NCBI RefSeq assembly: GCF_051622035.1
Contig: NC_135356.1
Span: 10,886,579 to 10,950,578 of the forward strand
DNA from: Arctopsyche grandis
Taxonomy: Eukaryota; Arthropoda; Insecta; Trichoptera; Hydropsychidae
Direction of reading: 5' to 3'
Length of the DNA: 64,000 bases
How positions within the stretch are numbered: the first letter of the stretch is position 1; each line of letters opens with the position of its first letter. The notes under the pieces are model-generated. The model worked only from the letters and a program-made list of their open reading frames with translations, did no database searches and was not told the origin of the DNA. The position numbers and the translations under genes were made by a program. Shown here one piece after another: positions 1-64,000 of this stretch.

Positions 1-3000
1 TTGTTTCGGGAAATTTATGATCGAAAAAGTATACATTTTCCGCTACACCTTTCACAGCAGGATAGTTAAATACACTAGAATCGTTCCTGAGATCTTTGTA
101 TATGGACGGAGTGAGTAACGTCGAAATTTCAGGCCTCATTCGATGCTGAGTAACCAGTTGGCAAAAGTTTTCGCCTTTAGCCATTCTCTCAAATAAAGAA
201 ACGTCAAAGTTGTAGTCTTTCGCTAGTTTGTAAGAGGCCACTGCTGGCCTTAGTTGCTGCTGGTCGCCTAATTGAATTAACATTGTAATAATAAAAAAAT
301 ACTAATAAATATTTATATACATATATGTACATATAATAAAATATTTACCAATTAAAATGACATGTTCACATTTAATATTCAAATTCACGACTACGTGAGA
401 TTCTAAGACTTGAGCAGCTTCTTCAATTATCACTAAAAAATAAGTATCAAAATTAAAGTTACATAATAGTCAGAATTTGCAATACTGATTGAATCTTTTG
501 GGGTATATGCATCACGTACTCCAATAAAAATATAAGCCACAAATAGTTAAACAAATATAAGCCACACATGTGCACATATGAATGTGTATGTATATGTATG
601 TAAATATTTATACACTAGTGTTGTGCCCATTGATTTCAAAGGGTGGCTTCGGAAAGGAATTGATACACGAATTAAAATACAGTTATATGTTATACATAAA
701 TATAGTGTAAGGTAATTTATAGGCGCGCGCGCGTATTAAAAAGCTCCTCGTTCGACTGCGTCGAAATGATGAAAGAATGTGTGTTTCTTCATGGGTGTGT
801 GTATGTGTGTACGCTCCCGCCCAACGCATATGACGCTAACGTCACCCGTTCCAAGTCAGGTGCTCGATATCAGGAGCATATTTCAGACGCTCCACACCCC
901 ACCCCCACTTCCTCGCTTCCCCGCGAATCCTCGACACGACCGGTCGTCACACCACCTCCCTATGCATAACGTATACTTCTGGTATTCTAAAATTTACATA
1001 TGCATATCACACATTCCTTTAAAAAAATTTCGCAAGCATAATAGTAATATGTATGTACATACACCAAAATTTTACAAAAACGCATTAATAAAAAATATAT
1101 ATAAAAAATAGGTAGCTAGTTAGAATCCACTATAAAATCTACCTACCTAGAATCCTAGGTACTTTGGTTAGGATTCTATAGGTAACTAATAACCTGATTC
1201 ACCAAAGAAAACATGACAGAAATGATATCTATAGTATTGAAATATACATATGTACATATGTATGTATGTATCAGTGGCATGCGGTGCAATTCTCTCTGTT
1301 TTTGTCATACAGCCTTACTTACGTGTGCGCGAACAGGATACAAGGGGAACAGCCTGTTCTTCTACTATCGTGCTCGCGCACACGTAAGTAAGGCTGTGTG
1401 ATAAAAACAGGGAGAATTTCACCGCAGGCCACTGGTATGTATATAAATGCAAATAAATGCACAAATGCAAAATAGGTGTCAAAATAGGAAGATGGATTGG
1501 ATGGAGGTCGCTTGAGGTAGCCAGGAAATATAAAGGCTTCCATTAAGTAGTGAAAGGTAGGATATGTTAAATATTGATATAATCCGTTGAACCTATTTTC
1601 GGCTGCAATATGTCAAATAAAGATTTCTTCATAGCAGCTGCAGTAGTTGTTATTCCAACTACGTCTGTGTTTCTTAATATTTCGATATCAGTATTCAACT
1701 GAAATTCTTCATATTGTAACAATGCGTATTTATGTTCTTGCTGAAAACAAAATGTATATGTAAATTTATTCATAAATAATATTATATGCAATTAAACTGT
1801 GAAAAAATAGTACATACGTATAAGATTTCCATCAATTTGTGCAATAATTCTTGTAATTCATTTATTTCATAATAATTTCGACTGCACTCAAGGTATTTAA
1901 GACATCTCATAACATCAATCATGGCGTCTACCATATTTGTTTTCAATTCGGTTTGACTCTAAAATTTAATAATATTTATATTTATAATAACACATTTCCA
2001 CATTCGCAAGTATCAAAAAATAATTGAAATTAAAAGTTTTACATTAACGGATAATTGGTTGCTACATTCTGACACAATGTGTAACATTTTTTTAATAAAA
2101 TAAACTATATTTTGTCACACTCCCTTTTGGTTTAATATCGTACCATATGACTTAATGGTTACCTCAGATGAAACACGCTTAAAGATCTGTTCATACCTAG
2201 TCGGCACGTATCGGCAGCAGCAGGCAACCTGCAAGTACGGACAGTATTCTTTGGTACATTCTATATGGACGCATAAATACTCCATTCGTGCTGCGCATTC
2301 TCGCATTCATACGCGTTCATATATAATGTACCAAATAATACTGTTCGTATTTGCGGGTTGCCTGCTACTGCCGTTACGTGCCGACTAGGTATGAACAGAC
2401 CTTTAAGATGTATTCAGACTATACAGCAGTTCATGGCTACAGCACAGCACAGAACAGCAGCTCATGTAAACGACAGTTTCTATTCATATTATCTAGCACA
2501 CCACGGTTCCGGCACGATCAAACAAGTTTTAGTCGAGTACAAATTCAATTACAATGCAAAGTCGATTTACATATACATTACATAGCGCGGCTATACGGCG
2601 CAATATTGCGTATGTCATATCATCGAGTAAAAATTTTCACAATATGACGTTTCCGAAAGTTAAAATATTCATATGCTCATGCGCACTTTACGCGTAAGTA
2701 CGCGTGCACTACTATGTCGTCACGTCGTGCGTGAATATTTCCAGTGGCCAAAGAAAACCGGCTTCGCTTGATATGTTAACGGTGACATGTACTGCTGTAT
2801 AGTATGAATAGATTTTGTAGGCTACTGGTGTTACGACATGAATGTGTCCATACAAAATGTACCAAAGGATACTTTTCGTACTGCTGGTTACGTGCAGTTG
2901 CCGGTACGTGCTATGCTGGTATGTATAGATCTTTCAAAGTGTGAAAATTGAATATAAAAAAACGAAAGGATAAAATAATGGAAAGTTAGAGGGGAACCCT

Positions 3001-5540
3001 CTAACTTTCCATTATTTGATTTACCGATTTGATATACCGATTTGAGAAGGTGGAAAAAACGTTACACAAAGATATCAGTACGAGTCCTCTGAAGAGTCCT
3101 CTATAATTAAATGATGAAAATGTGTGATTGAATGTTTTTAAAAACCAAAATCCCAGTTATTTTTTTAAATATCTTTTCTCATATTACATATGAATTTCAA
3201 GATCGGTTTTTATGAAATATCAATAAAGTTGAAAAAAATAATAATCACCGTTTCAAACTCATAAAATGATCCTGGTAACTTTTTTAACTCGTTAATATCA
3301 CCGTGTCCTTCAATAATCAAGATCGCGCAACTAATTTTTTCAATTAAACATATGATTGGTTGAATTTTTTTGGAATATTCATTTTTGATGCGTAGTCTTC
3401 GTATATTTTTATCATAGGCCAATTCCTCCACTTTGGATTGACAACCAATTCTGATCACTTCGGACGTGATTTTCAAAATTCCAGTAAGAAATTGATCCAA
3501 GGCAAAATTAGAACATGCGATAACTAAAATTGGTCTTTCGGAATCCGTTATATTACCCAATATAGCCTGTACTATTTTAAGAGCTATATATGTCTTCCCA
3601 GTTCCTGGCGGACCTTGTATTGTTACACATTTTCTCGATAAAGCTGTTTTATAAGCTTCGTATTGAAATTCGTCTAACCCTATAGACTCGGCCTTTGGCC
3701 ATCCAACATTATTTTTCATATCGACAATATTTGATCCAATTTTGTAATCACTTTTCACATAAGTAGGTAGTTCGCTAGTAACCTATAAATAAAAATAAAA
3801 TGTAAGTGCTGATATATTTTCATTCTACATTTTATACGAGGCTTACTTGTAAAAAAATAGAAAAACAATTTCACAGAAAACTAACATAGAAATAAATAAA
3901 TACTATGCAGTTCTTTTGACAAAGAACTGCATCCACATCGATTTTTGCATTAATAGATACTTATAAAAATATAAAAAATCGATTACAGATTAAAAGCCCT
4001 TATCACTACATATATAAAACGCACACGTGTCCCTACCTGTGATTTCAATATCCAATTTTGCATCGGTAGTTCCTCGGTGTTTTTTAATGAATATAGAATT
4101 GAATAATAAAACGTGTAAAAAGCGTTGCTTTCGAACATCACATAGTTGTGTTTGAATAACTCTGTGGTAAATGATACATCTTCAAAATTCACCAAAAACT
4201 AAAAATAAAGAATAAATTAAAACACAAACATCACTTAATACTAATGAATAGATTGTAAATGCGTGAGCTAGTTTAGCACCAAAAAAAAATTTAACTCACT
4301 GTGCTGTCCCTTGAATATCTGTCTGAATCTATAATTGTGCCGAAAAACCATGACTCAAAATTGTCCCTTGAAAATAACAAAAGCGATCCAGATTTGAAAT
4401 TCGCGCTTGAATCCTCAAATTGCATCATGTTTCTAAATCTATCAATGTGAATTATTACTCCCACTCTGATGTTTGAAGTCACATAACGCTTCAATTTTGT
4501 GCCATGATAAAACCTGAAAAAATAAAAATAAATTAAAAAACACATTTTATTATTCATATACCATATAGGGATATTTTAATAACATCTGGCGTGAATTTTA
4601 GTATTTATTCGGTATAATATTATATCTTGTACCAGTCATCATGTGTTATAATGACTGGTACAAGATATAAAATACATAAATAAACAAGTAGGAAATTATC
4701 TTACCTTCCACCTTCATGTACTCCATAGGGTTTTTTCTTATAGCTTTGTATTGCAGTTCTAACTGTACTCAAGTAATCTTCTTTCAATAACCTAAACTGA
4801 ACGTCTAAATAGTGATCTACACTATAGTATTCGCCGTCAACAATGTTTTGACGCAAAAATACCGAATTTATTGATGATATCTCTTTCATATCTGGTTTTA
4901 TTGATAGTTCTCGAAAATTATTAGGTGGTTCTGTCAGATTAATACATTTTATTTTAGTTTCAGTCATCAAATTAGGTATCACACCAGTTATCTTAATTTT
5001 TCTGTCGGTCTTCAGAACATCAGCAAAAGATATTATCTTATCAGCCATCACATCAGTAACTTTCAATTTACCGGGGGATTTTAAAGCAGAAAGTCTTACC
5101 CCATTATTAGCAATGACACCAGTGATCTTAATTTTGTTGTCAATATTCGCATCAGAAATCGTTACTTTCTTATCAGCCATCACATCGGTAGCTTTCAATT
5201 TACCGGGGGATTTTAAAGCAGAAAGTCTTACCCCCTTATTAGCAATGACACCAGTGATCTTAATTTTGTTGTCAATATTCGCATCAGAAATCGTTACTTT
5301 CTTATCAGCCATCACATCGGTAGCTTTCAATTTACCGGGGGATTTTAAAGCAGAAAGTCTTACCCCCTTATTAGCAATGACACCAGTGATCTTAATTTTG
5401 TTGTCAATATTCGCATCAGAAATCGTTACTTTCTTATCAGCCATCACATCGGCAACTTTAATTTTGTTACGTGTCTTCACATTAAGGTCGACTAAACCAA
5501 GCATTTCGTTTATTTCTAACACACCCTTTTTCGAATCCAT
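1..5540 (-). CDS. ZNFX1: ZNFX1-like SF1 RNA helicase, 8 exons, 3' end cut by window
   Basis: Superfamily 1 (UPF1-like) helicase related to NFX1-type zinc finger protein 1, a factor in small-RNA inheritance and antiviral RNA sensing. Exons in transcription order: 5540-4705, 4513-4300, 4198-4037, 3782-3249, 1958-1818, 1740-1593, 432-349, 267-1. All junctions keep frame with GT/AG sites. About 795 codons are visible. Motifs in order: VHEGGRF and the NYVMFES region, typical of ZNFX1 upstream of the helicase core; Walker A GPPGTGKT (about 3600); NTDVVGITTT (motif Ic-like); EEAAQ (Walker B, split across the 1593/432 junction); GDQQQLRP; and QHRMRPEIS. The ATG at 5540 follows an acceptor at about 5564, so a 5' untranslated exon is likely upstream. 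Motifs V and VI and any NFX1 zinc fingers would lie before position 1. Known ZNFX1 proteins have a longer N-terminus; here it is replaced by a tandem repeat. Assignment is strong; exact splice sites are inferred. Confidence 0.9.
614..800 (+). mobile_element. Truncated copy of the ACTAGTGTTGTGC TIR element
   Basis: Starts with actagtgttgtgcccattg and follows the first ~180 bp of the 442-bp element found four times at 24.5-28.1 kb, including the ggtaatttataggcgc block. The other terminal repeat is absent. It lies in the intron between ZNFX1-like exons 1740-1593 and 432-349. Confidence 0.7.
1272..1434. mobile_element. Foldback hAT-type MITE
   Basis: Begins CAGTGGC and ends GCCACTG. The two arms pair over about 60 bp with a few mismatches. 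It is flanked by gtatgtat on both sides, fitting an 8-bp hAT target duplication, although the flank is a TATG microsatellite so the duplication could be fortuitous. Intronic to the ZNFX1-like gene. Confidence 0.7.
2179..2407. mobile_element. Inverted-repeat MITE (TTCATACCTAGTCGGCACGT family)
   Basis: The left arm reads cttaaagatctgttcatacc and the right arm is its near-perfect reverse complement. Arms are about 80 bp and include a shared tggtacatt block. Diverged relatives are at 2830-2935 and 40395-40570. Lies in the 1.3-kb ZNFX1-like intron. Confidence 0.75.
2830..2935. mobile_element. Diverged half copy of the 2179-2407 MITE family
   Basis: Shares the block ccatacaaaatgtaccaaag and the following cttttcgtac...ggtacgtgc arm with 40480-40570. 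Only one arm is recognisable. Confidence 0.5.
2974..3016. other. Perfect 20-bp hairpin with 3-nt loop
   Basis: Arm 2974-2993 (aataatggaaagttagaggg) is exactly complementary to 2997-3016 around loop gaa. It lies in the ZNFX1-like intron and has no recognised function. Confidence 0.85.
4621..4669. other. Perfect 19-bp hairpin with 11-nt loop
   Basis: Arms 4621-4639 (tatatcttgtaccagtcat) and 4651-4669 are exact reverse complements around an 11-nt loop. It sits in the short intron between the first two ZNFX1-like coding exons. Confidence 0.85.
5047..5448 (-). repeat. 132-bp (44-codon) tandem repeat inside ZNFX1-like exon 1
   Basis: Three near-identical 132-bp copies (the phrase agtgatctta recurs at 5121, 5253 and 5385) plus degenerate half copies at both ends. 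Each unit encodes a 44-residue, lysine-rich stretch including ITGVIANKGVRLSALKSPGK and DVMADKKVTISDANIDNKIK. The length is a multiple of three, so copy number can change without breaking frame. The near identity points to recent duplication. The function of the repeat is unknown. Confidence 0.9.
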
Positions 5541-5784
5541 CTTAACATAAATTGAAGAAATATCTGAAATGAAAATGAAAAAAAATCATAAAATATTGTA
5601 ATGTACGTACAATATATGTATGTATTTGGTATCGTGATTATTCCGTCGTTTATTATATTTATGTATTTATTATACAATAACGTTCATTTAAAATAGTGAA
5701 TATCAGAATTTGGAAACAGGCGTTCTCTATCAAGAAGAATTCGCAAGAAATAATAATATAATATAAAAAATTATAATTCTCGTA

Positions 5785-6960
5785 TCAATATCTTGTGAAA
5801 AAAAAATTAAAAATTTGATAAACCAGTGGAAATGGAATTTTTCTTCTTAAAAAAGTCAAAAATGTTTGTGACCACGCGATTTTTTCTACACTAAAGGTAT
5901 CGAGATGGAAATTTATATTTGTGCTTATTATTTTATAACTTTTTGATAAAAAGGTTTTAGTAAGAATTCGTAAAACGGAAGTAGTATTTTTATAAGACAA
6001 TATTTCATTATTTTATATTGACCTTTTATTTTTTTTCTATTTTCTTAATATTTTATGCTCACTAATATTTGGAACATTAGGTACAGGGCCTCATTTCAGC
6101 TTCTCCCAGGGAGGGGGGCAAAATTTTTGACTATCGAGGAATGATTTTCTAGGGGGGGGGGGGGGTGGTGGTGTATTATATAAAAAAAATCGGATGTGAC
6201 CAACCAATGACTTTATCTATGTACATATTTGAGAAATAAGAAAGTCACAAAACAAAATTCTATATTGGACCGTACAGATACATTCACACATACCGGCAGC
6301 ATTATGAAATACTAATAGTTATGACAGTAACTTATTAAACACAATAAATATCAAGAAGATTAAAATAATTTAAAAGGTCAAAATAAAATAATGAAATATT
6401 GTTTTAAAAAGAAATACTACTTCCAGTTTCGAATTCTGACCAAAACCTAATCAGCTCTAAGTTAGTACATAAATAAATACAAATATAAATTTTCAGCTTG
6501 ATACGTTCAGGGGTGTGGACAGAATCGAGGCGACAACATTTTTGACCTTTCTAAGAGAAAAAATCCCACTTCCAGTTTACTAAATTTAGTGATATTTTTT
6601 TAATTTCATCACATTAATATAAGAATATACTTGAATTTTTTCGTGAAGAACACACATGTTTAAGAGGTCGAAAAAAATGTTGGAAGAAAAATCGAACAAC
6701 AGTAAACTGTCACTTCCGGTTGAGGGATGCTTACCAAATTGTATACATAACTTGTTATTATGCTTAAACTTCTAGATATGAAATTTCAGTTCAATAAACC
6801 AAAAGGTTCCTGAGAAAAACATAAAAAGCCTCGATTCTCTATAGTAAATACTACTTCCGATTCAGATAAAAATATTTAAAAAATATAAAGTTATATAGAT
6901 TATCATTTCTATTACATGTAAAAAAAATTATTTCCGATTCAGGTAGCGGTTTGCCAGATA
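5785..6960. repeat. Dispersed AT-rich repeat, two copies facing each other
   Basis: A block reading ggtcaaaataaaataatgaa, then an acttcc...ttcgaattct block, a tttcagcttgatacgttcag block and catttttgac, is present forward from about 6365. The same order occurs in reverse orientation at 5785-6030. A third copy is at 21815-22320. No coding capacity seen. The intervening 6030-6360 holds a G-run at about 6151 and nothing else I recognise. Confidence 0.6.
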
Positions 6961-6988
6961 ATTGAATTCAAAAACTTAAGCATATAAT

Positions 6989-9010
6989 ATACTAGCTGTA
7001 TTACCTGGCTTCGCTCAGTGTTTATAATATAAACCGCTTAAACATGACTAAGCTAATAGTAAACATTTAATTAAAAAAAAAAAAAAAATTAAAAAAAAAT
7101 TTTAAAAAATAAAAAAAAATAAAAAAAAAAATCAAAAAAAAAAATCAAAAAAAAATTTTAAAAATCAAAAAAAAAATTAAAATTTTTTTTTGCCTTCTAG
7201 GGCTTCGCCCTCAGCGCCCCCCTGAGCCTTTGCCTTCTAGGGCTTCGCCCCTCCACGCCCCCATAAGCAATTGCCGTTTAGGGCTTCGCCCCCATGATCA
7301 GTTACCTTTTAGGGCTTCGCTCCTCCGCGCCCCCATGATTAAATGCCGTCTAGGGCTTCGCCCCCCTTAGTTAATGCCTTTTAGGGCTTCGCCCCCCGCG
7401 CCCCCAAGATTAATTGCCGTTTAACGCTTCGCCCCCCTTAGTTAATGCCTTTTAGGGCTTCGCCCCTCCGCTCCCCCATGATTAAATGCCGTCTAAGGCT
7501 TCGCCCCCATGATCAGTTGCCGATAAGGGCTTCGCCCCTCCACGTCCCCATGGTAAATTGCCGTCTAGAGCTTCGCCCCCATGATCAGTTGCCTTTTAGG
7601 GCTTCGCCCCTCCGCGCCCCCATGATTAACTGCCGTCTAGGGCTTCGCCCCCCTTAGTTAATGCCTTTTAGGGCTTCGCCCCTCCGCGCCCCTATGATTG
7701 AATGCCGTCTAGGGTTTCGCCCCCCTTAGCTAATGCCTTTTGGGGCTTCGCCCCTCCGCGCCCTCATGATTAAATGCCGTCTAGGGCTTCGCCCCCCTTA
7801 GTTAATGCCTTTTAGGGCTTCGCCCGTCCGCGCCCCCATGATTAAATGCCGTCTAAGGCTTCGCCCTCATGATCAGTTGCCTTTTAGGGCTTCGCCCCTC
7901 CGCGCCCCCATGATTAAATGCCGTCTAGGGCTTCGCTCCCCTTAGTTAATGCCTTTTAGGGCTTCGCCCCCCGCGCCCCCAAGATTAATTGCCGTTTAGG
8001 GCTTCGCCCCTCCGCGCCCCCATGATTAAATGCCATCTAGGGCTTCGCCCCCATGATCAGTTGCCGATAAGGGCTTCGCCCCTCCACGTCCCCATGGTTA
8101 ATTGCCGTCTAGGGCTTCGCCCCCATTATCAGTTGCCTTTTAGGGCTTCGCCCCTCCGCGCCCCCATTATTAAATGCCGTTTAGGGCTTCGCCCCCCTTA
8201 GCTAATGCCTTTTAGGGCTTCGCCCCTCCGCGCCCCCATGATTAAATGCCGTCTAAGGCTTCGCCCCCATGATCAGTTGCCTTTTAGGGCTTCGCCCCCC
8301 TTAGCTAATGCCTTTTGGGGCTTCGCCCCTCCACGCCCCCATGATTAAATGCCGTCTAGGGCTTCGCCCCCATGATCAGTTGCCGATAAGGGCTTCGCCC
8401 CTCCGCGCCCCCATGATTAAATGCCGTCTAGGGCTTCGCCCCCCTTAGTTAATGCCTTTTAGGGCTTCGCCCCTCCGCGCCCCTATGATTGAATGCCGTC
8501 TAGGGCTTCGCCCCCATGATCAGTTGCCAATAAGGGCTTCGCCCCTCCGCGCCCCCATGATTAAATGCCGTCTAGGGCTTCGCCCCCCCTTAGTTAATGC
8601 CTTTTAGGGCTTCGCCCCTCCGCGCCCCTATGATTGAATGCCGTCTAGGGCTTCGCCCCCATGATCAGTTGCCGATAAGGGCTTCGCCCCTCCGCGCCCC
8701 CATGATTAAATGCCGTCTAGGGCTTCGCCCCCCCTTAGTTAATGCCTTTTAGGGCTTCGCCCCTCCGCGCCCCCATGATTAAATGCCGTCTAAGGCTTCG
8801 CCCCCATGATCAGTTGCCTTTTAGGGCTTCGCCCCTCCACGCCCCCATGATTAAATGCCGTCTAAGGCTTCGCCCCCATGATCAGTTGCCTTTTAGGGCT
8901 TCGCCCCTCCGCGCTCCCACGATAAATTGCCGTCTAGGGCTTCGCCCCCATGATCAGTTGCCGTTAAGGGCTTCGCCCCAAAAGGCTGCGCCCCATGGGG
9001 CTTCGCAACC
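6989..9010 (-). mobile_element. Non-autonomous Helitron-like element carrying a satellite
   Basis: Read on the minus strand, the element ends ...gcgaagccaggtaatacagctag followed by T, a CTAG|T ending typical of insect Helitrons. An A-rich stretch (7070-7190) and a GC-rich satellite (7193-9000) precede that end. The 5' end near 9010 is not convincing and may be truncated. Related pieces are at 9986-10100, 12352-12900 and 39958-40390. No Rep/helicase gene is present, so it would depend on an autonomous partner. Confidence 0.55.
7193..9000. repeat. GC-rich dimeric satellite (31 + 41 bp) with GGGCTTCGCCC cores
   Basis: About 25 alternating units: ccgtctagggcttcgccccc plus a short AT tail (31 bp), then ccttttagggcttcgcccct plus cgcgcccccatgattaaatg (about 41 bp). 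Each core GGGCTTCGCCC can fold into a 4-bp stem with a 3-nt loop on either strand. Unit order and lengths vary, so ORFs across it (MPFRASPLRAP-type) are by-products. The same satellite in reverse orientation is at 12620-12900. Confidence 0.85.
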
Positions 9011-9289
9011 GGAAAAAAAACTTTATCTTATGCGAATTTCCCTACATTCCTCAAACGAGAATGTTCTAATAATCGGTATGTGAATTTTGTTTCTGACGCT
9101 TCTTAAATTTTCCATTTGGGTTGGGTTGGTGATTTTTATTGCGTATGTAACATACATAATAATCTTAACTACCAAAATCATGTGAGGTATCAGAGTACGT
9201 ACATACGCACGTACGTGTGTACATATATGTATATGTACATACATATATAAGTACATATAGACCATTTTCCCGCCATTATAAGAACCAGG

Positions 9290-9505
9290 CCACCCGTGCG
9301 ACTTTCAAGCGACTTCCTTGAGGGAGATCAGACCATGGTATGCAGATGGGGCATTCTACACCCTTCAACTTCACCTTTCGCCCTTCTTTGTCGCTCACAT
9401 TTTCTGGTCGTGTAACGAGTCGGCCGACAAAGTTGCACAGCGTGGCTCGGGTCTAAGGGTATTGGCCCTTAGAAAGGCGGGAAAAGGTCTATATTATCAC
9501 GGTTA
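9290..9505 (+). other. Possible retroelement RNase H-like remnant
   Basis: A GC-normal island in AT-rich DNA encodes ...CNESADKVAQRGSG, which resembles the GNExAD.LA..G segment near the end of retroelement RNase H domains. Only this short motif supports it; chance is possible. Confidence 0.22.
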
Positions 9506-9559
9506 AATAAATCATCGAATCAGCTTTTTAAAACTATGTATGTATATATAGTTTTAAAA

Positions 9560-9737
<178 letters not shown>

Positions 9738-9985
9738 AAAACTATATGTAAACTATATATACCTGGTTAACTACGAACAGACCGCGAGTGAATTATCTTT
9801 AAAGAAATTGAGTCCCACTATCGTCACGTACTGACCAGTCCACTCACGACACATGACTGACTCACTCCAGAAATATAATGCCGCTAAAATGTATGTTCGT
9901 TCCAGGTCTAACAAACATACAACACATAGAATTTACAAATAATTAAAAATAAAATCTCTTAAAAATGTATCTACTTATATTCTAC

Positions 9986-10100
9986 TAGTGGTTTTACCCG
10001 GCTTTACTCAATATTAGTAATATAATTTGTAATATAAACCGCTTAAAAATGGTTAATCTAATAGTAAACATTCATTTGTTTTTTTATTAAATTTTCATCC
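9986..10100 (-). mobile_element. Second Helitron-like 3' end
   Basis: Plus strand reads actagtggttttacccggct, then ataaaccgcttaaaaatgg...ctaatagtaaacatt, matching the 3' end at 6989-7060 in the same orientation. Only the terminus is recognisable. Confidence 0.5.
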
Positions 10101-11280
10101 AAAACTTACGTACATACAAAGTCTCTTTCTAAATTATATATTAGATATGTACATACTTAAATAAATGTTTTTTAAACGTTTAATACACCAATCCCCCCCC
10201 CCCTCCCCAAGAAAATATTACGTACGGTCCCCAAGATTCCCAAAAGATGTATTAAAGAAATAGTAGTACCCATCAATCAAACATAATGTTTAAAGCCCCT
10301 GACTGCAACTGGGTATCTCACTGAACAATCCCTGTTTGCCAATCAATGTTATCATTGAAACAAAACAAAGAATAAGCAATCGGAGCTGCCAGACATACAA
10401 TTTGAATGGATTTAATATACCAGCGTTGTTAGACGACCCGTTTCTTAATCAAAAGTAGATTATTTAACAAATACGAATAAATACGTACAGAAAATGTGCC
10501 TCCCACTCAAAAATGCTATACAAGTAATACAGAAGAAAAATAAATAATGATAGATTAAGATAAAGCTCATTTCATTTAGTTTTAGCATACCAACGTATAA
10601 TTGCTATACCGAACGGATATTTGCTCAGATTGGAATAATTGGAAATGGTCAGATACAAGAAATAGATGTTCGATTGAGTTGATAAAGCAATCTATTCAAC
10701 ATGATATACTCGGGTGCTGAATTTTGCCAATATAATGTCGGGGAAAAATATTGTTAAATATTATTATTTTGATAGTGGAGTTTTGTAATTTGTGCTGTGC
10801 CATTTGGGACAAATATTATATAAATAAAAATGTATTTATAAAACTATGCGTTTTTAGGTTGAAACGCATTTTGTTCCTAAATCCCAATTTGTTTTTATTT
10901 CCCAATTAGATCAAATAATTATCTGGCAACGCAGTACAATATATCGAGCTCATGATTGAATTGAAAACATACATATGCATATGTATATTTGATAGAATAT
11001 CGAGAGCTGTGGCACAATAAAGTGACATAAAATTTCAAGATGCAACATGCTATATTTGCGCTACCACTACATAAAATTAAAAATCAACTGTTTATTCCCA
11101 AAAATTTATGGATTTTCGTAGTTCTTCTAGTTTTGTTTTATTCTAATCGTATTTTTTTAAATTTTATTTCATTTGTTTTTATATATATATTTTTTTATTA
11201 TAATTGAATAAATCCTTTGAGTCCATCGGCTTTTCCAAGTATATTTAGATCAGGGCCGTTTAGTACCTACAATGATACAG
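10100..11280. other. AT-rich intergenic stretch, nothing recognised
   Basis: No long ORF, terminal repeats or RNA gene seen. Contains a C-run near 10194 and palindromic catacatatgcatatg at about 10970. Confidence 0.5.
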
Positions 11281-11284
11281 TAAT

Positions 11285-12065
11285 GCAGCGGCTTCCAAAC
11301 TGGGAGGCGCCAAAACTTTTTAATAAAAAAATAATTTTCATACCATAATATCTACAAATAAATAAAACTTCATATCGTAGGTTAACAGTAAAAATTCAAT
11401 GCATGAATGTTTATTTTTATTTTTCTTTCATTTTTATATATACATTTAATTCCTATAAAAAATTATCCGGAGAAGAAGATTTTAAAAATTGCGCCTTTGC
11501 ATACGCTCTGTTTTAGCTAAAGATGCCCATTTAATTGCATATGTTCGATATGTCGCGGATAATAATATATTAGAAGATAGTATATTATTTTGCAAACCCA
11601 TTCTTGGGAAGACCACATCCATTGAAATTTTTGATATAATAGACAGCTTTGTTGAAGAATACGACATAAAGTGAAATAATTGCGTTGTGAACGACATAAA
11701 ATAATAATTGGACTGTGTACCGACGGAGCTCACTCAATGTCCGGACACAAAGCATTTCTTAAAGCATTGATCAAAAAGAAAGCACCACATGCTGGACATA
11801 CTGTATGATTTTCAGAGCAGCTCTATTGTCAAAAAATATGAGCGAAGAACTGAACAGCATTTTTACAAAAGTTATAAAAATTATAAACAACATTAAGAAT
11901 AGTCCTTTGAGAGCAAGGCTGTTTGCAAAGCTGTGTGCTGATATGGAAGCTAATTATACATCACTTTTATATGACGAACGATAATTTTATTGTTAAACTT
12001 GCCTATTTGGTTGAAATTTTTGGAAAATTGAGCTGTTTAAATAAATCAATGCTGGGATCACAAAT
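11285..12065 (+). pseudogene. Decayed ZBED-type hAT transposase, N-terminal half
   Basis: The plus strand encodes scattered fragments of the ZBED5/SCAND3-like hAT family: AKDAHLIAYVRYVADNNILE, then KTTSIEIFDIIDSFVEEYDI, then in other frames SPLRARLFAKLCADMEANYT and KLAYLVEIFGKLSCLNKSM. These follow family order, but stops and frameshifts separate them. The sequence gcagcggcttccaaactggg at about 11286 resembles a hAT end. It cannot encode an active transposase. A C-terminal half of the same family is at 17160-17900. Confidence 0.75.
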
Positions 12066-12079
12066 ACCGGTCTCCGTGA

Positions 12080-12330
12080 CGAGACAGAATGTTAAATTAC
12101 AGAAAACGCAAATATCGGAAGGCAAAGGTCGAAAATCGAAAGATCTTAAGTTGAAAGATCAAAAAAAAATGGTGCATGGTAAACGGTACATACTCACTTA
12201 ATTTGCGCGAGCAGGATACAACAGGAACAAGAGGAACAGGCTTTTCCTCCCGTATTAATGTGCGCGCCCAAGATTTGATAAACTTTGTGCCAATAAACAA
12301 CAACATCCTTCGCATTCAATTTTGATGTGT
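12080..12330. repeat. Short dispersed repeat fragments
   Basis: The string aaacgcaaatatcggaaggc leading to ggtaaacggtac recurs near 56190-56235. The gcgcgagcaggataca segment recalls the interior of the MITE at 1272-1434. No gene seen. Confidence 0.4.
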
Positions 12331-12351
12331 AAGATGTAGTTTAATTAGTAA

Positions 12352-12900
12352 TCTAATCTATAATTTGGAAAGAGACTTTGTATATATGTATGTATCCTTC
12401 GTTCGTCGTTCGTCGTCCGTAGATCGGTGACGTCATCGAACACGTGATTCGGTTTTTTTTTTTTTCGATCCATAGGCGCCGATTTGTTTTTTTCGATTCA
12501 ATGGACTCACCCCCGCGGGGGCGCAAGGTGAGTAGTTTCATGGGGCCCCACCAGGGGCACCACAAGGGGCGCAGCCCCGTGGGGCCCCAAAGGGGGCGCA
12601 GGAGGGCGCAGCCTCATGGGGCGAAGCCCCATGGGGTGCAGCCTTTTGGGGCGAAGCCCTTAACGGCAACTGATCATGGGGGCGAAGCTCTAGACGGCAA
12701 TTTATCATGGGAGCGCGGAGGGGCGAAGCCCTAAAAGGCATAAACTAAGGGGGGCGAAGCCCTAGACGGCAATTAATCATGGGGGCGTGGAGGGGCGAAG
12801 CCCTAAAAGGCAACTGATCATGGGGTCGAAGCCTTAGACGGCATTTAATCATGGGGGCGCGGAGGGGCGAAGCCCTAAAAGGCATCAGCTAAGGGGGGCG
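12352..12900 (+). mobile_element. Helitron-like 5' end with reverse-oriented satellite
   Basis: Starts tctataatttggaaagagac after an A, then tatgtatccttcgttcg, gatcggtgacgtcatcgaac and aggcgccgatttg, the same order as 39958-40390. A GC-rich block leads into the ggggcgaagccctaaaaggc satellite, cut off at about 12900 beside a gggacagaacgtccc hairpin. No transposase coding region. Confidence 0.55.
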
Positions 12901-13094
12901 AATGGGACAGAACGTCCCATTTGTTGAGAAATTGATTGCAATGAATGTCCATAGTCTGCCAAAGCCGCTATTTTTATATTCTCCTCCAATGATAGTTGAG
13001 TGTATTTTTGCATGGTATTTTTATTTTCAACGATTTCGATCCGTAAACCTCGAAAGCTTACACTAAACTGAACTCAAATCGTAGAAAACAATCA

Positions 13095-14350
13095 TATGTA
13101 AAAGACCCGATCGTTAAAAACCACATACCTAAAGGGACAATATTTTTATTGCCCAAAAATCGTAAAATCACAAGTATTCCAGTTTCCGAAACCGCGACGG
13201 TATATACAATGAGAAATAAATTCAAAAAGAGAGGAGTTTTTAAAATTTGATGAATTCCGGTGTAGATCTGAAGAGTAATTACTTTTAGTTAATCTTGATA
13301 ATACGATTGTGGAAAAGAAATACACAAACGGAACTCTCTATACTGAACATCTCGATAGTATGATTGATAATGCAATAAATGTTTCAAAAGGGAATGAAAA
13401 TTCAAATTTAAATTGAAAAATTATGGAAATATTTGTTGCAAAGGAAATGATGGAATATACAGTGAAAATGTGACTTCGAATTATAATATTTTTAACTATG
13501 TATTTAAATTTGAAGAAAATGAATTTTGACATTAAAAATTACATAATCTATGGGTATTAGTTGATTGGTAGTGGATGTATTTCCTATGCAAATTTACCCA
13601 AGCAGTATCCTTACATATTGGGCGTTAGTAGCTTCATCATATCACTCAGTAAATACGAAAAATGAACAGTTGAACAGATTTACAATATAAACAAAACGTT
13701 CAGCATGCCATCTTTCTTTGGAGACTACAATTTAAAATTTGATGAAAAGACCAATTTCATCGTTTTGAATACTAAGCAAGAGTGGTTAGATAAAATATAT
13801 TCCAGAGCAAATTCTCAGATTGCAAAAGATAGGTCAGTTCTGATATTCTTCGACACAGACATTGAAATAAACGCATTTGTAAAAGAGAATAGGTATAAAT
13901 TTGACCGGTTAAATGTGTTAACCGACAACACCGATGCTGCTGAAGTAGAGCGATTAATCGAAGAAGCTGCCATTTCTAAGACGATTACACTCTCAACGAG
14001 GGGTATGGGTCGTGGTGTTGATTATAGATCCAGTGTCCGTGTGGAAAAAATGGTGGTTTGCATGTCATACAAACATTCTTTTCGCTTGATATCAAAGAAG
14101 AGATACAAATCAAAGGTCGTACCGCGCGTAAAGATAATAAAGAGTTGAGTTGCTGTTAGAATATGGCTTAGTGGACGAAAATAGTTATTTATGGCATAAC
14201 TACTTTTTCGATTACCGAGAACTAAATAATGTTAGGATTAATAAAGTTGATGCTCAAGGAATAAAAATTTTAGAATCGATTAAGCAGGCCGAAGATAAAC
14301 ATGTGAAGACAATGAAATATTTTCAATCGTTTTTTAACACGAGTTCATAA
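13095..14350 (+). pseudogene. Decayed SecA-like motor ATPase gene (NBD2 region)
   Basis: Fragments in SecA order lie on the plus strand in shifting frames. These are EKKYTNGTLYTEHLDSMIDN (about 13315); SYANLPKQYPYILGV with a TGA shortly after (13585-13668); MPSFFGDYNLKFDEKTNFIV (13705); VLIFFDTDIE (about 13845); TLSTRGMGRGVDYR (about 13995), equivalent to the SecA TIATNMAGRGTDI motif; then, after a frameshift near 14035, GGLHVIQTFFSLDIKEEIQI with KGRTARKDNK (helicase motif VI-like); then after another shift LLEYGLVDENSY. At least one nonsense codon and two frameshifts make it non-functional. SecA is normally a bacterial/plastid preprotein translocase, but SecA-motor-domain proteins occur in some invertebrate genomes. 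Origin by old horizontal transfer is possible but not shown. The upstream DEAD half is not visible. Confidence 0.75.
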
Positions 14351-14841
14351 AAAGATTTCTTACTTTTATTGCATGTATGGTGTGCTATATAATTATATTA
14401 CTTATGTTTACATATTAATTAAAGATTGTCTTTCGGGTTGATCAGTATATGTTTGTGTACTGAGGTAGGTGTTTGCTTTGTCTAGAAATTAATCTTAAAT
14501 TTCTCATTCATATTATACAAAAATATCAAACTCATTTTATATTATATACATGCTAAACTAATGTGCGTATTCGATGAAAACTATATTTTTGTGTAGATCA
14601 TCAAGATGGAATACTATCATAAATAAAAGATACATACATACATGTGTACATGTGTATTTTAAGTTTTTTTTAAACCCATGTTTATGCATAGTATATTTAT
14701 TTGCTTTCTTTTAATGTTTAATGAATAAATATTGCAGCAATATAATAATTTTATTGCTTATACATACATATGTATGTTGGAAACTTTCATAAAATAAATC
14801 AAATCATGATATATTGTTATATACATATGTTCCTATTTTCA
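14351..14841. other. AT-rich spacer, nothing recognised
   Basis: Contains short catacatacatgtgtacatg microsatellite-like words only. Confidence 0.5.
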
Positions 14842-15115
14842 TATATGAGCCGTTATATTTGAAAGTGGCGGTAGTCCAATTTTCAATTCCAAAAACACTA
14901 TTTCTGTTTTACTTAATTTCCAAATTGTTACAAAAATCACTTCTTTTAATTCGATATCTCCAGAATCTCAGAAACGCATAACAGATGTATTACAGGCCAC
15001 CAGTATTTTTAGATATTAAACTCAAAACATTATATTTATTTAATGTTTAGCGAGATACTTCTCGAAATGAAGAAAAGTGGACTTAAGCCACTTTCAACTA
15101 TAACGACTCATATAT
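14842..15115. mobile_element. MITE with TATATGAGCCGTTATA termini
   Basis: Starts tatatgagccgttatatttg and ends in the near reverse complement (ctttcaactataacgactca then tata). The interior has no ORF. A reverse-oriented copy with only one clear end lies at 62345-62585. Confidence 0.75.
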
Positions 15116-15859
15116 ACATAATTTGCTTGTGTTCTCAGAGTAATGAAAAATTATTGCAAATTACTTTATGTGATTTCATCTGTAACTATTGTTTTCAATT
15201 ATTCTTTACTGTGTAAATTGCAACTATTTTAAAATTCTGGTATAATGTTTTTGTTTCTTCAAATTTATTATTCACAAATACATATATTTATTTTATAATT
15301 AAAAAATATTTTTTTGATTTAATGGAATAGATATTTTTTGTACTTTGGATATGTTTAGAAATTAGTATTAATAATTTTTATTATTTTAAATCATACATAT
15401 TTTGTGTTTAATGTTTTTCTAAGAAATACATATATTAATTTTTAAGAATGTTTTTATTTATTACCATGAAAAATATTTTAGGCCTACTTTGTTGTCATCC
15501 ATTCAGTAGCGAACGACTGCTCATTGTTGGCACACAGTGTAATTAACTCTTTTTTTGAAGTGGACAATTTTTTTGAAAATTATTTATGCAATTTAAAATG
15601 CCGATTTCTCCCACTTTCCGCCCTTTATTGCCGGCTTAGAAATGAAACTGAGGCACTAAATCTTTGATATTTTAAGAAATTACAATAAAATTTTAAAAGA
15701 AATTTGGCTTATTCGCATTTATATGATAAAATTGTCAAGAATTGGATTATGGCGAATTAGTAGACCAGTAACGAAAACAACACGATTGATTCAAAATTTA
15801 ATAGCACCAATATATGTATTATCTTGGTGTCAAAGCGCGTAAGTATATTAGGATATATA
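15116..15859. other. AT-rich spacer, nothing recognised
   Basis: No credible ORF or repeat boundary found. Confidence 0.5.
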
Positions 15860-15867
15860 CTATATAG

Positions 15868-17151
15868 CAGTGGCGGACTGGGACTGAAATTAGTGCATGC
15901 TAGGAGTCAAAGGGGGCCCACCCAGGGTTAAAAAAATTTGTCCCCCCCCATATAACAAAATTTTCTTCTTTCCATCACGCTAAAAATCAAGGGTAAAAAA
16001 AAATAAAATTTTCAAAAATGGGAATAAACAATTTTAGTACAAGAAAAATGGCAAAAGTAAAATAGATCCATAAATTACATTGTATATTTCTTTTTAACCC
16101 TTGTAAATAGAATGCATCATAAAATAATGCGGCATAAAAGCGGCTTTTACTTTCGGTAGAAAACAATCATTTCGGCTTTTTCTTGGGGGCGCAGGCAAAG
16201 ATTGGTCAAATAGAATTTTTTTTCAAAAAATCTTTTTTATTTCGGAATAAAAAATTGAAAATATTCTTTGCATACACCTTATTGAGATATGAAATATGAA
16301 AAAAAAGCTTATTTTTGATAGAATAATTATAAAAAAATATTATGTAAAAAGTGAAAAAAGCGCCGCAGACGAAAATTTTTTTCTAAAAATCTTCACATGG
16401 TCAACAAAAATCGACCATCAAACTGAGTCACTAAAACACTATTAATTAACTTAATTTCTATCGACTGTCTTTTCACTTTATCTATGTACATACATACATA
16501 CATATGTACTTAATAGCAATAGATAAAGTTTTGTGATCATGCGAAAATCGGGATTTTGAGGAGGGGGCCCCTATCCTATATTTCTGTATACATGGATGTG
16601 TCTAGATTACGAATAGATTTTATATTCGGAAACTGTTTAAAATTGTGTATTTAAATCTTACTATATCGTCGAAGTATAATCAAATGTTATTTTGAAAGTA
16701 TGAAGTAAATTTAAATCGCTGGTTGATGATGAATCGTCCAATCAAAATTTTTTTTAGCAATTCAGTTTATTCACGGAAATTTGTTTATTCCCATTTTTAT
16801 TTCAGTATGTAGTTGTTACATAGGTATTGGTATATACATAATATTGAGGTTAGAAATGGGCCCAGCAAAAGGGCCCACGCAAATGTTGAAACTTACATTT
16901 CGAGCCTAATAAAAAAAGTTAACCGATCCTTGGGCTGTTAAAGCAGGTATTAGTTGTTTGTGTATATCGTAAGAAATTTGTTTTGTTGAAATACCCAAAC
17001 TTTAGGTCCCAAAGTGCAATATCCTATAAATTTTTACACACGTGAAATAGTTAAAAAGTTATTTAATTTTACTGAGGGCCCATATTTTCTAACAGATAGT
17101 GGGGTCCACATGTCATCGGGCATGTTCGCTTGTATGGCCAGTCCGCCACTG
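15868..17151. mobile_element. Complete non-autonomous hAT element (1,284 bp) with 8-bp TSD
   Basis: Begins CAGTGGCGGACTGG and ends CCAGTCCGCCACTG. It is flanked by perfect 8-bp duplications ctatatag (15860-15867 and 17152-17159). The interior is mostly AT-rich with two gggccc-containing patches (about 15910 and 16860) and no transposase ORF. Confidence 0.93.
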
Positions 17152-17159
17152 CTATATAG

Positions 17160-17900
17160 CATTGGTTCCCAACCTGTGGTACGCGGTTGATGGTTGGTGG
17201 TACGCGAAAAAAAATCAGTAATGGTGAACATGCACGAATGAATGATTTACAATCATAAAAATAGAAATATTTTTTATATAATTATTAAACATTATCTTAA
17301 TTAGTCATCGTCAAAGTCAATATGCACAGTTGATGATCGAAAATCTGCCAATTGATACGTTTTCCTCAGATCCGGTATGGATTTTGGAGTGCATTTTTAA
17401 ATTTACTGCGTTAGCGCTCCAATAAATAAATAACTTGAATTTGACACTTGAGAAGAACTCGATAATGATCTTTAATGTTGCAGATAAAATTGAAAGTATG
17501 ATTAGAAAATTAGATTTTGGAATCTACATATGTATCGAAAATGATCAAACTGTAGTATTTGAAACTTTACATAATTTCTTATCTGAAAACAAGAATAGTA
17601 TGTCTCGGGATATATGTACGTGAAAATAATAATTGAAAATTTAATAGGGATGAAATCGCCTTTTAAGCAGTGCTTCCCCAAACCTTAAGAAGCAAACAAT
17701 TGGATTTCAAACCCCTTTAATAATGAACATTTTCGGACAGCTACCAAGGAAAAGGAGAAATTGATTGAATTTTCAAATTATAGCATTTAAAAACTGAATT
17801 CGAAATAAATAAGTTTATTAATTTTTGGCTAGGTATTAGTGAAGAATATGAACAGCTTTCTGACATAGAGCTTATTAGCAATAAATGGTTTTTATTAAAA
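17160..17900 (+). pseudogene. Decayed ZBED-type hAT transposase, C-terminal half
   Basis: A hAT-end-like ggttcccaacctgtggtacg at about 17164 is followed by LEKNSIMIFNVADKIESMIR (17435-17620), KEKEKLIEFSN (about 17745) and, in another frame, FWLGISEEYEQLSDIELIS with KWFLLKPF (17820-17900). These match the C-terminal part of ZBED5-like transposases. Stops and frameshifts abound. It may once have been contiguous with 11285-12065; the 1,284-bp hAT element lies immediately upstream. Confidence 0.7.
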
Positions 17901-18159
17901 CCATTTATCAATAATAGAAAATATGGCAAAATATGACAAAATATTAGATAAATATATTAAATATGACAAAATAGTAGATAAATATATTAAACTTTGAGAA
18001 TATTATAATTGTGACTCCGTAAATAACTTTTTTCCACAAAATTTCTTACCAAAACAGATCTACATATTGCGTGTATCCTGTCTTCACATTCCTTACCATG
18101 CAAATACTATATATAATAATTAAAAACACAATTTCATGAAATACAATATGGTGGTACAA

Positions 18160-18250
18160 TTTAACTCAAAATCTAATATTGCTATGTCAAAAGTGAGTAT
18201 TGGAATCAAATATTTTCTGTTGATTGTGGTTTATTATTGATTTAAAATAC
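18160..18250. repeat. Fragment of dispersed repeat also at 41800 and 59430
   Basis: Shares ttaactcaaaatctaatatt, the agtgagtattg block and a gattg(c/t)g(a/g)ttt block with the other two copies. No coding signal. Confidence 0.5.
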
Positions 18251-18298
18251 TTAAGGCGATGGATGGATAAGGCGAATTTCAAGTTAAAAATATATACC

Positions 18299-18575
18299 TG
18301 TAGGAGTCCTGGGTATAGGGAGGATTGCAGGAGAGCGACAATTAAAAGGCGATCTTTATTAATGATCTACGTTTATTGAAGTATAACGTATACACTCGAT
18401 GCGTTACGCATCCGGTCAGCGGCACTCCACTACACTACGATACTCTCGACCAATCACAGTTCAGCCGGTCTCTGGGGTGCCAACTGTTAATAACTATAAC
18501 ACTCACGTACAACAACCGTTCAACATCACTCACATTATTATACATCAATTATAATCATTTAGATTAATTCCTACA
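18299..18575 (-). mobile_element. Solo LTR, 277 bp
   Basis: On the minus strand it starts TGTAGGAATT and ends CCTACA (TG...CA with a 6-bp terminal inverted repeat). TACC flanks both sides (18295-18298 and 18576-18579), a 4-bp target duplication. An AATAAA polyadenylation signal lies in the minus strand near 18365. No internal retroelement genes are attached, so it is a recombination remnant. Confidence 0.75.
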
Positions 18576-18589
18576 TACCTATATATTTA

Positions 18590-18870
18590 TATGTTACAGT
18601 GAAAGCATATTTCAAGTGAAATTCTATTTTTACCAGTTCAAGCATTGAAAATGTATCAAACAATGAATTTACAACGTTTAACTCCATAAATTTAACCCTA
18701 ACAACCCAATCTTAAATGAATAGGGCCAACCCTTTCTTAACCTAACCTATCCTAACCCTTAAATAATACCAACCCTAACAATCTAATCTTAAATTAATAA
18801 AACCAACCCTGAAAATGTAACTGGTTATGATTTCACTGAAACGTCAGTGAAAATATATTTTCACCGACAT
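18590..18870. repeat. Dispersed repeat with CCTAA-rich core
   Basis: Bounded by cagtgaaa/ttcactg blocks and containing ttaaccctaacaacccaatc and cttaacctaacctatcctaa. Related to 40640-41190 and 57095-57175. The (CCTAA)-like words are degenerate and are not a true telomere. Confidence 0.5.
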
Positions 18871-18931
18871 ATGTATACACTAAACCTAGATTTCCACGAA
18901 TTCTAGGAATGAAGAAAAACTTATAAAATAT

Positions 18932-19314
18932 TGTTGCGTAGGGGTGGGTGGAGGATCCAAGTAAAAGGCCAACAGTCGTTTCACAGCATTTATTGATGAT
19001 TCAGGAGATACACGCAGTGTCACTGCTAAGTCCAGAATGAATTATATCGCCTACGTACCGCCTTATAAAGGGTAGATCTCTCAGGACGCCTAATCTGTTT
19101 ACCTGTTGTATAGTCACGTATTCGGATATGTATTTCCAAGACATTGGGTCTTCCCGTACCGATTCTGAGAACTAACTAATAACGGTCATTGTTTAGCCTA
19201 AATGCACTTAGAGTCCAGATATAATCTTTGGAAGTAATTGCAGTCATTTAGTCAACCGATAACAGATATCCGTTGGTCTAAGTACAATTCGCTCAATCCA
19301 CGGCGTACGTAACA
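18932..19314 (-). mobile_element. Candidate solo LTR, 383 bp
   Basis: Minus strand begins TGTTACGTACGCCGTGG and ends CCTACGCAACA. In the expected order it contains a TATA-like CCTTTATAAGG, a possible initiator ATTCATTCTGG and an AATAAA signal. The target duplication is unclear (atat versus ttat). Confidence 0.65.
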
Positions 19315-19329
19315 TTATGTATAGGAAAA

Positions 19330-19410
19330 TATGTTGATTTGTATAGGAACGCATACGTGACAGACAAACATTGATTTTTGTATATGTATATATATGTATA
19401 TATCTGTGTT
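19330..19410 (-). mobile_element. Helitron-like 5' end fragment
   Basis: The minus strand reads gtttgtctgtcacgtatgcg then ttcctatac, a word often found just inside insect Helitron 5' ends. The same string occurs on the plus strand at 63930-63970. Confidence 0.4.
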
Positions 19411-19527
19411 TAATACCCATATAGACTAACTTGAAATAACTGCATGCCATATATAATATTCCGTTTGTTATAGACATTACTAACAAACACACCAGTAGAT
19501 TCTATGACAGAATCACTAATAAGCTAA

Positions 19528-19650
19528 AGCCCGGACCCTGAGGGGGCCGTTTATTGTTCAAATGTTGTAAATGCATTGTTAAAGGTTTGCCGAACCTTTT
19601 TTTACAAAGCATTTACAACAATTGAACAATAAACGGCACGCTTCCGGGCC
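19528..19650. mobile_element. Foldback MITE of the CCGGACCC family
   Basis: Arms gcccggaccctgagggggcc and cgtttattgttcaaatgttg pair with the right arm ending cacgcttccgggcc. The centre gttaaaggtttgccgaacct is itself near-palindromic. Related elements at 30490-31040, 38170-38510 and 44440-44590. Confidence 0.75.
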
Positions 19651-20171
19651 TACCTCTACTAATAACCATACTAACACACTTGTGAAGAGTCTCGGTGATT
19701 ACAACAAAATGTCTATATCCTTCAGGTATAACACACAGATTACCTAAACACAATCTGCTTTAGGTCATCGACTTTAGAGAGTCTTTAATTAATATTATGT
19801 ATTAAATGTATTATGAGCATTTATAAGGATTGTAAATATGTTTTTGAGCTCTTTTTCCTATTGAGCTGTAGATTAACATTAGAATAACATAATACTATGA
19901 TTGCTAACCAAATTAAATTAAATTGTGAAATAGAAAATGATCAGTAGATATTAAAATAGATATAAGATTGTGAACATAATGCTTGTGAACATAATTTCGT
20001 AATAATAAAAAGCATTTAAAAATCAAAAAATACTCATAGATAGAACTCAATGTATTTGAAAATCGTATATTAATGAAAATACTAAAACATATTTTACAAA
20101 ATACATACATATCTTTTGGATAAATAAAATTTATTAAAAGAAAAAAATTAATAATCGCAATAAAAATTATT
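19651..20171. other. AT-rich spacer, nothing recognised
   Basis: Short ORFs only; no repeat ends or RNA gene recognised. Confidence 0.5.
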
Positions 20172-20700
20172 TTATTTCTTCTTCTTGCCGCGTTGAAGTG
20201 CATTGAGTTCACCCTGTTGTAAAGACGCTTCAGAGTATATTCGCTTGACTTTTTGCTTGCGAATATCAACACTGAAAAAAAGAAGTTTGATTATGTATAA
20301 AAGTTCAAACGATTAAATAAGAATAATTTATTTTTTCTTGTTATTATTTTACCTTTTAAGTCGTTCTTTAATTTTGACAGAACTAATGTATGATTTGTCT
20401 CTCCTAATTTCTCTCGGAGTTGCTTTCATTTCTTATGTTTCTACGAAAGTTTTTTTATGTTCAGCTTTTTCCGTAGACTTTTTTTCTTTTTCCCACTGAA
20501 ACTAATATTATTCATACAGTGAACTTTTTATCGCGTGATTATTTAATTCGTAATTGTTATTATAAATTGTACTTACTCAGTTTCAAAAGAGGGTTCATAA
20601 GTTTTGAACATCTTTGGAAGTTTATTGTATTCAACTAAACGTTGCAATGACTTGTTTTTGTAACTTTCCGTTACCTTTATTATTATTATTACTAACCTCT
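20172..20700 (-). pseudogene. NOP14: NOP14 C-terminal fragment, probably a broken duplicate
   Basis: Two well-formed exons, 20429-20353 and 20271-20172, join in frame (AG|T) to give ...REIRRDKSYI...RKQKVKRIYSEASLQQGELN...KKKK stop. This matches the C-terminus of the nucleolar 18S-processing factor NOP14 (REIRRD ... ERxxKVKxxF...QxGEW/LNAL..KKK). Upstream, 20520-20432 reads ...EKAEHKKTFVET, then TAA, then EMKATP in the same frame, so the natural lead-in is interrupted. An earlier piece, LVEYNKLPKMFKTYEPSFET, ends at a GTAAGT donor near 20577. No other NOP14 exons are seen here. A functional 58-residue protein from ATG 20429 is conceivable, but a segmental pseudogene is more likely. Confidence 0.5.
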
Positions 20701-21814
20701 TCTTAGTTCAGAATCGATTTTGTCGTCTGACGAAGTTTGGGTTCTTATCCGATCGTTTTCAAACTTTGTCATTTTGCTCGGTTTGGTCATCGATATAAGT
20801 GGAAATGACGTCCACCATTACCATGTTGAAAAATAGTCGTAATAGACAGGTTTGAAAATACTACATCTTCCTTCACGGTGACGTCATCGTCCACACTGTC
20901 CAATTTGTCCAGACTGTTCTTTCTGTTTTTTCCTTTTTTGCCCCCCCTCTCGCTATGGCAGATTGGGCACTTTACCATGCTCATGATCAAAGTTTACAGA
21001 GAGAATTGGTGATTTCTTAATTAGGTTTTTATATATTGTCTTAATTTTATAAACAAAATATAAAAGAGGTTAGTTATTAAAAAACATTTTTTTATATATA
21101 CATATTTATTTTTGTTTGAACATTTTAATTATTACAGAATTAATATGATTTTTGATCTGTTTTTAATATTTCTGTCTCGACAGTAAACTTATTATACATA
21201 TTAATATGGTATTGAAATAGTATTTTTTGAGCATGTAATTCTATAGATTGATTGCAAATAGCCGTGAAAATATTCAAAGTATTAAAATAAAATATGAAAT
21301 TTGAACTCGTCACTTACATTTTCATTTAATAAATATTGAATGGGCATAGACAATCAATTGATATATTAAGACTAATCTAACTTCTCATTGAATACAAATT
21401 AGCTAAATAGCTAAAATTATATAAATAAAATAGATAAATAAACAAGCGAGAAGAGATTGCATATCAACTAGATGAATTACAATTATCTATTTTCTCAAGT
21501 TTGTGGGAACAAAAAACGATAAAATTCTAAGGAGCAGTTTTAATTTATATTCATCAAACTTTGAATGTCTTCCGCTTAGAGGGAGTTCTTGTGGGCTCCA
21601 ATTACCCGATTTGAATTTTCAAAACCAGGACTGTCATCCATTTACTGTATCGGACATCGTCAAAAAGCTGTGTTTGCGTTCAATCAATTGTTAAAAAACA
21701 AGAACACGGTATGGCGGATATGTTCGTCGTCGATATCGAAGACATTTGTACCTTAAAAAAAAAAAAATTATGCTCAAAATACATACATATACATATACAA
21801 ATACAACAAACCAC
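20701..21814. other. Intergenic, no gene recognised
   Basis: Only short ORFs without family resemblance. Mostly AT-rich with an A-run near 21760. Confidence 0.45.
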
Positions 21815-22320
21815 ACAAAATAATTTAAATGGTCAAAATAAAATAATGAAATGTTTTGAAAAAAAGTACCATTTCCAATTTCCAAATTCTAACCAAAACC
21901 TTATCAACTCTAAGTTAGTACATAAAGAATATAAATTTTCAGCTTGATTCGTTCAAGGGTGTGGAAAAAATCGGGTGGTTACAACATTTTTGACTTTTCT
22001 AAGAGGAAAAAATCCCACCCACCTCCGGTTTATTAAATTTAGTGATTTTTTATTTTCATCACATTGATAAAAGGATTATACTTGAATTTTCTTGTGAAGA
22101 ACAGACGTGCTTAAGGGGTCGAAAAAGAAAGTGCAAAAAAAATTGAACAAGAGTAAGCTGCCACTTTTATATATAATTTGGTATTAAGATTGAACTTCTA
22201 GATATGAAATTTAGTTAGCGGATTAGGAGATAAGGGGAGGTACCATTTATGGTCTACTTAAAAACTTACATAGTATCGATTAAAATTTCAGGAAACGGTA
22301 CTAAATTTCAGTTCGATAAG
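21815..22320 (+). repeat. Copy of the 5785-6960 dispersed repeat
   Basis: Follows 6365-6790 in order: ggtcaaaataaaataatgaa, ctaagttagtacataaa, attttcagcttgattcgttc, catttttgac, aaatcccac, and acttctagatatgaaattt. Confidence 0.65.
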
Positions 22321-22703
22321 ACTAACGGTATTCAAAAAATGTCCACATCACACACAACATACATTTTTTTATATCATGAAAACTAGATCAGTGATTGATT
22401 CTGAATTCGAATTAGTCAAAATCTCGAGTAGATACAGTAAAATTCACCAGGAGGTTTCTTCGACCATGGATGGAAGCAGACTAATTCAAAGTCGACTTTT
22501 GGAAAATATTGGCAAATTTCTTGGTACCTTATTTATATATAAAAAAATAAGAAAAAAATACATAAAAAATGTTAAAACTTGAAACATAAGTATATTATAA
22601 ACTTAAAAATATATGAAATTAAATTCGTCCAGGGGGTGGGAGGCATAGCAGGTATTCCTTCCCCCCCACCCTAAATCTGGGCCTTCCAACTTACTTAGAT
22701 ATA

Positions 22704-25700
22704 TTATTCAGATGTAGAACAATTCGGATGGAGCAAGTTGACTTGTTCGGATCTTTGTCTTTTATAACTGATGACGACACGTTGTTGAAAAGCTGTAAAT
22801 CTATTTTTGCACATAACAGTGTTCGTTTTAAGCGACCACAGAATGTAGGCATTTATCAACATTATTTCCAGTAAGTAGGCAAAATTCCCCAATCGGGGGT
22901 CTCCATTGGTTACCCAGTTAGTCCGAAGCATGTCAAACACTTGAGTGGACTTTTTCATGCCGTTGTACAAAATAATCGACAACGGGCGTTTCGCGAAATA
23001 TGCACGCCGCCCAGTTGTCGATTCCCTTCGGACTCGTTTGTGTTTATTGACATTTAGAAAAGATGTTAGGTAAATTCGAGGCATAATATCACTAATATGG
23101 AACATCGTCACACCTCCATCCAATCTTTGATAGTAACAATTTCTGGAGAAGGGATGAAAGGGACCTACCAATATCTTGATATCATCCCTCTCATAATCTA
23201 CCTCCCCACACATAAAAATATCACGGTTTTTCAAACAAGAAATCAAATTTAGATCCGTGACATTTTTGTCACTAAAAAAGACGGATTTCGGTGGAGTACC
23301 TTTAGCTAACTCCACGATTTTCTCTAAATTATTCGTTTTCCCGAATTCTTCAACATTGACTTTGAGGATAAATCCAGATTGGGCGTCTATCAATTGATAA
23401 ACCAACTCGGAGCTCGGGTCATCTTTAAGCAAGTGGCTAGAATTTGCGAAACAATAGCTCGACGGGGTGTAGAAACTCTTAGATTGCGCCAGTATTTTAT
23501 TGATTGTGAAAAAGATCATTCCGTATTTTGGAAAATCTGAGTTGTTCAAGAATTGATCGCTGGATATCATTGATTTTATAAACATTTTGTATCTATCTTG
23601 AGATTCCAAGTCGCCTTCGGAAACGGGAACGCGGGGTTGCACATGGAAATCAACTTTGCGTACTATGAACTGGCACATAAAATTTGCAATTTCGCTTGAA
23701 CTGAATTTAGTGCATGCGGTCTCACATGTAAACGTTTTATAAAAGTTGACTCTTCTGACCATTAACCGAACTATGTCTTCGTTACAAAAATATTGGAACA
23801 GCGACCATTCATCCTCGAAGCTTTCAAGTGAGAAAGAGTATACCTCCTTGAAAATATCACGGTTGCATTTACACACAGAACCTAAGGGGTTGTTGGCAGT
23901 TGGGCATGCCTCATTCGGTGCAACCTGCAAGTGCATGATTTAATAATTATGAGAACGATCCTTATAACACAATTTTTTCAAAATATGTAGTGTATAAAAG
24001 GTGGCTCAATAAATTAACAGTTACTTTCAACTATTACATATTTTAAATATAACATTAATTACCATAGGTGCAGCGATGTGTGCATACATTGGAATGGACG
24101 ACTCTAGATATGGATTATCCATCTGAAAAGAAAAACGTATTTAAGTACGTAAATCATCAATTACTTGAAGTGGGGGTATATGTAGTGGTATTTGTATTAA
24201 AAGGGGGCTAAATAAATAAACAATTACTATCAATAATTAAATATATATGGAAATATAATATTAATTACCCGAGGTGTAAAACGTTGTCCAAATGAGGAAG
24301 TGGATGGCATGTCATTCGGCATAATTGGCTGAAAAGAAAATCGTCTTGAATCGTTGATTTTTTAGTGGGATTATACGGAATTGGGTATAACGTTAATCGG
24401 GTATTGGAATTGGGTATAAGTGGTATTTGTGGTGTCACTTATGGTGGTATTTTTAGTTGTATTTGTGGTGGAATTTTTATTGGTATTTGTATTAAAAGAG
24501 GGCTCAATAAATAAACAACTACTATCAATAACTAGTGTTGTGCTCGTTGATTTCAACGGATGGTTTCGAAAAGGAATTGAAAAACGAATAAAAATAAAGT
24601 TATATGTAGTATAATGTAAGGTAATTTATAGGCGCAGGCGCACGTAATATTAATCGTACTAAAAGTGGCACATTATATACTTAGCAATCCAACCCGTTCG
24701 AAATGATGAATGAATGTGTGTGTATGCATGCACTGAGGACTTCGCCCCCCGCACCCCCGACGCCTCCAGCGGCCTGGGGGCTTTGCACCGAGGATCTCCG
24801 TCGCTCTGGGGGCTTCGCCCCCCGCACTCCGGAGTCTTCGCCTCTGATTCCCGATTTCTGCTTAAGTTCCGATTCGGATTAATTATTACTATACGTATTG
24901 TAACTTTATTTTAACTCATGTATCCATTCCTTTCCGAAACCACTTGTTGAAATCAACGGGCACAACACTAGTATAAATATAATATTAATTACCTGAGGTG
25001 CAAAACGTTGTCCATATGAGGAAGTGGACAGTATGTCGTTCGGCATAATCGGCTGAAAATAAAATCGTTTTGTATCATTGATTTTTTAGTGAAGGGGTCG
25101 GTAACTGATAACCAGAAATCATCTAAAGAAAAAAATTATGTTCAATTGGTAATTCTATTTTGGGACATTTCGCATATAAGTTTGTAAATCATCAATTATG
25201 TACTTGAAGTGGGGGTATATGTAGTGGTATTTGTATTAAAAGGAGGCTAAATAAATAAACAATTACTATCAATAATTAAATATACATATATGGAAATATA
25301 ATATTAATTACCCGAGGTGCAAAACGTTGTTCAAATGAGGAAGTGGACGGCAAGTAATTCGGCATAATTGGCTGAAAAGAAAATCGTCTTGAATCGTTGA
25401 TTTTTGAGTGGGATTATACGGAATTGGGTATAACGTTAATCGGGTATTGGAATTGGGTATAAGTGGTATTTGTGGTGTCACTTATGGTGGTATTTTTAGT
25501 TGTATTTGTGGTGGAATTTTTATTGGTATTTGTATTAAAAGAGGGCTCAATAAATAAACAACTACTATCAATAACTAGTGTTGTGCTCGTTGATTTCAAC
25601 GGATGGTTTCGAAAAGTAATTGAAAAACGAATAAAAATAAAGTTATATGTAGTATAATGTAAGGTAATTTAAAGGCGCAGGCGCACGTAATATTAATCGT

Positions 25701-28700
25701 ACTAAAAGTGGCACATTATATACTTAGCAATCCAACCCGTTCGAAATGATGAATGAATGTGTGTGTATGCATGCACTGAGGACTTCGCCCCCCGCACCCC
25801 CGACGCCTCCAGCGGCCTGGGGGCTTTGCACCGAGGATCTCCGTCGCTCTGGGGGCTTTGCCCCCCGCACTCCGGAGTCTTCGCCTCTGATTCCCGATTT
25901 CTGCTTAAGTTCCGATTCGGATTAATTATTACTATACGTATTGTAACTTTATTTTAACTCATGTATCCATTCCTTTCCGAAACCACTTGTTGAAATCAAC
26001 GGGCACAACACTAGTATAAATATAATATTAATTACCTGAGGTGCAAAACGTTGTCCATATGAGGAAGTGGACAGTATGTCGTTCGGCATAATCGGCTGAA
26101 AATAAAATCGTTTTGTATCATTGATTTTTTAGTGAAGGGGTCGGTAACTGATAACCAGAAATCATCTAAAGAAAAAAATTATGTTCAATTGGTAATTCTA
26201 TTTTGGGACATTTCGCATATAAGTTTGTAAATCATCAATTATGTACTTGAAGTGGGGGTATATGTAGTGGTATTTGTATTAAAAGGAGGCTAAATAAATA
26301 AACAATTACTATCAATAATTAAATATACATATATGGAAATATAATATTAATTACCCGAGGTGCAAAACGTTGTTCAAATGAGGAAGTGGACGGCAAGTAA
26401 TTCGGCATAATTGGCTGAAAAGAAAATCGTCTTGAATCGTTGATTTTTTAGTGGGATTATACGGAATTGGGTATAACGTTAATCGGGTATTGGAATTGGG
26501 TATAAGTGGTATTTGTGGTGTCACTTATGGTGGTATTTTTAGTTGTATTTGTGGTGGAATTTTTATTGGTATTTGTATTAAAAGAGGGCTCAATAAATAA
26601 ACAACTACTATCAATAACTAGTGTTGTGCTCGTTGATTTCAACGGATGGTTTCGAAAAGGAATTGAAAAACGAATAAAAATAAAGTTATATGTAGTATAA
26701 TGTAAGGTAATTTATAGGCGCAGGCGCACGTAATATTAATCGTACTAAAAGTGGCACATTATATACTTAGCAATCCAACCCGTTCGAAATGATGAATGAA
26801 TGTGTGTGTATGCATGCACTGAGGACTTCGCCCCCCGCACCCCCGACGCCTCCAGCGGCCTGGGGGCTTTGCACCGAGGATCTCCGTCGCTCTGGGGGCT
26901 TCGCCCCCCGCACTCCGGAGTCTTCGCCTCTGATTCCCGATTTCTGCTTAAGTTCCGATTCGGATTAATTATTACTATACGTATTGTAACTTTATTTTAA
27001 CTCATGTATCCATTCCTTTCCGAAACCACTTGTTGAAATCAACGGGCACAACACTAGTATAAATATAATATTAATTACCTGAGGTGCAAAACGTTGTCCA
27101 TATGAGGAAGTGGACGGTATGTCGTTCGGCATAATCGGCTGAAAATAAAATCGTTTTGTATCATTGATTTTTTAGTGAAGGGGTCGGTAACTGATAACCA
27201 GAAATCATCTAAAGAAAAAAATTATGTTCAATTGGTAATTCTATTTTGGGACATTTCGCATATAAGTTTGTAAATCATCAATTATGTACTTGAAGTGGGG
27301 GTATATGTAGTGGTATTTGTATTAAAAGGAGGCTAAATAAATAAACAATTACTATCAATAATTAAATATACATATATGGAAATATAATATTAATTACCCG
27401 AGGTGCAAAACGTTGTTCAAATGAGGAAGTGGACGGCAAGTAATTCGGCATAATTGGCTGAAAAGAAAATCGTCTTGAATCGTTGATTTTTTAGTGGGAT
27501 TATACGGAATTGGGTATAACGTTATCGGGTATTGGAATTGGGTATAAGTGGTATTTGTGGTGTCACTTATGGTGGTATTTTTAGTTGTATTTGTGGTGGA
27601 ATTTTTATTGGTATTTGTATTAAAAGAGGGCTCAATAAATAAACAACTACTATCAATAACTAGTGTTGTGCTCGTTGATTTCAACGGATGGTTTCGAAAA
27701 GGAATTGAAAAACGAATAAAAATAAAGTTATATGTAGTATAATGTAAGGTAATTTATAGGCGCAGGCGCACGTAATATTAATCGTACTAAAAGTGGCACA
27801 TTATATACTTAGCAATCCAACCCGTTCGAAATGATGAATGAATGTGTGTGTATGCATGCACTGAGGACTTCGACCCCCGCACCCCCGACGCCTCCAGCGG
27901 CCTGGGGGCTTTGCACCGAGGATCTCCGTCGCTCTGGGGGCTTCGCCCCCCGCACTCCGGAGTCTTCGCCTCTGATTCCCGATTTCTGCTTAAGTTCCGA
28001 TTCGGATTAATTATTACTATACGTATTGTAACTTTATTTTAACTCATGTATCCATTCCTTTCCGAAACCACTTGTTGAAATCAACGGGCACAACACTAGT
28101 ATAAATATAATATTAATTACCTGAGGTGCAAAACGTTGTCCATATGAGGAAGTGGACGGTATGTCGTTCGGCATAATCGGCTGAAAATAAAATCGTTTTG
28201 TATCATTGATTTTTTAGTGAAGGGGTCGGTAACTGATAACCAGAAATCATCTAAAGAAAAAAATTATGTTCAATTGGTAATTCTATTTTGGGACATTTCG
28301 CATATAAGTTTGTAAATCATCAATTATGTACTTGAAGTGGGGGTATATGTAGTGGCATTTGTATTAAAAGGGGGCTAAATAAATAAACAATTACTAGCAA
28401 TAATTAAATATATATGGAAATATAATATTAATTACCCGAGGTGCAAAACGTTGTCCAAACGAGGAAGTGGACGGTTTGTCATTCGGCATAATTGGCTGAA
28501 AAGAAAATCGTCTTGAATCGTTGATTTTTTTTGTGGGATTATACGGAATTGGCTATAACGTTAATCACAATCACAAAAATCGATTGCTTAAAATATCCTT
28601 TATTTCAAATCAAGTTTGGGAGCATCACCCACTACAGTACGGGTATCTCGGGAAATACCAAAATGTATTATCAAAACGGCTGATATTGGCGGATTGTGTT

Positions 28701-30454
28701 ATTTAAAGCCGATGGTCTGTATATTTCGTATAACCTGCTGCAAACAATTAGTAAAGAGGGACAAATACCTGAAGAGCCAGTCTGTTGGGGCCCATGTCCC
28801 TTTGCCCCAGGTCTGTTCTAACTTTAATTACTCCCCGCGGTGCATCTTCTCTTGATACGGAAGGGATATGTGGTCTAGATGTAGAGATCATCTAAAGAAA
28901 AAAAATCATATTGAATTGGTCATTTTTATATGGGACAGAAGGCATTTAAGTGCGTAAATCTTCAATTAACTTATGTACGAGTACATGGTGGTATTTATGG
29001 TGTTACTTATGGTAGTGTCACTTATGGTGGTATTTTTAGTTGTATTTGTGGTGGAATATTTATTGGTATTTGTATTAAAAGGGGGCTCAATAAATAAACA
29101 ACTACTATCAACGGATGCAATCCATAATCGGCTGAAAACAAAATCGTTTTGTATCATTGATTTTTTTAGTGAAGGGGTCGGTAACCGATAACCAGAAATC
29201 ATCTAAAGAAAAAAATTATTTTCAATTGGTAATTCGGTTGAAAATAAAATCGTATATAATTGTTGTTATTTTTTTTTAGTGAGATATTATGCATTCGAGT
29301 ATAACATTAATTACCTCTCGTGGTGCATCTTCCTCTGATAAGGAAGGGCTCGGTGGACCAGAATCAGACATCATCTAGAGAAAAGAATAATGTTGAATTG
29401 TTGATTTTTATACGAGACATTACTCATGTACATATGTGCCTAAATCAACAATTACTGGACGTGGTGGTATTTGGGATGATATTTTTAGTGGTATTTGTAT
29501 TAAAAAGGGGCTTAATAATGTATCCACAACTAATAACTAACCAGCAGCATAGCTCGGACGTTAAGCTTCTGCTTACCGTCAAGAAGGTGCCGGGTTCAAT
29601 CCCTGAATGAAAATGAATTTTTCAGAGTATGCTGTTGGTCAGACCTGGACTTGTGACTCCAGGTTGATCGTTTCCTATCAGAGTTTGCCAATTTTCTCTG
29701 ATTTCATTGTTGAAACGGTTCCCGGAAAAAAAAATTGGCTAAAAATCCTTCCTACCTACTATGTCACCATTATTTGAAATTTGATTGATGTACAATAAAA
29801 ATTTATGTACAATTCATAGATGTCTCGTTAATTTGCGAGTTTTTTCAGTGTCTCGCAATTCAACGACTTATAATAAAAATGCTGCATTTGTATTTGTAAT
29901 TGGCCAGGAAGGCGCATTGGGATTTACCTGTAAGGCCTTCCTGGTATATATGTAAAATAAAAAAATAAAAATAATAATTATTACATATTTAAATATAATA
30001 TAATTACCAGTTCTGCTGCGAGTTGTGCATACCAAGAATTGGACGGCAAAATTTGGGAGGAAATGGGCTGAAAAGAAAATCATATTGAATTTGCTGTTTT
30101 TTTTAGTGAGATAATACCCATTTGAGTATAATGTGTTATTACCTCCCGCGGTGCTTCTTCGTCTGATAAGGAAGAATTTAGTGATTCATAATCAGGGATC
30201 ATCTAAAAAAAAGAATAATATTGAATTGTTGATTTTTATACGAGACATTACTCATGTACATATGTGCCTAAATCAACAATTACTGGACGTGGTGGTATTT
30301 GGGATGATATTTTTAATAGTATTTGTATTAAAAAAGGGCTTAATAATGTATCGACAACTAATAATTATTACATATTTAAATATAATATAATTACCAATTC
30401 AGCTACGAGTTGTGCATACCAAGAATTGGACGGCAAAATTTGGGAGGAAATGGG
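22704..30454 (-). CDS. piggyBac-derived gene with an N-terminal array of 60-nt mini-exons
   Basis: The terminal exon 23924-22704 (406 codons plus stop, open throughout) is piggyBac/PGBD-like in residue order: EWSLFQYFCNEDIVRLMVRR, then VYQLIDAQSGFILKV, then FFSDKNVTDLNLISCLKNRD, then GGVTMFHISDIMPRIYL, then KRPLSIILYNGMKKS with a TxxVFDMLRTNW segment. Catalytic acidic positions appear lost: nothing like the LTxDE segment is found, and the GGVDxLD site reads KSTQVFD. The C-terminal cysteine-rich finger is absent. Upstream mini-exons, all exactly 60 nt and phase 0-0 with (t)cag/ttag acceptors and GTAATT donors: 30454-30395, 30202-30143, 30067-30008, 29374-29315, 28891-28832, 28495-28436, 28180-28121, 27457-27398, 27138-27079, 26414-26355, 26095-26036, 25371-25312, 25052-24993, 24328-24269 and 24122-24063. 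The model gives 300 + 406 residues. The start exon is not certain. The family call is from residue patterns only; the splicing is inferred. Confidence 0.75.
24063..24122 (-). other. Mini-exon type M (last before the piggyBac exon)
   Basis: Encodes MDNPYLESSIPMYAHIAAPM (20 codons), acceptor ttttcag, donor ATG|gtaatt. It joins in phase 0 to VAPNEACPTANN of the terminal exon. Unique in the array. Confidence 0.75.
24531..24972. mobile_element. 442-bp TIR element, copy 1
   Basis: Starts ACTAGTGTTGTGCTCGTTGA and ends TCAACGGGCACAACACTAGT. The TIRs extend about 47 bp (through tggtttcgaaaaggaat). The GC-rich centre contains gggggcttcgccccccgc, the same palindromic word as the satellite at 7193-9000. 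It sits in the intron between an F and a Y mini-exon. Confidence 0.85.
25085..25122 (-). pseudogene. Truncated type-C mini-exon in each unit
   Basis: After an intact ctttag acceptor, the minus strand reads MISGYQLPTPSL and runs straight into intron-like sequence with a stop (AAAAATCAATGA). The second half of the exon and its donor are gone. Equivalent starts are at 26165, 27208 and 28250; a related version starts at 29202/29193. If used as an exon it would end the frame, so it is probably skipped. Confidence 0.65.
25574..26015. mobile_element. 442-bp TIR element, copy 2
   Basis: Near-identical to copy 1, carried by the 1,043-bp unit rather than independently inserted. Confidence 0.85.
26617..27058. 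mobile_element. 442-bp TIR element, copy 3
   Basis: Near-identical to copy 1, carried by the tandem unit. Confidence 0.85.
27659..28100. mobile_element. 442-bp TIR element, copy 4
   Basis: Near-identical to copy 1, carried by the tandem unit. One change turns cttcgcc into cttcgac. Confidence 0.85.
29105..29202 (-). pseudogene. Degenerate C + P mini-exon remnants
   Basis: Half a C exon (MISGYRLPTPSL) is followed by ttttcag and the first few codons of a P exon (PIM), then unrelated sequence. This appears to be a recombination scar at the edge of the amplified array. Confidence 0.6.
29541..29955 (+). mobile_element. tRNA-derived SINE, family A
   Basis: The head ccagcagcatagctcggacg gives an A-box-like TAGCTCGG...GTTAAG, and gggttcaatccc a B-box. 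The body includes tcagagtttgccaattt and cattgttgaaacg. The tail ccaggaaggcgcattgggat ... ccttcctgg folds back. The same order is at 53183-53595. Inserted in an intron of the mini-exon gene. Confidence 0.8.
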
Positions 30455-30489
30455 CTGAAAAGAAAATCATATTGAATTTGCTGTTTTTT

Positions 30490-31040
30490 TTTTAGTTAAA
30501 GGTTCGCTGAACGTTTTTTTTTTTGGACTCTAGCTTTGTAAATAGAGCTAAACAGCCCCGATTCCTGGAAAAAGCACGGTGTCTATCCGGTGTTTAGTCG
30601 GTTCGGTGATTACTAGTCAAATGTGAACCGGTCACAGAACAACCGGTCGCTCTAGATCGGTCACACGTGATCACCCGTCACACTAAAACTGGTCACACCC
30701 TAAAACTGGTCACCAGAAGACTGGTCACACCCGAAAATTGGTCACGAAAAAACTGGTCACACCCAAAAATTAAAAATTGGTCGAATTTTTCGGCGTGACC
30801 AGTTTTTTCATGACTAATTTTCGGGTGTGACCAATTTTAGTGTGACGGGTGATCACGTGTGACCGATCTAGAGCGACCGGTTGTCTTGTGACTGGTTCAC
30901 ATGTGACTAGTAGTCCGTTTACCGTCTAGTCATAAGTAGAGGTAGGATAGCCAAGGTGCCGCTCATTGTTCGGCAAACCTTTAACAATGCATTTAAAACA
31001 TTTGAGCAATACACGGCACCCTCTGGGTCCGGGCTTTAGT
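30490..31040. mobile_element. CCGGACCC-family MITE split by another insertion
   Basis: The left part (ggactctagctttgtaaata, cccgattcctggaaaaagca) and right part (ggcaaacctttaacaatgca, caccctctgggtccggg) match 38170-38510. They are separated by the foldback element at 30612-30912. Confidence 0.7.
30612..30912. mobile_element. Foldback element rich in TGGTCAC words
   Basis: Left arm gtgattactagtcaaatgtg...cggtcgctctagatcggtca pairs with right arm gtgaccgatctagagcgacc...cacatgtgactagtagtc. The centre carries repeated actggtcacaccc-type words. Nested inside the MITE at 30490-31040. Confidence 0.75.
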
Positions 31041-31073
31041 CATAAGTGCTGGATAATTTTAACGTACATAATG

Positions 31074-31997
31074 GTCCGTACGCACCAAACCAACGACGAC
31101 TTTGGGCCAACTTTTAAAACCAGTAGCGTACAAAATATCGAAATAAAAATTAAATAAAAAAATTGAAATTAAATATCAAAATTAAGCTAACGAGTGAGAT
31201 TGAGCTAAAATTAGACCATCGTTGATGTTTTGAATTACAATAATGTTTTGAATTACGACGATGCGCATTACAACCAGAGAAATATTATAATTACGAGCGA
31301 AAAAAACTTTGTTATTGTTTCTTATAAGTCGTCACGATACACCAATGTGTTTCGCCGTCGATGAAATATTTAACAAAAAAAATGTCGGTGATTTGTCAAA
31401 GGGTTTTTTTTTTCTTTCGTCGAAATAAAATTAATAATCACACATTATCCGATAAATTTTACCTCTGAGATGGATTTAATTATTTGATTTATTTCGACGA
31501 GAGAAACAATTGAAGACAAAAAAATTTCCTTTGATAAACCGACAACGTGTCTGGTTGAAACCATCACTCGGTCACCCATACTAACACATGATATATTCTC
31601 AGTAACTGCGCATTACGGGGAAGTAAAAATAATAATTCTTTGATTTTTTTTCGATCTTAGTGCGTATCTACGTAAGTCAAAACATCTTCGACAAACAAAA
31701 GTCGAGGATTACCTGTATGTGATTGTTGATGATCTAATTTTAGCTCAATCTCGAAAATTTATTTAAATTGGGCATGTTCTGTTTTAACTTTCAATATTTT
31801 ATTTTAATTTTAATATATTGATTATAATTTTATTTTGATATTTGAATTTAATTTTAATATAATAATAATATTTTTAATTTTGATATTTAATTTCAATTTT
31901 TAAATTTAATTTTTATTTCGATATTTTGTACGCTACTGGTTTTATCCTGCTGGTTAAATCGTTGGACCAAAATCGTCGTTGGTTTGGTCCGTACGCA
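31074..31997. mobile_element. Long-TIR foldback element just upstream of CCDC50-like exon 1
   Basis: Left arm gtccgtacgcaccaaaccaa...accagtagcgtacaaaatat is mirrored at 31880-31997 (atattttgtacgctactggt...ttggtttggtccgtacg). Arms of more than 200 bp also share the inner agattgagctaaaatta block. There is no ORF of note. The right edge is about 190 bp before the CCDC50-like ATG. Confidence 0.75.
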
Positions 31998-31999
31998 GC

Positions 32000-32185
32000 A
32001 TAACACTGGCGAAAATATGTCACTTGTCAAACTCGTCGGGGCTGTTGACGCTAGTGTGCGCGCGGCGTTTGCGTGTATTACTGTTGTCTATGTTACTCTC
32101 CGGTGCGAATCGAACTTTTGGCGGAAATTCGACTTTCGTCGCTGGTCCAGACCGCCCCGGAGAGGGAAGCGACGAAGACGCGGCC
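32000..32185 (+). promoter_or_regulatory. GC-rich 5' region of the CCDC50-like gene
   Basis: A CpG-dense island (gtgcgcgcggcgtttgcgtg; gcgacgaagacgcggcc before the ATG) in otherwise AT-rich DNA. It probably contains the promoter and 5' UTR. No TATA box seen. The start site is not determinable. Confidence 0.4.
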
Positions 32186-32781
32186 ATGGCGGCGAGCCTG
32201 CGCCCCGACGAACCCCCCGAGGTGGGCGATGTCGCCACCGGCCGCGTCCACGAAGGTATAACCCCATTAACTCCCCCTAACCCCTCGCCTACAACTTTTG
32301 CTAAACGCACTCTACACTCATTATTCGCGTCCGACACTCGCATTCCGATCATATGATTCAGAGCGAACTCCTATGCACATACAATGAGTGTGTGTGAATG
32401 TGTGACTACGTGTGTGTGTGTGAATGTGTGCAAACATTTTCACCGTTTTGACTTATTTTCGTGTCAATTCATTTGTGCCGAAAGTATTCTCGACAACGAC
32501 TCCATTTTTTCCATCTAGTGAAACTCGAAAAGTTTCTCTCTGTTGAAAGTTCACCTCGACACTGTCAACCAGAAGAGTCATTGTGTGAGCTTATTTTCGT
32601 ATACAAAATATACGATATGCATGCGGTGACTACACGTCCCTTATTTCGCGGCTCTGTACATATTTAGATTTATTCATTTTCTAAAATTGTCCTTTATTTT
32701 GGGAATTATATTATTACAAATGAAAAGATCAAAGAATGGCAACAGAACGACAAGCTCTACCCAGGCCCAGACTATGTCCAA

Positions 32782-32812
<31 letters not shown>

Positions 32813-35800
32813 TAAAACTTGAAAAAAGTCAATATTTTTCATTGTTATATATTCAAGAGGTAGTGTCAAGGGTTGGCACTAAACACATAATAAAATAATC
32901 GAATCGGTTTCTACAAACGCGTGGCGATTAAGTGGTTAAAAGAAGACAAATAAATAATGGAATTAATAAGCAATAGATCTTGATGTTGAAATTGATTCAA
33001 AATATAAATACTAGCGTCAAATTTTAATTAACAAAAACAGGTTGAGAATTTCGCACACACAGAAATGGAAAAGTCTAGGCAAAGTAATTTAAGAAATCGC
33101 AATTTATCAAAAATAACGTTTTTTTTTTTTATTATTTTATACTTCATCTGTATAATATAATGGCTGAAGGAAATGTTATTTAAATAAGAATAAGAGAAGT
33201 GTTGTTCTGCTGGAATGTGGTCCTTCAAAAATGTAGGGAATTCGGGAAGAGGATATACGTTAGTTTCATCGATTTCGAAGAAGCATTCGATAAAGTGAAA
33301 CATAATTAAATAATCAATGCATTAAAACAAAGAGGGATAGATGGAAGGGATATTGCCCTTTTGAAGAACCTATATTTGAATCAATCTGTTCTCGTGAAGG
33401 TCTGAAGACATGGAAACCGAAAATATAGAAATTTGTCAAGGGATGTAACAGAGTTGTATGCTTTCGCTCATGCTCTTTGACATCGATATTAATAAAAAAA
33501 AAACTGATAATAAGCAAGGAAAAGACAACGCACTCATTCTGAGAGTGCACGGACAAATAATTAAGCAAGTCGAACTGCCCAAATCGAATACTTAGGCGCC
33601 ATGATTAATCCAGACATTGGCTCGGAAACAAAATAGAATGTATATATATTCATTACTTACATAGTGTAGTTTAAAATGGGGTTCAATACAATTTTCCGAA
33701 TTTTCAATACAATCTTAAAGAATGTCACTTAAACCATAAACGGAAACGTCAAACTGTATAGTGTTGTTTTTCACTCATTTTAGTGAGAGGTGTATACTGT
33801 GTGAGCATTCTGGATCATTCGTTTGTGATTCACCAATACTGAGTAGCGAAAATAAAATTATTTGGGAAAAGCGTTTTCGATTTTTATCAGTATTGTTCGT
33901 TGAAATGTTGCGTACCTTTTGTCACCTTACTTGAACTTTTTGTGACACTTATAGGCTATTCATGTAACGGCTTTGTATTTTTTTTATTGTGTGTATACAA
34001 TGCTCGGATACTCCCCTATAACCTTCTTCTTCTTCGTGCCTTGTCCGCATCCGGACATTGGAGACCACCTTGTCGATGATTTGCAGATATCCGCATCGGT
34101 CTTCAGCGGCTCGTAACAGTTGTTCGGCGCTCATATCGGTTCACATGCGCATTTTTCGAAGCCCATATAACTTCTTCCTGCCAATCCATTTTCTACCTTC
34201 TATTTTTCCCACAGTTATCAAACAGAGAAATTCGTATTTTGGACCCCGTATTATGTGTCCGCGTATTAATCCATCCTTCCCTGCTTGATGACCGAAATAA
34301 GTTTCCTGCCTCTCACTATCACGCCGAGGAGAGCTTCATTGGTGACTTTTTTGGTCCATGGGATTTTCAGCATACGCCTGTAGACCAACATCTCAAAAGC
34401 TTTGATGCGGCTGATCATGCTGGTCTTCAGAGTCATCCATATAGTAGCACTGCCCATGCATAGCCTTTCGCGAATCTCAAACGTATACGAAGATTGAGAT
34501 ACTTGTTTGTAAATGCCGATTAATGAATGTTTGATGAATGCTGTTCTAGCCATCTCGATGCGGATTCTCAAGTCCTCGTCTGATTCAATTTTTTCATTCA
34601 AAGTATTTAAATCTCTTGTCAAATTTTGTCTTACTATTAAGGAGATATATAAAATGCATATAATGTCTAGATTTTTCTCTCTTCATAGTTGGTCTCTCAA
34701 TACTGAGGATCGTGACATCCGTAAGGTCCATAATCTGGGGTATGGTTAACGAGTCTTTTCCAATCTTCTCTGGAAACAGTATCGACGACAGAACAGCCGA
34801 GAGCTGACCTGATTTGATCTGTTCACTGTATAGAAGATCTTCCTCTTCTTCTCTTCCTCTCTACGGCACCAACCACAACAAGCTTTTCCAGGCTGCTGTC
34901 TTCTCTCCTCGCCACATATCCAAAAAACTGGAGAATGCGTCGCTAACATATTTTTCTTTGCGACGAATATCTTCGAAATTGAAATATTGGTTCGCTTCCA
35001 ATGGTCCACGTTCCAATATTGGACCGTGGACCGCCAGTGGTGAAACCTTCGATAGTTTGATAAATAAAATGTATGTATAAAACTGAAAATTTGTAGCTGA
35101 CGCTCAGCAAAATGCTTATAGGCATCACACCGCCGGTGGACCTCAAAAATAGTTTGTTGCGATATCATAAATGTTCAGCTGTATCGTCGCGAAGATTAAA
35201 TATGAGAATGTCTTTGTTGAATGCTTGCGGGCATTTTACCAGTGTAGAATAGCATCATTGCAGTTCTATTCCGACACAGTTTGATGATTTTGTTACAGTT
35301 TGGCTGTACACATTTGAACCACTAGGATAAAAGCTTACGAGCATGTTACAAGTGAGTCACCGACCTTACACAGCCAATGTGTATCAGGATAGAAGCTTTT
35401 GAAAGAAATATGTTGAAAATATATAAGAGGGATAGCATGGAATGACACAGTCCTCCGATTATTGGGTGAATATCTAAGCAACTATAAAACTAAGAAAATG
35501 CTTTAGACACATTGCTTAGGCAAAAAGACCCAAGATTCAGTGTTTCAATAAAAGTTTAAAACCAGATTCAAACGAGCTACCGATCAGTTGAAATCGTTTA
35601 AATGACAATGCAATTCCGTTAAAAGACAAATTATTACATATTAATTATACAAGATTATTTCGATTGAGAAAGACATCGTGAAGATACATTGCGCAAGAAG
35701 GAAGACCAAGATACAGTGGCTCAATAAAAGTTTAAAACCGGATGTGACGAGCTACTAACCAGTTGAAATCAGCTAAATGATACCGCACTTTTCAAAGAAG

Positions 35801-38800
35801 ACATATTGAAAGAGGCTCACCTCATCGTCAATTGTTTCCACATCGATTATTTCGGATGTGTCAGACATCGTTGATCACCGAAGTAACAGGCTTCAAACTT
35901 GTGGGGAATGCTTCTTCAGAAGTCTTCGTATGAGGAGAGCCACCGCAGGAGTGAAGTTACAGCAAATTAATATGCTTCTTTATTAAATTAATATGCATTA
36001 TCAGTTATTGTAATATGATCTAGTAGACGCAGCGCTTCCCAGTAGAACAGTTTTTCTTATCAGCAAATTTGTGCCTTTGGAAATACAAAGTTGGCGATAT
36101 TTGAACATTCGCAAATGGGGTTTAATTCCACATACCGTGCTGAGTCAACGATAGTGGGCAAGAAAATGATAAACGACACCACCTCAAATGGTCAGACCGA
36201 AGTGTGGGATAAAATTAAAGCCTAGCGTATATACCCTATACCCTTGTGTGGTGTCATCCAGACGTTTTATATGAGATCCCTATATTCAGGGATTAATTAA
36301 GAAGCTCCCTGAGCGCAAAAACAAGTTTCGACAAATATTCATGTGTATTTTCTTGAGAAATACGTACATATGTATGTATAAAACCGGAAATTTGCAGCGG
36401 AGGTTCTGCAAAATGCTCAGAGACATCACACCACTGCCAGTGGATCGCGAAAATGGTTTGGTGTGACATCATAAATTATCGGTTGTAACGTCACGAGAAA
36501 TAAATATTAAAAGGTGTTTGCCAAATGCTCGCGAGCTTTCTACAAGTCTACGAAAAGCATCAATGATGTGGTTCGAGTCTGACAAAATTAAATGATTTTG
36601 TCACATTAGAGCCACTAGGAGGATAGCTCATGAATATTTTACTAGTAAATCGCCGGCCTTATATAGTCAATGTGTAACAGGATAGAAGCTTTTGAAAGAA
36701 AAATATTGAAAATGTATAAGAGGGATGTTATGGAATGATACAATCCTCCGATGATGATTGGGTGAAGATAAATGCTTTAGACACGTTGCGCAGGGCGGAA
36801 GACCAAGATTCAGTGGCTCAATAGAAGTTTAAAACCGGATCTACTGACGAGTTGAAATCAGTTAAATGATACTGCAGTTTCGTTAGAAGACATATTGAAA
36901 GAGGCTCACCTCATCGTCAATTGTTTCCACATCGATTATTTCGGATGTGTCGGACATCGTTGATCGCCAAAGTAACAGTCTTCAAACTCGTGGGGTGCTT
37001 CTTCGGAGGTATTCAGAGGTCTTCAGTGGAGGAGAGTCACCACAAGTGTGAAGCTACAGCAAATTAATATGCTTATTTATTGAATTAATATGCACAGATA
37101 TTGTAATGCGATCCAGTCGATTCAGCGCTTCCAGTAGGATATTGTTACTGTTATCAGCAAATTCGTACAATAGAAAATACAAAGTTGGCGATATTTGAAC
37201 ATTCACAAATGGAGTTTAATTTCACGTGTAATGTTGGGTCAGCGCTAGTGAGCGATATTAAAATATAAGACCACCATATCTGGAATTAAACCCCATTTGC
37301 AAATGTTCAAATATCGCCAACTTTTTATTTCCAAAGGCACAAATTTGCTGATAAGAAAAACTGTTCTTCTGGGAAGCACTGCGTCGACTAGATCGCATTA
37401 CAATATCTGATAATGCATATTAATTACCTCTAAAGAATATATACCAGCTGCCCATTCAGTTAACGATCTTATTAATAATATTTCATCTGATGTAGTATTT
37501 ACTATTATATTTTTCTACTGAAATGTTTAATAAATGTCATATAAAAAATTATTATCCCCCCCCCCCTGCATATTGGTAGATTATGATTCATGTTTTATAG
37601 AAAAAAATAGATCGCCGTGAGTACTCTTTCCTAATAGTATACTAAACCAGTATACTATTAGGGTAAGACCAGTAATACTAAAATCTTTCAATCTTGATTG
37701 TATCAACACAGATTGAGGATTTGGTATAACATTCCACCGGAGGTCTTGAATCATTTCCTTTGTCAAAACAGCAATGTAAGTTTTTGTATGTTTTCACCAG
37801 GACAATACTCGCCAGCACATTGATGTTTTGGTAATAGATACTGTTCGCGACTTCCATTGGAATTTACTGCATAATCCTCATTCAGATTTAGCATAGAATT
37901 ATCACCCCTTCGGCCCACTATGCAAGAATAGATCTGATTTCAGCCAAAACAATAATACTCTTCGGGGATTAAAAAGCATCTTAAGTGCTAGAATGAGTGT
38001 ATTTAGCTGATGAGTATTTATAAAACCAATAACTTGCAACCAAGGCTCTGCAAAATGCTTGGAAAGGTCCCGCTGGTGTTTTGTGAATATGGTTTGGTGT
38101 GAGGTCACGAGAAACATTCATGAGAGCAGTTTGGCGAAATGCTCGCGGCATGCTATAATTAGTGAGTGGACCCTTAGCGTGCCGTTCATTGTAAATTGCT
38201 CGCCGTGCTTTGTTAAAGGTTTGCCGAACCTTTTTTCTTGCATTCTAGCTTTGTGAATAGAGCCAAACCGCCCCGATTCCTGGAAAAAGCACGCTCCCTA
38301 TCCGCCCTTTAGTTATAAGTAAAGGCCGGATAACCAAGGTGCCGTCTTGAAAAAAACGGACCCAGAGGGTGCTGTGTATTGTTCATTGCATTGTTAAAGG
38401 TTCGCCGAACGTTTTTTTTGTTGGACTCTAGCTTTGTAAATAGAACTAAACCGTTCCGATTCCTAGAAAATGCACCGTGACTATCCGGTGTATAGTTATA
38501 AGCAGTCAGCTTTTTTTTTAATAAAAGGCGCATTCGTCCGCCTAAGACTGCTTATAACATGTTTTATTTTATCAAAATATTTTCTCCGTCGTTATCTCAA
38601 TGCTGAGGATTGTCGCTGATGGGGATAATAATATTGTTGCTTAGCCAAATCCTTTTTTAATTTTTGCGTGCAAGGTAGAACTGACAGGCTAGTATGTGGC
38701 TGCCTTCAGTCTCCGCGCACTTGTCGTAGCAGCCAGAAGTATTTTACGCTCCGAAACTAGTTTTAACTTATTTTTGAAAACGAGTTTCGATACAGAGAAA

Positions 38801-41185
38801 CTAATTCGAGAAATCGAAAATCGTAAGGCAATATGGGATATGTCTTCAGAAGAATATAGTGATCGGAATGTGAAAATACGAAGATGGGAAGAAATCACAA
38901 ATACAATGTGTGAGGAAAGCTTAGCAGAAAATGAAAAGAATGAATTCTCTATTTATTTGCCAGAATGGAGATAATGGACGTCATACAAAGAGCACAACCG
39001 CAACCTATGGAAACTCAGCATTCGCAATTTGGTCTGTTTCGCCAAGGCTATGCTGATAATGAACCAGCAACATATAGCCGAAGATATACGACACGATCGA
39101 ATTATGGAGCAGAAACTTCAGTTAATGGGCAATATCGCCAATACTCGACACAGCCAAACCATGAACAGGAAACCTTCAGCAGTGGGCAATATCGCAATCG
39201 TACTATGGCATATAATGAGCGGTTATCACCAACCGATACAAATGTATCAGATACTCAGAATACTGAAATACTTGACTTGTTTCGGGAATCAGAATCATTC
39301 CAAGAAATGTAAAAAATAAAAAAATAAATGCTTCTAAAAATAAACAAAATATATTTGATTTATGTACTCACCTCAAAGTAATTATCAATTTTTCTTCTGG
39401 AATTATACAAGCTCGCATACGAGTATTAGTACCCGTAATTGAATTTCTTATTTTGTTCAAGAGGTTATCAAACGATTTCACTGACATTCTTGTAAAGTTA
39501 AAAAAACGTTCTTCGTGGTTACGAAGATCCATAAAATAATTATTAAATAAGCCTTTTGAGTGTCGTTCCAGAAGAAGAGGATGAATCCAAAATCTTCTCT
39601 TTGCTTTGCGTTTCTTACGAAACAAGAGGTAAAGAATTATTTCTTCTACGTCCATATCGCTTGACGGAGTCACCCTTCAGGTGACTACTAGCCGTCAACT
39701 CTGGCTGCCGAAACTGGCTGCTCAATATTTTGGCTGCGGCAGCCTGGCTGCCTAGTGCGCGGCCAGCCTAAAACAGTTGAAATAGGCGCATATAAGCCTG
39801 AAAATCCCGTGCAAAGTTCAGGAATTGTATGGAAGACAGCCGCGCTACAGACTTGTCGCCCAAACTTCCATACGCATGTCTGGGAAGATTACTGTGAAAA
39901 AACCTCTTAATAATAATAATTCGTAATTTCGATTTTATCTATCTTCTTCTTCTTCTTCTATATATAATTTGGAAAGAGACTTTGTATATATATATGTATC
40001 CTTGGTTCGTTGGTTCGTCGTCTGTAGATCGGTGACGTCATCGAACACTTGATTCGATTTTTTTTTGTTTTCGATTCATAGGCGCCGATTTGTTTTTTTT
40101 CGATTCAATGGATTCACCCCAGCGGGGGCGCAAGGGGTGTAGTCCCATGGAGCCCCGCCAGGGGCGGCACAGGGGGCGCAGCCCCATGGGGCCCCGAAGC
40201 CTTATGGGGCGCAGCCTTATGGGGCGCAGCCTCTTGGGGCACAGCCCCATGGGGCCCCGAAAGGGGGCGCAGTCTTATGAGGCTCAGCCGCATGGGGCCC
40301 CGAAGGGGGCGTAGCCTTATGGGGTGCAGCCTTATGGAGCTCAGCCGCATGGGGCCCCGAAGGGGGTGCAGGGGGGCGCAGCCCTAAAAGGTTTTATAGG
40401 TTACTGTAAGGTATGAACAGGAAATGTCGGGTACTGCTGTAAGCCTGCCGTGGCGTAAACGTGACGGTTGAAATGAACATACCCATACAAAATGTACCAA
40501 AGAATACTTTTCGTACGGCCGGATACCTGCTGAAGTCGGTTCGTGCCGACTAGGTATGAACAGACTTTTATGGTGGTTCGATTCAACCAAGTTTTCTGTT
40601 TATTAGATTTCGATTTAACTAGGTTTTATGTATATGTTAGTGTAATTATAATTTCACTGACGTTTCAGTGAAATCGTATTCAATTACATTTTTAATGGCC
40701 CCAATTAGTGAAATTATAATTTTCGACAGTTGCATGATAGTGTGTCGCGATACGAATCGCGTCGCCCCACGTCACCACCCCGCTCATCTCCATCCCCCCT
40801 CCGATGCGGAACTCGCTCTCACACGCCCTCCCCGCAACCCATTCTCCTGTCCATTCCCACTCTCCTCATGGTCCACTATTTGCTTAGATTCGGCTTTTTT
40901 GATGCCGCATGTGTGGGACTGGATGCGTAACCAAACGCATTATAACCCAACATTTATTTGTTTAAGGTTAGGTTAGGTTAGGGTTGGGTTTATTAATTTA
41001 CGGTTTGGTTAAGTTAGGGTTGGTTTTATTTATTTACGGTTTGGTTATTAGAGTCGGTAGTACGTTGTAATTCGAATTACAAATTCACTAACATTGACAA
41101 GTGAATTTGTAGTTCTATTGTGATATCCACTGCTTGAGTCAGTGAAATTATAATTTCATGACAATGACAATAACAGTTTCACTGT

Positions 41186-41251
<66 letters not shown>

Positions 41252-44200
41252 CTGAAAGTTGTGTATGTATGTACATAGCTATGTTTAAATACATCAAACC
41301 AGCACCACACACTTTTCTGATTTCATCCATCCATCTCCTCTGCATCCTTTCTTGCACCCCTTTACATTCTCTCGGCTGTCTTTCGAGTACTTTTTCGTTT
41401 ATCTATAATCCGTTCTTCTAACCCACGCATTCCGTTCTCTATCTCTCCTTATTATGCCAAACATACAGTGTTCCATACTTCTTTGAGTGCACTGGACCTT
41501 AATATTTGGGAACAATTTAATTATGATTATTACTATTGGTGTATTATACAAATAGCCACAGCATAGTGCACTGGTAGAGCTATTGCATACCAGTAGAGAG
41601 GTTGTGGGCTTGAGTCCCGGACAAATGTGATGCTGGCGAGTAATCCACCTCACAGAGTACAGCGGTCGGACTACATGCCATCTCGCTTGCACCCAACACA
41701 TTTCGTGTTACAACCGTATACACAACGAAAGCATTCAAATTGCAATTACCGTTTGAGTTAGTACGTTCAGTCAAAAAAGAAAAATATTGAGATAGAAAAC
41801 CAATCCTTATAAACGTGGTGAAATAAAAAATTTGTCAAATAAATGAAAAAAAATATATATAAGTATTTTAAAGCAATGAAATATCACAATCAATAGGAAA
41901 AACATCTGACTATTGCTTCCAATACTCACTTTGAGCACAGCAATACTAGATTTTGAGTTAAAGACCGCAAAAGCCAAAAAACTGTAAAAATCGTGCATTT
42001 TTTTAAACGCTCATATCTCGTAAACGATCGCCAACCAACAAAAAGCATTATCATATTCGAATTAAGTGGGTCAAATTTAGTAAAGATTGGTTAGTCTCCG
42101 CTCTGGTCATTTTTGTTGTTGCTCAGTGCTATTGTGACAGATCCAATGAATCGATATCCTCCCTCAGTTTCTCGCAAATTCGAGTTATTAGCATCTTGAA
42201 CTTGTTGAATCTTATTAAATGCTACCTACATAATGTATTTCTTGCAAAGTTGCTGTGTATCAAAAATTTAGTTGATTTTCCATAGATGTCTTTATTGTAT
42301 TGTTTGTATTATGTTTGAAAAATTGTCAGTACTTATGTACAAAAATAATCTAACCATATGTGTCGCCTTATTGTCATGGTAATTATTCTTGTCATGGCAC
42401 ATATGTGATTTGTGTATGTAATAAAATATAATTAGAATATTCATGTTCATTCGCTAATTATATTATTATACACACATAATATTGTAACAGTGATACAAAT
42501 TATAACAAATAAATATTATTTCAAATTCAAGAGATACGTATTTATTGCAAATGTGTTATTGTTTTAGTTCGTCGAGAGTGGATAGTTCGTACAGACGAAC
42601 AATTCGCACGGCGGGTGCAAGATGATGAAAGTGAGTATTTATACATTTAAATTATCTTTTATCTCTGTATGTGCATATAGGTATTGAAATGTTTTCGTGT
42701 TTTGTATGCTTTCAGTCGTCCATCATCTGAATGACAATAGAAATCGGAACGAACAGATAAGAGAAGACTTCCCGACAGCGGCTGCAGTTCAAGCGAAGCA
42801 AGACAACATAGCACGTATCGAACAACAAATAAGACAGCAGTTGTAAGTTTTTACTTTATCGATACACGAAATTTTATAATTATGAGATAATTTGACCTCT
42901 TTTTCTTGAAATGTCGGTTGATCTCAACTCCTATCTCACTGTAATAATCACTAATATTTGCCGATAGTATGCATCAACCAGAGTTTCCAATTTTATTATA
43001 ATATAGTAAAATATTATTCACTAATAAATTTAAATTTAATATTTTTTTTATAAAAATCATGAATTTAAATTAAATTATCAATAAAATCGTTGAATTGTTA
43101 TTTGATGAGTTGTGGCCAAAACCGATTGTTTCCTCCGTTTCCTATTTTTTTACTCTCATTTATTGATATGAAATAAAAATCGAGTGAAAAACGATACTTG
43201 CGTATTTCACCAGTTATAATATTCAATTGATTAAATTACTATAAAAGCTAATTGCTATTAAAGATGTAATTATAACAGACATCAAGCTATATGGTATTTA
43301 TTATATAAATGTTATCGAATTATTAATTATAATTTTATTATTTTTGCTATCTCAGGATTCATTTTCTGGTGAGTCAATGCACACTATTTCTTACTCTAAA
43401 TTATGTAAGATAAATGTATAATAAACCAGTTTGTTCTGTTCGATTCTTTATCTTTATGTGTTTGCATTTCAGAGTTGATGACGACGCCAAATTAGCCAGA
43501 GAATTGCACAGCGTCTTATCTCACGAATCTAAAAAGAATTCGTCCAGAAAAGCCTCGAAAACTCCAAAGGTATCATGTTTTGTATATTATGTACGTATCT
43601 TCAAAATAATAAAGTTCTGATGTTGGTATTAAACGTTTGACTTAATTTTTAGAATATTGTTAATTCAAACGTTAGTCATAAACACGGATCTTCTATTAAC
43701 GGCGTGATAAACGAATTTTCGGAACCCGTAGCCTCTAGTAGCAAAGCGACAAAGAGCAGCAAGAGAAGTTCAAATCAGCGGCATTCGCATCCAGAGGAAA
43801 GTATTGTGAGTATATTTCAATTGTACGCTTTTCTCATTTTGAATAGAGAAAATTTTATAATCATATTTTCTTAACGATGCAGAGAAGTAAAGTATTATCT
43901 AACAACATGGAAGCGTCGTCGTCGTCATTTGATGAGTGTTTCGAAGAACTTACAGAGATTGGAAGAGCTTTAGGAGAGCCAAGTGACGTTCTAATAAAAG
44001 AAAAAGAGAGATTGCTGCAGGAAGAAAAGGATGCTGTTAGCTTTATACATTTTGTTTATTTCATGTCATATTAAATTTCAAACTAATAATGGATTTCTTT
44101 CGCATGTTTATATGATCTTATGTTTATTTTATTTGTTATTATATTTCACTAATCTTTTATAGGAAATGGCGCGTAATCTTGAAAGCGGTAGTGAAGAGAT

Positions 44201-45607
44201 TGAATCTAGAGATCTCATATTAGCTCAGATCCTGCAAGAAAAGGTTTCAACACGAATCATTTTTATATATGATTTTATTAAATGAATAATTGTTTTGACA
44301 TTGAAACTTTTTTCTTTATAGGAATACGAGCGAGCCAATCGACATCAAAAAACACATAGTGTTGTAGTTCCAGATACTTACAGTGTACCTCGAGATCTTG
44401 TTCGCGGTTTGTTTCTCTCCAATCTTTTAACCTTTCACCACGTTTATTGTTCAATTGTTGTAAATGCTATTGTTCAATTGTTGTAAAAGGTTCACCTGAC
44501 CTTTTTTTTTGTACTCTAGCTTTGTAAATAGAGTCGAACCGCCCCGATTCCTGGAAAAAGCACTGTTTCTATCAGCAGTCTAGTGATGAGAATTACATTA
44601 TAATTATTGTTTATTACAGGCGGAAATAACTCGAATAAGTATTCAAACGATGTTGGATTATCTGAAAATATGGATAATAATGATCCACAATACATGGAAC
44701 CGATTCACAACATGAAAAGCTCTAAACATTCGAATTCCGAGAATCACAAAAAGCCTAAAAAGCATACCAAAGCTCCCAAATTACCACTACGCTCAGCGTA
44801 AGTATCAATTTGCATGCATAATATAATACGATTATGCATAACAGGTTTATAATCAGTTTCGTTTTTTTCTATTTTAGATTCTGCGAACAGCAATCTATTC
44901 GTACGCATTTAATTAAAAATTTTACAGGTTACAAGTAATTTATTTGGTAATGCTCAACTAAAACTTGTCAACATCATTGTTGACGTTTGGTCAACCATTG
45001 TCAAATGACAGCCTCTCCAATCGTGCATTCCTAACATTCAAGCGAATTGTCGGCGAAATTGTCGACCACCTCTATACCATTTCTTCCTTCTTCATTCCGG
45101 TCATTTTCCTCATGTCTGAGGGTCGTGACTTTCCCGTCTTCTAACATCCATAATACGGCCCGTCATGATCCTCTAGCCCTCTCGACACCCCGCAGCTCAC
45201 ATTAACTCGATTACAGTTTTCCTAGTAGCAGCCTTGACCATCTTGTTGGGGATCGTCCTCGTTTGTCCTTCTGCTTCCCTCATTCCAATAACGATCAATT
45301 GTTCCAAACTGTCCTGGTCTCCTCACGATGTGCCCAAAGAACTGTATTCGCCTAAAACAAATGAATGATAGCCTATACCATTTACAATATTATTTTGTAA
45401 CCATTGACGATGGTCTATAATCATTATAATTCTTTATACATATCATAAAATTGAAAAACACTTTATCTTCTAAAAGTACTTCATTTTTTAAATTTCATTC
45501 TATGTTTTATATCTTCATCTCTGCGTTCATATTTAAATTCAAAGAAAAATGTATGCTAACTCCACCACTTGTGACCTGCATTTATAATTATAAATAATAA
45601 TATTAAA

Positions 45608-45701
<94 letters not shown>

Positions 45702-46435
45702 TCTATTTTTATCGATAGATAATTTTGAGAATGATTACTCTGAAGATCCTCATTATATGGAAGTGTTGGCCGATGAGAGCGTCGTATTAGAGTCTGCGAA
45801 TGGTGTGAATATTTCTCGAAGTCTCCACCGTATGCCTCCAGAAACGCCCCAAATTACAGGCCGTCCCAGGTTGGTTGTGATATTAAACATCACTATGTAA
45901 CTAGTGCGTGTGTCCTTTTTAATATGCATTGCTGCGATTTATATATGTACATGACATGAACTGAACGCGAGCGTTTACTTATTCAATGTGTTTATATTTT
46001 GTCTGTGAATTTAATGTAGTTGAATCTGTCTCGATTCCCTTTCAATTTAACATTTATATTATAATAATCGATGAAAGGTTCACCATGTGCTTTTATATCA
46101 TCTTTGACATCACCATGCCAATTTATAAATTATGTTTTCAGACTTGAAGAGCCCATTCCTCCCCCTTCAATGCCAGGTAAGATATTAAAAAAACATTTTT
46201 TTTTATTGAGAATTATTACTATTTATTGGAACCATCTAAGATTCGCAAATAATATATTATAAATTAAAGCATGGTAGTACTTTGGCATAATTGTCGATAT
46301 ACAATATTGTGATAAAAAGTACATATTTGGAAAAAAAAATTCACTAATATTATATTGTTTATTTCAGCTGAACCAATCAAAAAAGGTAAAAAGAAAAACG
46401 CTTCCAAATCCAAAAGACAATGTGTTGTAATGTAA
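32186..46435 (+). CDS. CCDC50: CCDC50-like coiled-coil protein with C-terminal CAAX box, 13 exons
   Basis: Exons: 32186-32255, 42568-42630, 42716-42842, 43473-43569, 43653-43805, 43883-44035, 44163-44243, 44322-44406, 44620-44797, 44878-44927, 45719-45869, 46142-46176 and 46368-46435. All phases agree, giving 436 codons plus stop. The N-terminal VHEVRREWIVRTDEQFARRV, QDDEIVHHLND and DDDAKLARELHS follow the CCDC50 (Ymer) N-terminal coiled-coil domain, which in vertebrates binds ubiquitin chains and modulates EGFR turnover and NF-kB. The middle is Ser/Lys-rich and low complexity, with further helices (LILAQILQEKEYERANRHQK). The last exon reads KKGKKKNASKSKRQCVVM and stop: a polybasic stretch plus a CAAX box, which would predict prenylation and membrane attachment. 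The first intron is about 10.3 kb, full of transposon debris. Less certain points: the donor at 44036 (GTTAGC) and the 50-nt exon 10 with donor GTTACA. Confidence 0.85.
33215..33645 (+). pseudogene. Non-LTR retrotransposon RT fragment
   Basis: GKRIYVSFIDFEEAFDKVKH (the FxDFEKAFD motif of LINE reverse transcriptase), then GIDGRDIALLKNLYLNQ and, later, HGQIIKQVELPK. Stops and frameshifts throughout. In intron 1 of the CCDC50-like gene. Confidence 0.8.
34020..34650 (-). pseudogene. Non-LTR retrotransposon C-terminal fragment
   Basis: DLRIRIEMARTAFIKHS, then ISRIKAFEMLVYRRMLKIPW and TNEALLGVIVRGRKLISVIK, then SAEQLLRAAEDR, in the order of the region after the RT domain. Broken by stops. Confidence 0.8.
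34690..34970 (-). pseudogene. Second LINE C-terminal fragment
   Basis: Minus-strand reading with frame changes gives SSLEKLVVVGAV, then RRRGRSSIQWTDQIRSA (frame-corrected) and EDWKRLVNHTPDYGPYGCHD, a typical LINE tail. Decayed. Confidence 0.6.
35821..35868 (-). CDS. Candidate 16-codon first exon, copy 1
   Basis: ATG at 35868 encodes MSDTSEIIDVETIDDE and ends GAG|GTGAGC in phase 0. The acidic start and phase would suit the first exon of the mini-exon gene 5.4 kb downstream on the same strand, but nothing here proves the link. The only clear downstream exons in that phase are the 60-nt exons. Confidence 0.4.
36910..36957 (-). CDS. Candidate 16-codon first exon, copy 2
   Basis: Identical peptide (MSDTSEIIDVETIDDE) and the same GTGAGC donor as copy 1. 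It lies in the second unit of the 35-37 kb duplication, with similar presumptive 5' UTR upstream. Two interchangeable promoters/first exons is the simplest reading. Confidence 0.4.
37270..37430 (-). repeat. Inverted copy of part of the 35-37 kb unit
   Basis: tggaattaaaccccatttgc through ggcacaaatttgctgataag to gataatgcatattaatta is the reverse complement of 35985-36135. It forms a large inverted repeat with the direct copies. Confidence 0.8.
38170..38510. mobile_element. CCGGACCC-family MITE, near-tandem pair
   Basis: Two successive copies of gttaaaggtt(t/c)gccgaac followed by ctagctttgtgaatagag and cgattcctggaaaaagcac, joined by acggacccagagggtgctgt. Confidence 0.7.
38690..39312 (+). pseudogene. 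MADF-domain gene remnant, probably from a Harbinger element
   Basis: FDTEKLIREIENRKAIWDMS and EEYSDRNVKIRRWEEIT (38786-38900) fit the start of a MADF/Myb-SANT-like DNA-binding domain. The reading ends after YLPEWR. A second ORF in another frame (38965-39312, starting MEIMDVIQRAQPQ, Gln/Ser/Tyr-rich) follows, ending RESESFQEM and stop. The second half of the domain is missing or spliced. It is convergent with the Harbinger-like transposase exon at 39372-39655, the usual two-gene layout of that superfamily. Confidence 0.6.
39372..39655 (-). pseudogene. HARBI1-like transposase, first exon only
   Basis: From ATG 39655: MDVEEIILYLLFRKKRKAKR, then WIHPLLLERHSKGLFNNYFM, HEERFFNFTRMSVKSFDNLL and IPEEKLIITLR, ending at a GTGAGT donor. 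This is the N-terminal (HTH) part of PIF/Harbinger transposases. No DDE domain follows on this strand, so the gene is truncated. Confidence 0.75.
39790..39895 (-). mobile_element. Piece of the piggyBac-type MITE found at 48712
   Basis: Minus strand reads tttgggcgacaagtctgtag...ggcttatatgcgcctatttc, nearly identical to 48745-48835. Confidence 0.7.
39958..40390 (+). mobile_element. Helitron-like element with GC-rich repeat body
   Basis: tctatatataatttggaaag, the tatgtatcc-ggttcg block, gatcggtgacgtcatcgaac and aggcgccgatttgttttttt match 12352-12510. Then come ggggcgcagccttatggggc-type repeats with alternating ggcgcagcc and ggccccgaag words. No coding capacity. Confidence 0.55.
40395..40570. 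mobile_element. Copy of the 2179-2407 MITE family
   Basis: Contains ccatacaaaatgtaccaaag and ends gtgccgactaggtatgaaca. The left arm is more diverged. Confidence 0.65.
40640..41190. repeat. Dispersed repeat with cagtgaaattataatttcac ends and TTAGG words
   Basis: Both edges carry cagtgaaattataatttca-type palindromes. The centre has a C-rich patch (40760-40860), then ggttaggttaggttagggtt at about 40967, an insect-telomere-like but degenerate tract. Confidence 0.5.
41188..41246. repeat. (TA)n microsatellite
   Basis: About 29 TA dinucleotides. Confidence 0.95.
41300..41530 (-). pseudogene. LINE C-terminal fragment
   Basis: Minus strand gives KVQCTQRSMEHCMFGIIRRD, RERNAWVRR and, after a stop, QRRWMDEIRKVCGAG. 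This is the same family as 61040-61330. Confidence 0.75.
41548..41720 (+). mobile_element. tRNA-derived SINE, family B (head)
   Basis: tagtgcactggtagagc fits an A box and gggcttgagtcccgg a B box. The tail catctcgcttgcacccaaca is unlike family A. No intact tRNA cloverleaf. Confidence 0.55.
41800..42120 (-). repeat. Dispersed repeat, copy of 59430-59660
   Basis: aggaaaaacatctgactatt, ttgcttccaatactcacttt, tagattttgagttaaa and cattatcatattcgaatt recur in reverse complement at 59430-59660. Confidence 0.65.
44440..44590. mobile_element. CCGGACCC-family MITE in a CCDC50-like intron
   Basis: attgttcaattgttgtaaat, a pyrimidine run, ctctagctttgtaaatagag and ccccgattcctggaaaaagc. Lies between exons 44406 and 44620. 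Confidence 0.7.
45115..45365 (-). pseudogene. LINE C-terminal fragment in a CCDC50-like intron
   Basis: Minus strand reads RIQFFGHIVRRPGQFGTIDR followed by WNEGSRRTNEDDPQQDG and later DHDGPYYGC, the FGH.(V/I)RR region of LINE tails, with stops. Confidence 0.65.
45610..45697. repeat. (TA)n microsatellite
   Basis: About 44 TA dinucleotides ending 20 bp before CCDC50-like exon 11. Confidence 0.95.
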
Positions 46436-46622
46436 TTAATGTCTGTATATGCACGTCTCTCATACAATTGTTTTGAAACATTTATAATTATGCTTTACTA
46501 ATCCAATTGCATTTATGAGTTTTACATATATTCATTGATACTATTTTGACATAAACTATTTATATTTCATTTAAAATTGTTATTCCTACAATTTAATTTT
46601 TTATATTAACATAAACTACATA

Positions 46623-47597
46623 CAGTCCCAGGACAGAATATTAAGTCACCCCGATTGAATGGCGTTCACGCCCATTTGTAACGGTTATAAATAATTCATA
46701 ATAAGATCTTTTGGGCTAATTTTTTTTGTAAGCTTATCCTTATTTGCTACTCTATTCACCAACAAATAATAATACAACATTATCCTTCAAAATATTTTCA
46801 AAAATAAAAGTGAAATGAGTTTGCATCTGAATTACGTAAAGCATATACAAGCGTTTCTGCGAAGATTTTTTATTATTTCTTTAACAACACTGTGATTTTT
46901 TCTTTTGCTGCAGCCTTACTATATTTTTAGGGTAAGTTGTTATCAAAATATTCCCTTTTGGGGTGAATTTGGGGGGTCTATACTATAGACGCTATAGACT
47001 CTATAGCGTCGATGGTCCAGGTACCAGGTACCCAAAGTGGGATCGCCACTTTGTTCCAGATGTTTCCTTATTTTGCAAACAGTCGTATTACTTACACCCT
47101 CTATTGTCGCGATTTTATGTTTATAAAACATTCCAGTTTTTATTAATGCTATAATACTTGCATTTATTTCTTTAAAAAGAATTGCTTTTCGACTAGTCTA
47201 AAAAATAATCTATTTAAGACTCACAATCAATTTAAAACATTAATGAAAGTAATTTTTTTACAAATTAATCATCAACATACCTTAAAAATATAGTAAAGCT
47301 GCAGCAAAAGAAAAAATCATGATGTTGTTTACGGAATAAAAAAAAATCTTCGCAGAAACGCTCGTATGTGCTTTACGTAATTCAGGAGCAAACTCATTTC
47401 TATCATTTCACTTTTATTTTTGAAGATATTTTGAAGGATAATGCTGTATTATTTTTTGTTGGTGAATATAGTAGCAAATAAGGATGAGCTTACAAAAAAA
47501 CTAGCCCAAATGATCTTATTGTGAATTATTTATAATCGTTACAAATGGGCGCGAATGCGGTTCAATCGGGGTGGCGTAATATTCTGTCCTGGGACTG
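46623..47597 (-). mobile_element. Defective Tc1-like element with long TIRs
   Basis: TA|CAGTCCCAGGACAGAATATT at the left and its reverse complement at the right; the arms are similar for about 280 bp. Flanked by TA (46621-46622 and 47598-47599). The centre, on the minus strand, encodes an HTH-like piece HKIATIEGVSNTTVCKIRKH of Tc1 transposases and nothing more. Confidence 0.85.
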
Positions 47598-47599
47598 TA

Positions 47600-48705
47600 A
47601 CTCAAATTTAACTACTTTTTTTTTGAATAATTATATTTAAGGACCAAATAAATATTTTGAATACCAAAAATTCACAATCGTTCAGATTTACATTTTAAAT
47701 ATTTACCAATTAATATTTTTTACCATTAAAAATCCACATCTGCTAGTATATCTGTGATTTCATTTCACCAAATATTTATTTTAATAGCAGCTAAAGAGCG
47801 AATAATAGAATTTGACTTTTTATACCGTTTAATTTATTGATAATTATTGAAATTGAATCGATATTGTGACTTTAAATACTCTTCCACCCCGATGATATAT
47901 CAGTAGTACATGAGTTGTTAAATAAGTTGTAGTTTATATTTTATATATATTCAGTATCAACTGTACCTATGTATACTGTATACACATCTTTTCACTTTAT
48001 ATGTACATACTACAAGCTGTCGACTTGGCCTGAACGCCATCTTTTTTATGCATATTTATATATTCTTTGCATGAAAGATCAAGATGTAATTGAAAGAAGA
48101 CGTAATAAAAAGAAAAATTGTGCTTTAAATATAAGGTAAAGCGAAAGAAATGACGATTTTTTTAAACTATTGTTTCAACCCCAATTTGTCAAATGGTTTA
48201 TTTGTTCGAACACATCATTGTTCCGAAGCTGTTAGTTACTGTGTCGTTACAAAACCTCGAGCTTTACCTTATACTTAAAATCTGAGTGATTGTTACCCAG
48301 TATCTTATAGTAATTTAATTCTGTAATACGTTACCGGAAATTATTTTATACATTGTACGTGTTTTCTTTTATTCAAAATTGGATTGAATCACTGATTCAT
48401 GATAATGTTTTCGACATTTAAGACATATGTATGTACATATAAAAAATTTCAAATGGGGGTGTGTATTGAACTGATATAATTGTTTCTGCGGTCTGGGCGA
48501 TTCTTAAATATAAGCTCATTGTTTTTAATCATGTTTGTAAATATAATTTAAACGAATTTATAAAATTCGTATGAGAATCCATGTATATATATATATATGC
48601 TTTGACGTATATACAAACTATCTATTAATTACTATCATAATAGCCCCGTGCTATCTGTCCCGCGTATTCTGTCTGTGTTTGACCATTTGCCTAGAGATGT
48701 AAATC
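47600..48705. other. AT-rich intergenic stretch, nothing recognised
   Basis: Has a weak inverted pair (ttaaatataaggtaaagc near 48125; gctttaccttatacttaaaa near 48260), possibly a worn MITE. No gene. Confidence 0.45.
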
Positions 48706-48711
48706 GCTTAA

Positions 48712-49216
48712 CCGTTTGCCCGCGGCCGTCTTCAATGGAAGCTTTGGGCGACAAGTCTGTAGCGCGGCTGTCTTCCATAGAATTTCTGAACTTTGCACGG
48801 GATTTTGAGGCTTATATGCGCCTATTTCAACCGTTTTAAGGTTCAAAATTGGTTGAATATATTACTGAGAGTTGAATGCCATCTATTCAATTTGCTTAAA
48901 ATGAATATATACCAGTAAAAATTAGTTTTTTGTGGAACCATACTGGAACCTCGTTTATGTGACGTCACGTCTTCATACAATTGAGACGATACGTCTCAAT
49001 TGTATGAAGAATGATTATTTGACAATTAAACCAAAACTACGAGATATATTATGTATTTTATTGTTTAAAATAATACTTTATGTATTAATTAACATATCTG
49101 GTTACTTGAGTAAATATTAAAATCTGTATTTAAGGTCGAAAACTCGATTGCCAAATTCGCGAAAAAGGTGCCACATACAGAGCTTGTTCGCTATATTTAT
49201 TGCCGCGGGCAAAGGG
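48712..49216. mobile_element. piggyBac-type MITE (505 bp) flanked by TTAA
   Basis: TTAA|CCGTTTGCCCGCGG at the left and CCGCGGGCAAAGGG|TTAA at the right (48708-48711 and 49217-49220), the hallmark site and terminus type of piggyBac transposons. The interior has a perfect 18-bp hairpin (cttcatacaattgagacg, then ata, then its complement, about 48972-49010). No transposase. Confidence 0.85.
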
Positions 49217-49220
49217 TTAA

Positions 49221-50243
49221 GCAAAATAAAAACATGATACAGGGATTATATATAGATGACACAGATGATAACCTATGTAGATATGTACGTAGGATCTGGT
49301 TGTCAGGAAACACAGGCGGTATAGTAAAATGAGACCCGTTGAGCGGTTTAAAACATTGTTTATTAATCAGAGCGCACTACGGACTAATCAGAGCATGTCC
49401 CACGTACAAGATGACAACTTATTATACATATATAAAGATACTCAAATGTACTTTTTTCAATTGAAAACCACCAAATTTATCACACTGTCTTATAATAATA
49501 GAAGCGCCCTTTCGAATACATACAATTCTTGTTTCAATAACACGCGTACCGTTTCCAAAACTACGCAATATTGTATGCGTATTGCCGAATGCTAGCTGTC
49601 GCCATGACGCTTTCATGAAAACTTTCATACACGATGTTAATTGAATAATATGTTACTTAAATGATCAATTTATTTAAAAAAAATTATCCCACGTTGTTTA
49701 TTGTGTGTTTTTGAATGCATCGTACAATTTTTAAAGATGCACTTGCTCATAGAAGTTTTTATCGGACATACGTCGACCACCAAGTATCAAATTCGACTGA
49801 TGCTAAAATTATTTAGGACAATCGTCACTTGTCAACAATATAACGCCTAAATCCACTTCTATTATTTATATCATTTCTCTGGTCTCATCTTATTAAGATT
49901 CGGAACATGGACGGTTACTGAAATGGTTAAGATTCTGGTGCCAATACCAAAAGTATAATTTTTACATTCGTTTCATTTTTTTTCGTTCTAATTTGTCACT
50001 CTCCCAAGAAACGTAAGGCAATTCGGCTAGTATTTAATAAAATATAATAATTTTACATAAAAGACATAGGTTTAGTGATCAAATCATGTTTTCAGAATTT
50101 CATTCAAAAGTGAAGAAACCTAATGCAAATAAAAAAAAATCGAAAGTTTTTTAAAAATTCATTCAATTGTTTTACACAACAATTCAAACCGGGGATAAAT
50201 TTCCAATGCCAACTTCAAACCTTACCTGTGTACATACATACAT

Positions 50244-50340
<97 letters not shown>

Positions 50341-52700
50341 GAATATGCCATTACAATAATATAATATTTAATAGGTGTATAAGATTCAATTGTGCTATGT
50401 AAAAAAGTGAAGCAATCAATGCATATTAATATATTTTTAATATTATAAAAATAAAACTTTAAATTGACTTTCCAAAGAAGTAATAGAGATATTATGCTAT
50501 ATTTATTATTAATTTGGTTACCTTGTATTCATTTATGGGTGTAACACTAAAATTGTATATTATATGTATAAATAATATTCATTGACGATTGCGAGTATAT
50601 TTATTGCAATCATTATTATTTCTAATATCAATATATTTAGGTCATTATTTACTTATACATACATATGTACGTTTGTTAAGTGGTGTTAAAGGGTTTAAGG
50701 AATTTTGTAGCCATGCAATATATGATATATGTATGTAGTGTGTATATTGACAAATATGTATGCTTTTTTATCGGTTAGCCTCTCAAGCCGCATTCTCATT
50801 GTTTGTTTGAATCTCTATTTTTATTATTATTTCTAGTATAATATCTATATTTAATATTTTAAACTATTACATACATACATATGTAAATAGTGAGTAGTTT
50901 ATATATTTGATTCTCTCTATACTATTACGTGCCTTATTTTTTTCATTTACAATACTCAACGTAAATTGTAGATCCACTGTTGGTGATAAAATGACTTCAA
51001 GTTCACCCATCGGTGAGATTATAAAACTCGTTACAATAAAAGTAATTTTGGAATCGATTGTTCCTTTAAAGTGCCTTCTTTTTTAACTATGTACATAAAA
51101 TATGTATATAGAATAGTGTTGTTAATGAACTCTTCAAAATTTAAAAGCCCTTTATTAAATATTATTCTCTATGTGCTAAAAATATTATATTTACATACAT
51201 ACATATATTTTACATTTATCATTCCAGTTATATTATAAAGACATACTTAGACCTCTCTGTTATGTTATTTCAATATATTCTATTGTATTTAGATATATAT
51301 CTTGAATTATAATTCGATGTAGTTTTGCCGAACGGAACTAATGTGCTATATTTAACTCATAAAACGTAACAACAATCTGACAATGTTTAAAATCTGAAAA
51401 GTTTAAAAATACATATTGATTCGGTTCCTTTAGGCAAAGGCACGTCTGATTACAATTCAGCAATAAAATGTTTTGTTAGGATAGTCATACATATTAGAAT
51501 ATTGAGGAGATGGATAGAAGAATAATTTATTTGTTTTAAAAAAAGATTATTTATTATACATATTTCTCCATTTTAAATTTTTCCTTCAAAAGTAAATCAG
51601 AATCACTGACTTAGAATTTCGATCTCATGAAAAATTCACTTTTTTCTACCCAGCTTCTCAACTAGCATAATTTTATTTAAATTATCCTTTTTTACCTACC
51701 TGTTTTATAAATAAAACATATTGATGCATTTGTTTATTTATTTTATTGACTTTATATGAATCAAACATATATATTTTCAATTCAAATTCCGTTTCATCTG
51801 ATGATTTCTATCAGTGACTAAGGAATATCAAAAACATATGTACATACATATATACATACGATTTTTCATTGAATAGTTTCCCATTATACCATTACCTAAA
51901 AATATAGAATGATATCGTACCTGATTTCAAGGTGGATTCCCTGGAATGAAAAAAAAGGAAACAGGAAAAGAACCACGTGTGTATAAATAATTGACGCACA
52001 CAAAAATTAAACACTTATTGATAATCAAAAAGAAATATATTTTTTAAATAACAATGATACAATTAAGTCAATAAAGTATTTCGTAGCAACAAAATATGAT
52101 ATATGGGCAAATAAAAACGGTGCCTTGTAGACCCAACATACTATGAAAGTGGATGCCTTAAAATGTGAATTTGTAATGATACGAGTAAATTGACTGGAAT
52201 TATGGTCCAAAACCCAAACAAACTTCACTTTAGACCTCGTCCAGTTACGTCGATAATAAATCAATCTTATTATTTTTTTTAATATCAAACGATTCAAACT
52301 TCCAAAAGCAAGCAAGTCGTTTTTACTGCCTATTTATCAAATATCAAAAATCTTCATTATGAAAATCGAGTAATACATTCATCGAATAAATTTAAATTAC
52401 ACTCACCCAATTCAATCAATCACATAATGGGAATAATTTGAATACTATACTTATTAGAAACTTATTATTACTAAATCGGTGTTATAGTAATTCCACTACT
52501 CGAAACGTGAAATTATTTAAAAGTCAATAGAAACTGTCTTATTGACTCGTTCTACAATTGCGAACATCCGGGTAAATATTTAGTGTGTGTCAAATTTGCT
52601 TGTCTCGTAATACTAATATTATAATAAGGTGAAGAGTATATATGCACAAATACATAAAATATTCGCAGTAGTAATAATTTGAAAATGCGACATGGGAATG
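49221..52700. other. AT-rich intergenic stretch, no gene recognised
   Basis: Only short ORFs without family resemblance, catacatatgta words and a (TA)n tract at 50251-50339. Part may be 3' UTR of neighbouring genes. Confidence 0.5.
50251..50339. repeat. (TA)n microsatellite
   Basis: About 44 TA dinucleotides after acacacac. Confidence 0.95.
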
Positions 52701-52727
52701 CTGCAATAATGCGCAAAAGCAGTTTTA

Positions 52728-55635
<2,908 letters not shown>

Positions 55636-56235
55636 GGTGTCAGTGACAAGTGTTTGATTGTGCAAACGATCGTAGGTGTGTCGGTCCTCAGCGAGCTGTC
55701 AATATCAGCAGACAAACACACAGGTCTGCCAAACACACAAAATTAATTTTGACACAAAGCTATTGAGTGATGAGTTTTTTTTCCGTCTTTGTATTATAAA
55801 GAACATATATGAATAACATTGCATTCGTTAATAATATTTTGATAACCATTGTTGTTTTTGCATTTTGGTTTATTTTTATAAGAATTTGCACAGGGATGTC
55901 ATTTTAACTTTTTCCAAAAGGGGACAAAAGTTGGTCATTTTATAGTTATAAAACCTTTTTTTTTTTGGAAAAAGCTTCTGATCAACATTCTAAACTTGTT
56001 GCAGGTTTTGCTAGTACAGACAAAGTAATGAATAATCAATTTGATTAAGATTCATAATATTTCATCAAATGGCGCTGTCCACACACACGATATCTACTAC
56101 CGATATCTCCATGTCCAGTTCCTAAATAGCAACCACGGGTTGCAATATGGGAACTGGCGGTATCCCTCACGGGCCCAAAAGTGAAACGCCCGAAAACGCA
56201 AATATCCGAAGGCAAAGATCAATGGTAAACGGTAC

Positions 56236-56237
56236 TA

Positions 56238-56318
<81 letters not shown>
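56236..56318. repeat. (TA)n microsatellite
   Basis: About 40 TA dinucleotides, followed by a C-run at about 56332. Confidence 0.95.
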
Positions 56319-56320
<2 letters not shown>

Positions 56321-56528
56321 GTAATTTTAAACCCCCCCCCCCCCCCACACACACAAATTATTTTCGTTGAATTTTTATATTTGCTGATAATGTTTTTTTT
56401 TCAAATCTGTTGTGTGGGCTATGTGTCTTTGTAACTAATCTAATTATTTTAGACATTAAACTTTAGAAATATAGCACAACTTGTACTATTACAAAACTGG
56501 GTCGATAATAGCACCTATTTCCCACATC

Positions 56529-56905
56529 AAACTCGAGCTGTACAAATTATATAATCGTGTTTTGTTCGAACACGTAAAGTCAACCTTGGACGAAATACTT
56601 TAGTTCGAACTAGGACAAAGACACCATAAACTCGCTCTAGATACTCAATTACGAGTACGCGGGTACGCGGGACCCCCCCCCCTCCCCGGAGCCGAGCACC
56701 AAACCTTGATCCGTAGAAAGCTTCCAGAACGTAATTAACGACTATATAAACCAGCGCATCATCCCCAGATGCGAGTGAGCTTCGGGAGCTCAAACTACTC
56801 ACTCCTCCGATGACGAGCAATTATCTCCGTCACCGTACATAAAAATACACATGTATTAATTGAGCAATAAAGATCCTCTTCAAAACTCAACTGAGTTTCT
56901 ATAGG
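56529..56905 (+). mobile_element. Possible solo LTR
   Basis: GC-richer block with a TATA-like ctatataaacc (about 56741), a possible initiator region atgcgagtgagcttcggg and AATAAA at about 56864. That is promoter-then-polyA order on one strand with no gene attached. TG...CA ends and a target duplication are not convincing. Confidence 0.35.
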
Positions 56906-57094
56906 CCAGGAATCGGTCAAAACCTATCACCCGTCCTATAACCTCACTAGAAATTTCCTGGATTTGCCTCTGTCCAAAGAGTGAAGATTGGGGATGACGT
57001 TTAGCCGGTAAAATCCAGCACTATCTTGCAGTGTGGAGAGTAGGGTGTCTTCTGAAGACTGCCTACCAGCGTAACAAAAAAAAGGATTGGTTTT

Positions 57095-57175
57095 ATTTAT
57101 TTAAGATTAGGTTAGGTTAGGTTACGTTAGGATTGGTTTTATTTATTTAAAGTTATGTTAGGTTCGGTTAATAAA
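57095..57175. repeat. TTAGG-rich tract
   Basis: gattaggttaggttaggtta then cgttaggattggttttattt, the same composition as 40960-41050. Part of a dispersed repeat rather than telomere. Confidence 0.6.
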
Positions 57176-57636
57176 TACTTTAATTAGTATTATATTTAAG
57201 CCAACACCCACGCGAGTAGATAGGGTTGGTTATCAAATATACCAATGACATTTTTTCATCGAAATGGTGATTTGCTTTGGTATTATATTACCGATTGTTT
57301 ATATTCTATGCTGATCTTTTATTATACTAATTACTTATATTTTATATTGATATTTTAGTTATTATACTAATCGTTTAAATACAAGCCGTTTTCAATTTGA
57401 AAAAAATGGTCACCTTATTATAACATGTAACGATAAGCGATACATGATTTAATAATTGTTATTTTCGTAATTTTATGATTTTATTTAGTTGGTGAACGTC
57501 TATGGTTAATATCTATATCATTCATAAAACCTTATTTATGATTGAAAATGTTACTTGCGGCTTTGCAATGGACAATGGCCGTTTATGAGATTGCGTTACA
57601 TACAGCTGGTGAGTGACGTTTCATTGTGATGACAGG

Positions 57637-60600
57637 ATGCGGCTTCCGGGACTATTTCTTTTTTTATTGCTTTTACTATCTTCTTCCTACCTGGTCGTGA
57701 CAGAAGACGATGTTGACAGATGGCCGACCATATTAATTGCAATGTTAGCTCGAAATAAGGAACACACGCTGCCTTACACTTTGAGTTTGCTTTCTAACCT
57801 AGACTATCCCAAAGACCGGATATCATTATGGTGAGCCAAGTAATTCCATTTTATTGTACTTTAAAATTTACTAATTTCAGTGTAACACCACGATGCCGTT
57901 TTTATTATCAAGTACTAAGGTCAATTTTAAAACAATTCACGTTATAAGACTTTAAAAAGTTAAAAGTTAAATTTAGTATGTATATTTTTCGATTTTGGTA
58001 CTCAATTACATCGCACGATTTTACAAGACAAACTTTTTGCCCAAAATATTCCATATTTTTATAAAACTTTGTTCAATTTTAAACATGAGCAATTTGTTTA
58101 GTCGATAATTTTTAATTATTATTATTATTAACTATTTTTTTTTATTTGACTTAAAATTAAATACATATATTATAATCATAAAATTTAAAAATATACCTGA
58201 AATTTAAATGATTTTTTTGATTTATCTGTGGAATTATTAAAAAATTTAACTTATTTACCAATTTCATAAATTTTGATAAAATCATTCCATTATTAATTTT
58301 CTCTATATTTTAATAGACATTTATACAATGAATCCTATGATAAGAATAGTGCCACAGAGTCGTGTTATCAGTAGCTTTTTGTTATTATTCGAGATAAGTA
58401 ACTAAAGTTGATGACCCCTTCGATTTTATTGTACATTTACATACAATTTTCATATTCATGTGTTTTTTATTTGTTTATTTAGGATTAAGAGCGATCACAA
58501 TAACGATCGGACAATAGAAGTGTTAAAACTCTGGCTTAACAAAGAAGGAAATAATTATCACAATATACAAACTGAGATGGATGAAACAAGTTTAGGAAAT
58601 TTTGCAGATGAAGAAAGTCTCGCTCATTGGTCCAAAAGTCGTTTTGAACATGTTATTTCATTAAGAGAAATGGCTTTAAATCACGCTAGAAACGTTTGGG
58701 CAGACTTTTTATTTGTAAGAGATTCATAAAATCAAATATTCATAAAAATCAAATGCTAGTCATATAAAACTTCTCTTACTATTTCAGATGATAGACGCTG
58801 ATATCTTTATAACCCAGAGTTCCACGTTAAAAGATCTCGTTTTAAAAAATTTAAATATTGTAGCACCCATGCTAAAATCCGATGGACTATATTCAAACTT
58901 TTGGTAACACACATTCTTGCAAATCAGAATGGAAAAATATAATGAAAATTAAAACACTTTATTTTGTTCAAGGTGTGGAATGACCGAAAACTATTATTAC
59001 AAAAGAACTGATGAATACAAAGATATATTAGATAGGAAAGATATTGGATGTTTTAAAGTGCCTATGATCCATTCTGCCGTCTTGATAAATTTGAGGAGAC
59101 GTACAGCTGATGAATTGACTTACAATCCTAGTAAAATAAATAGCTACGACGGACCCATAGACGATATAATAGCCTTCGCTGTTTCTGCTAATAAATCTAG
59201 TACATCTATATTTTACAAATATTCATTCAAAATTTTTTTCAACAATAATGTATTCACAATGTGTATTAAGTCTACAATTACATATCATTTGACAAAAGTT
59301 TAAAGAGCTATGAATGTCACTTTGTTTCTATTTAATCACAGGATCTTTCTTGATTTTACTTAGATCTGGTATATCTATACTTGACTAATACAAAAACTTC
59401 AACTTCAACTTCAACATTTAGTAGATAAAAAAATCACGCTTTTGAGTTTTCAGAGTGAAGACTAATCAATTGTTACTAAGTTTGACCCACTGGATTCGAA
59501 TATGATAATATTTTTTGTGAATTCGCTCTCGTTTATGAGATTAATACATTTTTTTGGCTTTTGCAGTGTTTAACTCAAAATCTAGTATTGCTATACTCAG
59601 AGTGAGTATTGCAATCAATAGTCAGATGTTTTTTTCCATTGATTGCGATTTTTTTATTGCTTTACAATGCCTATAATTGATTATCTAGCAAATTTTAAAG
59701 TCAAAAATATATATTTTTCCCGTAATACTATGAGCTAATTTTTCTCTTTACCACGTTTATGGTAACGCTAGTTTTCAATTTTAATATTTTTTTTCTCAAC
59801 GTTCTAGTTCGAGCGGTAAATGATTTTAAATATGATAGCTAAGTTTACATAAGTTTATATTCAAGATTGTACATATTTCGAATGACCCATGAATATATCT
59901 TTAATTTTGCTTTAGTCAAATAATTAATCCATGATTTATAGTCAATGTTTATCCTATGTTTAAATAAAACATTATTCGATCAACTTCAATGCATATAGAA
60001 TAGAGTGGAAACAATTATACGGTTAGTAATTTGAATTGAAAAAGAAATATTTTCTCGAAAGTATTTCTTGTGTGAAGGTCAGGTAATATCCCCAAAAATT
60101 GCATAGAACTTTGTACAGTTTGTATCCATCCTAATCTCGTTGAAACCAAACCAAGCCTAAATTTTTATTTAAAAGAGACTTTCTTGATGTCAAATAAATC
60201 TCACCTAGTTGAAAATATCCTAAAAAGAAAAGATTTTTGTAGCATAATGATATCATAGTATGCTTTTTTTACACTTATTGTTCATTATCAAATTACTAAC
60301 TGTTTAAGCGTTGCCACTCCACTCTGTAATGCAACACATATGTAGTTAAATCGTTCAAAATGTAACCGAATCCAATGGTATATCATTTCAGATGTCGCTT
60401 TGAACATATGCAACGATAAGATATATGGCTATATAATGGTGCCGTTGGACAAGAAAGACTCCTTAGAAACTGACCGGGTGCAGTTGACGAACTTGAAAGT
60501 TGAATCCATATACGACGAGAGCCTCCTGACTTTGGATAGAATGTTTGATCGGTACACAAGTCTACCCACGATGGACAAGATGGGATTCGACGAAGTCTAC

Positions 60601-60701
60601 ATGATAAACCTGTTGCGTCGACCCGACAGGAAGCAGAAGATGTACATGTGTTTTGAACAGATTGGGCTGGACGTCAAGTTAATAGAGGCTGTAGATGGAA
60701 A
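57637..60701 (+). CDS. COLGALT1: Procollagen galactosyltransferase (GT25 family), 5' part of gene
   Basis: ER-lumen enzyme that adds galactose to hydroxylysine in collagens. Exons: 57637-57830, 58483-58714, 58788-58903, 58973-59199 and 60392-60701, all in phase, about 359 codons. The ATG is followed by a signal peptide (MRLPGLFLFLLLLLSSSYLV). Conserved blocks: PTILIAMLARNKEHTLPYTL, DYPKDRISLWIKSDHNNDRT, the DxD-type MIDADIF, SNFWCGMTENYYYKR, GCFKVPMIHSAVLINLR, YDGPIDDIIAFA and, opening the second GT25 domain, MDKMGFDEVYMINLLRRPDR...IEAVDGK. The expected next block (GYRDPYHGR..TKGE) is not found up to 64000, so the C-terminal half lies beyond the window. A GPCR gene lies antisense in the following intron. 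Confidence 0.93.
59430..59660 (+). repeat. Dispersed repeat (family of 41800-42120)
   Basis: actcaaaatctagtattgct, gagtattgcaatcaatagtc and agatgtttttttccattgat in one run, reverse complement of the 41.8-kb copy. In a GT25-gene intron. Confidence 0.65.
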
Positions 60702-61039
60702 GTAAGTTGCGACATTTGTGCAAAAGTGAAATTATTTCACACGCTCGTTTGTAATAATTTATACGAATGTTGTATCGTAATTTGTCGACTGGTTGTTTGC
60801 CCTGTATCCGTTTTGAACTTCCCGTCTGTGACAGATTGCTCGTCCCAATGCGTAGTCCATTTTCGCAGTCGCGATCTGGAATCCAATCAGTGTATGCATT
60901 TTTAGTATATACATGTAATTTAATTGATTTTAAATGTTTCCTAGTATTTTTTAGTCGGCCACATCGTTCGCTTAGCCGCCAAGATAAAATTCAACTGATT
61001 TGCAAATCTGGCAACTTCTGACAAATCTACTTCCTATTA

Positions 61040-61330
61040 CTATTATATGATGACGTATGGATGTGAAACTTGGACATTGAACGCCAAGATGTTACTCAAA
61101 ATCCAGTGCTCTCAAAGAAGTATGGAACACTGTAGACTCTGCATAACGAGAAGATATAGGAAACGGAATACGTGGGTGAGAAGTATGACAAGAGTAGTTG
61201 ATATTGCGAAGTGTGAAGAGATTGAAATGGCAATGGGGAAAGGTCAACAAAAGAAGAATGTAAAATGGTGAAAGGAAGATGGTTAGACGAAATCAGGATA
61301 ACGTGTGGGATGAGATGGATGAAAACAGAG
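61040..61330 (+). pseudogene. LINE C-terminal fragment
   Basis: MMTYGCETWTLNAKMLLKIQ, CSQRSMEHCRLCITRRYRKR and NTWVRSMTRVVDI, the YGCETW...QRSMER...RNxWVR signature of LINE tails, followed after a frameshift by RWLDEIRITCG. Confidence 0.8.
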
Positions 61331-61425
61331 AGGTATATGGTGAATGGTTGTAAATGATGATATATTGATACTTTGTATATGTATTTATGTAGATAAAGTT
61401 TATATAGTGAAAGATCTATCTTTAC

Positions 61426-63379
61426 CTTAATCTCCTTCATTCTTTGCGAGTATATCAGAGGATTTACAATTGTCTTGGCAATCACGAAAATGTTAGTGAG
61501 CACGCACACAAAGAATGTCGTCGTTTTATCCAGACTATCAAATGCGAATTTGCAGTCATCACAAACTAGCAAAAAGTATGCGATCGCCAGCGACCATCCC
61601 ATAATATAACTTCCCAGTATCATTGTCGTTGTGCGCAGCGTTTTTATATATTTTCCAATTATACACTGTTTCAATAGTCGCTGCTGCTATACATACATAT
61701 ATATATATTTATTTTACAGACATATTGTACATAGTTTTGCCTAATGAAACCATCCCATGTGTATGTGTATACATATGTAATTTTATAAAAAAATAACTCA
61801 TTAAAAACAACATTATAGTGTCATTACTATTTCTATAACATATGACAATTTTTTTTCAGTTTTCTTTACACCTAATGTCATGAAAATATACCCAAATATG
61901 GGTTGGTTCCATTCGGCAACTATGCATGTTTTATCATACATACATATATGCAAACCAATTTTGAAGTGACGTTCAAATTATAGTTATGGATATACATAAA
62001 CCATTTTATCATTTAACTTAACTCATCAGAATTTTTTGGTTTTATTTAACTTAACTCACTATGGGCCTTTAACGCTGTGTTTTTAATAAAATTACATTCA
62101 AAGGCTGTCAAAACAGCCTGTGTTTTTTTAAATCTTCCAAACTTTGTACAAAAAAAGTATTATTTAAAAGATTTGGTTTCAAACTTCCAATCAAAGATAA
62201 CATACCAGTATATCTGTATACAAAATATCGATAAATAAATGTAAAAATATACATATTTCTATGGTTTAAAGTTTGACATTTTTTCCAAGAAATGGTTATC
62301 GCTAAAAATCCAGAAAAAATTTCAAATCCTCAGATATCGAAATTCACTGGTTTTTTCTCGCGTAGCATACATACTTCTCAAACTTAATTTTTCATTCTTT
62401 ATAATCGTTTAATTATATTTAAAAATATAGGTTGCCTGTAATACGTTTATTCTGCTTTTCCGAGATTCTGGACAAATCGAATTAAAATAAGTGATAGCAA
62501 TTTGTGAATTAAATCAAACAGAAATAGTGTTTGGAACTGAGAATTGGCTTCTTTCCGCCACTTTCAAATATAACGGCTCATATACTGAAATGTACGTATA
62601 TAAATTTTATACAAAATTGAATACAGCAATCACCACAGCTTGAGAAACACTGATCTGATAATTTATATGGTTAAAGACAACTATAAAAAAGCTATATTCC
62701 AATTTTAAATTTAATTGAGAGAAAAGTTTAGTAGTTTAATATTTTTACAATTCTTTTGTGAAAAATATACGGACTCTGATAGAATTTTCGAAAAATTCGG
62801 GCGGTCCATAATGAGTTAATTGTTGAGATCACTCATATCCATTGCTATGGTTTGGTCACTCATATCATATCTTTGTGTTTTTATGTTTATTAATTGATTT
62901 ATTATATATACCATTTTCTGTGAAGTATATCGACGAATTGATTTATTTCGCATTGTCAAAATATAATCGTTATGTGATGCTTGATTCTTTTTTATGGTGA
63001 TAAAAATGCTGACGTATATAGCAAATATTATTAAGAACGGTCCGAAGAACAGCGATGAAAAAATCAGTCGGAATCGCATCTTACGTAGAAATCTGAAATT
63101 ATCAACAATTGAATGGAAGGACGACGTTGAAAAATATGTATAGTGTCGCTGATTCGTACTCACCTGTAAGTGCACGTGGCAGTTTGAAAGCCGTCATTTT
63201 CAACGATGGTGAAGTACAGAAAGAAAAATCCGATCGGAATTGTCCATATGAGAAAAAGAATGAAGTTTGTGATGCGTCTCGACATAATCAACAAGACGTG
63301 CAATGGTTTGGTGATGCCTATGTAGTGATTCACAGCCACAAGTAATAGATGCAGCACTGTAATGATGATCCCACCCAAT
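61426..63379 (-). CDS. Rhodopsin-like (class A) GPCR, TM3-TM7 exons, partial
   Basis: Three exons in phase: 63379-63164, 63092-62912 and 61686-61426. Exon a: end of TM3 VLHLLLVAVNHYIGITKPLH (NHY where most class A receptors have DRY/ERY), TM4 ITNFILFLIWTIPIGFFFLY and an extracellular-loop Cys (ATCTY). Exon b: TM5 LIFSSLFFGPFLIIFAIYVS and a basic third loop NKSIRRYTSQKM. Exon c: TM6 RTTTMILGSYIMGW (no CWxP), then TM7 ending NIFVIAKTIVNPLIYSQRMK with the NPxxY motif. TM1-TM2 must lie beyond 64000 on this strand, and the C-terminal tail exon at lower coordinates was not found. Ligand unknown. It resembles insect orphan/amine-type receptors but I do not assign a subfamily. Placed antisense, apparently within a GT25-gene intron. 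Confidence 0.8.
62345..62585 (-). mobile_element. MITE copy (TATATGAGCCGTTATA family), one clear end
   Basis: ccgccactttcaaatataac followed by ggctcatata at its right edge. The interior matches the reverse complement of 14842-15115 (gcctgtaatac; gagattctgga; cagaaatagtgttt). Lies between GPCR exons. Confidence 0.7.
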
Positions 63380-63834
63380 CTATAATCAATTATAATACAT
63401 GATTTCTAATATAATTATTCTCCATCACTAAATGAAAAACATGAGGCTATGATATTTTCACTGAAATACAATAAATTTCCAAGACTAATTTTATACGGTA
63501 TTAAAATATCATTTATTTGTAGTTTTGGACCATTTTGGCATTACACAATGGTCTACATAAGAAACATATCTACGTATGCGCCACAATGGTCTACATACAC
63601 AAGAAAACAAGGAAAATATGCAAAATAAAAATACATACTAAAAAGAGAAAAGCAAAAGCATAAAAATATGAAAACGCTTGCCGTATTATAATAGTCGTTT
63701 CGATTCTATTGAAAATTTATTCAATTAATTAATTTTTCTATTGGTGGTTTATATAGTTTATATATGTAGGTAGTTTTTACCTTTTTTTTCATTTTAAACA
63801 ATTAAATATGCTTAAAAGGCATTTAAAAAAAATA
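63380..63834. other. Intronic/intergenic AT-rich stretch
   Basis: Contains an imperfect direct repeat ttggcattacacaatggtct / tatgcgccacaatggtctac. No exon for TM1-TM2 found here. Confidence 0.45.
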
Positions 63835-64000
63835 CGACCGTGTGCGGATCGAACACAGGACCGACACATTTCTTTTAATTTTTTTTTATTTAATAACTTA
63901 ATATGTCCTAATCAATGCGATGATATTTCATCATTTGTCTGTCTGTCACGTATGCGTTCCTATACCATTCAACCGATTGCGATGAAACTTACATGAGTTA
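63835..64000. mobile_element. SINE-like B box and Helitron-like 5' motif
   Basis: Minus strand of 63835-63870 reads cctgtgttcgatccgcacac, a tRNA-type B box. From 63930 the plus strand reads gtctgtctgtcacgtatgcg then ttcctataccattcaaccga, a word typical of insect Helitron 5' regions and shared with 19330-19380. Confidence 0.35.

Follow-up and report, generated by a model that had tools for sequence, protein, structure and literature searches.

We read a stretch of 64,000 nucleotides of Arctopsyche grandis DNA (contig NC_135356.1; hereafter the window) as containing a single-locus, immobile piggyBac-derived host gene with an N-terminal tandem array of symmetric exons (rough probability 0.58). 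According to this reading, transcription would begin 5' of the first exon, which exists in duplicate (36957 and/or 35868), and a 16-codon acidic start exon would be spliced to 15 phase-0 exons of 60 nt and these to a 406-codon exon carrying the piggyBac core, with phase 0 at every junction. The protein would most likely be non-catalytic, its old core binding DNA or partner proteins behind a presumably disordered tail. If the gene is expressed, a captured transposase would have gained a new N-terminal region via repeated duplication of frame-neutral exons, and the length of the protein may vary through whole-exon copy number. The elements of the locus are given below; all mini-exons were obtained from the unit scan.

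36910..36957, minus strand: copy a of the candidate first coding exon; 16 codons opening with ATG, MSDTSEIIDVETIDDE; donor GAG/GTGAGC, phase 0
35821..35868, minus strand: candidate first coding exon, copy b; peptide identical to copy a
30395..30454, minus strand: mini-exon P1, PISSQILPSNSWYAQLVAEL; matched by the P2 genome probe
30143..30202, minus strand: mini-exon M1, MIPDYESLNSSLSDEEAPRE; matched by the M2 genome probe
30008..30067, minus strand: mini-exon P2; used as genome probe
29315..29374, minus strand: mini-exon M2; used as genome probe
28832..28891, minus strand: mini-exon M3
28436..28495, minus strand: mini-exon C1; matched by the C5 genome probe
28121..28180, minus strand: mini-exon D1
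27398..27457, minus strand: mini-exon C2
27079..27138, minus strand: mini-exon D2
26355..26414, minus strand: mini-exon C3
26036..26095, minus strand: mini-exon D3
25312..25371, minus strand: mini-exon C4
24993..25052, minus strand: mini-exon D4
24269..24328, minus strand: mini-exon C5; used as genome probe
24063..24122, minus strand: last mini-exon Mt, MDNPYLESSIPMYAHIAAPM
22704..23924, minus strand: terminal exon with piggyBac core (PF13843); 406 codons 23924-22707, stop 22706-22704; catalytic positions N, D, Q or T
24329..28495, minus strand: four head-to-tail units of 1038, 1043, 1043 and 1043 nt
24531..24972, unstranded: MITE-like insert of 442 nt inside the ~1,043-nt unit; copies at 25574-26015, 26617-27058 and 27659-28100
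28216..28250 (3' border approximate), minus strand: truncated M-type exon; acceptor present, no donor
Starts at 29202, 27208, 26165 and 25122, minus strand: further truncated M-type copies; acceptor present, no donor
22054 and 22034: AATAAA signals, in keeping with the host-gene reading

The array of 60-nt units and its candidate first exon

The sequence-only reading had described an array of 20-codon, phase-0, stop-free units bordered by AG and GTAAT, and this description was borne out. Between 24063 and 30454 on the minus strand, all 15 units of the form AG, 60 nt, GTAAT were stop-free, in phase 0 and 20 codons long, compared with a mean of 0.07 and a maximum of 1 in 300 Markov-resampled sequences. 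Over the whole 64 kb, the minus strand held 19 such pairs, 15 of them within this span, in a scan that counts 60-nt units only, so that units of altered length drop out. The four minus-strand pairs outside the span and both plus-strand pairs have stops inside. When AG-to-GTAAT distances of 20-199 nt were counted between 22.7 and 31.0 kb and a pyrimidine tract was demanded, 60 nt yielded 15 pairs and no other length more than 4. The coordinates of the units and the predicted junctions at 24063/23924 and 24269/24122 were also as previously given. A non-coding satellite, which had been named beforehand as a competing outcome, was rejected as main explanation because the array fits exact length, phase and splice borders.

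Two P, three M, five C and four D units and one last unit (Mt) make up the array, and 11 of the sequences are distinct. C and D are sister classes (C1 and D1 are identical at 54/60 nt) and, among seven representative units, P, C/D and Mt were related in register (codon-shuffle p <=0.0012). For the M units of this set, comparison with the others gave nominal p <0.05 in 4/12 cases, with a lowest value of 0.007. On these values, common descent of the M class and the remaining units is not established. The hallmarks of a symmetric-exon array (equal phase at both ends, sequence kinship, borders at predicted splice sites) were present, M-class kinship aside. Judged from the sequence, the front end of the gene appears to consist of 15 interchangeable 20-amino-acid exons.

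The locus might instead be a decaying relic, a former piggyBac-derived gene that is no longer expressed, with frames surviving by chance and recent duplication and with the 1,043-nt units as neutral satellite expansion. We consider this unlikely but a serious competitor, and the frames of the mini-exons bear on it. None of the 11 distinct units contains a stop and the two other forward frames carry stops in 13/22 cases, which argues against a relic; in P2, D1 and D3, however, none of the three forward frames is interrupted, and these units are uninformative on frame. Over eight contrasts, the intact units showed zero stops over 109 substitutions; the product of P(open) was ~0.012 for contrasts that are not fully independent, and the stop test taken alone is weak. 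For indels, 9.3 events were expected and 0 seen (P ~1e-4; within classes 4.5 expected, P ~0.01), with a rate set by hand from aligned flanks (9 events per 105 substitutions, some events by eye) and in a test biased towards frame, as units were picked by their 60-nt length and five truncated M copies omitted. This bias weighs somewhat in favor of the relic and against the preferred reading. After allowing for shared ancestry, the frame signal of the mini-exons is modest.

A within-class check of the kind proposed by the sequence-only reading (dN/dS on the C, D and P classes) showed weak selection on the mini-exon peptides. pN/pS was below 1 in 11/14 within-class pairs (C and D pooled), with several values near 1, and in four hand-picked, nearly independent pairs ~19.5 of 31 changes were nonsynonymous, where neutrality would give a share of 0.755 (p 0.06-0.11). 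Amino-acid change this close to neutral is also what the relic predicts.

Within the host-gene reading, the mini-exons might be used singly or few at once (mutually exclusive or alternative exons), which would leave a short variable tail and not one of 300 residues. This variant, the probability of which overlaps with that of the preferred reading, strikes us as a minority possibility. The M units and Mt have an ATG at codon 1 and might act as alternative start exons; the P, C and D units carry no ATG at this codon, and nothing observed forces exclusivity.

The likely first exon of the piggyBac-derived gene is a 16-codon ATG exon with a phase-0 donor, located 5.4 kb upstream of the array, beyond other repeats and outside the span originally described, and we infer its link to the array gene. 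It is present twice, both copies predict an identical peptide, and the surrounding DNA is ~82% identical. Between the copies, 1/48 coding positions differs (a synonymous change) versus 75/418 in the flanks (Fisher p 0.003), and this conservation of the coding part speaks against the relic. By eye, the encoded peptide is acidic without a hydrophobic leader. A similarity between the first-exon read-through and the terminal exon (13 residues, E 4.1) was rejected, as it was absent in sensitive blastn.

Recent duplication and probable mosaic structure

The copy number of the mini-exons had been suggested to change freely, and the four ~1,043-nt units, which were duplicated recently and hold two mini-exons each, support a recent change of this number. 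A single C exon and a single D exon are found in each unit, together with a truncated M copy and the 442-nt insert. Units 2-4 are 1-5 substitutions apart over 1043 nt (99.5-99.9% identical), and such near identity might point to an artefact of assembly in the recent units, with a lower true mini-exon count. We regard this as very improbable, since private differences separate the units (four sites between units 3 and 4, ten between units 1 and 2), and the older units P, M, C1, C5 and Mt would stay regardless. A diverged match of the 442-nt insert is located near 604-738 of the window.

The five truncated M-type copies have kept the acceptor and lack the donor. If this acceptor were spliced together with the D exon, a stop would follow after 15 codons in 4/4 copies read, which counts against the host-gene reading. 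That the array contains inserts and truncated units is in line with the relic. Comparison of M1 with M2 revealed differences at 15/60 exon sites and at only 8/192 sites of the preceding intron; for C1 and C2, 6/60 exon sites differ versus 4/918 outside the exons. We rejected these figures as proof of exon-specific acceleration (positive selection), because the intron downstream of M is as diverged as the exon (17/74 sites and 3 indels) and three of the four C1/C2 intron differences fall no more than 85 columns from C1. Breakpoints of duplications in a mosaic array would account for this pattern, and somewhat faster evolution of the exons may come in addition.

For the host gene that we favor, unequal recombination would alter the length of the tail, as seen in the four ~1,043-nt units, and exon skipping might do the same. 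As every unit is 60 nt long and in phase 0, the tail would change in 20-residue steps with the frame intact. It is conceivable, though on balance doubtful, that exon number differs among individuals and exon choice among cells, so that a dead core would carry a tail adjustable in such steps. Since the units are recent, their copy number can be tested in a handful of individuals.

The terminal exon, its descent and its mobility

The last mini-exon joins the 406-codon exon in frame, and the piggyBac ancestry that the sequence-only reading had assigned to this exon was recovered with PF13843 (DDE_Tnp_1_7 core; 30.1 bits, Pfam cut-off 22.4). Against a profile built from 20 piggyBac ORFs resident in this genome, the exon scored 28.6 bits, and the second catalytic Asp and the YN and NAYIL-type motifs align with the piggyBac core. 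The pairwise score with T. ni piggyBac (38 vs. a shuffle mean of 35.6) was no better than shuffles and 1/6 pieces of the exon exceeded the Pfam cut-off, which leaves profiles as the basis of the piggyBac link. Descent of the terminal exon from the piggyBac superfamily is supported at this level. Within the N-terminal 316 residues, Pfam searches found no domain, and PDB sequence searches returned nothing relevant.

An in-frame ATG (MHLQVAPNEA) lies directly upstream of the terminal-exon acceptor, the pyrimidine tract of which is poorer than in the other acceptors. The terminal exon could, therefore, stand alone as an intronless piggyBac relic reading from its own ATG, with the upstream array as an unrelated non-coding repeat. 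We consider this improbable, because the AG-to-GTAAT distance of 60 nt stands out from all others, all 15 units are open in the frame that matches the phase of the terminal exon and a phase-0 start exon is found upstream. Against decay of the locus as a whole stand the chance of an open 406-codon frame from base composition alone (~2e-12) and the remoteness of the terminal-exon protein, for which the best phmmer E against the 20 resident ORFs was 0.0013 and which thus did not arise as a recently dead copy of any of these 20.

We take the piggyBac catalytic Asp triad to be D268/D346/D447 (T. ni numbering). The first column has Asp in 17/20 resident ORFs and N here, in a gappy region outside the profile alignment; the second has Asp in 17/20 and D here; the third has Asp in 14/20 (by eye) and Q here, or T in the profile alignment. 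The full triad of an active transposase is absent and the core is probably catalytically dead; the change of two of three catalytic residues also agrees with a relic. PGBD5 is described as lacking 3 of 4 catalytic aspartates (PMC3902484) and DNA transposition has been reported for it (PMC4625184), so that loss of these residues is no proof of inactivity.

Among 2852 TTAA pairs between 20000 and 33000, a search for nearby, not strongly diverged ends, 3 had at least 12/16 terminal-repeat matches (2.4 expected). A C-terminal cysteine-rich domain was not seen; as read from the sequence, the 45 C-terminal residues contain 2 Cys. In the 475.7-Mb genome, the terminal exon had one match, with one candidate at first look, in a search that distant paralogues may escape. 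All matches of the P2 (5/5), C5 (10/10), M2 (2/2) and first-exon (2/2) probes lie at the locus and none elsewhere, although the M2 probe missed the known M3 unit and diverged copies elsewhere could escape. With TTAA/terminal repeats at chance level between 20000 and 33000 and one locus found by these probes, we rejected a mobile element. The several copies typical of a piggyBac transposon were not found, and by these searches the locus is single-copy, immobile and intact in frame, as for a domesticated transposase gene.

A matching protein was found in none of 1001 candidates and none of 8000 scored from a collection of predicted proteins numbering about 5.8 billion. At least one entry of this collection (P0007) apparently derives from the present assembly, and the negative result counts in favor of the relic. 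Relatives were sought in viral_contigs and genome_contigs, where 3 and 28 pattern matches, respectively, gave 0 confirmed cases.

Comparison with known systems

The sequence-only reading knew of no described gene with this architecture. This needs amendment in view of lancelet PGBD5 repeats and the small-exon rows of schistosomes and aphids. The matches listed from titles and abstracts of the open-licence literature included no insect piggyBac-derived gene with a split, repeated N-terminus. With piggyBac transposons (T. ni piggyBac, PDB 6x67; the 20 resident ORFs), the Arctopsyche gene shares core homology at profile level. It differs in its changed first and third catalytic positions, an N-terminus split into predicted exons, the lack of a cysteine-rich end, TTAA/terminal repeats that were not found and its one locus.

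Schistosome micro-exon genes (MEG) are described as rows of very small symmetric exons with frame-neutral splicing variation (PMC4350168, PMC10526429), and in this respect they resemble the present array. However, MEG products are described as secreted, whereas the present gene ends in a transposase core and its predicted N-terminus, as judged by eye, lacks any stretch resembling a leader. Aphid bicycle genes likewise have numerous small internal exons that share one phase, but almost all are reported as phase 2 (PMC9168663) and 15/15 Arctopsyche units are in phase 0; fixed-length tandem units and a transposase part are not mentioned in the available portion of that source.

PGBD5 is a domesticated piggyBac gene of chordates. 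For lancelet PGBD5, imperfect tandem repeats of 60 bp and 108 bp are reported at splice sites, with copies differing between assemblies (2 or 7, 3 or 6); a predicted exon of extra 108-bp copies was excluded by the authors (PMC3902484). PGBD5 and the Arctopsyche gene are both piggyBac-derived and have introns (predicted here), and most catalytic aspartates are lost in the former and positions altered in the latter. In PGBD5, introns cut the transposase domain and repeats overlap exon borders (PMC3902484), whereas the Arctopsyche core is one exon and its repeats are whole phase-0 exons upstream of the core. In this comparison, which implies no orthology, lancelet PGBD5 may serve as a partial precedent.

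Mini-exon array and candidate start exon

The sequence-only reading had described a row of frame-neutral 60-nt mini-exons leading into a piggyBac-like exon. This observation is real; it survives scrutiny and gains a candidate start exon, a single locus and a changed active site. From 30454 to 22704 on the minus strand, we found 15 units, all exactly 60 nt long. Each has 20 open codons in phase 0, a pyrimidine-rich acceptor before it and GTAAT after it, and the array is followed by a 406-codon open frame on the same strand. When the region was Markov-resampled 300 times, open 60-nt units numbered 0.07 on average and 1 at most, and the remaining AG-60-GTAAT pairs of the 64-kb window (four minus, two plus) all carry a stop in that frame. 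The units fall into the classes P, M, C and D with a last unit, Mt, and the introns measure 75 to 664 nt.

Features of the predicted gene in transcript order
36957-36910, minus strand, candidate first exon, 16 codons from ATG, MSDTSEIIDVETIDDE
35868-35821, minus strand, second copy of the candidate first exon, also 16 codons from ATG, MSDTSEIIDVETIDDE
30454-22704, minus strand, P1, M1, P2, M2, M3, C1, D1, C2, D2, C3, D3, C4, D4, C5, Mt, terminal exon

The candidate first exon ends in a phase 0 donor (GAG|GTGAGC), and the P1 acceptor lies 5.4 kb downstream with other repeats in between. Its two copies differ at 1 of 48 coding sites (synonymous) compared with 75 of 418 flanking sites (Fisher p 0.003), and acidic N-terminal stretches were also seen by eye in many of the 20 resident piggyBac open reading frames (ORFs) of this genome. 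We infer that the 16-codon exon is the first coding exon, one or both copies being used. The first-exon region as a whole (35069-37425) is a tandem duplication with additional partial and inverted copies. Directly upstream of the array there is a palindromic repeat (30595-30928; arms of 145 nt, 85% complementary), and an inverted-repeat element occupies 31115-31944 (71-nt arms, 97% complementary, 688 nt apart).

Terminal exon and its genomic setting

The proposed piggyBac-like character of the terminal exon was borne out by Pfam DDE_Tnp_1_7 (30.1 bits, cut-off 22.4); when six pieces were scanned singly, one scored above the cut-off, two below it and three had no match. A profile built from the 20 resident ORFs gave 28.6 bits. 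It brings the second catalytic Asp, YN and the NAYIL motif into line, and its alignment of the core start has a score of zero. Direct alignment with T. ni piggyBac scored no better than shuffles, and the best single relative among the 20 resident ORFs reached only E 0.0013 with the joined model (mini-exons plus terminal exon). The catalytic columns, which hold Asp in 17/20, 17/20 and 14/20 resident ORFs, read N, D and Q in the multiple alignment (T as third in the profile alignment), and the segment following the first is largely missing. As read from the sequence, the last 45 residues contain two cysteines, so piggyBac's cysteine-rich end seems to be lacking. No pair of TTAA/terminal-repeat ends stood out around the locus, and the terminal exon had one match in the whole genome. 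Taken together, the altered columns, absence of recognisable ends, single copy and distant relatives suggest that this exon is probably an old, immobile, catalytically dead piggyBac derivative that keeps a 406-codon open frame; base composition alone would yield such a frame with a probability of about 2e-12.

In the assembly (475.7 Mb, 189 contigs), all matches of the P2 (5/5), C5 (10/10), M2 (2/2) and first-exon (2/2) probes were confined to the present locus; the M2 probe detects M1 and misses M3, so that copies as diverged as M3 may escape. Of 605 piggyBac candidates in the genome, 116 were scored and all 116 proved to be piggyBac matches, many with equal scores and open frames, which suggests recent piggyBac activity. 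Three other long open piggyBac-like frames with degenerate catalytic motifs (L023, L024 and L025 on contigs C3, C6 and C5) are possible further domesticated copies.

In the protein database, neither the terminal exon (0/1001 candidates) nor the joined 706-residue model (0/8000 scored) found a match. A resident piggyBac element returned 1158 matches, and thus the search works for this family. An annotated protein for the array gene is probably absent, which argues against strong expression, but gene models may also break down where exons are small and repeats are masked.

Downstream, the neighbouring minus-strand gene, which looks ZNFX1-like, contains an AAA_11 helicase fragment (4701-5585, E 4e-13). 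In one of its exons (3210-3782) a 44-residue repeat occurs three times, and a DUF7884 match there lies just above the cut-off. On the plus strand, a 160-residue open frame (13666-14148) has a weak SecA P-loop match below the cut-off (E 0.012).

Duplication and constraint among the units

The C and D classes are sisters, and P, C/D and Mt units show in-register likeness above that allowed by codon shuffles. Kinship of the M class to the remaining units was not established (nominal p < 0.05 in 4 of 12 comparisons). Each of four head-to-tail units (1038, 1043, 1043 and 1043 nt) combines a C and a D exon with a truncated M copy and a 442-nt insert whose ends are inverted. Between units 2-4 there are 1 to 5 substitutions, and thus the amplification is recent; it came after the 442-nt insertion. 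The truncated M copies keep an acceptor; if it were used along with the D exon, the frame would close after 15 codons in 4/4 copies read. The P2-M2 intron carries an insert of >400 nt (29560-29990) that P1-M1 lacks. It is perhaps a SINE, one end looking tRNA-like by eye, and related sequence lies at 53262-53597 (about 74%) and 52960-53083.

Diverged units were said to keep length and frame, and among intact units this holds: over 109 substitutions (eight contrasts, some non-independent) no stop was gained and no length changed, although units had been picked by their 60-nt length and five truncated M copies lie outside the count. At the neighbouring-intron rate, 9.3 indels were expected over the eight contrasts and 4.5 within classes alone; none was observed. 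In the dN/dS check suggested earlier, pN/pS was below 1 in 11 of 14 within-class pairs but often near 1, and the pooled count over four nearly independent pairs was not significant. For M1/M2 and C1/C2, exon divergence exceeds that of the introns as a whole. This excess extends into adjoining intron sequence and therefore marks duplication breakpoints; as proof of exon-specific selection it was ruled out.

Predicted product and known systems

Transcription would start from the duplicated first exon, and phase 0 splicing through the array would yield a protein with at most 722 residues. In its predicted N-terminal part of 316 residues, Ser and Pro are abundant, and disorder-promoting residues are modestly more frequent than in the terminal exon (65% vs 55%). 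The role of such a protein would be non-catalytic, and copy number and exon choice would alter tail length in 20-residue steps. Precedent on DNA binding by domesticated piggyBac proteins points both ways: according to one study, PGBD3 retains binding to a piggyBac terminal repeat despite one D-to-N change, and PGBD5 has no apparent DNA binding (PMC3902484).

The claim that this architecture is undescribed has to be qualified. Among the open-licence literature matches listed, no other piggyBac- or transposase-derived gene had such an array. Schistosome micro-exon genes (PMC4350168) and aphid bicycle genes (PMC9168663) resemble it in their rows of small one-phase exons; the differences lie in phase, secretion or origin. 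Against the claim stands lancelet PGBD5, a domesticated piggyBac for which the study cited above reports tandem repeats of 60 and 108 bp at splice sites, copy numbers that vary among assemblies, and a predicted exon of extra 108-bp copies that its authors excluded from the protein (PMC3902484). Among the literature found, it is the nearest published description of the present gene's architecture.
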